The position numbers and the translations under genes are program-made. DNA of 40,944 nucleotides from Frankia sp. R82 (lineage in GTDB: Bacteria > Actinomycetota > Actinomycetes > Frankiales > Frankiaceae): assembly GCF_023716925.1 (NCBI RefSeq), contig NZ_JAMQQG010000033.1:1-40944 (forward strand), written 5' to 3'. Positions 1 to 40,944 of this stretch are shown piece after piece. Below the pieces are notes generated by a model. That model saw only the letters and a list, made by a program, of their open reading frames with translations. It was not told the origin of the DNA and searched no databases. Numbering within the stretch: the first letter of the stretch is position 1; the number at the start of each line of letters is the position of its first letter.

Positions 1-89
1 CGGCCGGGGCGGCCTCGTCGACGGCTGCGGGTCCGCCCGCCCGCGCGGGCGCGCCGGCGGGCGCCGGTCCACCGTCCGGAGGCTGGTCG

Positions 90-2237
90 GTGGATCCGAT
101 GACCACGCAGAGTGAGGTCGTCCACGCCCGTCGACGTGTGCATCCCCTCAGGCCCGGTCGGATGCGGATGGGCCGCTCCCGCGACAACGAGATCATGGTC
201 GGTGACCTGCTCTCGTCCCGCCATCACGCCGAGCTGCGGATCTCCCTCGGCGCGGTGGAGGTCGTCGACCTCGACTCGGCGAACGGCACCTTCGTCAACG
301 GTCTGCGGGTCGGGCGCGCACCGGTGCTGCAACGCGACGTCCTTGCGATCGGCCACCACCTGTTCCAGCTCGAGGGCGACAGCCTCGTCGAGTACGTCGA
401 CTCCGGCGACGTCGCCTTCGAGGTGCAGGACCTGTCGGTGTTTGCCGGCAGCAAGCAGCTCATGCACGACCTGACCTTCCGGCTGCCCGGCCGTTCGCTG
501 CTCGGTGTCGTCGGGCCCAGCGGCGCGGGCAAGTCGACCCTGCTCAACGCCCTCACCGGTTTCCGCCCGGCCGACCGCGGCGCGGTCCGCTACGCCGGAC
601 GTGACCTCTACGCCGAGTACGACGAACTGCGCCGCCGCATCGGCTACGTGCCGCAGGCCGACCCCCTGCACGACCAGCTCACCGTGCGCGAGGCGCTGCT
701 GTACGGCTCGGAACTGCGCTTCCCCAAGGACACCACCGCGCAGGAACGACGTGACCGAGTCGAGGAAGTGATCGGCCAGCTCGGGCTCACCGCCCACGCC
801 GACACCCGCGTCAACCGGCTCTCCGGCGGTCAGAAGAAGCGCACCAGCGTCGCGTTGGAGCTGCTCACCCGTCCGTCACTGCTGTTCCTGGACGAGCCGA
901 CCTCCGGGCTCGATCCGGCCAACGACCAGTCGGTCATGGAGACCCTGCGGGGGCTGGCCAAGGGCGGCGGCGAGGGATCGACCGACGAGACCGGGCGCAC
1001 CGTCATCGTCGTCACGCACAGCGTGCTCTTCCTGGACCTGTGTGACTTCATCCTCGTGCTGGCGCCCGGCGGCCACGTCGCCTATTTCGGGCCGGCCGAC
1101 GGTGCGCTGCGGTTCTTCGGCAAGAAGGACTTCCGCGAGTTCGCCGCGGTCTTCCGGGAGCTCGAGGCCACCCCCGGCGCCGAGATGGCCCGCCGTTTCC
1201 GCGACTCGGAGTTCTTCGTACCCTCGGCCGTGGTGGCGCCCGCGGTGCGCCGCGCCCCACCGGAGCTGCCGAGCATCCGCCAACAGCCGGTCTTCTCCCA
1301 GCTGTACACCCTGACCCGGCGGTACTGGCGGGTCGTGCTCGCCGACCGGTCCTACCTACGCCTGATCATCGCCTATCCCTTCATCCTCGGCATCGTCCCG
1401 CGGGTGCTCAAAGCACCGGACGGCCTGGGCCCTCTGCCCCAGGCCCCCAACACCGACGCGACGAAGGTGCTCGTCGTACTGGTGCTGTGCGCCTGCTTCA
1501 TGGGAATGGCGAACGCCGTCCGGGAAATCGTCAAAGAACGGCCGATCTATCGACGAGAACGCACGATCGGCCTGTCCCGCACGGCCTATCTCGGTTCGAA
1601 AATCATCCTGTTGACGGCGATCACCACCGCGCAGTGTGTCGTGTTCACCCTCATCGCGGTGACCGGCCGCACGCCGCCGGAGGCCGTCGTGCTCGGCTCG
1701 CCCCTGGCGGAATGTCTGATCGCCGTCATCGTCGCGGCGCTCGCCTCGATGATGATCGGCCTGTTCGTGTCCAGCCTGATCGACAACGCTGACAAGGCGA
1801 TGCCGATTTTGGTCCTGGTCACCATGGGCCAGCTGGTGTTCTCCGGCGGTCTGACCTCGATGAGCAACCGCCTCGTCTTCGAACAGCTCAGCTTCCTCGC
1901 CCCGGCCCGGTGGGGATTCGCGGCCCTGGCCAGCACCGACGACCTCAACGTCGTCGCCAAGCTCGGCAATCCCGCCCTGCGCAGCGACCCGCCCGACGAG
2001 CTCTGGAAGCACACCGCCGCGACCTGGACCGCCGACGTCGTCCTCGGCATCATGATCGGCGTGGTCGCCCTGGCCCTGACCGCCCTCATGCTGCGCCGCA
2101 TCGAACCCAAGGTCACCCGTGTCGGCGCTGCCCCCGTACCCCCCGCCGCCACCGGTGGCGGCGCCGGTGGTCCGGATGCCTCCTCCCCGCACCGCAACCG
2201 TCCCCAGCCGCCCACCGGTCGCCTGGCCCGCCGCTGA
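90..2237 (+). CDS. FHA-domain ABC transporter, fused ATPase and permease
   Basis: This is an ABC exporter half-transporter with an N-terminal phosphothreonine-binding FHA domain, resembling mycobacterial Rv1747. The FHA domain covers about residues 15-105, with the GR pair at 28-29, SSRHH at 42-46 and an NGTFVNG loop. The ATPase follows, with Walker A GPSGAGKST near 142, signature LSGGQ near 244 and Walker B LLFLDEP near 265. The C-terminal 300 residues are an ABC2-type membrane domain with about six hydrophobic segments, ending in a Pro/Ala/Gly tail. The GTG start has GGAGG at 78-82, 7 nt upstream. The frame stays open to the window edge as a Pro/Ala/Gly-rich stretch, like the linker between the two FHA domains of Rv1747, so the real gene may begin outside the window. 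Substrate is unknown. The FHA domain implies control by a Ser/Thr kinase. Confidence 0.9.
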   Translation: MDPMTTQSEVVHARRRVHPLRPGRMRMGRSRDNEIMVGDLLSSRHHAELRISLGAVEVVDLDSANGTFVNGLRVGRAPVLQRDVLAIGHHLFQLEGDSLVEYVDSGDVAFEVQDLSVFAGSKQLMHDLTFRLPGRSLLGVVGPSGAGKSTLLNALTGFRPADRGAVRYAGRDLYAEYDELRRRIGYVPQADPLHDQLTVREALLYGSELRFPKDTTAQERRDRVEEVIGQLGLTAHADTRVNRLSGGQKKRTSVALELLTRPSLLFLDEPTSGLDPANDQSVMETLRGLAKGGGEGSTDETGRTVIVVTHSVLFLDLCDFILVLAPGGHVAYFGPADGALRFFGKKDFREFAAVFRELEATPGAEMARRFRDSEFFVPSAVVAPAVRRAPPELPSIRQQPVFSQLYTLTRRYWRVVLADRSYLRLIIAYPFILGIVPRVLKAPDGLGPLPQAPNTDATKVLVVLVLCACFMGMANAVREIVKERPIYRRERTIGLSRTAYLGSKIILLTAITTAQCVVFTLIAVTGRTPPEAVVLGSPLAECLIAVIVAALASMMIGLFVSSLIDNADKAMPILVLVTMGQLVFSGGLTSMSNRLVFEQLSFLAPARWGFAALASTDDLNVVAKLGNPALRSDPPDELWKHTAATWTADVVLGIMIGVVALALTALMLRRIEPKVTRVGAAPVPPAATGGGAGGPDASSPHRNRPQPPTGRLARR

Positions 2238-2315
2238 CGGCGGAGCTCCCGCTCCCTGCTCCCTGCGGCGCGCTCCACGGCGCGGCTGGCGCGAGGATGA
2301 GAGTCGCTACCAAGC

Positions 2316-2405
2316 ACGCTTGGATTAATTCAGTCTGTTACTTTTTTATTGCATCTCTCCTTTTTTGGTCCGATTTTTTCGTGGCCCATAAAGGGAGTGA
2401 ACCTC
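2316..2405. other. AT-rich intergenic patch with three T6 tracts
   Basis: In a window that is otherwise very GC-rich, 41 of the 60 bases at 2321-2380 are A or T, with T6 runs at 2342-2347, 2361-2366 and 2374-2379. A short hairpin (CCAAG-CACG-CTTGG, 2310-2323) precedes it and may end the ABC transporter transcript. I see no gene. A terminator with U-tracts, an Lsr2-type silencing site or a remnant of foreign DNA are all possible. Confidence 0.5.
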
Positions 2406-2459
2406 TCGGTCGCGCATACAGCCGACGAAAGTCGTAAATCGCCCGCGATCGGATCGGCG

Positions 2460-2516
2460 GGTTGTGGCGGTCGAGATCATGGCGGTGGAGATCGTGGCGG
2501 TGGAGATCGTGGCGGT
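2460..2516. repeat. 15-bp tandem repeat, about 3.8 copies
   Basis: Copies of GATCGTGGCGGTGGA lie at 2475-2489, 2490-2504 and 2505-2516, with a degenerate copy at 2460-2474. The array ends exactly at the stop codon of the minus-strand DUF962 gene and so forms its 3' flank. Confidence 0.8.
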
Positions 2517-2894
2517 CTAGGGGGTGGCGGCCGGAAGGCCGCGGCCGGCGAGCAGATCGGCGACCTCCTCGCACCAGAACGCCAGCCCGCACAGTTGGTA
2601 GATGATCGGCCCGCGGGTGAGCGCCGGACGGTTGTGCTCGAACAGCACATGCCCGAGGACCTGCAGGGCCCAGCTTGCCGTGAACAGCGGTACACCGACG
2701 CTCGGTCGGGCGACCAGGAGCGGCAGGGACAGGGCGGCCCCGGGGATTCCGATCAGATGGGTCAGGCGAATGCCCCGAGTGCGATGTTCGGACCGGTAGT
2801 AGGCCATTGTGGTTGCGAAGGACGCGTCTCGGGTCGGCGCCGCGTCCGGTCTGGCCGAGGTGAGGCTTCTGGACGGAACGTTCTCCATGGTCAT
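2517..2894 (-). CDS. DUF962 / Mpo1-like membrane protein
   Basis: A 125-residue protein of the DUF962 (YGL010w/Mpo1-like) family. Yeast Mpo1 is an Fe(II)-dependent dioxygenase that alpha-oxidises 2-hydroxy fatty acids; for bacterial members the reaction is inferred only. Family signatures are visible: YYRSEHRTRG near the N-terminus, HLIGIPGAAL, and GHVLFEHNRPAL with conserved His and Asn-Arg-Pro. Two or three hydrophobic stretches suggest a membrane location. The ATG at 2894 was chosen because GGAGG lies 8 nt upstream and the family homology starts soon after; the long open frame further upstream is out-of-frame read-through. The gene diverges from the MFS transporter. Confidence 0.82.
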   Translation of the reverse strand: MTMENVPSRSLTSARPDAAPTRDASFATTMAYYRSEHRTRGIRLTHLIGIPGAALSLPLLVARPSVGVPLFTASWALQVLGHVLFEHNRPALTRGPIIYQLCGLAFWCEEVADLLAGRGLPAATP

Positions 2895-2988
2895 CACATG
2901 TCCCTCCGCAGAGGCGCTGTCGCGGGTTCCAGGCCGCGATCCGCCTGGACGCACTGCCGGGTGCGGGCTCGCACCCGGAACACCCGGA

Positions 2989-3017
2989 TTGCCTGGCCTT
3001 CCTGGGCAGGATAGGAC
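2989..3017 (+). promoter_or_regulatory. Promoter of the MFS gene, leaderless type
   Basis: TTGCCT (2989-2994) is followed by 17 nt and then TAGGAC (3012-3017). Only 6 nt separate the -10 hexamer from the GTG start at 3024, so transcription probably begins at the start codon. Confidence 0.6.
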
Positions 3018-3023
3018 CGATTC

Positions 3024-4367
3024 GTGGACGGTGTGGGCACCACGGCGTCGGGGGAGCCGGCCAGAGCGGGCGATGACGGTGCGTCGCGCCAGCTGCTGGG
3101 AGTGCTGGCCGGGTCGACGCTGTTGCAGTGGCTCGGTGGCTTTGCCATCGCACCGATTCTTCCGTTGTACCTGGCTGACAACGATGTCTCCGCGGCCGGC
3201 GTCGGGGTGGTGATGTCGGCGTTCTTTCTCGGCGCGCTGCTGTCCCAGTACGTGGCCGGGTGGATGGCCGGCCGGCATGGCCACCGGCTGGTGCTGCTCG
3301 TCGGCCTGGCCACCTACGCCGCGGGCTGCGGTGGATTGTTCGTCGCCGAGGGGGTCATCGCGTCGTCGGCGCTGCGGGTGCTGCAGGGGGCCGGGGCCGG
3401 AGCGTTCGAGGTCGCCACGTTGACCGCGGTCGCGGTGACGGTCGCTCCGTCCGCACGAGGTCGGGCGTTCAGCGCGGTCTACACCGGTCAGCTGCTGGGG
3501 GTGACGATCGGACCGCTGCTGGGTGGCTTCGCGGGCGCGGAACACATGCGGGAGCTGTTTCTCGGCGGCGGCGCGGCGGCGGTGCTGGCGTCACTGCCCG
3601 TTCTGTGGATGCTTCCTTCCGTCACCGGTGTGCAGGGCGTGGCGGGTGCTGGAGGGATGGCCGGCGCGACGGGTGACCGTACGGGTCCGGTGCGGGTGTC
3701 CGCGGCCCAGGGCGCGACGTCGACGGCCAGCCCGAGCCGACCGGCGGGACGAGGCGGCCGGCGGTCACGGGCCGCGGGGTTGCTGACGCCAGGGGTGGTC
3801 GGGCTGCTGCTGATCGGGGCGGCCGGCGGGTTCGCGGCGGGGGTCTATGAGACCTGCTGGAGCCTGCTGATGCGTCGCGAGGGTGTGTCGGTGGAGGTCA
3901 CCGGGCTCACGTTCACCCTGTTCGGCCTGCCGTATCTGCTGTTCGCGTGGCCGGCCGGGCAGCTTGCGGACCGGCTGGACCGGCGGTCGCTGATCGCGGT
4001 GTCCCTGGTGCTGCGGGCTGGCGCAGTGGCGAGCTATCCGCTCCTGCACTCGCTGCCGATCATCATCGTCGTCGGCTGTCTGGAGGCCGTCGTGCTTGCT
4101 GTGATCAATCCGGCCGAGCAGTCACTGCTGGCCCAGGAGGGCGCGGCGAGCGGAGCCACCGGACGTGCCCAGGGCCTGTTCGCGACGGTTCGGACGGGGA
4201 CCACCGTGCTGGCCGCTCTGGTCTCGGGTGCGATCTTCGCTGTCGATCACCGGCTGCCGTTCGTGCTGGCCGGGTTCCTGGTTGTCGCCGCGACGATGAC
4301 GCTGCCGGTGCTGTGGCGCGACCTGGTCGGCGTGGCGCGGCCCACGAGCGCTGCCGACGTCGCCTGA
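3024..4367 (+). CDS. MFS transporter (drug/metabolite exporter-like)
   Basis: A 447-residue major facilitator superfamily protein with about 12 predicted membrane segments in two six-helix halves. Motif A appears after the second helix as GWMAGRHGHR and again in the second half as GQLADRLDRR. A charged Ser/Gly/Arg-rich loop of about 45 residues joins the halves (about residues 212-255). Proton-driven efflux is the usual role; the substrate cannot be told from sequence. The start is a GTG placed 6 nt after a TAGGAC hexamer with no convincing Shine-Dalgarno, so translation is probably leaderless. It ends 20 bp from the convergent MocR gene and diverges from the DUF962 gene. Confidence 0.9.
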   Translation: MDGVGTTASGEPARAGDDGASRQLLGVLAGSTLLQWLGGFAIAPILPLYLADNDVSAAGVGVVMSAFFLGALLSQYVAGWMAGRHGHRLVLLVGLATYAAGCGGLFVAEGVIASSALRVLQGAGAGAFEVATLTAVAVTVAPSARGRAFSAVYTGQLLGVTIGPLLGGFAGAEHMRELFLGGGAAAVLASLPVLWMLPSVTGVQGVAGAGGMAGATGDRTGPVRVSAAQGATSTASPSRPAGRGGRRSRAAGLLTPGVVGLLLIGAAGGFAAGVYETCWSLLMRREGVSVEVTGLTFTLFGLPYLLFAWPAGQLADRLDRRSLIAVSLVLRAGAVASYPLLHSLPIIIVVGCLEAVVLAVINPAEQSLLAQEGAASGATGRAQGLFATVRTGTTVLAALVSGAIFAVDHRLPFVLAGFLVVAATMTLPVLWRDLVGVARPTSAADVA

Positions 4368-4387
4368 ACCAGGCGGTCAGGACGGGA

Positions 4388-5800
4388 TCACCGGACGTCG
4401 ACGGCGGGGTGGGTGGGGCCGTCGCGCAGGGCTCGGGCAAGCAGGGCGACGGCGGCCGGGACGTCCTCGGCGCGCAGGCCGGCGTAGGACAGTCGCAGGT
4501 GAGCGGCCTCCTGCTCGCCGATGGTGTAGTACCGACCGGGGCTGACCACGACGCCGAGGCGGGCCGCCGCGGCCACGGCCGTGCGCTCGTCCACGCCGGC
4601 GGGCAGTCGGACGAACATGCTGATACCGCCGAGCGGCGGGACGAAGACACAGTCGGGCAGCTCATGGCTGACCGCTGTGACCAGCGCCGTCGCCCGTTCG
4701 CGCAACGCGGCGCCCACGGCCCGCAGCTGGGCCGCCCACCCGGGACCACTGACAAGTTCGATCACGGTGTGCTGCAGGGGGCGGGAGACGAAGAAGTCGT
4801 CGACGATCCGCATGGCGGCGATCCGGCTCATCACCGGGCCGCGGGCGATCACGGCGCTGACCCGCAGGCTCGGCGCGAGGATCTTGGTCAGGGAGACGAT
4901 CGTGATGACCTGGCCGCGCTCGTCGTCGACGAACAGAGGCGGCGGGGTCTGCTCGCCGGCGAAACCGAGCCAGCGGGCGTAGTCGTCCTCGATGACGAAG
5001 GCGCCGGCGACCCGGCAGATGTCGAGGACCTCACCGCGGCGGTCCGCGGCGAGCACCCGCCCGCCCGGGTTCGCGTAGGTGGGCTGGATGACCAGCAGCC
5101 GGGCGGACGTCCGGGTGAAGGCGTCGCGCAGCAGGTCCGGGCGGATGCCGCCCGCGTCGCAGGGAACGGAGATCGGGGTGAGCCCGGCGCTGCGGGCCAC
5201 GGCGAGCGCTCCCGGATAGGTCGGCGTCGCGAACAGCACCGGATGGCCGGCCGGCAGAATCGCCCGCATCGTCGCCGACAGCGCGCTCTGGCTGCCCGAG
5301 GTGATCAGAACGTGGTCGGGGTCGGCGCCGAGCTGGCGGCCGAACCAGCTGCGCAGCTCCGGCAGGCCGGCCGCGGGCGGACTCGCCCAGGCATCCGGAC
5401 GACGGGCGGCGCGGCTGATGGCGGCGGCCAGCCGGGTGTCGGCGCGCAGTCCGGCGTCGAGGTAACCGGCGCCGAGCTGAAACCCGGGCGCATCGGCGAG
5501 GTGCACCACCCGGTCGATTCCGGACGGGTGCACCGGGCTCGGCCCGAGCGCGACCTGCTGCCAGTCGGTGTCGCCGGGGTGGGTCGTGCGCCGGGACGCG
5601 ATGAACGTGCCCGACCCGGGCCGGGTGACCAGCCGCCCCTCGGCGACCAGCCGGCCGAGGGCGCGTTGCACCGTCACCGGGCCGACGCCAAGGCGTGCCT
5701 GCAGCGCACGGGTGCTCGGCAGCCGCTGCCCGACGGTGCCGGCGTCGGCGAGCTGTTGAAGCTCATCCACCACCCGGTCGACACTGCTATCGTTGAGCAT
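4388..5800 (-). CDS. MocR-type GntR regulator with aminotransferase-like domain
   Basis: A 470-residue protein with a GntR winged helix-turn-helix (residues 1-70: LPSTRALQARLGVGPVTVQRAL and RPGSGTF) joined to a fold-type I aminotransferase domain. PLP-site features are present: TSGSQSAL near 168, the PTYANPGG asparagine near 244, IEDDY near 271, and the Schiff-base lysine in SLTK near 306. MocR proteins use PLP or an amino acid-PLP adduct as effector and usually control their own gene and a neighbour, often for vitamin B6, GABA or amino acid metabolism. The ligand here is unknown. The nearest target candidates are itself and the small gene at 5929. An operator-like palindrome overlaps its promoter. 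Confidence 0.93.
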   Translation of the reverse strand: MLNDSSVDRVVDELQQLADAGTVGQRLPSTRALQARLGVGPVTVQRALGRLVAEGRLVTRPGSGTFIASRRTTHPGDTDWQQVALGPSPVHPSGIDRVVHLADAPGFQLGAGYLDAGLRADTRLAAAISRAARRPDAWASPPAAGLPELRSWFGRQLGADPDHVLITSGSQSALSATMRAILPAGHPVLFATPTYPGALAVARSAGLTPISVPCDAGGIRPDLLRDAFTRTSARLLVIQPTYANPGGRVLAADRRGEVLDICRVAGAFVIEDDYARWLGFAGEQTPPPLFVDDERGQVITIVSLTKILAPSLRVSAVIARGPVMSRIAAMRIVDDFFVSRPLQHTVIELVSGPGWAAQLRAVGAALRERATALVTAVSHELPDCVFVPPLGGISMFVRLPAGVDERTAVAAAARLGVVVSPGRYYTIGEQEAAHLRLSYAGLRAEDVPAAVALLARALRDGPTHPAVDVR

Positions 5801-5822
5801 GAGACATTATGATAGCGCTATC
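5786..5822. promoter_or_regulatory. Putative MocR operator and overlapping promoter
   Basis: A perfect 12-bp palindrome GATAGCGCTATC (5811-5822) lies 11-22 bp before the mocR start. A further half-site, GCTATC, lies just inside the coding region at 5786-5791, exactly 31 bp from the GCTATC at 5817-5822 in the same orientation. MocR proteins such as GabR bind direct repeats about three helical turns apart, which this matches. A -10-like sequence (TATCAT or CATAAT on the minus strand, 5806-5814) overlaps the palindrome, so binding would block the gene's own transcription. Confidence 0.6.
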
Positions 5823-5928
5823 GGGATGGCGGGTGTGCCGCTTCCCGGCCCCGCCAGGACCGTCCGGCCGGCCGGGGCCGCTGTTGCGCGGTCGGCTGTG
5901 ACGGGTGTCGGCCGCGGGGTGGTGCGGG

Positions 5929-6264
5929 GTGGCTGAGTTCGTGCTGCTGGCCGCGTTCGTGGTGGTGGTCGGCCTCGCTGCCGTGTTCGGTCCGGATACC
6001 CGGGACACCGGTTACTCCCTGTTCGGGGGTAAAGAGTTCGGGGGCACAGTGTTCGGGGGTGCGGGATTCGGGAGTGCCGGGCGGATCCAGCGGCGGGCGG
6101 TGCAGGAAATGCCACAGGAAGGCAACGGTGTGTGGCGCCTGACCCGGAAGGTGTCGTCCGGGTGTGCGGAGGCGGAAGCAGTGCTCGACGCAGGGATGAC
6201 AGGATCCGCCCGGATGGCGGTGGTACCCCTGATCCCACAGCAGATTCACAGTTCGGGGAACTAG
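5929..6264 (+). CDS. Hypothetical small protein with one membrane segment
   Basis: Possible 111-residue protein starting MAEFVLLAAFVVVVGLAAVF, a good single membrane segment or uncleaved signal, followed by four five-residue repeats with the core FGG or FGS, encoded by a 15-bp tandem repeat at 6021-6080. The second half resembles no family I know and its codon use is less GC-biased than its neighbours. The GTG at 5929 is chosen to start at the hydrophobic segment; an in-frame GTG at 5905 is the alternative. I do not recognise the gene, and it could be chance coding. It diverges from mocR. Confidence 0.32.
   Translation: MAEFVLLAAFVVVVGLAAVFGPDTRDTGYSLFGGKEFGGTVFGGAGFGSAGRIQRRAVQEMPQEGNGVWRLTRKVSSGCAEAEAVLDAGMTGSARMAVVPLIPQQIHSSGN
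6021..6080. repeat. 15-bp tandem repeat, 4 copies
   Basis: GTTCGGGGG or a near match begins at 6021, 6036, 6051 and 6066. The period is 15 bp, so the possible reading frame at 5929-6264 is kept and gives FGGxx units. Confidence 0.75.
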
Positions 6265-6325
6265 CGTCCGGTTCCCAGCATCCGACGCAACCAGCCCCGG
6301 GCGGGGTGCTCGGGCACAAACCCGG

Positions 6326-6355
6326 TGACTACCGCCGATCGACTGGCGTTAGGGT
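6326..6355 (+). promoter_or_regulatory. Possible promoter of the glycosyltransferase gene
   Basis: GTGACT (6326-6331) and TAGGGT (6350-6355) are separated by 18 nt and lie about 30 bp before the glycosyltransferase start, leaving a short leader. Confidence 0.4.
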
Positions 6356-6384
6356 GAGCCGACCGGAGTTCGCCGCCGTGGGGG

Positions 6385-7638
6385 ATGGGTATGGAGATCG
6401 TCTTTTTGTGCGAGCAGTATCCCCCGATCATCTGGGACGGGGCGGGTGTCTACACCCACGACATCGCGCATGCACTGGTCGCGCTTGGCCATCGGGTGCA
6501 CATCGTGTGCGCCCAGGGCCGTCGGCGCACGGACGAGGACCACGACGGAGTGCTCGTCCACCGACGACCGCTCCTGCGTCTGCCGGTCAGCCGCTATCTG
6601 GGCAAGGTCGGCCGCTCGGTGCAGGGTGTGGACCATCCGCGGGACTCGATCGCGCTGCGGATCTCCCTCGCCGTGTCCTACGCCTTCTGGTTGCGCCGGT
6701 TGAACCTGCATCCGGATGTCGTCGAGACCCAGGACGGTGAGACCCGGGGCCTGCGCACCGCGCTGCGCCGGGACGCCCCGCTGGTGATCCACCTGCACAC
6801 CCCGACGATGATGGACGTCCGGCTGCGGCAGGGTAAGCTGCACGGCCGCGGTGCGCTGGCCGACCGGATCGACCGCTTCTCCGCGCTGCGCGCCGACGTG
6901 CGGACGGCGCCGTCCGAGCTGATCGTCACGACGCTGCGCGACTTCGGCTGGCTGAAGAAGAAGCACGACGCCGACGTCATTCCCTATCCGTTCGATCGCA
7001 GCCCGTACACCGGGGTGATCGGGCCGCAGCAGACCGACCCGGTGCTGTTCGTCGTCGGCCGCCTGGAGTGGCGCAAGGGCCTGGATGTGCTCCTGACGGC
7101 GGCCGAGTTGCTCAAGGAGCGGGGCATGGCGCCGATCGTGGTGCTCGCCGGGCAGTCCTCGGGCGTCATCGACGGCGTGCCGACGGGTGCCTGGCTGGAA
7201 CGACGCGCGGCCGAGCTGGGCGTGACCTGCCGGTTCGCGGGGCATCTGAGCCGTCCCGAGCTCGTCAAGGCCTATGAGGAGGCGCGGGTGGTGGTCGTTC
7301 CGAGCCGGTTCGAGAGCTTCTCCATCGCCGGTCTGGAAGGCATGGCCTCGGGACGCCCGGTCGTCGCGACCGCCACGACCGGCGTCGCGACCTGGGTGGC
7401 GAAGTGGGAGGGCGGGACGGTCGTACCGCCGGAGGACCCCGCGGCACTCGCGGACGCGCTCGAACCGTTCCTGCGCGACCCGGAACTCGCCGCCGCCGTC
7501 GGCGCGCGGGGCCGGGCGGGAACCGCGGAGCTCGAACCGCGTCGTATCGCCGCGGTCCGGGTGCAGGCCTACCAGAAGGCGATCGATCGCCATGGCGCTC
7601 GGCGCCGGCTGCGTCGGCCCCGCCCCGCCCAGGCCTGA
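6385..7638 (+). CDS. Family 4 glycosyltransferase (GT-B fold)
   Basis: A 417-residue GT4 retaining glycosyltransferase. The N-terminal acceptor half begins MEIVFLCEQYPP and has the glycine-rich turn DGAGVYTHDIAHAL. The C-terminal half starts near residue 210 with VVGRLEWRKGLDVLL and carries the donor-binding E-x7-E motif in ESFSIAGLE, then SGRPVVAT. Such enzymes move a sugar from a nucleotide-sugar donor to lipid, glycan or small-molecule acceptors at the cytoplasmic face of the membrane. Acceptor and sugar are unknown. ATG at 6385 and ATG at 6391 are both possible starts. Downstream lies a 17-bp repeat array and the DHODH-like gene in the same direction. Confidence 0.92.
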   Translation: MGMEIVFLCEQYPPIIWDGAGVYTHDIAHALVALGHRVHIVCAQGRRRTDEDHDGVLVHRRPLLRLPVSRYLGKVGRSVQGVDHPRDSIALRISLAVSYAFWLRRLNLHPDVVETQDGETRGLRTALRRDAPLVIHLHTPTMMDVRLRQGKLHGRGALADRIDRFSALRADVRTAPSELIVTTLRDFGWLKKKHDADVIPYPFDRSPYTGVIGPQQTDPVLFVVGRLEWRKGLDVLLTAAELLKERGMAPIVVLAGQSSGVIDGVPTGAWLERRAAELGVTCRFAGHLSRPELVKAYEEARVVVVPSRFESFSIAGLEGMASGRPVVATATTGVATWVAKWEGGTVVPPEDPAALADALEPFLRDPELAAAVGARGRAGTAELEPRRIAAVRVQAYQKAIDRHGARRRLRRPRPAQA

Positions 7639-7693
7639 GCCGACATGCGTGCCCGCGGACGCGCCCGACGGACGAGGACAGCGCAACGACGCC

Positions 7694-7761
7694 GGTGCCA
7701 CGGTGACGCCGGTGCCACGGTGACGGCGGTGCCACGGTGACGGCGGTGCCACGGTGACGGC
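7694..7761. repeat. 17-bp tandem repeat, 4 copies, at a gene start
   Basis: The unit GGTGCCACGGTGACGGC lies at 7694-7710 (one mismatch), 7711-7727, 7728-7744 and 7745-7761. Because 17 is not divisible by three, each copy places its GTG (7703, 7720, 7737, 7754) in a shifted frame. The last GTG is the start codon of the DHODH-like gene, so the array forms its whole translation-initiation region. Confidence 0.85.
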
Positions 7762-8701
7762 GACGGCCGGCCTGGCCGGCGTCGAGCTGGAACATCCGGT
7801 GCTCAACGCCGCAGGGACCTGCAAGTCGCTGCGCGATGTCGAGGCGTTCGCCCGCAGCGCGGTGGCGGCCATCGTGGTCGGGTCGATCACGCTGGCCCCG
7901 CGGGCCGGTAACGCGGGCACCGTCTACTGGCCCGGCGCGGGCTTCGCCCTCAACGCCCTGGGCCTGCCCAACCGGGGGCTCGATGTCTACGCCGGGCAGT
8001 TGGGCCAGATGGTCGAGATCGCGCACGACGCCGGTAAGCCACTGATCGTCAGCATCGCCGGCTTCGACGTGGCCGAGTACCGGCGGCTGGCCGAGGTGGT
8101 CGCCACGACCGGGGTCGACCTGATCGAGGTGAACCTGGCCTGCCCCAACGTCTGGGACGGCGGATCGCAAAAGCGCATCGCCTGCTTCGACCCCGGGCAG
8201 ACGGCGGCGGTGTGCGCGCAGGTCGGGGCGGCGCTGGACGCACTGGCCGCCGACACGGGCCGCGGTGTGCCGTACGGGGTGAAGATCTCGCCGTTTTCCG
8301 ACCCGGTCGCGCTCGCCGCGCTCGCCCGCGTACTCGGCGAGGCCGCGGTGGGGCCCGGTCCGAGTGGCCCGTCGTTCGTGACGGCGGTGAACACGTTCCC
8401 GAACGCGCTGGCCGTCGATGCGGCGCACCGTCCCGTCCTGACCGTCGAACTGGCCGGGCTCAGCGGCCCGGCGCTCAAACCCATCGGCCTCGGTCAGGTC
8501 CGTCAGCTGCGCCGACTGCTGCCCGATCCGGTCGCGATCGTGGGTGCCGGCGGGGTCGTCACCGGACGGGACGTCGCCGAGTACCTCCAGGCCGGCGCCG
8601 TCGCGGTGCAGGCGGCGACGGCGTTCTGGAACCGGGGTGAGGACCCGTCGGTGTTCGGCGAGATCCTGTCCGGTTGGATCGACGAGGCGGACCCCGCCTA
8701 G
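7754..8701 (+). CDS. Class 1 dihydroorotate dehydrogenase-like flavoprotein
   Basis: A 315-residue FMN-binding TIM-barrel protein of the PyrD class 1 family. The family motif VNLACPNV carries the cysteine used as catalytic base in class 1 enzymes. The FMN-phosphate region reads VGAGGVVTGRDVAEYLQAGA, and VKISPF supplies the lysine strand. Actinobacteria usually make pyrimidines with a class 2 PyrD, so this may be an extra enzyme with another substrate; the family also includes dihydropyrimidine and related dehydrogenases. No other pyrimidine gene is nearby. The GTG start falls inside a 17-bp tandem repeat. The stop overlaps the stop of the convergent DUF3291 gene in the shared bases CTAG. Confidence 0.85.
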   Translation: MTATAGLAGVELEHPVLNAAGTCKSLRDVEAFARSAVAAIVVGSITLAPRAGNAGTVYWPGAGFALNALGLPNRGLDVYAGQLGQMVEIAHDAGKPLIVSIAGFDVAEYRRLAEVVATTGVDLIEVNLACPNVWDGGSQKRIACFDPGQTAAVCAQVGAALDALAADTGRGVPYGVKISPFSDPVALAALARVLGEAAVGPGPSGPSFVTAVNTFPNALAVDAAHRPVLTVELAGLSGPALKPIGLGQVRQLRRLLPDPVAIVGAGGVVTGRDVAEYLQAGAVAVQAATAFWNRGEDPSVFGEILSGWIDEADPA

Positions 8702-9210
8702 CCCACGGCGCTGGCCGGCGGTGGTGACGGTGGTGACGATGGCTGTGGTGACGACGGTGGCGGGAAGGCCAGCCGCAGGGTGAAGGCGGTCGCGGTGGCG
8801 CCGTGCGCGCGCAGGTGACGCACCCGGTCCTCGGCCTCCGCCGGATCCGGTCGGTGCCCGGCGAGCACCCACCACAGGGCGTTGGTCGACCGGTCGGTGG
8901 GACGGAACCAGTCCCGGCGCCGGCGTAGAAAGGCACTCCCGTCACTGCGCAGCACGGCGGAGCACAGCGCCTCCACCGACTCCCACACGGTCAGGTTCAC
9001 CACGGCGGCAAGCTGCTCGGCGCAACCCAGCCGAAAGGTGTGCAGGGCGCTGGCCGGCTGCGCCGCGGCCAGGGACCAGACGAACCCGGGCTGCTCGGTG
9101 ACGGCCTCGGCCGGTATCGCCAGATCGGCGGCCAGCTCGCTCGGAGACAGGGGTGCAGGGGGCTCGCGGACGCGGGCGATGTTCACCTGAGCCAGGTGAT
9201 ATCCCGTCAT
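8698..9210 (-). CDS. DUF3291 family protein
   Basis: A 170-residue protein that fits DUF3291 (ferredoxin-like, related to antibiotic biosynthesis monooxygenase-type folds): the family opening YHLAQVNIARVREP, then PGFVW and LTVWESVEAL, and an FRPTDRST...WWVLAGHRP segment. No biochemical role is established for the family. The tail after about residue 145 is Ser/Pro-rich and encoded by 9-bp GGTGGTGAC-type repeats. There is no Shine-Dalgarno; a TAGGCT hexamer ends 6 nt before the ATG, suggesting a leaderless transcript. It is convergent with the DHODH-like gene and shares CTAG with its stop. Confidence 0.83.
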   Translation of the reverse strand: MTGYHLAQVNIARVREPPAPLSPSELAADLAIPAEAVTEQPGFVWSLAAAQPASALHTFRLGCAEQLAAVVNLTVWESVEALCSAVLRSDGSAFLRRRRDWFRPTDRSTNALWWVLAGHRPDPAEAEDRVRHLRAHGATATAFTLRLAFPPPSSPQPSSPPSPPPASAVG

Positions 9211-9216
9211 GGGGGC

Positions 9217-9222
9217 AGCCTA
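9217..9222 (-). promoter_or_regulatory. -10 hexamer of the DUF3291 gene, leaderless type
   Basis: TAGGCT on the minus strand lies 6 nt before the ATG at 9210. No clear -35 is seen. Confidence 0.45.
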
Positions 9223-9278
9223 AAGATGTTGCCCCGGGTGCGCCAGCGACGCCGCCCGGTCCTCCACCGCTCGTGGGG

Positions 9279-10052
9279 TCAACCGCGGATGGAGATCGGC
9301 GTGCCGACCGGGATCAGGCTCGCCAGCCTCTCGATGTCGGTGTTGCGCAGGCGGATGCAGCCCATGCTGGCATCGGTGCCGACCAGGTCGGGACGGTTCG
9401 TGCCGTGCAGGCCGATGATGCCGTCGGCACCGTTGAAGTTGGTGATCACGTCGGAGAAACCGGACAGCCCGAAGGCGTACGGTCCCCATGGCCCGTTCGG
9501 GTCACCCGGCTGCAGCAGTTCGGTCAGGTAGAACGTGCCGGATGGCGTCGGGGTGTTTCCGGTGCCGATGCCCACCGGCAGCCGGGCGATCTGCCGGCCG
9601 TCGCGGATGATCGTCAGACTGTGCGCCGTGCGGTCGACCGCCAGCGCGTACGGTGTCGTGCTCAGCCGGACATCGGCGGCCCGCACCCAGCCCTGCGTCC
9701 CGTTGGGCCGCACCGGCAGCATGACCCGCAGCCAGCCGTCGGCGCGCCGTTGCCGGACCGCGAACACCAGCGGAGCGCCCTGCGGGTTCGGGTTCGTGAG
9801 CTGTCCGCCGACGCCCTCCTGGTCCGGCGCCGGATACCAGGTGATCACCGGACCGGTGGCATGGGCGACGAACCGCCGGTCCGCCTCGGCCGTCGCCGTC
9901 CCGCCCGTCGATCCAGGTCGGGCTGGCGGGCGGGACGTCACCGCGGGTGACGGGTGTGCCGGCGCCGAACGGTCGTCGACCGTGGAACCCCCACATCCCG
10001 CCAGAACGCCCAGCAACCCGAGCACCGCCAGTCTTCGAGCAGACCTCGCCAC
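9279..10052 (-). CDS. L,D-transpeptidase (YkuD) lipoprotein
   Basis: A 257-residue exported L,D-transpeptidase, which makes 3-3 cross-links in peptidoglycan or attaches proteins to it, outside the membrane. The N-terminus is a lipoprotein signal: basic start, LAVLGLLGVLAGC with the lipobox cysteine at residue 20. A variable region with SH3-like character (about 60-135) precedes the YkuD domain, which holds IGLHGT and the catalytic SMGCIRL. The GTG at 10052 is preceded by AGGGAGG at good spacing, and the signal peptide starts directly after. A 17-bp perfect palindrome lies 21-37 bp upstream. The methyltransferase gene upstream is on the same strand, 92 bp away. Confidence 0.93.
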   Translation of the reverse strand: MARSARRLAVLGLLGVLAGCGGSTVDDRSAPAHPSPAVTSRPPARPGSTGGTATAEADRRFVAHATGPVITWYPAPDQEGVGGQLTNPNPQGAPLVFAVRQRRADGWLRVMLPVRPNGTQGWVRAADVRLSTTPYALAVDRTAHSLTIIRDGRQIARLPVGIGTGNTPTPSGTFYLTELLQPGDPNGPWGPYAFGLSGFSDVITNFNGADGIIGLHGTNRPDLVGTDASMGCIRLRNTDIERLASLIPVGTPISIRG

Positions 10053-10072
10053 GAGTCCCTCCCTCACCCGGA

Positions 10073-10089
10073 GATTACTCTGAGTAATC
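10073..10089. promoter_or_regulatory. 17-bp perfect palindrome, likely operator
   Basis: GATTACTC-T-GAGTAATC is a perfect inverted repeat with a one-base centre, located just before the L,D-transpeptidase start. It is AT-rich against the local background. Size and symmetry suit a TetR-, MarR- or GntR-type dimer; no such regulator gene is adjacent. Confidence 0.6.
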
Positions 10090-10144
10090 GTCTGGTCGAG
10101 GGTGTGCGTGCCGCGCCGACGGACCCTGTCGCTCGGGAGTCCGG

Positions 10145-12142
10145 CTAGCGGCGACGAGCCAGGATGCGGTAGGCGTTCGCTCTGGTCCCGCGGGTCAGGT
10201 AGGGACGGGTGAGGCCGTCGAGCACCAGGCCCGCGGCGAAGGCGGGGGCGAGCGCCGCGGCGAACGCCTGCCGGCGCAGCCGCAGCCTCCTGGACCCCTC
10301 GTCGGCGGTCCCCCACGGGTTCGAGGGCGCGGGGGTACATGTCTGCAGCAGCCCGAACGGCACGGACAGTGGGTCGCCTGGCTGGTGCACCTCGCCGAAG
10401 ATCGGCTCGGAGGCCTCGAACCCACGTTCGTCCAGGGCCTGGACGACGTTCGCCGCCGGCATCAGATGCTGGTGCTGGGGGATCAGCCAGCCGGGCCACG
10501 TCCGCCCGTACCAGCGGGCCGCGGGGCTCTCCGGGTTGGGCAGCTCGATGAGCAGATGGGCCCCGGGCGTAAGCACGTCGGCGGCCGCGTCCAGCTCGGC
10601 CAGTGGATCACGGGTGTGTTCCAGGTAGTGGAACATGCTCAGGACGTCGTACCGCCCCTTGAGCGTGCCGACCAGCTCGGGGAACTGGCCCCGGTAGACC
10701 TCGTCCGCCCAGCCCCGTCGGGCCGCCGCCTCGACGCCGGCGCCCATGTCCAGAAGGTCGAACGCGGTGGACGGCCACACGGTGCGGGCCGAGTTGCAGA
10801 AGTGCCCGTGGCCGCCACCGACGTCCAGCCAGCGTCGCGGAGTCGGGATGGGCTGGCGGGCCCGCTCCAGGTACACCCGGTCGTCGAACCCGAACAGCTC
10901 CTCCATGACCGACGCCCCGAGGCCGTCGTAGTAGTCGCGGTAGTAGAAGTCCAGGCCGTCGAGGGACAGTCGCGGATTCTGGAAGATGTGGCCGCAGGCG
11001 GTGCAGCGGTCCAGGCGGAACGTCCCGGGTTTGCCCTGGGTGACGTCCCGGCCCTGCCGGTGACTGACGAGATCGCCGGCGCCGCACCAGGGACACCGCG
11101 CCTGCGCGGGTTCGCGGAACCGGTCGAGGCCGCCGGCGAGATCGGCCTGGTAGGCGCGCCGGCTGCGGGCGAGCAGCGCCGGATCCGGCCGTACCGACGC
11201 GGTGAGCAGCTCCCGGCGCAGCCCGCCGAGAGATCCCGGCGCGGTCCGGGGAGGCGCTGCCGCTGCCGGTCGGTCGCTGACCGTCCGTTCCCGCAGCTGC
11301 CGCGCGCCGTCCCGGCGCCGGCGCCGGGGACTACCCGCAAGATCGGCCATCGGCACCCGGATCCGCTGACCGCCGACCAGGACGGGCTGCAGCCACGACA
11401 GGGCGAGCGCGGCGAGCGCGGCCGGGGGACAACCGCCCGCCGCCAGCAGGATCGCCCCGTCGCGCAGCACCGGAAACGCCAGCTTCGCGGGTTCCCAGAC
11501 ATAGGCGGCCCGCTGGGTCGCGAAGCGGTCGGTCCCGCCCTCGTCCACGACGGCCAGTCCGGGCAGGACGGCGAGGTCGGTGGTGACCGGCGCGTGCCGC
11601 TTGCCGATCCGCATCAACGTCACCAGCTCCGCCGCCGTCAGCCCGCTGACATCGGCCGTCCCGGCGTCACCGGCCGGGCCGGGGATGTCGGCCGGGCCGC
11701 GCACCGACTCCGTGGCGGCCAGGAGGCCGGCCCGGACCAGCACCTCCCGCCGGGCCAGTACGGCCACCCCGGCGCCTCGTCCGCGGGCGAGGCGCCGGGA
11801 CGGAAAGGTCGCCGGATCCACCGCGCGCGCGAGATCCAGCAGCCGGTGGGCGGCAAACGTGGACGGGACGAGGTCGAGCACGTCCAGCCCGCGCCGGGCG
11901 GCGTAGGCCTGCGCGGCCTGCCGCTGCGCACCGGTGAGCCGCACGCCGGAGCACGTCAGCAGCAGGTAGGGCGATCCGTCCGGCTGTGCCGACGGGTCCA
12001 CCCCGAGGTCGGCCGGATCGGTGTCGCCGGTGGTGGTCTCGATGGTCTCGAGGGTGCGCACCCGGGAATGCAGCCGGGCGGTGTTCACCCCGATCCCGAT
12101 CCCGACGGCCACCGGAAGCCAGCCCCGACGTTGTGATGACAC
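10145..12142 (-). CDS. Membrane-anchored protein: unknown N-terminal domain plus zinc-ribbon SAM methyltransferase
   Basis: A 665-residue protein of two halves. Residues 10-22 (WLPVAVGIGIGV) may be a short anchor. Residues 40-340 form a domain I do not recognise, beginning YLLLTCSGVRLTGAQRQAA; it is Ala/Arg/Leu-rich and may be a degenerate glycosyltransferase-like or purely structural region. A zinc ribbon (CPWCG near 350, CTACGHIF near 381) leads into a class I SAM methyltransferase with motif I LDVGGGHGHF near 436, the aspartate of LLDMG, and FHYLEHTRDP. This ribbon plus methyltransferase layout is common in sugar and cell-envelope biosynthesis. The GTG at 12142 has AGGAAAGGG 5 nt upstream; longer starts lack support. 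It lies upstream of the L,D-transpeptidase on the same strand. Confidence 0.8.
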   Translation of the reverse strand: MSSQRRGWLPVAVGIGIGVNTARLHSRVRTLETIETTTGDTDPADLGVDPSAQPDGSPYLLLTCSGVRLTGAQRQAAQAYAARRGLDVLDLVPSTFAAHRLLDLARAVDPATFPSRRLARGRGAGVAVLARREVLVRAGLLAATESVRGPADIPGPAGDAGTADVSGLTAAELVTLMRIGKRHAPVTTDLAVLPGLAVVDEGGTDRFATQRAAYVWEPAKLAFPVLRDGAILLAAGGCPPAALAALALSWLQPVLVGGQRIRVPMADLAGSPRRRRRDGARQLRERTVSDRPAAAAPPRTAPGSLGGLRRELLTASVRPDPALLARSRRAYQADLAGGLDRFREPAQARCPWCGAGDLVSHRQGRDVTQGKPGTFRLDRCTACGHIFQNPRLSLDGLDFYYRDYYDGLGASVMEELFGFDDRVYLERARQPIPTPRRWLDVGGGHGHFCNSARTVWPSTAFDLLDMGAGVEAAARRGWADEVYRGQFPELVGTLKGRYDVLSMFHYLEHTRDPLAELDAAADVLTPGAHLLIELPNPESPAARWYGRTWPGWLIPQHQHLMPAANVVQALDERGFEASEPIFGEVHQPGDPLSVPFGLLQTCTPAPSNPWGTADEGSRRLRLRRQAFAAALAPAFAAGLVLDGLTRPYLTRGTRANAYRILARRR

Positions 12143-12715
12143 TTGGACCCTTTCCTGGCGATAGTGATAGATATGTCCGTCTATGGCGCTGGAGCTATCG
12201 CCCCGATGTGAGACAAGGCACGTGCACCGCGGGTGCGGCATCGTCGGATGTCGATGTCGATGTCGCCGCGCGCCGCGACACGCGCGAGTGCCGGACATGC
12301 CGAACTGTCATGCCGACCGTCGGGCCGGGCCGGGCCATGCTGCCCGCGCGGTCCGTGCTGCCAGCGCGGTCCATGCCGCCCGGGGGGTCGCCGTCGCTGT
12401 CGCCATCGTCGCCTCCGTCGGGGTAGCCGTCTTCACCCGGATGGACGTGGATGCGGCCCGACGGGAACTCTAAGTCAGGAAGAGCTCTCTCTCTGTAGAG
12501 AGATGGGTGGATGGGTGCCCCAGGAAGCCGGATAGCCCAGTGGCCCCAATGTGGTCTGTCGATGATCGGACCCTGTGCGGGCCGGCGTCACGGGCGGGAC
12601 GACGTTGCCGGAGCCACCACAAGCCGGTTGGTCTGCGACGAGACCGTGCTCCTCGGAGGGCTGTGGGGAGGTCCGGCCGCCGGCGCTGAAACGCCGACGG
12701 TTGGGACATCGGTAC
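12143..12715. other. 573-bp intergenic region before the tRNA genes
   Basis: The first 60 bp hold AT-richer sequence (AGTGATAGATATG around 12163-12175) that may contain the promoter of the minus-strand methyltransferase. A CTCTCTCTGTAGAGAG hairpin-like sequence lies near 12487-12503. A CGGCG-CTGAAA-CGCCG hairpin (12681-12696) could terminate tRNA-Gly on the minus strand. Apart from one weak small reading frame, reported separately, I see no gene. Confidence 0.5.
12297..12473 (+). CDS. Possible small membrane protein
   Basis: A 58-residue reading frame starting MPNCHADRR and ending with a hydrophobic segment, VAVAVAIVASVGVAVFTRMD, then DAARREL. The segment is a plausible membrane helix followed by a basic/acidic end. 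There is no clear ribosome binding site and no homologue that I recognise. High GC makes chance frames common, so this is weak. Confidence 0.22.
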   Translation: MPNCHADRRAGPGHAARAVRAASAVHAARGVAVAVAIVASVGVAVFTRMDVDAARREL

Positions 12716-12789
12716 TGGAGCGGGTGACCGGGATCGAACCGGCATGGCCAGCTTGGAAGGCTGGGGCTCTGCCATTGAGCTACACCCGC
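12716..12789 (-). tRNA. tRNA-Gly (anticodon TCC)
   Basis: On the minus strand the acceptor arm GCGGGTG pairs with CACCCGC. The D-arm is GCTCAATGGCAGAGC, the anticodon loop CTTCCAA lies between CCAGC and GCTGG, and the T-arm is CCGGTTCGATCCCGG. Discriminator T is followed by an encoded CCA (12716-12718). Confidence 0.96.
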
Positions 12790-12815
12790 GAGGTGATCGA
12801 TGCGAGCTTACCCCG

Positions 12816-12821
12816 TACTAT
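12816..12821 (+). promoter_or_regulatory. -10 hexamer of the tRNA-Pro gene
   Basis: TACTAT lies 15 nt before the first base of tRNA-Pro in the short gap between the two divergent tRNA genes. No strong -35 is seen. Confidence 0.45.
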
Positions 12822-12836
12822 GAGGATGCGACGCCT

Positions 12837-12909
12837 CGGGGCGTAGCGTAGTGGCTAGCGCGCCTGCTTTGGGTGCAGGAGATCGGGAGTTCGAGTCTCC
12901 CCGCCCCGA
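12837..12909 (+). tRNA. tRNA-Pro (anticodon TGG)
   Basis: The acceptor arm CGGGGCG pairs with CGCCCCG. The D-arm holds GTAGTGGCTAGCGC, the anticodon loop TTTGGGT lies between CCTGC and GCAGG, and the T-arm is GGGAGTTCGAGTCTCCC. Discriminator A is followed by CCG, so CCA is not encoded. Confidence 0.96.
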
Positions 12910-12972
12910 CCGATAGCCCGATAGCCTCGGCGTGTCATCCCGTCCGACGTCGTACCAGGAGACAGCCGCGCC

Positions 12973-14460
12973 GTGAAGGCCACCAAGGAGACCCTCAGCC
13001 CGACCCGGGTCAAGCTCACCGTCGAGGTGCCCTTCGACGAGCTCAAGCCCTCGCTCGATGCCACCTACCGCAAGCTCGCCCGCCAGGTGCGGGTCTCGGG
13101 CTTCCGGCCGGGCAAGGTTCCGCCGCGCATCCTCGACCAGCGGCTCGGTCGCGGCGTCATTCTCGACGAGGCCGTCCAGGAGGCGCTGCCGCAGCTGTAC
13201 TCCGAGGCCGTGCAGGCCGAAGAGGTCGACGTGCTGTCCCGGCCCGAGGTCGACATCACCGAGTTCGCCGATGGCGGCCAGCTGGTGTTCACCGCCGAGG
13301 TGGACGTGCGACCCGAGCTGACGTTGCCCGAGTTTTCCGACCTGTCCATCACGGTGGATGCGGCCGAGGTGACCGACGAGCAGGTCGAGGAGCAGCTCTC
13401 CGGGCTGCGTGACCGGTTCGCCCAGCTCACCCCGGTGGAGCGCCCGGTGCAGGACGGCGACTTCGTCTCGCTGGACCTGTCCGCCGAGGTGGACGGCAAG
13501 CCCGTCGAGGGCGCCGAGGCGACCGGGCTGTCCTATGAGGTCGGCAGCGGGAACCTGGTTGCCGGCATCGACGAGGCGATCATCGGTGCCGCCGACGGCG
13601 AGGCCCGCACCTTCACCACCGAGCTGCTCGGTGGTGACCAGGTCGGTCAGTCGGCGCAGGTCACCGCGACCGTCCGCGGGGTCAAGGAGAAGGAACTCCC
13701 GGCCCTCGACGACGAGTTCGCCACCATCGCCAGCGAGTTCGACACGCTCGACGAGCTGCGCGCGGACGTGGCCCGTCGGCTCGAGCAGACCCGTCGGGCC
13801 GAGCAGGTCGGGCAGGCCCGGGAGAAGCTCCTGGAGGCGCTGTTGGAGCGGGTCGAGGTGCCTGTGCCCGACTCGCTGCTGACCAGCGAGCTCGAGGCGC
13901 GCGAGCACCGGTTGACCCACGAGCTGGAGCACCTGGGCACCGATCGGGCCGGTTACCTGGCCACGCTGGAGAAGTCGGCCGAGGAGTTCGACGCCGAGGT
14001 GCGGGAGAACGCCGGCAAGGCGATCCGCTCACAGTTCATCCTCGACGCGGTCATCGACGCCGAGTCGATCGGGATCGATCAGAGCGAACTGATGGAGCAG
14101 GTCATCCTGCGTGCCCAGCGTTCCGGGGTGCAGCCGGACGTGTTCGCCCAGCAGCTCGCCCAGGGCGAGGGCCTGCAGGCCCTGATGGCCGACGTGCTGC
14201 GGACCAAGGCACTGTTCCTGCTGCTGGAGAACGTCACGGTCGTGGACGGCGAGGGCGGCCCGGTGGAGCTCGCGCTGCCGAGCCGGGCGGCCGTCGAGGG
14301 TGACGAGCCGGACGACGACGCCGCCGAGGGCAACCAGCCCGCGGACGACCCGGCCCAGGCCGCCGAGGGCGACGAGACCGCCACCGCGGCGGCGGAGGCC
14401 GACAGCGGCGCACCGGCCGGCGCCACGGCCACCGCAGAGGCCCGCGACCGCGACGTCTGA
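12973..14460 (+). CDS. tig: Trigger factor (ribosome-associated chaperone)
   Basis: A 495-residue trigger factor, the chaperone and peptidyl-prolyl isomerase that meets new chains at the ribosome exit tunnel. The ribosome-binding signature GFRPGKVPPRIL is near residue 42. An FKBP-type isomerase domain spans about 150-240 (VQDGDFVSLDLSAEVDGKPV onward), followed by the helical C-terminal chaperone arms. About 65 C-terminal residues form an acidic Ala/Asp/Glu tail, a common actinobacterial extension. The GTG at 12973 starts the homologous MKATKETLSPTRVKL; AGGAGA lies about a dozen bases upstream. A strong hairpin follows the gene, so clpP1 is a separate transcription unit. Confidence 0.97.
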   Translation: MKATKETLSPTRVKLTVEVPFDELKPSLDATYRKLARQVRVSGFRPGKVPPRILDQRLGRGVILDEAVQEALPQLYSEAVQAEEVDVLSRPEVDITEFADGGQLVFTAEVDVRPELTLPEFSDLSITVDAAEVTDEQVEEQLSGLRDRFAQLTPVERPVQDGDFVSLDLSAEVDGKPVEGAEATGLSYEVGSGNLVAGIDEAIIGAADGEARTFTTELLGGDQVGQSAQVTATVRGVKEKELPALDDEFATIASEFDTLDELRADVARRLEQTRRAEQVGQAREKLLEALLERVEVPVPDSLLTSELEAREHRLTHELEHLGTDRAGYLATLEKSAEEFDAEVRENAGKAIRSQFILDAVIDAESIGIDQSELMEQVILRAQRSGVQPDVFAQQLAQGEGLQALMADVLRTKALFLLLENVTVVDGEGGPVELALPSRAAVEGDEPDDDAAEGNQPADDPAQAAEGDETATAAAEADSGAPAGATATAEARDRDV

Positions 14461-14510
14461 CCCCTTCGCGCCGGGCACCCGCCGGGCGCCGAACGGACCC
14501 CGATCACCTC

Positions 14511-14541
14511 GATGGCCCCTGGACGTGTTCCAGGGGCCATC
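14511..14541 (+). terminator. Hairpin terminator after tig
   Basis: A perfect 13-bp stem, GATGGCCCCTGGA / TCCAGGGGCCATC, encloses a 5-nt loop. There is no U-tract, typical of high-GC actinobacterial terminators. Confidence 0.8.
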
Positions 14542-14600
14542 GTCGTTGTATCCCTCGACATCGTCGTTGTGCCGCTGGGCATCGTCGGTGCGTCTGGCGA
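14538..14600. repeat. 21-bp direct repeat, 3 copies
   Basis: CATCGTCGTTGT or a near match starts at 14538, 14559 and 14580, giving a period of 21 bp, or two DNA turns. The array lies between the tig terminator and the clpP1 promoter region; its first copy overlaps the terminator arm. Confidence 0.65.
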
Positions 14601-14743
14601 GCATCGCGGTGGCGGTGTTCGCGGAGGTCGACGGGCTGCGCGCCCGGTCGGCCGACCGGTGCAGGACAGGGCAGGGCCGAACGTCGCCGAACGTCGCCAG
14701 GCGTCGCGGGGTGTTGCCGGCCGGGCGGCTGGACTGGCCGGTC

Positions 14744-14761
14744 CTCACGCCCAGCGCGAAC
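14744..14761. promoter_or_regulatory. Putative ClgR box upstream of clpP1
   Basis: CTCACGCCCAGCGCGAAC matches the actinobacterial ClgR consensus WNNWCGCYNANRGCGWWS at all but two constrained positions. It ends about 92 bp before the clpP1 start, upstream of a -10-like TAGTGT (14800-14805), a position that suits an activator. ClgR activates clpP1P2 in Streptomyces, Corynebacterium and Mycobacterium. The assignment rests on my recollection of the consensus. Confidence 0.5.
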
Positions 14762-14853
14762 ATCGAGCCGGAAGAGCCGGAACTCGCGCGTGTCACAGAT
14801 AGTGTCGAGCCGGTCAATCAGCCGCCCCATGTGAGGAAGCCGAGGAGCTGACC

Positions 14854-15495
14854 GTGAGTAACCTCGCAGTTCCGCGCCTGCCCGTCCCGGGTTCGGAGCT
14901 CCGTTCACCCGGCCAGGGTGGACCCGCCTTCGATGACCAGGTCTTCAACCGACTGCTGGCCAACCGGATCGTCTTCCTCGGCTCGGTTGTCGAGGACTCG
15001 ATCGCGAACACGATCTGCGCGCAGCTGTTGCTGCTCAACGCGGAGGACCCGACCCGCGACATCTTCCTCTACATCAACTCGCCGGGCGGCTCGGTGAGCG
15101 CCGGGATGGCGATCTACGACACGATGCAGTTCGTCGAGAACGACGTCGCCACCGTGTCGCTGGGTCTTGCGGCGTCGATGGGCCAGTTCCTGCTGTGTGC
15201 CGGAGCCGCGGGCAAGCGTTACTCCCTGCCGCACGCGCGGATCATGATGCACCAGCCGTCCGGTGGGATCGGTGGCACCGCCTCTGACATCGCCATTCAG
15301 GCGGAGCAGATGCTCTACACGAAGCGGATGATGCAGGAGCGCATCGCGTTCCACACCGGCCAGCCGATCGAGCAGATCGAGCGCGACTCCGACCGCGACC
15401 GCTGGTTCACCGCCGATGAGGCCAAGGACTACGGCTTCGTCGATCACGTCGTCCAGCAGGCCCGTCAGGTCCCCAGCGAAGGCCCGGTGAGCTGA
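14854..15495 (+). CDS. clpP1: ATP-dependent Clp protease proteolytic subunit 1
   Basis: A 213-residue ClpP serine protease subunit that forms the barrel fed by ClpX or ClpC. The catalytic serine is in GLAASMGQ (near 108), the histidine in MHQPSGG (near 133), and the aspartate in the [10 protein letters not shown] segment. [19 protein letters not shown] is the oxyanion and substrate-strand region. The GTG at 14854 follows GAGGAG at good spacing. clpP2 begins 82 bp downstream. Actinobacterial ClpP1 and ClpP2 normally assemble into one mixed two-ring tetradecamer, so both genes are needed together. Confidence 0.97.
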
Positions 15496-15577
15496 GCGGG
15501 CCCCACCGCCGCTCGAGGCCGTCGTACGCCACTCACCCGGACCGCATGTCGTCATCCGTTTCCCGGAGGCATCCACC

Positions 15578-16261
15578 ATGTTCCACGAGACGCTCTACCA
15601 GCAGATGCGGTCCGAACAGGTCCGCCAGGGCGCCGTGGCGGCCCCGCAGGGCCGCTACGTCCTGCCGAACATCATCGAGAAGACGTCGCGCGGCGAGTAC
15701 GGTATGGACCCGTACTCGAAGCTGCTCAAGGAGCGGATCGTCTTCCTCGGCGTGCAGATCGACGACGTCTCGGCGAACGACGTGATGGCGCAGCTGCTGT
15801 TCCTCGAGTCCGAGGACCCGGACCGCGACATCTCGATCTACATCAACTCGCCCGGTGGCTCGTTCACGTCGCTGACCGCGATCTACGACACGATGCAGTT
15901 CGTGCGGCCCGACATCTCGACGATCTGCATGGGCCAGGCCGCGTCGGCCGCCGCGGTGCTGCTCGCCGCCGGTACCCCCGGCAAGCGGTTCGCTCTGGAG
16001 AACAGCCGGATCCTGATCCACCAGCCGTCCGCACAGGGCGAGGGTCAGTCCAGCGACATCGAGATCCAGGCGCGCGAGATCCTGCGGATGCGGTCGCTGC
16101 TCGAGCGGATGCTCGCCGTGCACACGGGCCGCAAGGAAGAGGCCATCCGCAAGGACATCGAGCGGGACAAGATCTTCAGTGCCACCGAGGCCAAGGAGTA
16201 CGGCCTCATCGACGAGGTCATCAAGACCCGTAAGTCCTCCCGGCTCGCCACGACGAGCTGA
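15578..16261 (+). CDS. clpP2: ATP-dependent Clp protease proteolytic subunit 2
   Basis: A 227-residue second ClpP paralogue. Catalytic serine is in [11 protein letters not shown], histidine in [10 protein letters not shown], and aspartate in the [16 protein letters not shown] segment. Its N-terminal extension ([14 protein letters not shown]) sits ahead of the [15 protein letters not shown] start of the mature domain, as expected for a propeptide. ATG has CCGGAGG 7 nt upstream. It is probably co-transcribed with clpP1, and a strong hairpin follows its stop, so clpX is separately transcribed. Confidence 0.97.
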
Positions 16262-16275
16262 ACGGAGCACCAGGA

Positions 16276-16310
16276 GTGTCCCGGCGTGGGGGTCCACCAC
16301 GCCGGGACAC
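16276..16310 (+). terminator. Hairpin terminator after clpP2
   Basis: A perfect 14-bp stem, GTGTCCCGGCGTGG / CCACGCCGGGACAC, has a 7-nt loop and starts 14 nt after the clpP2 stop. Confidence 0.82.
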
Positions 16311-16418
16311 GGGTGAGCGCACATGTGGTCAGCGGGTCCAGTCCGTGACGCCTTGGCCTAACCGGACGGTGTGGACGCGCGAGGTCGGCCCAGATGACCG
16401 TAGGCTGACCGGTACGAG

Positions 16419-16450
16419 CCGAGCGATAGGGCACTCACCGGGTCGCTCGG
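16419..16450 (+). promoter_or_regulatory. Inverted repeat in the clpX upstream region
   Basis: CCGAGCGA (16419-16426) and TCGCTCGG (16443-16450) are perfect complements separated by 16 nt. They lie downstream of a -10-like TAGGCT (16401-16406) and about 115 bp before clpX. The pair could be a leader hairpin or a regulator site. The rest of the 303-bp gap between clpP2 and clpX holds only the clpP2 terminator and no gene. Confidence 0.4.
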
Positions 16451-16564
16451 CGGGGTACCGTCCCCACGGGGATGGTTGCAGGCAGACACGCGACGACCGG
16501 GCGGTGTCAACCGCCCCTGACACGCAGGCGACACCATCGTCTGGACGAAGGGACTGAGTCCTCG

Positions 16565-17854
<1,290 letters not shown>

Positions 17855-17924
17855 CTGGGGGATGGACTCGGCGAGGTGCGTCGCGTCGCGTTGCACTAGG
17901 CCGAGCCGGGCCGGTCTCGTCAGG

Positions 17925-19238
17925 TCAGGTCGGGTCACGTCGGGGCACGACGCTCAGGATCCGACGAGCCTCGGTGAGGTGGTAGAAGGAGCCGGTCACC
18001 AGGATCGCCCCGGTTGGTCCGGCGTGGTGCAGGGCCTGCCGTACGGCGGTGGTGACCTTCGGCTGGGCTCGCGCGGGCAGACCGAGGCGTTGTGCCGCGG
18101 CGGCCAGCTGCTCGGCCGGGATCGCCCGTGGAGACGCGGGTTCACAGCACAGCACCATGTCGACCAGCGTGCCGTCCAGCTCCGCGAGCGTGGCCTCGAA
18201 GTCGTGGCCGCGCAGCGCTCCGTAGACGACGGTCCACCGCCGTGCCGGGAACTCCTCGGTCAGCGATCGGACGAGCGCCGCGGTCGCCGCCGGATTGTGC
18301 GCGCCGTCGAGGACCCGTAGCGGGGCCGCGCCGACGATCTCCAGCCGGCCCGGCGCCCGGACCGCGGCCAGACCCGCCTCGACCACCTCGGCGGGCAGGG
18401 CCGCACCGACGAACGCCTCCACCGCCGCGAGCGCACAGGCCGCGTTGGCCTCCTGGTAGGTACCGTGCAGCGCAAGCAGCACATCGTCGTATCGGGCGAG
18501 CGCCGTGCGCAGGCTCCCGCGGCGTCCGGTGGGGTCCGGGCGGCCGTCAAGGAAGGCGAACTCCGTGCCGAGCCGCTGGATGCCGGCAGCCGGCGTGCGG
18601 GTGAACACCGGGTCGAAGCGGGCCTCGACCTCCCCGAGGACGAGCTGGGCACCGGGCTTGACGATGCCGGCCTTCTCCTGGGCCACGCCGTCGAGGCTGC
18701 CGGCATAGTCCAGATGGTCCGCCCCCACGCTGGTGACCACCGCAACCCGTCCATCGGCGATGTTGGTGGCGTCCCACCGACCGAGCAGCCCGACCTCGAT
18801 CACCGCCACGTCCGCGGCGGACTCGGCGAACCAACCGAAGGCGGCGGCGGTGAGCAGCTCGAAGAACGTCGGACGCTCGGCCATCGGCGCGGCCGCGTCC
18901 ACCGCGGCGCCGACGCAGCGGGCGAACACGTCGTCGTCCACGGGACGCCCGGACAGCACGAGCCGCTCGTTGACCCGTTCCAGGTGTGGGCTGGTGTAAA
19001 GGCCGACGCGCCGGCCGGCCGCGCCGAGCAGCGCCGCGGTGATCCGGGCCGTGGACGTCTTGCCGTTCGTGCCGGTCAGGTGGATCACCGGGAAACGGCG
19101 CTGCGGGTCGCCGAGGCGCCGGGCCAGCTCCCGCATCCGGTCCAGGCTCGGCACCGGTGACTGCGCGGTGATCGCCTGCTTTTCCAGGTCGACCGATCTG
19201 TCCAGCGCCGCACGCGCCGCCTCGTAAGTCCACGTCAC
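17925..19238 (-). CDS. folC: Dihydrofolate synthase / folylpolyglutamate synthase, catalytically intact
   Basis: A 437-residue FolC that ligates glutamate to dihydropteroate and folates with ATP. All active-site motifs are intact: P-loop GTNGKTST (56-63), TSPHLERVNERL, EVGLLGRWDATN, the VGADHLDYAG histidine, EKAGIVKPG with the carbamylated-lysine position, and DGAHNPAA in the C-terminal domain. The GTG at 19238 has GCGGAG 7 nt upstream. In other actinobacteria folC sits on the same strand as clpX and ndk; here it is inverted, convergent with clpX, and divergent from a degenerate FolC homologue. It is probably the strain's working copy. Confidence 0.96.
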   Translation of the reverse strand: MTWTYEAARAALDRSVDLEKQAITAQSPVPSLDRMRELARRLGDPQRRFPVIHLTGTNGKTSTARITAALLGAAGRRVGLYTSPHLERVNERLVLSGRPVDDDVFARCVGAAVDAAAPMAERPTFFELLTAAAFGWFAESAADVAVIEVGLLGRWDATNIADGRVAVVTSVGADHLDYAGSLDGVAQEKAGIVKPGAQLVLGEVEARFDPVFTRTPAAGIQRLGTEFAFLDGRPDPTGRRGSLRTALARYDDVLLALHGTYQEANAACALAAVEAFVGAALPAEVVEAGLAAVRAPGRLEIVGAAPLRVLDGAHNPAATAALVRSLTEEFPARRWTVVYGALRGHDFEATLAELDGTLVDMVLCCEPASPRAIPAEQLAAAAQRLGLPARAQPKVTTAVRQALHHAGPTGAILVTGSFYHLTEARRILSVVPRRDPT

Positions 19239-19390
19239 CGGCTGACTCCGCCTCCCTGACCAGGTCGGCTCCCGCCGCCCGGACTCCGCAGACCGGCCTC
19301 GACAGTAGCGACTCGCGCAACACGGATGAACCCGTTCACACCGCCACCGGGGCGAACGTGCCGCAGCACACCCGCCCGGACCGGTCCCCG

Positions 19391-19396
19391 TAGGAT
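19391..19396 (+). promoter_or_regulatory. -10 hexamer of the FolC-like gene, leaderless type
   Basis: TAGGAT is followed by 7 nt and then GTG at 19404. This supports the 19404 start over an upstream ATG at 19326. No clear -35 is seen. Confidence 0.45.
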
Positions 19397-19403
19397 CGGC
19401 GGT

Positions 19404-20927
19404 GTGACAGGCGCCGCTGCGAACGCCGGCACCACGGCCGGCTCAGGTTCCACCGCATCCTCGGAGGATCAGGACTGGTCGGGTCCGGCCCGCTTCGCTG
19501 CCGCCCACGCCCGGCGGGCCACCGTCGTGGCGCAGCCCGGGCTGGACCGGCTGCGTCGCCTGCTCGACCTGCTCGGCCAGCCCCAGCGGGCGTTTCCGAG
19601 CATCGTCGTCGCGGGTTCGGTGGGCAAGAGTTCGACCCTCGCGGTGATCACCGCGCTGCTCGAGGGGTTCGGCGTCCGTGCCGGCAGCCTGCGCGCTCCC
19701 GAGTGGATGGGGCCCGCTGAGCAGGTGGGGCTCGTGGGTGCCGCGATCCCGGCCGAGGTGCTCGAGCGGGCCTATGCCGACATCGCGCCCTACCTGCCCC
19801 TGGTGGAGGACGACGGTTGGCTGAGCGCGGGTGAACTGCTGGTGGCGGTCGCCGTCGCGGCTTTCGCCGACTCCCCGGTTGACCTCGCCGTGGTCGAGTC
19901 CGGCGGCCCGGGTTCCGAACGGCCCGGTGCGGGCGGATTCGGTGATCTGGCCGATCTGCTGGACGTGCCGGTCGCCGCGGTGACTCCGGTGGCCACAGCC
20001 TGGTCCGAGGACGGCTGGTCCGAGGACGGCTGGTCGCCGGACGGGGACCCGGGGGATGGCTGGTCCGAACAGGGGCGGTTCGCGGCCGGCCGGCCCGCGG
20101 AGCTCGACGTCGAGTCCACCGGGGGCGATGACCCGGAGCTGGACCGGATCGCCGCGCCGGTGGGCGCCGTGATCCGGTCCGGCACGCTGGTCGTGCTGGC
20201 CCAGCAGGCGTTGCCGGCGGCCCGGGCGCTGCTGCGGCGGGCGGCGCTGGCCGGGAGCACGGTGGCGCGGGAGGGCATGGAGTTCGGGGTGCTGGGCCGC
20301 CGGGTCGCCGTCGGCGGCCAGATGATCACGTTGAAGGGTCTCGGCGGAACCTACGAGGAGCTGTTCCTGCCGCTGCACGGCGCGCACCAGGCGCACGACG
20401 CCGCTGTCGCCCTGGCCACGGTCGAGGCGTTCCTCGGTGGCGGGCAGAACCAGCTTGACCTCGATGTCGTGCGGGCCGCGCTCGCCCAGGTCGACGGCCG
20501 CGGCCGGCTCGAGGTGGTGCGGCGCAGCCCGACCATCGTGCTCGACGTCGCCGACAGCCCGCTCGCGACCGCCGCCGTCGTGGACGCCCTGCAGGAGGCC
20601 TTCAGCTTCGAGTCCCTGGTCGGCGTCGTCGCCGTGGAGGGCGACGAGTCGCAGGCGGCCCGGATTCTTGCCGCGCTCGAGCCGGCGCTTGCCGCGGTGG
20701 TGCTCACCAGCGGGGCGACGGCGGGTGCCCTGCCCGTGGACGATCTTGCCGCGGTCGCCGCCGGCGTGTTCGGGGCGGACCGCATCGAGGTCACCCCCCA
20801 CCTCGACGACGCCCTGGATGACGCCGTCCGCCTTGCCGAGGCCGAATCCGACCTCGGGGGAGCGGGCGTGCTGGTGACGGGTTCGGCACCTGTTGTGGGT
20901 CGGGCGAGGGTGTTGCTGCGGTCCTGA
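19404..20927 (+). CDS. FolC-family pseudoenzyme (Mur ligase fold, catalytic motifs lost)
   Basis: A 507-residue FolC homologue without catalytic residues. Conserved framework includes PQRAFPSIVVAG, TVAREGMEFGVLGRRVAVGG, FLPLHGAHQAHDAAVAL and GRLEVVRRSPTIVLD. The motifs have changed. P-loop GTNGKTST is GSVGKSST (71-78). TSPHLE is replaced by RAPEWM (98-103). EVGLGG is ESGGPG (165-170). The DHxxxLG histidine and EKAGIIK lysine regions are gone, replaced by WSEDG repeats (200-224). DAAHNP is DVADSP (381-386). The frame is unbroken, so it is not a decaying pseudogene. The P-loop may still bind nucleotide. It occupies the usual folC position before ndk. A regulatory or scaffold role, perhaps with the neighbouring FolC, is inference. 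Confidence 0.88.
   Translation: MTGAAANAGTTAGSGSTASSEDQDWSGPARFAAAHARRATVVAQPGLDRLRRLLDLLGQPQRAFPSIVVAGSVGKSSTLAVITALLEGFGVRAGSLRAPEWMGPAEQVGLVGAAIPAEVLERAYADIAPYLPLVEDDGWLSAGELLVAVAVAAFADSPVDLAVVESGGPGSERPGAGGFGDLADLLDVPVAAVTPVATAWSEDGWSEDGWSPDGDPGDGWSEQGRFAAGRPAELDVESTGGDDPELDRIAAPVGAVIRSGTLVVLAQQALPAARALLRRAALAGSTVAREGMEFGVLGRRVAVGGQMITLKGLGGTYEELFLPLHGAHQAHDAAVALATVEAFLGGGQNQLDLDVVRAALAQVDGRGRLEVVRRSPTIVLDVADSPLATAAVVDALQEAFSFESLVGVVAVEGDESQAARILAALEPALAAVVLTSGATAGALPVDDLAAVAAGVFGADRIEVTPHLDDALDDAVRLAEAESDLGGAGVLVTGSAPVVGRARVLLRS
20001..20045. repeat. 15-bp tandem repeat inside the FolC-like gene
   Basis: TGGTCCGAGGACGGC occurs at 20001-20015 and 20016-20030, with a diverged copy at 20031-20045 and a further TGGTCCGA at 20061. 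It encodes WSEDG units where FolC normally has catalytic residues. Confidence 0.75.
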
Positions 20928-20967
20928 GTCGGCCCGGTTCGGCCATGGTGATGGGTCAGGCACCCTG

Positions 20968-20973
20968 TAAGTT
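20968..20973 (+). promoter_or_regulatory. Possible -10 of ndk
   Basis: TAAGTT, in the context CCTGTAAGTT, lies about 58 bp before the ndk start. The rplU upstream region has the similar CCTGTAAGGT. Confidence 0.35.
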
Positions 20974-21030
20974 GACGTGGGGCCCACGGGTTCCCGCTGA
21001 CGACGACGTCGATGATCGAGAAGGAGAACC

Positions 21031-21444
21031 GTGTCCGCCGAGCGCACCCTCATCCTGGTCAAGCCGGACGGCGTCAGCCGTGGTCTCGTCGGTGAGGTGG
21101 TCGGCCGGCTCGAACGCAAGGGGCTCACCCTGGTGGCCCTCGAGCTGCGCACGCTTGCCCGCTCGGTCGCCGAGACGCACTATGGCGAGCACTCGAGCAA
21201 GCCTTTCTTCGGCGAGCTCGTCGACTTCATCACCTCCGGTCCGCTGGTGGCGCTCGTCGCCGAGGGTCCCCGGGCCGTTGAGGCCTCCCGTGGCCTGATC
21301 GGCGCGACCGACCCGGTCAAGGCCGCCCCCGGTTCGCTGCGTGGCGACTACGCGCTGGAGATCGGCCAGAACCTCGTGCACGGGTCCGACTCGCCGGAGT
21401 CGGCCAAGCGGGAGATCGACCTGTTCTTCCCCGGCCTGAGCTGA
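21031..21444 (+). CDS. ndk: Nucleoside diphosphate kinase
   Basis: A 137-residue NDP kinase, which balances nucleoside triphosphate pools by passing the gamma-phosphate of ATP through a phosphohistidine. The start [18 protein letters not shown] is typical, and the active-site histidine is in NLVHGSDS near residue 117. GTG at 21031 has AAGGAGA 5 nt upstream. The length is that expected for the family. A complex hairpin follows, separating it from mreB. Confidence 0.97.
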
Positions 21445-21449
21445 CGTCG

Positions 21450-21513
21450 GCGCCCGGTCGGGCCGGCTCGGTCGGCCTCGACCGGCAGGCCTGGCCGGCT
21501 GGCCGCCGGGCGC
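21450..21513 (+). terminator. Possible terminator hairpin after ndk
   Basis: GCGCCCGG (21450-21457) pairs with CCGGGCGC (21506-21513), flanked by GTC/GAC, around an internally GC-rich self-complementary loop. Confidence 0.45.
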
Positions 21514-21859
21514 GACCTGCCTGTTCGGACAACTGCGCTGTGTAGCTCCTATGTGACGCCTCTGGGTATCCAGCGGGTCGATCCGGCGTAACCATGACAC
21601 GAGTGGCTCCACCGCCGTCCAAGGCAGCGGTGGACTGCGTGGCGGTCTACCCTTCTGGTACTCGCCCGGAGCGTGTCCGGTGGGTGGCACGGGCCGGCGG
21701 TGCCGGTCGGTCGCACGCATCGTCCAGGCGCTTCGGCCAGCCCTGCCCGAGCAACGAACCCTGTACGTGTTCCACGCGGTGTCCGGTTCCGGTGGCCACC
21801 GGCGTCGCCGCGCCGGAGGCGGCCAGGACCGCATCCCCCCGGGAAGGTCGGTACCGACG
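21514..21859 (+). other. mreB upstream region
   Basis: This 346-bp stretch has no gene. A less GC-rich segment at 21530-21565 (GGACAA and then TCCTATG) could hold the mreB promoter. A CCACCGC / GCGGTGG hairpin (21609-21633) would lie in the leader. The frame of mreB is open upstream but its translation is not family-like. Confidence 0.4.
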
Positions 21860-22891
21860 ATGTCCAGCTCACTGTCGTTTCTCGGTCGTGACATGGCCGT
21901 TGATCTCGGTACCGCCAACACCCTGGTGTACGTACGGGGGCGCGGAATCGTCCTGAACGAGCCGAGTGTGGTCGCGATCAACACCACGACGTCGGGCATT
22001 CTCGCCGTCGGGACGGACGCGAAGCGGATGATCGGCCGCACCCCGGGCAACGTCGTGGCGGTGCGCCCGCTCAAGGACGGCGTCATCGCCGACTTCGAGA
22101 CCACCGAGCGGATGCTGCGCTACTTCATCCAGAAGGTGCATCGCCGGCGCCACTTCGCCAAGCCACGCCTGGTCGTCTGCGTGCCGTCGGGCATCACCGG
22201 CGTCGAGCAGCGAGCGGTCAAGGACGCGGGTTACGAGGCCGGCGCCCGCCGGGTGTTCATCATCGAGGAGCCGATGGCCGCGGCGATCGGCGCGGGCCTG
22301 CCCGTGCACGAGCCGACCGGCAACATGGTGGTCGACATCGGCGGGGGCACCACCGAGGTCGCGGTGATCTCGCTCGGCGGCATCGTCACCAGTCAGTCGA
22401 TCCGCACCGCCGGCGACGAACTCGACGTCGCGATCATCTCCTACGTGAAGAAGGAGTACTCGCTGATGCTCGGCGAGCGCACCGCGGAGGAGATCAAGAT
22501 GGCGATCGGGTCGGCGTACAAGGTTCCCGACGAGCCCAGCGCCGAGATCCGCGGGCGCGACCTGGTCACCGGTCTGCCCAAAACGATCGTGGTGTCCGCC
22601 GAGGAGATCCGCAAGGCGATCGAGGAGCCGGTCAACGCCGTGATCGACGCGGTGAAGGTGACCCTGGACCGCTGCCCGCCGGAACTGTCCGGCGACATCA
22701 TGGACCGCGGCATCGTCCTCACCGGTGGCGGGGCGCTGCTGCGCGGCCTGGACGAACGGCTGCGGCACGAGACCGGCATGCCGATCCACATCGCCGAGAA
22801 CCCGCTGCATTCGGTGGCGATGGGCTCGGGCAAGTGCGTCGAGGAGTTCGAGGCGCTGCAGCAGGTGCTCATCTCCGAGCCACGGCGCTGA
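21860..22891 (+). CDS. mreB: Rod shape-determining actin homologue MreB
   Basis: A 343-residue bacterial actin that organises the wall-elongation machinery at the inner membrane face. Phosphate-1 motif is [13 protein letters not shown], phosphate-2 is [14 protein letters not shown], and the adenosine motif is [12 protein letters not shown]. The ATG at 21860 gives the conserved start [17 protein letters not shown], with GGAAGG about 12 nt upstream. It heads the mre cluster. In mycelial actinobacteria MreB acts more in sporulation than in tip growth. Confidence 0.97.
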
Positions 22892-22945
22892 GGCGCCCGT
22901 TCGGGGGGACCACCTCCGGGCGGGCTCCGGGTAAGTCCGACTGCT

Positions 22946-22966
22946 GTTCCCGTCCCGGCGGGGAAC
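22946..22966 (+). terminator. Small hairpin between mreB and mreC
   Basis: GTTCCC and GGGAAC form a 6-bp stem with a 9-nt loop in the 192-bp gap. It could be an attenuator or mRNA-processing site; full termination is doubtful. Confidence 0.3.
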
Positions 22967-23083
22967 CACACGGGGGATCCGGGAACATCGCGGCGAGGTC
23001 GATCGTCCGATGGGAGCGATGGGCGGTGTCCCGGTGCGCGCCCGGTCGCGGTGCGGGATCTGAGAGCTCGTTCGGAGGCTGCT

Positions 23084-24067
23084 GTGGGGCGTGACACGAG
23101 GCGATCCCGCCTGGTGATCGTTGCTCTGCTCATTGCGGCGTTCACGCTGATCACCCTCGACTACCGGACGGGCCGGTCGGCGACCGGCGCGCGTGGCGTC
23201 GTGCACAGCGCCCTCGGCGGCGTCGAGAGCGGGGTGAGTGACGTGGTCCGCCCGATCGGCCGAACCGTCTCGTCGTTGACCCACCCGAACCGTTATCACG
23301 ACCGGGCCGACCGGCTCGCCCAGGAGAACGCCCGGCTGCGCCGCGACCTCGCCGACAACGATGTGATCACCCGGACCGGCAAGGAGCTGGCCGCGCTGCG
23401 GCTGCTCGCGGACAAGGGACAGTACACCGTGGTCCCGGCCAAGGTGATCGCAATCGGTGACGTCACCGGGACGGACTGGACCGTCACCATCAACGCCGGC
23501 AAGGACGACGGCGTGGCCGCCGACAAGACGGTCCTCAACGCCGATGGTCTGGTCGGCACGGTCGCCTCGGTCACCGCGCACACCGCCGTCGTGCGGCTGG
23601 CCTGTGATCCGAACAGCCGGATCGGCGCCCGCCTCGAGCGCACCCAGCTGCTCGGCGCCGTGGCCGGCGGCCAGGGCCCGTCCACGCTGGTCTTCACCGT
23701 GTACGACGCGTCCTTCCGGGTGCAGAAGGGTGACCGGCTCACGACCTTCGGCAGCATGGACTACGTCGCCGGCGTGCCCATCGGCGAGGTCACCAAGGTC
23801 ACCGACGTCGGCGGGCTGTCCCGTACGGCGGAGGTGAAGCCGTACGTGTCGGTCGGTACGCTCGATGTCGTCGGTGTGGTCGTCGGGCGCCCGCCGGCCG
23901 ACCCGGGCGACCGCCTGCTGCCCCCGCAGCCCGCCCCGGCACAGCCCTCCGCCCCGGCGGTTGCCCCCATCCCCGCCGACGGCGCCCCCACCGCCCCCAC
24001 CGCTGCCACCAGCCCCGGTCCTACCCCGGCAGCCGGGGCGACGGTCGATCCGGCCGGGGCTGGCTGA
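23084..24067 (+). CDS. mreC: Rod shape-determining protein MreC
   Basis: A 327-residue bitopic membrane protein linking MreB inside to PBP2 outside. One N-terminal membrane helix (RLVIVALLIAAFTLITLDY) is followed by a coiled coil (DRADRLAQENARLRRDLADND) and the two-lobed beta domain (VPAKVIAIGDVTGTDWTVTINAGKDDGV onward, including GLVGTVASV). The last 50 residues are a Pro/Ala-rich extracellular tail. The GTG at 23084 has GGAGG 6 nt upstream, which decides it over a GTG at 23051. mreD follows after 6 bp. Confidence 0.95.
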   Translation: MGRDTRRSRLVIVALLIAAFTLITLDYRTGRSATGARGVVHSALGGVESGVSDVVRPIGRTVSSLTHPNRYHDRADRLAQENARLRRDLADNDVITRTGKELAALRLLADKGQYTVVPAKVIAIGDVTGTDWTVTINAGKDDGVAADKTVLNADGLVGTVASVTAHTAVVRLACDPNSRIGARLERTQLLGAVAGGQGPSTLVFTVYDASFRVQKGDRLTTFGSMDYVAGVPIGEVTKVTDVGGLSRTAEVKPYVSVGTLDVVGVVVGRPPADPGDRLLPPQPAPAQPSAPAVAPIPADGAPTAPTAATSPGPTPAAGATVDPAGAG

Positions 24068-24073
24068 ACCGGT

Positions 24074-24616
24074 ATGTGGGAGATTTTCGACTCCGACGAG
24101 TCCGTGCGGGTACGCAGTGTGGCTGCCGCGGTCGCGGTGCTGCTGGTCGCGATCGTTGCGCAGGTGTCGGTGGTGGCCCGCCTCGATCTGCCCGGCGGGC
24201 GCCTCGATCTGGTCCTGGTACTGCTGGCGTCGATCGCGTTGCTCGAGGGTCCGCTGGTCGGGGCGATCAGCGGCTTTGTCGCCGGCCTGGTCGGCGATCT
24301 GGCATCCACGCATGTTCTCGGGCAGTCTGCTCTCGTTATGTGTCTGATCGGCTACGCTGTGGGTCTGGTGATGGATGCGGCGGAACGGTCGGTAGTGGTG
24401 CCTCTGGCGGTGGTCGGCGGAGCCAGCGTGCTGGGCACTCTGGGCTATGCGGCCATGACGTCGCTGCTCGGTGAGGCGGCGATGACCGGCGGTGAGGCTC
24501 TTGGGCGGGCCGTGGTCGCCGGCCTCTACGCGGTGATCGTCACGCCGTTCGTGTTCCCGTTGCTGCTGCGGGGTGGCCGCCGGCTCGCCGGTGACCGCGG
24601 CCGGGGCGGCCGATGA
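24074..24616 (+). CDS. mreD: Rod shape-determining protein MreD
   Basis: A 180-residue integral membrane protein with five or so hydrophobic segments and the family pattern LDLVLVLLASIALLEGPLVGAISGFVAGLVGDL. It is part of the elongasome. The ATG follows the mreC stop by only 6 bp, and its TGA overlaps the mrdA start as ATGA, so translation of the two is coupled. Confidence 0.93.
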   Translation: MWEIFDSDESVRVRSVAAAVAVLLVAIVAQVSVVARLDLPGGRLDLVLVLLASIALLEGPLVGAISGFVAGLVGDLASTHVLGQSALVMCLIGYAVGLVMDAAERSVVVPLAVVGGASVLGTLGYAAMTSLLGEAAMTGGEALGRAVVAGLYAVIVTPFVFPLLLRGGRRLAGDRGRGGR

Positions 24617-26970
24617 ACGACCGGATGCGGATCCGCGTCACGCTGCTGCGCGTCGTGGTGCTCTCGCTGCTGGTCACCCTCGGCGCCCGGCTGTGGGTGC
24701 TGCAGATCCTCGACGGCGACCACTACCGGCAGGTCGCGGAGACAAACCGGGTCCGCGAGGTGGTCACCCCGGCCACCCGCGGCATGATCCTCGACGACCA
24801 CGGCCAGCCCCTCGTGCGCAACCGCACGTCCCTGGTGATCTCGGTGAACCGGTCGGCGACCGACCGGCAGACCGACCACGGCAAGGCCGTTCTGACCCGA
24901 CTGGCCGGCGTGATCGGCACCCCGGCCGATGATCTGCTCAAACGGATCCGGTTCTGCACCGCGCAGGTCAAGCCGCCCTGTTGGAACGGTTCGCCCTACC
25001 AGCCGGTTCCCGTCGCCAAGGACGTCTCCGCGCAGCAGGCCCTCGCGGTGATCGAACATCCCGACCGCTTCCCCGGCGTGTCCGCCGACCTGCAGGCCGT
25101 CCGGGAGTACCCGCACGGGGCGCTCGCCGCGCACGAACTCGGTTACCTCGCCCCCGTCACCCAGGATCAGCTCGACAAGCAGGGCGACGAGAAGGGCTAC
25201 CACCTCAACAGCCTGATCGGCGTCGCCGGCCTGGAAAGCACCTATGACGACGAGCTGCGCGGCGCCGACGGCGTCCAGCGCCTCGAGGTCGACCGGTTCG
25301 GCCGGGTTGCCGGCACCGCGTCCACCACCGCGCCGGCCAGCGGCGACCATCTGGTGCTCAACCTCGACCTCGGTGTGCAGCAGGCCGCCGAGCAGGCCCT
25401 GCAGGACACGATCAACTCCCTCGGCGGGGGAGCGCGGACCGGGTCGGCGGTCGTGTTGAACGCCCGCACCGGCGGCGTGGTCGCGATGGCGAGCCTGCCG
25501 TCCTACGACCCGTCGGTGTTCGTCGGCGGGGTGTCCGATGCGGACTACCGGGCGCTGTCCGATCCGGCCAACGGCATTCCGTTGCTGTCCCGGGTGTACC
25601 AGGGCTCGGGCGCGGCCGGCTCGACGTTCAAGCCGGTCTCGACCGCCGTCGCCATGGCGAACCTCGGCGCCGGCGGCGACCAGCGTTTCCCCTGCTCGCA
25701 GACGCTGCAGATCGGCGACCAGGTCTTCCACAACTTCGACGGTGAGTCCGCCGGGCCCATCACGCTGCACCAGGCGCTGGTCATCTCCTGCGACGTCATC
25801 TTCGACCAGTTCGCCTATGACTCCTGGCTCGGAGACGGTGGCCTGCGCAACGGACGCGGGCCGTACGCGCCACCGAAGGAGTACTTCGTCCGGATGGCCG
25901 AGGCCCTGGGGTTCGGTCGCAGCACCGGGATCGACCTGCCGGGGGAGGCGAAGGGCTCGGTCGTCGACCGGGCCGACGCCAAGGCCATCTGGGAGGAGCT
26001 CAAGGACTCCTACTGCCGGCGGGCGAAAAACGGCTACCCGGAGGAGAAGGACCCGGCAAAGGCGGAACGTTTCCGCAAGTACGCCGCCGAGGCCTGCGTC
26101 GACGGCTACCTCTACAACGCCGGTGCCGCCACCCAGTTCGCCATCGGCCAGGGGCAGTACCTGTCGGTGAGTCCGCTGCAGCTCGCCAACGCCTACGCGG
26201 CGATCGCCAACGGCGGCACCCTCTACAGGCCGACCCTGGCCAAGGCCGCGATCTCGCCGGAGGGCAAGGTCGTCCAGACCTTTCAGCCGACCAAGGTCGC
26301 TGCCCTACCGGTCAGCCCGCAGATCCTCGCCTACATCCGCGACAGCCTGCGGGGCGTGACCAGCGAGCCCGGTGGCACCGCGACCGGCGTGTTCGCCGAC
26401 TGGCCGAGCGCGACGATCCCGATCGCCGGCAAGACCGGCACCGCCGAGGTCGAGGGCAAGGGCGACACCTCGTGGTTCGCCTCCTTCGCGCCGGCGAACG
26501 ACCCGCAGTACGTCGTCGTGGTCTCCATTCCCGACTCGGGTACCGGCGCCGAGTACGCCGCGCCGGTCGCCAAGCGGATCTACCAGGCGATCTACGGCGT
26601 CGGCCAGCCGGCCGCGCAGCCCGGCGGTCGGCCCCCGGCGGCGCTACCCAAGATCAATCGGGATGGCACCATCGCTGCTGCCACCACCAGCGCCCCGTTC
26701 CAGTCGGCGGGGCCGGGCGGAACGTCCAGCGCCGTGACGGCGCTTCCGACGGCCCGGTCGACGCCCCCGAACTCCGCTGGCGCTCTGGTCCCGGCTCTGG
26801 TCACGGCGCCCACCAAGGCCGCTGGGACCGAGACGACGTCGACCTCGCCAGCACCACCGGCGTTGACGTCCAGATCGGCACCGGTATCGACACCGACATC
26901 GCTGTCCGTGCCGAGTCGCGCCCCGCCCGCGTCGCCGCCGCCGTCCGCGCCGAGTCGGAGTCCGCCCTAG
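24613..26970 (+). CDS. mrdA: Penicillin-binding protein 2, elongasome transpeptidase
   Basis: A 785-residue class B PBP that cross-links new peptidoglycan with RodA. One N-terminal membrane helix precedes the dimerisation region (PATRGMILDDHGQPLVRN). Catalytic motifs are STFK (337-340), SCD as the SxN/SxD motif (about 392-394), and KTGTAE (607). A lysine-rich insert (about 470-500) lies between SxD and KTG. From about 670 the protein is a Thr/Ser/Pro-rich extracellular tail of roughly 115 residues. The start overlaps the mreD stop by four bases. A strong hairpin follows immediately. Confidence 0.96.
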   Translation: MNDRMRIRVTLLRVVVLSLLVTLGARLWVLQILDGDHYRQVAETNRVREVVTPATRGMILDDHGQPLVRNRTSLVISVNRSATDRQTDHGKAVLTRLAGVIGTPADDLLKRIRFCTAQVKPPCWNGSPYQPVPVAKDVSAQQALAVIEHPDRFPGVSADLQAVREYPHGALAAHELGYLAPVTQDQLDKQGDEKGYHLNSLIGVAGLESTYDDELRGADGVQRLEVDRFGRVAGTASTTAPASGDHLVLNLDLGVQQAAEQALQDTINSLGGGARTGSAVVLNARTGGVVAMASLPSYDPSVFVGGVSDADYRALSDPANGIPLLSRVYQGSGAAGSTFKPVSTAVAMANLGAGGDQRFPCSQTLQIGDQVFHNFDGESAGPITLHQALVISCDVIFDQFAYDSWLGDGGLRNGRGPYAPPKEYFVRMAEALGFGRSTGIDLPGEAKGSVVDRADAKAIWEELKDSYCRRAKNGYPEEKDPAKAERFRKYAAEACVDGYLYNAGAATQFAIGQGQYLSVSPLQLANAYAAIANGGTLYRPTLAKAAISPEGKVVQTFQPTKVAALPVSPQILAYIRDSLRGVTSEPGGTATGVFADWPSATIPIAGKTGTAEVEGKGDTSWFASFAPANDPQYVVVVSIPDSGTGAEYAAPVAKRIYQAIYGVGQPAAQPGGRPPAALPKINRDGTIAAATTSAPFQSAGPGGTSSAVTALPTARSTPPNSAGALVPALVTAPTKAAGTETTSTSPAPPALTSRSAPVSTPTSLSVPSRAPPASPPPSAPSRSPP

Positions 26971-26973
26971 GGT

Positions 26974-27017
26974 CCCCGCCGAGCCGGGCTCCGCCCCAGG
27001 AGCCCGGCTCGGCGGGG
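26974..27017 (+). terminator. Strong hairpin between mrdA and rodA
   Basis: A perfect 19-bp stem (26974-26992 with 26999-27017, left arm CCCCGCCGAGCCGGGCTCC) and a 6-nt loop begin 4 nt after the mrdA stop. This is the longest perfect stem I see in the window. Confidence 0.85.
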
Positions 27018-27212
27018 CACCCCGTCCGACGCCAGTCGTCACGATGTGTGACTGAAGTCTGGGTTTGGGTAGATCTTGTTCGATGGTCGGCTGCGGGCGG
27101 GGCGACGACGGCGGCGGCGGTCATGGGCTGGGTGGGCTCGCTGCCGGCGACACGTGTGCAGACGGACCTGACGGGTCCACCAGGTACCACAGGGATGAGG
27201 GAGGCGGTGGGG

Positions 27213-28448
27213 ATGAACCAGGAGGCGGGGCCGACGGCGCTGCGGTCGTCCCCGGTGGCGGTGCGAGGGCGGATCGGGCAGCTGCGGGATCGGGCGTCCG
27301 GGCGGCACTCGCCGGTACGCCGGCTGGACTGGACGTTGCAGCTGTGCGTCATCGCCCTGTCGGGCATCGGCGCCCTGCTGGTGTGGTCGGCCACCCGGCA
27401 GCGTCTCGACGAGGCCCACGGCGACCCACAGACCTTCCTCAAGCGGCATCTGCTGAACCTGGTCATCGGCCTGCTGCTCGGCGCGGTCGCCACGGTCGTC
27501 GACTACCGGGTGATCCGGGCCTACGCCCCGTTCGTCTACCTGGGGTCGCTCGTCGGTCTGGTCGCGGTGCTGGTGCTCGGGTCGACGATCAACGGCGCCC
27601 ACTCGTGGATCGTGCTGCCCGCGGGCTTCCAACTGCAGCCGTCGGAGTTCGCCAAGGTGGCCCTCGTCGTCGGCGCGGCGATGATCCTGGGGGAGAAACA
27701 CGAGGACCGGCACACCGGCATCCAGCACAGCGCCCCCGGGCATGCCGACGTGCTGCTAGTCCTCGGCCTGACCATCGTGCCGATCGGTCTGATCATGCTG
27801 CAGCCGGACTTCGGCACCGTGATGGTGCTGGTGTTCACCGTGCTGGGCATGCTGGCGGTCAGTGGTGCCCCGCGGCGCTGGGTGCTCGGGCTCGTCCTGT
27901 GCGGGGTGCTCTTCGGCACCGCGATCCTGCAGTTCCACCTGCTGGCGCCCTACCAGGAGGCCCGGCTGACCTCCTTCGTCTCGGAGAACAAGGCGGCCAG
28001 CGGTACCGGGTACAACGTCAACCAGGCGATGATCGCCATCGCCAACGGCGGGATCTTCGGTCGCGGTCTGCTGCACGGCCAGCAGACCCAGGGCCAGTTC
28101 GTCCCCGAGCAGCAGACCGACTTCGTGTTCAGCGTCGCGGGGGAGGAGCTCGGCTACCTGGGCGCCGCCGGGATCGTCGTGCTGCTCGGGGTGGTGCTGT
28201 GGCGGGCGCTGTCGATCGGCTTCGGCTCGCAGGACTCCTTCGGGGCGCTGATCGCCACCGGCGTGGTCTGCTGGTTCACGTTCCAGTCGTTCGTGAACAT
28301 CGGGATGTGCCTGGGCATCATGCCCGTCACCGGGCTGCCGCTGCCATTCCTGTCCTATGGCGGTTCGTCCATGTTTGCGAACATGACCGCCGTCGGACTG
28401 CTGCAGAACGTCCGGCTCCGGTCGCGGTCGGACCCGTACGCCCTGTAG
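27213..28448 (+). CDS. rodA: RodA, SEDS peptidoglycan glycosyltransferase
   Basis: A 411-residue SEDS-family polytopic membrane protein that polymerises lipid II together with PBP2. About ten hydrophobic segments are visible. Family motifs include AHSWIVLPAGFQLQPSEFAK, NQAMIAIANGGIFGRGL and GLPLPFLSYGGSS. The ATG at 27213 has GGAGG 8 nt upstream; an in-frame ATG at 27195 is the alternative. A terminator-like hairpin and about 195 bp separate it from mrdA, so it probably has its own promoter; GTCAC-N5-GTGAC at 27038-27052 is a possible regulator site. Confidence 0.95.
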   Translation: MNQEAGPTALRSSPVAVRGRIGQLRDRASGRHSPVRRLDWTLQLCVIALSGIGALLVWSATRQRLDEAHGDPQTFLKRHLLNLVIGLLLGAVATVVDYRVIRAYAPFVYLGSLVGLVAVLVLGSTINGAHSWIVLPAGFQLQPSEFAKVALVVGAAMILGEKHEDRHTGIQHSAPGHADVLLVLGLTIVPIGLIMLQPDFGTVMVLVFTVLGMLAVSGAPRRWVLGLVLCGVLFGTAILQFHLLAPYQEARLTSFVSENKAASGTGYNVNQAMIAIANGGIFGRGLLHGQQTQGQFVPEQQTDFVFSVAGEELGYLGAAGIVVLLGVVLWRALSIGFGSQDSFGALIATGVVCWFTFQSFVNIGMCLGIMPVTGLPLPFLSYGGSSMFANMTAVGLLQNVRLRSRSDPYAL

Positions 28449-28490
28449 GACCCGAGGCGGTGACCGGTCGGCGCCGGTCGTGGCGTGCCG

Positions 28491-28496
28491 TAGGCT
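28491..28496 (+). promoter_or_regulatory. -10 hexamer of the radical SAM gene, leaderless type
   Basis: TAGGCT is followed by 7 nt and then ATG at 28504. No good -35 is seen and there is no Shine-Dalgarno. Confidence 0.45.
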
Positions 28497-28503
28497 CGCG
28501 TGC

Positions 28504-30468
28504 ATGTCCGGACAGTCGCTGTTCGCTCGCCTGGAGCCGCTGCTCCCGCGGGTGCGCCGGCCCGTGCAGTATGTCGGTGGCGAGGGGAACTCCGTCGTCA
28601 AACCGTGGGAGTCCGCCGCCGTCCGCTGGTGCCTGATGTATCCGGACGCCTACGAGGTCGGCCTGCCCAACCAGGGCCTGCAGATCCTCTACGAGATTCT
28701 CAACGAGCAGCCCGACGTGCTGGCCGAACGCACCTACTCGGTGTGGCCGGATCTCGAGGAACTCCTGCGCGAGTACGAGCTGCCCCAGTTCACCGTGGAC
28801 GCCCACCGCGCCGTCGGCGACTTCGACCTGCTCGGCGTGAGCTTCTCCACCGAACTCGGCTACACCAACCTGCTCACCGCGCTCGACCTCGCCGGCATCG
28901 GGCTGCACGCGGCCGAGCGCGGCGAGGACGATCCGCTGGTCATCGCGGGCGGGCACGCCGCGTTCAACCCGGAGCCGATCGCCACCTTCGTCGACGCCGT
29001 CGTCCTCGGTGACGGCGAGCAGGCGGTGCTCGGGATCACCGACGTCGTGCGTGCCTGGAAGGCGGCCGGGCGCCCCGGTGGACGGGTCGAGCTGCTGGCC
29101 CGCCTCGCCCGGCGGCGGCTGGTGTACGTACCGGCGTTCTTCGACGTCACCTATCGTGCGGACGGGCGGATCGAGGCGGTTCGGCCGAACCGGGACGACG
29201 TTCCCGCCCGGCCGAGCAAGCACACCCTGTCCGACCTGGACGCGTGGCCCTACCCGAAGGCACCGCTGGTGCCGCTCGCGGAGACCGTGCACGAGCGGAT
29301 GAGCGTGGAGATCTTCCGCGGCTGCACCCGTGGCTGCCGGTTCTGCCAGGCCGGGATGATCACTCGTCCGGTGCGCGAGCGCAACATCGAGACCGTCGGC
29401 GCGATGGTGGACGCCGGGCTGCGGGCGACCGGCTTCAACGAGGTCGGGCTGTTGTCGCTGTCCAGCGCCGACCACACCGAGATCGGCCGGATCGCCACCG
29501 GTCTTGCCGATCGGTACGCCGAGAGCAAGGTGTCGCTCAGTCTGCCCTCGACCCGGGTAGACGCGTTCAACGTCACCCTGGCCAACGAGTTCTCCCGCAA
29601 CGGCCGGCGCAGTGGGCTCACCTTCGCCCCCGAGGGCGGCTCCGAGCGGCTGCGCAGGGTCATCAACAAGATGGTCAGCGCCGAGGATCTGGTCCGCACG
29701 GTCAGCACCGCCTACGCGCACGGCTGGCGTCAGGTGAAGCTGTACTTCATGTGCGGCCTGCCCACCGAGACCGACGAGGACGTGCTCGAGATCGCCGACC
29801 TCGTCCGCGAGGTCATCCGGGCCGGCCGGGTCGCCAGCGGCCATCGGGACATCCGCGCGACGGTGTCGATCGGCGGCTTCGTGCCCAAGGCGCACACCCC
29901 GTTCCAGTGGGCCGGGCAGGCCGCCCACGAGGTGACCGACGCCCGGCTGAAGCTGCTGCGTGACCGGGTGCGGGCCGATCGGGAGATCGCCCGGGCGGTC
30001 GGATTCCGCTACCACGACGGGCGCCCCGGCATCATCGAGGGTCTGCTGGCCCGCGGGGACCGCCGGGTCGGCGCGGTGATCGAACGGGTCTGGCGCGAGG
30101 GTGGCCGCTTCGACGGCTGGAACGAGCACTTCTCCTTCGGCCGGTGGGCCGCGGCCTGCGCCGCCGAGCTCGAGCCGCTGGACGTCTCGTTGGACTGGTA
30201 CACCACCCGGGAGCGGGCCGAACGCGAGGTGCTCCCCTGGGACCACCTCGACGCCGGCCTCGACCGGGACTGGCTGTGGGCCGACTGGCAGGAGGCCCTG
30301 CGCGGAACCGAACTCGACGACTGCCGCTGGACGCCCTGCTACGACTGCGGGGTGTGCCCGACCATGGGAACCGACACGCAGATCGGCCCGACCGGCCGTA
30401 CCCTGCTGCCGATCGCGGGCGTCTCCGCCGGCAGCGAGGCGGTGGTGCGCGGTGGCGCGTCGACCTGA
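28504..30468 (+). CDS. B12-binding-type radical SAM protein (TIGR03960 family)
   Basis: A 654-residue radical SAM enzyme of the uncharacterised TIGR03960 family. The N-terminal part resembles a cobalamin-binding domain (VRWCLMYPDAYEVGLPNQGLQILYEILN). The radical SAM cluster motif is CTRGCRFC (Cys274, 278, 281), followed by EVGLLSLSSADH and LTFAPEGGSERLRRVINK. Near the C-terminus a second cysteine motif, CYDCGVCP, could hold another cluster or zinc. The family's reaction is unknown, but it nearly always travels with TIGR03936, here the next gene, overlapping by 17 bp. In some bacteria the two are fused. The start at 28504 fits a leaderless transcript. Confidence 0.93.
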   Translation: MSGQSLFARLEPLLPRVRRPVQYVGGEGNSVVKPWESAAVRWCLMYPDAYEVGLPNQGLQILYEILNEQPDVLAERTYSVWPDLEELLREYELPQFTVDAHRAVGDFDLLGVSFSTELGYTNLLTALDLAGIGLHAAERGEDDPLVIAGGHAAFNPEPIATFVDAVVLGDGEQAVLGITDVVRAWKAAGRPGGRVELLARLARRRLVYVPAFFDVTYRADGRIEAVRPNRDDVPARPSKHTLSDLDAWPYPKAPLVPLAETVHERMSVEIFRGCTRGCRFCQAGMITRPVRERNIETVGAMVDAGLRATGFNEVGLLSLSSADHTEIGRIATGLADRYAESKVSLSLPSTRVDAFNVTLANEFSRNGRRSGLTFAPEGGSERLRRVINKMVSAEDLVRTVSTAYAHGWRQVKLYFMCGLPTETDEDVLEIADLVREVIRAGRVASGHRDIRATVSIGGFVPKAHTPFQWAGQAAHEVTDARLKLLRDRVRADREIARAVGFRYHDGRPGIIEGLLARGDRRVGAVIERVWREGGRFDGWNEHFSFGRWAAACAAELEPLDVSLDWYTTRERAEREVLPWDHLDAGLDRDWLWADWQEALRGTELDDCRWTPCYDCGVCPTMGTDTQIGPTGRTLLPIAGVSAGSEAVVRGGAST

Positions 30469-31216
30469 GGGTCCGCCGCCGCCGCCCGTCGTGGGCCGGG
30501 TCCGGCTGCGGTTCGCCAAGCGCGGGCGACTGAGATTTCTGTCACACCGGGACGTCGCCCGTGCGTTCGAGCGTGGCCTGCGGCGGGCCGAGGTGCCGAT
30601 GGCCTACTCGGCCGGGTTCAGCCCGCATCCGCGGATCTCCTGGGTGGGCGCGGCGCCGACCGGGGCTGCCAGCGAGGCCGAGTACGTCGAACTGGCGCTC
30701 GCCACCGTGGTCGACCCGGCCTGGTTGCGGGCCGCACTGGACGCCGCGCTGCCGCCCGGTCTGGACGTGCTCGACGCCGTCCTGGTCAGCGGGTCGGGCG
30801 GCCTGGCCGATCGGATCGACGCCTCCCGCTGGCTGATCAGGCTGCCGACGGTCACCGAACCGGACCTGTCCGCCGCGGTGGCCGAGCTGCTGGGTCGGGA
30901 CGAGGTGCAGGTGGAGCGGGCGACCAAGGACGGTCGACGGCGCTTCGACGCCCGGGCAGCTGTGGTCTTGGCTGTTTGCCGTGCGGAGAACGACACATGT
31001 GCGATACTGGAGTTGGTCGCGCGGCACACGACGCCCGCTGTGCGACCAGACGATGTGCTGACCGCCCTGTACGTGGTAGCCGGTCTGCGCCCGTCGGCTC
31101 CTCCCGAGCCCACCCGGCTTTACCAGGGCCGGTTGCTCGACGATGGAACGCTGGCGGATCCGCTGGCGCCGGACCGCAACGACGCTGGCCGGCTGGTGGG
31201 TCGCTCCTCAGCGTGA
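30452..31216 (+). CDS. Radical SAM-linked protein, DUF2344 (TIGR03936)
   Basis: A 254-residue DUF2344 protein, recognised by VRLRFAKRGRLRFLSHRD, FERGLRRAEVPMAYSAGFSP and HPRISW. The family is always near or fused to TIGR03960 radical SAM proteins, and a joint RNA- or protein-modifying role has been guessed only. The GTG at 30452 lies inside the end of the preceding gene, indicating coupled translation. rne follows 114 bp downstream in the same direction, a neighbourhood kept in many bacteria. Confidence 0.9.
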   Translation: MARRPEGPPPPPVVGRVRLRFAKRGRLRFLSHRDVARAFERGLRRAEVPMAYSAGFSPHPRISWVGAAPTGAASEAEYVELALATVVDPAWLRAALDAALPPGLDVLDAVLVSGSGGLADRIDASRWLIRLPTVTEPDLSAAVAELLGRDEVQVERATKDGRRRFDARAAVVLAVCRAENDTCAILELVARHTTPAVRPDDVLTALYVVAGLRPSAPPEPTRLYQGRLLDDGTLADPLAPDRNDAGRLVGRSSA

Positions 31217-31330
31217 TGCAGGGCGTCGCAGGATTTCCCGGCGCTGTTCGCGCCGGACCGAGACAGTGGCTTCTGCGCGGTCGCGACTGCACCTGCAGCG
31301 CGCCCGGGAGCCCGAGAGGCTTCTTAACCC

Positions 31331-34300
31331 GTGCCCGACGATGACCTGACCACCCAGACAGACCCCGAGTCCCCTCGCCCTGCGCCGCGTCGGCGCCGAG
31401 CGGCGGGACGTGCCGCCGGTGCGCCCAGCGAGCCACCCGCCGCCACGGAGTCGACCACCCCGTCCGAGGCCGCACCCGTCAGGGACGGGGGGCCGGCGAC
31501 CCCGCCACCCGCCCCGGCCGGCGAGATCGCGGCCAGCCCCCCCGCCGAGTCGGCTGACGGGGGCGACGCCGCCCCGGCACCAGCCGCCAGGCGACGTACC
31601 CGCAGCGCCGGTGCCACGACACCGCGCGCCCGATCCAGCCGTGCCTCCCGGGCGAAGGCGACCGAGGCCGGCTCGGAGCCATCCGGAACATCCGAGCCAT
31701 CCGGAACATCCGAGCCATCCGGAGCATCCGAGCCATCCGGAGCATCCGAGCCATCCGGAGCATCCGCCGCCCCGGCCGCGCAGACCGTGAGCGCCGAGGC
31801 ACTGATCCCGCAGACACCGAGCGCGGTGTCCCCGAGTACCGAGCCGGCGAGCCCGGCCACCGAGTCGCCCGCCGTCGAGGCGCCGGCCGCCCCCGCGCGG
31901 CGTACCCGGAGCCGTCGTGCGGTGCGCGAGGCGGCACCCGTCACCACCCCGGCCGGCTCCGAGCCCGTCCCCAACGCCGATGCCGTCCCCAACACCGACC
32001 TGGCGACCAACACCGTCGCCGTCCCCGACACCGGCCCGGCGACCAACACCGACGTGGGGGCCGACACGTCGGTCGCCGCTTCGCCGACGACGGCGAGGCC
32101 GTCCGTCGAGGTGCCGGCCGAGCCGACCGCTGCGGACGTGTCCCTGGCGCCTGCGCCGGAGGTTCCCAAGGCGACCCGTCGCACTCGTGCCCGTCGGGCC
32201 ACCTCCGGTCCCGTCAGCCCTTCGGTGGAACCCGACGCGGCACCGTTCGTCGCCGGCGCTGAGGGATCCGCCGGTGTGTCCGTCGCGGAAAGCGCCGCCG
32301 CTGCCGGTGTCGGCGAACCGGTGGCGGGCGACGGCGCCGCTGCGCAACCCCGTGCCCGTACCCGGCCCCGCAGCACGCGGCGTCGAGCTTCCAGCGAAAG
32401 CACCGGCACCACCGAGAACACCGGCACCACCGAGAACACCGCCGCGGCCGCGTCGCCTGCCGCAGAGGTGGCCGACCCGGCGTTGGCCGACTCCGCGCCG
32501 ACGGGCGACGGTGCCGCACCGGCCGTGGTCGTCCTGGCACCTGAGACCGAAGCCGCGACCGTGCCGGCCGAGCCGGTCGTCGTCGTCGAGGCCGCATCGC
32601 CGACTGTTCCCGCGCCGCCGGCCGGGAGCCTCGCTCCAGACGCGTCCGACACCGCTCCCAGACCTCCCACGGCCGAGGTGAACGCCGAGGTCGTCCCCGA
32701 GACCGATGCGGACGACCCGGCTGGTGTGGACGACCCGGCTGGTGTGGACACCGCGGCTACGGCGGAAGGTGAATCGACCGGCGGCGAGCCGGCCAGGACA
32801 CCGGGGACCCGCAGCCGCTCCAGGTCCCGGCGGGTCACCGCTCCGACCTGGACCGATGCCGCCACCGAGCCGGCACCACCGGCACCGGCCCGACCCGTGA
32901 CGCGCCGTCCCGTCGCGATGGTGACCTTCCAGGCGCCGGTACCGGCGGTCGAGCCCCGCTGGCGCCGCGAGGTCCCACCGGCCACGCCGATTTCCGACGA
33001 CATGGACGTCCCCCCGGCGGCAGCAGCCTTCGCCGAACCGAGCGACACCGCCGTCGCCAGGCCGGACACCCGCGGGCCCGCCCTCGACGAGGACGACGAG
33101 GAGATCACGCCCGGCGAGGCTGAGTCCGGGGAGTTCACCGAGATCGACGACGGCGATTTCGACGACGACGACGAGCAGGGCACGGGCTCCGGCTCGACGC
33201 GGCGACGTCGGCGTGGTCGTCGCGGTCGCGGCCGGGCTCGCGGCGACGAGGACGGTTCCGACCTTCCCGGCGATGAGACTGCCACCGTCGGTGCGCCGGG
33301 CGACCCGTCGTCCGGCGCGGCCGACGACCCGGCCGTCTCCGTCACCGTGGCCGGGCGTTCGTCCGAGGTGACGGAATGGGACGGCGAGACGGCACAGGCC
33401 GCCGAGGCCTCGGACGACGTCGAGGACGCGGCCGACGGAGACGGTGACGAGGTCGACGGAGACGATGATCGCGCCAGCGGTTCGCGGCGTCGGCGGCGTC
33501 GGCGGCGGCGCACCGGCGGCGAGGAGGCGACCACTCCCGATGACCCGCCGAACACGGTCGTCCATGTGCGCGAGATCCGCCGCGACGAGGTCCGCCGCGA
33601 CGAGGACCAGGTCCGCGGGCTCAGCGGCTCGACCCGGCTCGAGGCCAAGCGCCAGCGGCGTCGCGAAGGCCGTGACAACGGACGGCGCCGCCCGCCGATC
33701 GTCACCGAGGCCGAGTTCCTCGCCCGCCGCGAGGCCGTCGAACGGCGGATGATCGTCCGTCATGCCGGCGACCGCACCCAGATCGCCGTGCTGGAGGACG
33801 GGGTGCTCGTCGAGCACTTCGTCACCCGGGCCAGTTCCGCCTCGTACGCGGGCAACGTGTACCTCGGCCGGGTGCAGAACGTGCTGGCCAGCATGGAAGC
33901 GGCGTTCGTCGACATCGGCAAGGGCCGCAACGCCGTGCTCTACGCCGGTGAGGTCAACTACGACGCGTCCGGGCTTGACGGTCGTCCCCGCAAGATCGAG
34001 CAGGTGCTCAAGTCGGGGCAGTCGGTGCTTGTCCAGGTGTCCAAGGACCCCATCGGCCACAAGGGCGCCCGGCTCACCAGCCAGATCAGCCTGCCGGGCC
34101 GGTACCTCGTGTACGTGCCGGACGGCCAGAACGCCGGCATCAGCCGCAAGCTGCCCGACACCGAGCGGTCTCGACTCAAGAGCATTCTCAAGAAGATCAC
34201 GCCCGAGGACGGCGGCGTGATCGTGCGCACCGCGGCCGAGGGAGCGAGCGAGGCCGAACTGGCCCGCGACGTGGAACGCCTCGCCGCGCAGTGGGAGGAC

Positions 34301-35656
34301 ATCCAGCGCCGCTCGAAGAAGGCGTCCGCGCCGTCGCTGCTCTACGGCGAGCCCGACCTCGTCGTGCGGGTCATCCGCGACATCTTCAACGAGGACTTCA
34401 CCGAGCTCGTCGTGCAGGGCTCCGGCGAGGCCCGCACCATCGAGGAGTACATCGACACCGTCGCGCCCGATCTTCGCCCGCGGATCCGTCGCTACACCGG
34501 CACGGGCGACGTCTTCACCGACTACCGGGTCGACGAGCAGCTCGCCAAGGCCCTCGACCGCAAGGTCTGGCTGCCCTCGGGCGGCTCGCTCGTCATCGAC
34601 CGCACCGAGGCGATGACGGTGGTCGACGTCAACACCGGGAAGTTCACCGGTAAGGGCGGCAACCTCGAGGAGACGGTCACCAAGAACAACCTCGAAGCCG
34701 CCGAGGAGATCGTCCGCCAGCTCCGGCTGCGCGACATCGGCGGGATCATCGTCATCGACTTCATCGACATGGTCCTGGAAAGCAACCGGGAGCTGGTACT
34801 ACGCCGGCTCACCGAATGCCTCGGTCGCGATCGCACCCGCCACCAGGTCGCCGAAGTCACCAGCCTCGGCCTGGTCCAGATGACCCGTAAGCGGGTCGGC
34901 CAGGGCCTGCTCGAGGCCTACAGCGAGCAGTGCGTGCACTGCAACGGCCGTGGCGTGACCATTCATCTCAACGGCGGTGGTAGCGGCGGCCACGACCAGT
35001 CGGTCCACGGCCACAACGGCCATGGCCACGGTCCGAACGGTCAGAGTCAGAACGGTCACGCTCCCCAGGGTCAGGGCCAGGGCCACAACGGTCACGGGCA
35101 GCCGGCCACGGCCGCCCCGCTGGAATCGGCTGCCCCGGAAGGATCGGCCGCCCCGGCGGCCCCGGGTGGCCAGTCCGAGTCGGCCGCGGCTGGCGGGACC
35201 GGCTCGACGTCCGGTGGCAGCAGCCGGCGCTCCCGCTCCGCGGCAACACGGGCGGCGGGCGGTCCGGCGCTGGTCGCGGCCGTCACGCAGGCAGCATCCT
35301 CACCCGTCGTTGTGCCGGCGGACGCGGCGCAGGTCGGATCCGTGGACGCCGACCTACCCGACGCCGGGCAGGACGATGGCGTCGTGGCGATCAACGGTAA
35401 CGGGCACCGTCTCGCGTCGAGCGCGGTGACCGCGCCCGCGGCGGGTGACGTGACCCCACCCGTCTACGCGAACTCCGACGATCCCGACAGCCTCGCCGGC
35501 GGGGACGCGGGTGTGGACAAGCCGGCCCGTCGACGGCGCCGGGCGTCCCGACCCGCATCGAAGCCGTCCGCGGAAGAAGCTCCGTCGCCGGCGGTCTCCT
35601 CGTCCGCCACGGCCACGGCCACAGCGCCGGAACCAGCGGAGCACCTCGACAGCTGA
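31331..35656 (+). CDS. rne: Ribonuclease E/G with very long low-complexity N-terminus
   Basis: A 1441-residue RNase E/G-family endoribonuclease for mRNA decay and rRNA processing. The catalytic region starts near 800: S1 domain (GNVYLGRVQNVLASMEAAFVD, near 838), then DNase I-like site residues in VVDVNTGKFTG and VIDFIDM, and the zinc-link CVHCNGRG near 1200. The first ~790 residues are Ala/Pro/Glu-rich, with several RRxRSR-type basic patches and acidic stretches, and carry tandem repeats. The C-terminal ~240 residues are a His/Gly/Asn-rich then Ala/Ser-rich tail. Actinobacterial RNase E has such arms on both sides; this N-terminal one is longer than those of the Streptomyces or mycobacterial enzymes as I recall them. 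The GTG start has GAGAGG upstream. Confidence 0.95.
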   Translation: MPDDDLTTQTDPESPRPAPRRRRAAGRAAGAPSEPPAATESTTPSEAAPVRDGGPATPPPAPAGEIAASPPAESADGGDAAPAPAARRRTRSAGATTPRARSSRASRAKATEAGSEPSGTSEPSGTSEPSGASEPSGASEPSGASAAPAAQTVSAEALIPQTPSAVSPSTEPASPATESPAVEAPAAPARRTRSRRAVREAAPVTTPAGSEPVPNADAVPNTDLATNTVAVPDTGPATNTDVGADTSVAASPTTARPSVEVPAEPTAADVSLAPAPEVPKATRRTRARRATSGPVSPSVEPDAAPFVAGAEGSAGVSVAESAAAAGVGEPVAGDGAAAQPRARTRPRSTRRRASSESTGTTENTGTTENTAAAASPAAEVADPALADSAPTGDGAAPAVVVLAPETEAATVPAEPVVVVEAASPTVPAPPAGSLAPDASDTAPRPPTAEVNAEVVPETDADDPAGVDDPAGVDTAATAEGESTGGEPARTPGTRSRSRSRRVTAPTWTDAATEPAPPAPARPVTRRPVAMVTFQAPVPAVEPRWRREVPPATPISDDMDVPPAAAAFAEPSDTAVARPDTRGPALDEDDEEITPGEAESGEFTEIDDGDFDDDDEQGTGSGSTRRRRRGRRGRGRARGDEDGSDLPGDETATVGAPGDPSSGAADDPAVSVTVAGRSSEVTEWDGETAQAAEASDDVEDAADGDGDEVDGDDDRASGSRRRRRRRRRTGGEEATTPDDPPNTVVHVREIRRDEVRRDEDQVRGLSGSTRLEAKRQRRREGRDNGRRRPPIVTEAEFLARREAVERRMIVRHAGDRTQIAVLEDGVLVEHFVTRASSASYAGNVYLGRVQNVLASMEAAFVDIGKGRNAVLYAGEVNYDASGLDGRPRKIEQVLKSGQSVLVQVSKDPIGHKGARLTSQISLPGRYLVYVPDGQNAGISRKLPDTERSRLKSILKKITPEDGGVIVRTAAEGASEAELARDVERLAAQWEDIQRRSKKASAPSLLYGEPDLVVRVIRDIFNEDFTELVVQGSGEARTIEEYIDTVAPDLRPRIRRYTGTGDVFTDYRVDEQLAKALDRKVWLPSGGSLVIDRTEAMTVVDVNTGKFTGKGGNLEETVTKNNLEAAEEIVRQLRLRDIGGIIVIDFIDMVLESNRELVLRRLTECLGRDRTRHQVAEVTSLGLVQMTRKRVGQGLLEAYSEQCVHCNGRGVTIHLNGGGSGGHDQSVHGHNGHGHGPNGQSQNGHAPQGQGQGHNGHGQPATAAPLESAAPEGSAAPAAPGGQSESAAAGGTGSTSGGSSRRSRSAATRAAGGPALVAAVTQAASSPVVVPADAAQVGSVDADLPDAGQDDGVVAINGNGHRLASSAVTAPAAGDVTPPVYANSDDPDSLAGGDAGVDKPARRRRRASRPASKPSAEEAPSPAVSSSATATATAPEPAEHLDS
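31676..31765. repeat. 18-bp tandem repeat in rne, 5 copies
   Basis: GAGCCATCCGGAACATCC and one-base variants repeat five times without gaps, encoding EPSG[TA]S units. Two shorter 18-bp duplications lie further on in the same arm (32401-32436 and 32711-32746). Confidence 0.85.
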
Positions 35657-35661
35657 AGCGT

Positions 35662-35700
35662 CCGTTGGCGGGCCCACCGTGTCAGTGGGCCCGCCAACGG
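35662..35700. terminator. Hairpin terminator between rne and the convergent membrane-protein gene
   Basis: A perfect 16-bp stem, CCGTTGGCGGGCCCAC / GTGGGCCCGCCAACGG, has a 7-nt loop and begins 5 nt after the rne stop. Being symmetric, it could also serve the minus-strand gene that ends at 35770. Confidence 0.83.
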
Positions 35701-35769
35701 GCCAGATGCCTGACCGAGAAATGCCGCCTCGTGTCCTGGTCGGGGGCCCCGCCCCCATGGACGAGGGCG

Positions 35770-36471
35770 TTACGCGGCGGTGGGGCCGGCCGGACGGCTC
35801 TGGGACACCGGATGGCCCGGATGGTTCGGCGTGGCCATCCGGCCCGGTGCCGAGGTACGGCCTGGCGGGGTCGGGCGGCTCGCGGGGGTTGTGCGGTTCG
35901 GCGAGGTCGGACGGGACGCGGCGGCGGGAGCGGCGCGCACGAACCGGCGGCCCGGATCCTCCCGCAACAGGACATCGAGAGTCGCCCGTGATCGGCTCAG
36001 GGCTGCCTCGACGGCCTGGTGGGCACGCCGGGCATCGCCCATCTGCAGCGCGTAGGAGGCGATGGTCAGCGACTGGACGAGATCGTCCTGAGCGGCAAGA
36101 TCCGGGCGCATCCGCGGCGGCGGCTCCGCCTCGGCCGCTGGCCCCGGGACCGCCGCCGACGCCGGCACTGGTAGCGGCTCGACCACAAGGCCCCAGACAG
36201 CCGGATCCTGACGCCGAAGGGCGATCCAGCCCGCCGCGCCGGCGGTGGCCGACAGCCAGCAGGCGCCGGCCCAGGCCGGCACGCTGCCGAGGGCACTCAG
36301 TGCCAGCCCGGTGACGGCCAACACAACCAGCGCGCCGGTCGCCGCCGCCGCGGTGCCGGGGGCGACGACATGACGGCGTGCCGCTGCCGCGGCCGGACGG
36401 CAGGCGGCGGCGAGTGCCCCCGCGGTTGCGGCGGCGGTGCCCCAGACCAGCAGCTGCCAGACCATCCTCAT
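35770..36471 (-). CDS. Hypothetical membrane protein with disordered tail
   Basis: A 233-residue protein I do not recognise. Two or three hydrophobic segments occupy residues 1-90 (MVWQLLVWGTAAATAGALAAA; GALVVLAVTGLALSALG; AGACWLSATAGAAGWIAL). A soluble part follows with a likely helix pair (LVQSLTIASYALQMGDARRAHQAVEAALSRSRATLDVLL), then an Arg/Pro/Ser/Thr-rich tail. The ATG at 36471 directly precedes the first hydrophobic segment. Just upstream, three 18-bp repeats each offer an in-frame ATG or GTG (36537, 36519, 36501), so a longer N-terminus is possible. It is convergent with rne and divergent from rplU. Confidence 0.65.
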   Translation of the reverse strand: MRMVWQLLVWGTAAATAGALAAACRPAAAAARRHVVAPGTAAAATGALVVLAVTGLALSALGSVPAWAGACWLSATAGAAGWIALRRQDPAVWGLVVEPLPVPASAAVPGPAAEAEPPPRMRPDLAAQDDLVQSLTIASYALQMGDARRAHQAVEAALSRSRATLDVLLREDPGRRFVRAAPAAASRPTSPNRTTPASRPTPPGRTSAPGRMATPNHPGHPVSQSRPAGPTAA

Positions 36472-36483
36472 CACCCCCGACGT

Positions 36484-36537
36484 GACCAGGCCGGCGTGCA
36501 CGACCAAGCCGGCGTGCATGACCAGGCCGGTGTGCAT
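36484..36537. repeat. 18-bp tandem repeat carrying in-frame start codons
   Basis: Three copies on the minus strand (36520-36537, 36502-36519, 36484-36501) read [AG]TGCAC[AG]CCGGCYTGGTC. Each begins with ATG or GTG in frame with the hypothetical membrane protein and would encode (M/V)H(T/A)GLV. Confidence 0.8.
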
Positions 36538-36708
36538 GTCCGCGATCCCCGCAGACGGCCCCCCATGTGGACGATCTATGCTTCTCCTCGTGGTCGGAGG
36601 TCGCCATGGCCCGTCCGAGTCATCCTCGGCATGACCCGTGGCGGGGCTGGTGGGCCCCCGCTCATCGCCTGCCCGGCTCCCGGCCGTCACCCTTGTGCGG
36701 AGGACCTG

Positions 36709-36714
36709 TAAGGT
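36709..36714 (+). promoter_or_regulatory. Possible -10 of the rplU-rpmA operon
   Basis: TAAGGT in the context CCTGTAAGGT lies about 205 bp before rplU, implying a leader of roughly 200 nt. That leader (36721-36918) holds no gene and contains a direct repeat of CGGGCGTTCGTGCGG (near 36782 and 36799). A structured leader for ribosomal-protein control is possible. Confidence 0.4.
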
Positions 36715-36918
36715 GGAGGTCGCGTGTCCCACCGGGTCGGGGTCCTCCCCCCGGGGAGCTGAAGCCCGGCCATGGTGCGGTTCGGGCGTTCGTGCGGTCC
36801 GGGCGTTCGTGCGGATCCGGCATGCGGTGAGGTACGCACCCAAGCTCCGTAGGGCCTGTGCTGCAGGTGGGCACGGCGTCATGCGGTCACAGCGGAATGA
36901 CAACAGCAGGGAGATCTG

Positions 36919-37236
36919 GTGTACGCGGTCGTTGCCAGCGGCGGCAAGCAGCACAGGGTCGCCGTCGGCGATGTCGTCGACGTCGAGCTCCTTTCGGGAA
37001 AGCCGGGCGCGGCCGTGAACCTTCCGGCGCTCCTGCTCGTCGACGGTGAGTCGGTCACCCACGCCGCGGACGCACTCGCGTCCGTCGCGGTGACCGCCGA
37101 GGTGGTCGGCGTCGTCAAGGGTCCGAAGATTCGGATCCACAAGTTCAAGAACAAGACCGGCTACCACAAGCGTCAGGGGCACCGCCAGAAGCTGACGCGG
37201 CTCAAGGTGACCGGCATCGAGACCGGGAAGGCCTGA
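36919..37236 (+). CDS. rplU: 50S ribosomal protein L21
   Basis: A 105-residue L21, with the typical start [17 protein letters not shown] and C-terminal [21 protein letters not shown], which binds 23S rRNA. GTG at 36919 has AGGGAG a few bases upstream. It forms an operon with rpmA, 5 bp downstream. Confidence 0.98.
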
Positions 37237-37241
37237 CTCCG

Positions 37242-37511
37242 ATGGCGCATAAGAAAGGCGCGAGCTCCTCGCGCAACGGTCGGGACTCCAACGCCCAGCG
37301 GCTCGGTGTGAAGCGGTTCGGCGGCCAGTTCGTCAAGGCCGGCGAGATCATCGTCCGCCAGCGGGGCACCCACTTCCACCCGGGCGAGCTGGTCGGGCGG
37401 GGCAAGGACGACACTCTGTTCGCCCTGTCCGCCGGGCACGTGCAGTTCGGGTACCGGCGGGGTCGCCGGGTCGTGGACATCGTCGCCGAAGTGGCGGTCG
37501 CCGCGGCCTGA
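37242..37511 (+). CDS. rpmA: 50S ribosomal protein L27
   Basis: An 89-residue L27. The start [20 protein letters not shown] reaches the peptidyl-transferase centre; there is no cleavable N-terminal extension of the firmicute type. [20 protein letters not shown] is the conserved core. GGGAAGG provides the ribosome binding site within the end of rplU. Confidence 0.98.
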
Positions 37512-37526
37512 CCGGGCTGCCTGGTG

Positions 37527-37554
37527 GCTCCGGCCGGTGTGGCCGGCTGGGAGC
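37527..37554 (+). terminator. Possible terminator after rpmA
   Basis: CCGGCC-GGTGT-GGCCGG forms a 6-bp stem with outer GCT/AGC pairing, 16 nt after the rpmA stop. obg follows about 140 bp later. Confidence 0.45.
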
Positions 37555-37697
37555 ACACCTCGACGTGAGTGCGTGAACCGCGCGTGTCCTCCTGTTGTGG
37601 TTTCGAGCCGCTACCGGATGGGCGCGCGCGGTTTGGCATGTACGGGGCTGGGCGCACGTCCGGCCCCGAGCGGGACGAGCAGGGGAGAGGAGGCGGG

Positions 37698-39341
37698 GTG
37701 TCGAACTTCGTCGACCGAGTGACACTGCATGCGGCGGCCGGGGACGGCGGGCACGGGTGTGCGTCCATCCACCGGGAGAAGTTCAAGCCGCTGGGCGGGC
37801 CGGACGGTGGCGACGGCGGCAACGGTGGCGACGTCCGCCTCGTGGTCGACCCGAGCGTGACGACGCTGCTCGACTTCCACTTCCACCCGCATCAGCGGGC
37901 CACCCGTGGACGTCCCGGCCAGGGATCCAACCGGCACGGCGCGGCCGGCGGGGATCTCGTGCTCTCCGTCCCCGACGGCACGGTGGTGCTCAGCGAGGAC
38001 GGCGAGCAGCTCGTCGACCTGGTCGGCGCCGGCAGCGCGTACATCCTGGCCCGTGGTGGGCGTGGCGGGCGGGGTAACGCGGCGCTGGCCTCGGCCCGGC
38101 GTAAGGCGCCCGGCTTCGCCGAACTCGGGGAACCGGGCGAGCAGCTCGACGCGATCCTCGAGCTCAAGACGGTCGCCGACGTCGCGCTGGTCGGTTTCCC
38201 CAGCGCCGGCAAATCGTCGCTGGTGTCGGTGCTCAGCGCCGCCCGGCCGAAGATCGCCGACTATCCGTTCACCACTCTGGTCCCCAATCTCGGTGTCGCC
38301 CAGGCTGGTGACCACCCCCCGTACACGGTGGCGGACGTACCCGGGCTCATCCCCGGGGCGAGCGATGGCCGTGGCCTGGGTCTGGAGTTCCTGCGGCACA
38401 TCGAGCGGTGCTCACTGATCGTGCACGTGCTCGACTGCGCCACGCTCGAGCCCGGCCGTGACCCACTGACCGACCTGGACGTGATCGAGTCCGAACTCGC
38501 CGCGTACTCGGCGGACCTGTCGAACCGGCCCCGGCTGGTCGTCCTGAACAAGATCGACGTCCCGGACGCGGCGGACCTTGCCGAGCTGGTGGCCCCGGAT
38601 CTGCGCGCCCGCGGGCTCGACGTGTTCGCGATCAGCACGGCGACCCGCCAGGGCGTGCACGGGTTGTCCCTGGCGCTGGCCGCCCGGGTGGCCGAGCTTC
38701 GCGCGGCCGCGCCGGTCCAGACCGCGACCCGGATCGTGCTGCGTCCCCGGGCGGTGAACGAACCCGACTTCGTGGTGACGACGCAGGGCGAGGACGGTTT
38801 CCTCATCACCGGGTCGAAGCCGCAACGGTGGGTGCGCCAGACCGATTTCACCAACGACGAGGCCATCGGCTTCCTCGCCGACCGGCTCGCCCGGCTCGGC
38901 GTCGAAAAGGAACTGGCCCGCCTGGGGGCCACTCCCGGCGTCGAGGTCACGATCGGTGAGGTGACATTCGAGTGGGAGCCGACGCTCAGCGGCGGCGGCT
39001 ACGTCACCGCCGCCGACGGCCAGCAGGCCGCGACCGCGCAGCCTGACCCGGCGGTCGACGACGAGATTCACCTCGGGCCGCGCGGCTCCGACGACCGGCT
39101 GCGTTCCTCGGTCCGGCTCACCCGGTCCGAACGGATGGCCCGCGCCGAGCGCGCCCGCACCTACGACCCGGCAGATCCGGCTGCCCCGGCTGCCCCGGCT
39201 GACCCGGCTGACCCGGCAGATCCGGCAGATCCGGCAGATCCGGCAGATCCGGTCGACCCGGCCGACCCGAGGCGGGCGGCGGAGCTCGCCCTGTCGGACG
39301 TGGCCGGTTCCGCGGAACCGGGCGGTTCGGGGCCGGCGTAG
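37698..39341 (+). CDS. obg: Obg family GTPase
   Basis: A 547-residue Obg GTPase involved in 50S subunit maturation, stress response and, in Streptomyces, differentiation. Glycine-rich Obg fold: residues 1-158 ([24 protein letters not shown]). G domain: G1 GFPSAGKSS near 165, G3 DVPGLI, G4 NKID near 284. The actinobacterial OCT domain spans about 340-430 ([20 protein letters not shown]). The last 110 residues are a disordered tail with a DPA repeat. GTG at 37698 has AGGAGG 6 nt upstream; an upstream in-frame start is not family-like. Confidence 0.97.
39165..39270. repeat. 9-bp tandem repeat in the obg tail, about 12 copies
   Basis: Units GACCCGGCA, GATCCGGCA, GCCCCGGCT and GACCCGGCT repeat without gaps, encoding (D/A)PA tripeptides. 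Confidence 0.85.
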
Positions 39342-39362
39342 CGCGTCCGGCCAGGAGTTGGT

Positions 39363-39379
39363 CCCGGTCGACGACCGGG
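39363..39379 (+). terminator. Small hairpin between obg and proB
   Basis: CCCGGTC-GAC-GACCGGG is a perfect 7-bp stem about 20 nt after the obg stop. It could terminate obg weakly or act as an mRNA processing site. Confidence 0.35.
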
Positions 39380-39412
39380 CGGGATGCCCACGGATGGTGG
39401 AGGGTGCTGGAC

Positions 39413-40534
39413 GTGCGCGGGTTCGTCACCGGTGCGCAGCGGGTGGTGGTGAAGGTCGGTTCGTCCTCGTTGACCACCGCCGCTGGGGGCCTCGACGTCG
39501 GACGTCTTGATGCTCTGGTCAGCGCGCTGGTGCCGCGGGCGGCCGAAGGCGGACATCTGGTGCTGGTCTCCTCCGGCGCGATCGCCGCAGGCCTGGCTCC
39601 GCTCGGACTTGCCCGCCGCCCCCGCGACCTCGCCACCCAGCAGGCGGCGGCGAGTGTCGGGCAGAGCTCGCTGGTGCACAGTTACGCCGAGGCGTTCGGA
39701 CGGGCCGGCGTCCACGTCGGGCAGGTGCTGCTGACCGCCACCGACGTCATCCGCCGTACCCACTACCGCAACGCCCGCACCACCCTCGACCGTCTGCTCG
39801 AGCTCGGCGTCGTCCCGATCATCAACGAGAACGACGCGGTGGCCACCCAGGAGATCCGCTTTGGTGACAACGACCGGCTGGCCGCCATCGTCGCCCATCT
39901 CGTCTCGGCCGACCTGCTGGTGCTGCTCTCCGACGTGGACGGCCTGTACGACGCCAATCCGCGGCACGGGCCGGCGAACCTGGTCCGCGAGGTGCGCTCC
40001 GACGCCGACCTCGCCGGCCTGACCGCCCGCGGCACCGGTACCGCCGGGGTCGGCAGCGGCGGCATGGCCACCAAGATCGAGGCGGCCCGGATGGCGGCGT
40101 CCGGCGGGTTGCACGCGATCATCACCTCGGCGGCGAACGCGGCCGCCGCCCTGCGCGGCGACGAGGTCGGCACGGTCTTCCATCCGACCGGACCACGCCG
40201 CGCCTCCCGCCTGCTGTGGCTCGCGCACGCCACCGCTCCCGAGGGACGGCTGCGTCTGGACGCCGGCGCGGTCGCGGCCGTGGTGCGCCGCCGGGCGTCC
40301 CTGCTGCCCGCCGGCATCCTCGCCGTCGACGGCGACTTCGCCGCCGGTGACCCGGTGGACCTCGTCGACCCCGACGGCCAGCCCGTTGCCCGCGGTCTGG
40401 TCGCCTTCGACGCCGCCGAACTACCGCAGATGCTCGGCCGCTCCACCGCCGAACTCGCCGCCGAGCTGGGCCCCACCTACGAGCGCGAGATCATCCACCG
40501 CGACGACCTCGTCCTGCTCCTGCCCACCCGCTGA
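39413..40534 (+). CDS. proB: Glutamate 5-kinase
   Basis: A 373-residue glutamate 5-kinase, first enzyme of proline synthesis. The amino acid kinase domain begins RVVVKVGSSSLT and includes LVSSGAIAAGL, INENDAVATQEIRFGDND, LLSDVDGLYDANP and GSGGMATKIEAA. A C-terminal PUA domain (about 280-373, RLRLDAGAVAAVVRRRASLLPAGI) is present as in most bacterial ProB. GGAGGG at 39399-39404 is 8 nt before GTG 39413; GTG 39404 is too close to it. The gene ends about 50 bp from the convergent sbcC. Confidence 0.96.
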   Translation: MRGFVTGAQRVVVKVGSSSLTTAAGGLDVGRLDALVSALVPRAAEGGHLVLVSSGAIAAGLAPLGLARRPRDLATQQAAASVGQSSLVHSYAEAFGRAGVHVGQVLLTATDVIRRTHYRNARTTLDRLLELGVVPIINENDAVATQEIRFGDNDRLAAIVAHLVSADLLVLLSDVDGLYDANPRHGPANLVREVRSDADLAGLTARGTGTAGVGSGGMATKIEAARMAASGGLHAIITSAANAAAALRGDEVGTVFHPTGPRRASRLLWLAHATAPEGRLRLDAGAVAAVVRRRASLLPAGILAVDGDFAAGDPVDLVDPDGQPVARGLVAFDAAELPQMLGRSTAELAAELGPTYEREIIHRDDLVLLLPTR

Positions 40535-40583
40535 GATGATCCTCACGCGTGCCTGCCGGCCTGTCTCGTGGCAAGGGCCGCGC

Positions 40584-40944
40584 TCAGGGGGTGGTTTCGA
40601 CGCGGCTGCCGGTGGTCTCCTTGAGGATGCGGATCTGGTTGGGGATGCGGGTGCGCAGTTCGATGACATGACTGACCAGGCCGACGAGACGACCGCCGGA
40701 GCGTAGTTCGTCGAGGACGGCCATCACCTCGTCGAGGCTGTCGGCATCCAGAGTGCCAAATCCTTCGTCGATGAACAGGGCGTCGAGACGGCGACCGCCG
40801 ACCTCGGCGGTGACCACGTCCGCCAGGCCCAGGGCCAGGGACAACGCCGCCTGGAAGGTCTCGCCGCCGGACAGGGTGCGGGGGTGGCGGCGCCGGCCCG
40901 TCCAGGCGTCGTCGACGAGCAGGCCGAGGCCGGCGCGGCGGCGG
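40584..40944 (-). CDS. sbcC: Exonuclease SbcC, C-terminal end (partial)
   Basis: The final 119 residues or so of an SMC-like SbcC ATPase; the rest lies beyond the window edge. Visible are GLGLLVDDAWTGRRRHPRTL, the ABC signature LSGGETFQAALSLALGLAD, Walker B with ALFIDEGFGTLD, and the H-loop VSHV. SbcC pairs with SbcD to cut DNA hairpins and blocked ends. The gene enters from the right edge and is convergent with proB. Confidence 0.93.
   Translation of the reverse strand, partial: RRRAGLGLLVDDAWTGRRRHPRTLSGGETFQAALSLALGLADVVTAEVGGRRLDALFIDEGFGTLDADSLDEVMAVLDELRSGGRLVGLVSHVIELRTRIPNQIRILKETTGSRVETTP

Follow-up and report, generated by a model that had tools for sequence, protein, structure and literature searches.

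Pseudoenzymes are generally attributed to gene duplication. The PAP11/MurE-like subunit of the plastid RNA polymerase is non-catalytic. In trypanosomes, catalytically dead paralogues (the AdoMetDC and deoxyhypusine synthase prozymes) are reported to activate the live enzyme in a complex (PMC5201418, PMC3663545). The locus analysed here, from the nodule bacteria Frankia, likewise brings a dead and a live homologue together in one genome, but whereas in trypanosomes the dead protein is a paralogue of the live one, here the dead gene appears to be native and the live gene foreign-type, and the pairing is seen at gene level only. PAP11/MurE-like, recovered as a structural match (8r6s, 9epc), resembles the dead Frankia protein as a Mur-ligase-fold relative in a non-metabolic complex, but differs in its MurE lineage, its plant plastid setting and its very large complex. 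Nearer still are M. tuberculosis FolC (2vor/2vos) and the FolC of family NF047860, which the dead FolC resembles in homology over both domains and in fold, and the other Frankiaceae FolC, with which it shares its gene neighbourhood. Unlike M. tuberculosis FolC and NF047860, it has no metal His, no carbamyl-Lys and no His or Asn of the AHN motif, and a disordered linker stands in for the catalytic segment; it also scores below the cut-offs of both NF047860 and TIGR01499.

The window, by which we mean the whole stretch of DNA analysed (40,944 nucleotides of Frankia sp. R82), carries the two FolC genes between clpX and ndk:

16472 to 17854, forward strand: clpX, upstream of the folC pair (Pfam; start codon position provisional)
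17925 to 19238, reverse strand: intact FolC, foreign in type (probably Acidimicrobiales), facing the dead gene head to head (profiles, trees)
19404 to 20927, forward strand: dead FolC of apparently native lineage, a pseudoenzyme of 507 amino acids (ORF, profiles, alignment, dN/dS, trees)
21031 to 21444, forward strand: ndk, downstream of the dead FolC (Pfam)

The gene order is clpP-clpP-clpX (forward), intact folC (reverse), then dead FolC, ndk and mreB (all forward); clpX and ndk were identified by Pfam, clpP and mreB by reading ORFs. An earlier reading of the letters alone (the sequence-only reading) had placed the gene at the usual folC position, and synteny from clpX to ndk-mreB across the family agrees. 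The full-length FolC homologue of 507 codons without a frame break that it described is also what we found: the ORF opens with GTG and runs unbroken through 507 residues. Its best NCBIfam score was against NF047860, mycobacterial-type FolC (399 bits, below the curated cut-off of 700), and it scored 127 bits against TIGR01499, general FolC (below the curated cut-off of 162.65). The nearest solved relative was 2vor, M. tuberculosis FolC (E 2e-73), and the homology spans both domains in the NCBIfam profiles and in the 2vor match. With similarity far beyond chance, sequence comparison makes the gene a true FolC homologue. A Pfam search (E up to 1) returned the C-terminal Mur ligase domain alone, with no DNA-binding or signalling domain.

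The neighbour, called intact in the same reading, proved so, its motifs being complete and the catalytic positions examined being present in all 13 genomes of our genus sample (one genome per species, R82 included). It scored 304 bits on NF047860 and 300 bits on TIGR01499, above the cut-off of the latter (162.65); the higher NF047860 score of the dead copy first hinted that this gene, rather than the live one, might be the native actinobacterial FolC. It reads EVGLLG, as do some FolC of the putative donor type described below, where native FolC has EVGMGG or EVGLGG. A set of 39 donor-type FolC, with four other-class rows left out, has 74 near-invariant positions; the live copy retains 70 of them, and positions 170 and 318 are changed in 13/13 genomes. 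Besides the dead and live copies, no third FolC match was found in the genome to which the window belongs.

Both FolC genes co-occurred in 13/13 Frankia genomes. In 12 of these a single contig carried the pair, head to head and flanked by clpX and ndk, and in the other (G006) it was split over two contig ends. Six other Frankiaceae genera, sampled in 22 genomes, had a single FolC at the same site in 21, with no match in one genome (63% complete). These 21 proteins had the live residue at every catalytic column examined; single exceptions occurred at three non-catalytic columns (L to M, I to V and G to A), and one column fell in an alignment gap. The orthologue at the locus was 44–46% identical to the window copy in genus g7, which we take to be cluster 4, 49–52% in g5 and 47–50% in g6. 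The proteins of loci L039 and L040, which match the dead copy at 30–35%, retain GTNGK, DH, EKA and DGAHN by eye.

We compared catalytic residues across the 13 dead copies in an alignment on L. casei FPGS numbering, checked against printed alignments; the roles assigned to the L. casei positions, including E143 as a metal ligand, are general background. Three features of the dead gene are central to this comparison:

19614 to 19634, forward strand: P-loop GSVGKSS, codons 71–77, invariant in 13/13 copies, with synonymous variation at 6 of the 7 codons
19896 to 19898, forward strand: Glu165, equivalent to L. casei E143, codon 165, in 13/13 copies
19998 to 20168, forward strand: variable, low-complexity linker, codons 199–255, replacing DHxxxLG...EKAGI (pooled dN/dS 0.86)

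The metal His (DH), the carbamylated Lys (EKAG) and the AHN His were present in 0/13 dead copies, against 21/21 live Frankiaceae FolC and 13/13 live neighbours; equivalents of H170, K185, H316 and N317 were found in none of the 13. Equivalents of K50, S52, E143, R300 and D313 were present in all 13, that of S73 in 10 (Ala in the window copy) and that of N264 in four; among the residues preserved throughout are Glu165, Arg368 and Asp381 of the dead FolC. Compared with GTNGKxS, the P-loop retains both Gly, the Lys and the Ser and has Thr and Asn replaced in 13/13 copies; GTNGKTS was found in 34/34 live FolC aligned. Among 121 positions invariant or nearly so in those 34 proteins, the dead copies kept 59, kept 28 in part and lost 34. 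The motifs read from the letters alone (GSVGKSST, RAPEWM, ESGGPG, no DH, no EKAGI Lys, DVADSP) were all correct on alignment. The claim built on them, that every checkable catalytic motif is lost, stands for H170, K185 and H316 but is too strong as a whole, because the P-loop and some other ATP and metal positions (K50, S52, E143, R300, D313) survive in 13/13 copies. Nucleotide binding is nevertheless unsure, since the P-loop Thr and Asn are lost in 13/13 copies, S73 in 3/13 (the window copy included) and the adenine-side Asn in 9/13. Orthologues across Frankia had been proposed as a check against recent loss, and the catalytic His, Lys and His were present in 0/12 of the other copies; losses common to 13/13 copies rule out a recent loss in a single strain. 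The residues now at the lost catalytic sites differ among the 13 copies.

The dead gene is maintained by purifying selection on the protein. Its dN/dS (NG86, with pairs partly non-independent and codon bias ignored) was 0.23–0.40 over 78 genome pairs (median 0.30), and that of the live neighbour 0.11–0.31 (median 0.25); dS was 0.80 or less in 13 genome pairs checked. Pooled over 6 hand-picked pairs of the 78, the whole-protein value was 0.28 for the dead copy vs 0.27 for the live neighbour. By region, pooled dN/dS in the dead FolC was 0.52 in the N-terminal tail, 0.22 in the first N-terminal part (the N-core), 0.14 in the second, 0.25 in the C-terminal domain and 0.86 in the linker. The linker has no invariant residue among 13 copies, varies in length by strain and includes in the window a 15-bp tandem repeat coding WSEDG (20000–20044); it is a near-neutral control within its own gene. 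Across the protein, 225/507 residues were invariant, and no internal stop occurred in the 13 copies, that of G006 starting at a contig edge. A dN/dS of about 0.3, rather than near 1, answers the purifying-selection check that had been proposed, and together with losses in 13/13 copies firmly supports the earlier suggestion of a pseudoenzyme retained by selection.

Loss of catalysis did not affect all parts of the protein alike. Two further regions complete its division:

20169 to 20501, forward strand: second N-terminal part, codons 256–366 (pooled dN/dS 0.14; identity 0.67 vs 0.69)
20502 to 20924, forward strand: C-terminal domain, codons 367–507 (Pfam Mur_ligase_C 367–494), with the GRLE Arg and LD Asp kept and the AHN His and Asn lost

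We compared mean identity between dead and live Frankiaceae FolC (273 pairs) with that between live FolC of different genera (157 pairs). The means were 0.44 vs 0.79 in the N-core, 0.67 vs 0.69 in the second N-terminal part and 0.61 vs 0.71 in the C-terminal domain. The catalytic core was thus reshaped along the stem and, with an identity of 0.79 among dead copies, is constrained again now. On these identities the second N-terminal part appears hardly affected by the loss; its similarity to live FolC is that seen among live proteins, and it may have retained a binding role on little-changed surfaces. An AF2 model of the dead FolC, built from 16 sequences (nine dead copies, six live neighbours and one Chloroflexi FolC), had mean pLDDT 73.2 and pTM 0.73, with a disordered linker and N-terminus; pLDDT fell below 50 in the linker and in other stretches including 169–178, 291–303 and 365–367. 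Alignment to FolC structures, also suggested earlier, gave a clear result: the model has the FolC fold, matching 2vor with Z 37.3 and an rmsd of 2.9 over 409 residues, followed by other FolC and then by Mur ligases and cyanophycin synthetases. A common fold, here a predicted one, by itself shows no function.

The sequence-only reading did not foresee what phylogeny suggests about the pair, namely that the dead copy is native and its intact neighbour foreign-type. A quick tree of 113 rows and a careful tree of 75 rows (38 near-duplicate or long-branch rows removed by hand) agreed in outline; in the alignment, three live-copy translations whose BLAST matches extended beyond the gene were cut back to their first stop, and G013 FolC was taken as the last 480 residues. 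Dead copies grouped with their own class's FolC (support 99 in the quick tree and 100/99 in the careful tree; long stem, 0.64–0.69). They grouped further with most Frankiaceae FolC (88–90 and 82/77, an open group that includes one other-family row, with G013 outside both). Their nesting inside Frankiaceae is thus moderately supported, and synteny carries what this leaves in regarding the dead copy as the native FolC. Live copies fell inside the FolC of another class, beside family f136 (99/97 careful, 94 quick; likewise a long stem, 0.70). Constraining them with their own class's FolC was rejected (AU test, p 0.0034, for a group named after the tree was seen), whereas a single clade of 24 donor-type FolC without the live copies was not (p 0.199), so their exact attachment is loose. 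The order on the donor side includes genomes that we take to be Acidimicrobium ferrooxidans and Ilumatobacter coccineus, hence our wording that the donor was probably Acidimicrobiales; a donor-side relative of the live copy was 52% identical to it.

These comparisons firmly support the view that the live copy did not arise by duplication of the native gene, and it was likely transferred from a relative in Acidimicrobiales. The trees and the AU test (p 0.0034) reject an origin of the pair by tandem duplication within Frankia. A separate history would make both genes old paralogues from the phylum ancestor, the second having been lost outside Frankia with no transfer. The folC of two donor-type genomes, read from ORFs, lies in the same clpX ... 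folC ... ndk mreB order, which would suit such a history as would a basal place for the live copy (left by the AU test at p 0.199); the foreign-type gene in Frankia thus occupies the equivalent locus, inverted. Yet this history requires repeated loss, the live copy is nested inside donor-type FolC (99/97), and among 393 genomes of the class the 13 genus matches to it had E 4.7e-196 or better, the next best being 3.7e-88 (47% identity), so that we think this history quite improbable. Taken together, the trees, the AU tests and synteny suggest that a foreign-type FolC displaced the native one in catalysis in the genus ancestor.

As to function, we favour, tentatively and as a real possibility, the reading that the native FolC (dihydrofolate/folylpolyglutamate synthase) turned into a non-catalytic FolC-fold binding protein once a foreign FolC had taken over. 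In the genus ancestor, as computed phylogeny and synteny suggest, an other-class FolC (probably Acidimicrobiales) would have inserted, inverted relative to the native folC, between that gene and clpX. The newcomer would then have taken over folate synthesis; its complete motifs, and the lack of any further FolC match in the genome, suggest that the live copy does the chemistry. Residues for Mg2+ and carbamate chemistry were lost from the native copy; the segment bearing them became the disordered linker, and the N-terminal domain was remodelled in its first half. The P-loop, the second N-terminal half and the C-terminal domain stayed under the purifying selection computed above. The dead FolC may now work without catalysis. 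On surfaces that have changed little it would keep another function of the old enzyme, one of the interaction type, and the P-loop that survives might act as a nucleotide-dependent switch. A more specific proposal, which we find unlikely if still worth stating, is that the displaced enzyme became a nucleotide-gated, non-catalytic regulator of the folate step, or of nucleotide supply via ndk, and was retained throughout the genus: a pseudoenzyme that arose by displacement rather than by duplication.

Other functions can be weighed on the same data; the partner, regulator or sensor roles raised in the sequence-only reading are possible, and none of the computed results singles out a particular partner. 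The dead FolC might bind the live one and raise or control its activity, by analogy with trypanosome AdoMetDC. In 12/12 single-contig genomes the genes face each other head to head; they co-occur in 13/13 and have similar pooled dN/dS, as such a partnership would predict. The live FolC, however, keeps 70/74 near-invariant donor-type positions and so looks self-sufficient, which argues weakly against a prozyme pair; being foreign-type, it had no co-evolution with the native copy before its arrival, and FolC acts as a monomer. We rate this partnership as rather unlikely, and similarly so a ligand sensor whose remodelled cleft binds nucleotide or folate and regulates folate or nucleotide metabolism, for instance via ndk. 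The P-loop Lys, Glu165, Arg368 and Asp381, all present in 13/13 copies, would suit a sensor, as would the 11 of 34 lost live-invariant positions at which all 13 copies share a single replacement residue; that share, however, does not exceed the overall invariant share (225/507), the residues replacing the lost His and Lys drift, and Pfam finds neither a DNA-binding nor a signalling domain. Strong constraint, with the P-loop and first metal Glu present, might also point to a new ligase that couples an amino acid to an acid of some kind through different catalytic residues, but the segment for the carbamyl-Lys and second metal has become a variable linker with zero invariant residues, and we consider this very improbable. 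Scarcely credible is a decaying pseudogene, or an ORF kept merely for an ndk promoter or operon. Gone catalytic residues and drift in the linker (0.86) and N-terminal tail (0.52) are what decay would leave; dN/dS of 0.14–0.25 outside the linker and tail rules out a decaying pseudogene, there is no internal stop and 225/507 residues are invariant. Since P-loop amino acids are fixed while their codons vary, a role at the DNA level is disfavoured.

Searches of the open-access literature on Frankia folC, on FolC and Mur-ligase pseudoenzymes and on gene displacement listed no report of a dead FolC. A table of one study lists a folC, FRAAL1914 (2,074,787, Table 1), among 108 genes that symbiotic strains have in common at a 50% identity threshold and that cluster 4 lacks (PMC10252897). 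By coordinate match in G001, this entry corresponds to the ACN14a copy of the dead FolC. As far as that table goes, its absence from cluster 4 may be a threshold effect, because the g7 orthologue sits at the same locus with 44–46% identity, under the 50% limit (identities to the window copy, not the ACN14a copy). FRAAL1914 is annotated there as a working folylpolyglutamate synthase, which could mislead studies of the folate pathway. In Frankia an essential enzyme's native gene appears to have lost its catalytic function next to a foreign-type one, and the protein of the native gene persists in 13/13 sampled genomes. Should actinobacterial FolC have a further role apart from catalysis, Frankia would have separated the two naturally, which makes that role testable.

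Promoter-like boxes precede both genes, each identified by consensus match only:

19391 to 19396, forward strand: TAGGAT, −10-like box, 7 nt before the GTG of the dead FolC
19302 to 19307, reverse strand: TACTGT, −10-like box upstream of the intact folC, found in 11/12 intergenic regions

In an intergenic alignment of 12 of the 13 genomes, the box before the dead FolC read TAGGAT in 11 and TACCAT in the twelfth. A TAGGAT 7 nt ahead of the GTG would fit a leaderless transcript. It was found upstream of 0/21 other Frankiaceae FolC, whose start codons are uncurated; several genus g5 genomes have ATAACCT at a similar distance before GTGACAGACG.

In two donor-type genomes an ORF of 565–577 amino acids lies between clpX and folC (L221:1707-3440, forward; L220:4780-6477, reverse). 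These ORFs match just the first 500-odd of about 860 ValRS positions and score 142 and 172 bits on TIGR00422 (cut-off 612); by sequence they represent a shortened, divergent valyl-tRNA synthetase relative at a valS-folC locus, and possibly another retained dead enzyme. ValRS above the TIGR00422 cut-off was found in 4/34 Frankiaceae genomes searched, and among the matches listed valS lay directly before folC in G013 only (L096, G013:C240). G005 had one ValRS match of each type (913 and 553 bits). Elsewhere in the window, a 1441-aa ORF (31331–35656) has Pfam RNase_E_G at residues 920–1189 and a very long, low-complexity N-terminal part, which includes an 18-bp repeat in about 5 copies (31676–31766). 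A further repeat array, GACCCGGCT, lies at 39165–39269, with a 27-bp or 9-bp unit in 3.9 or 11.7 copies, respectively.
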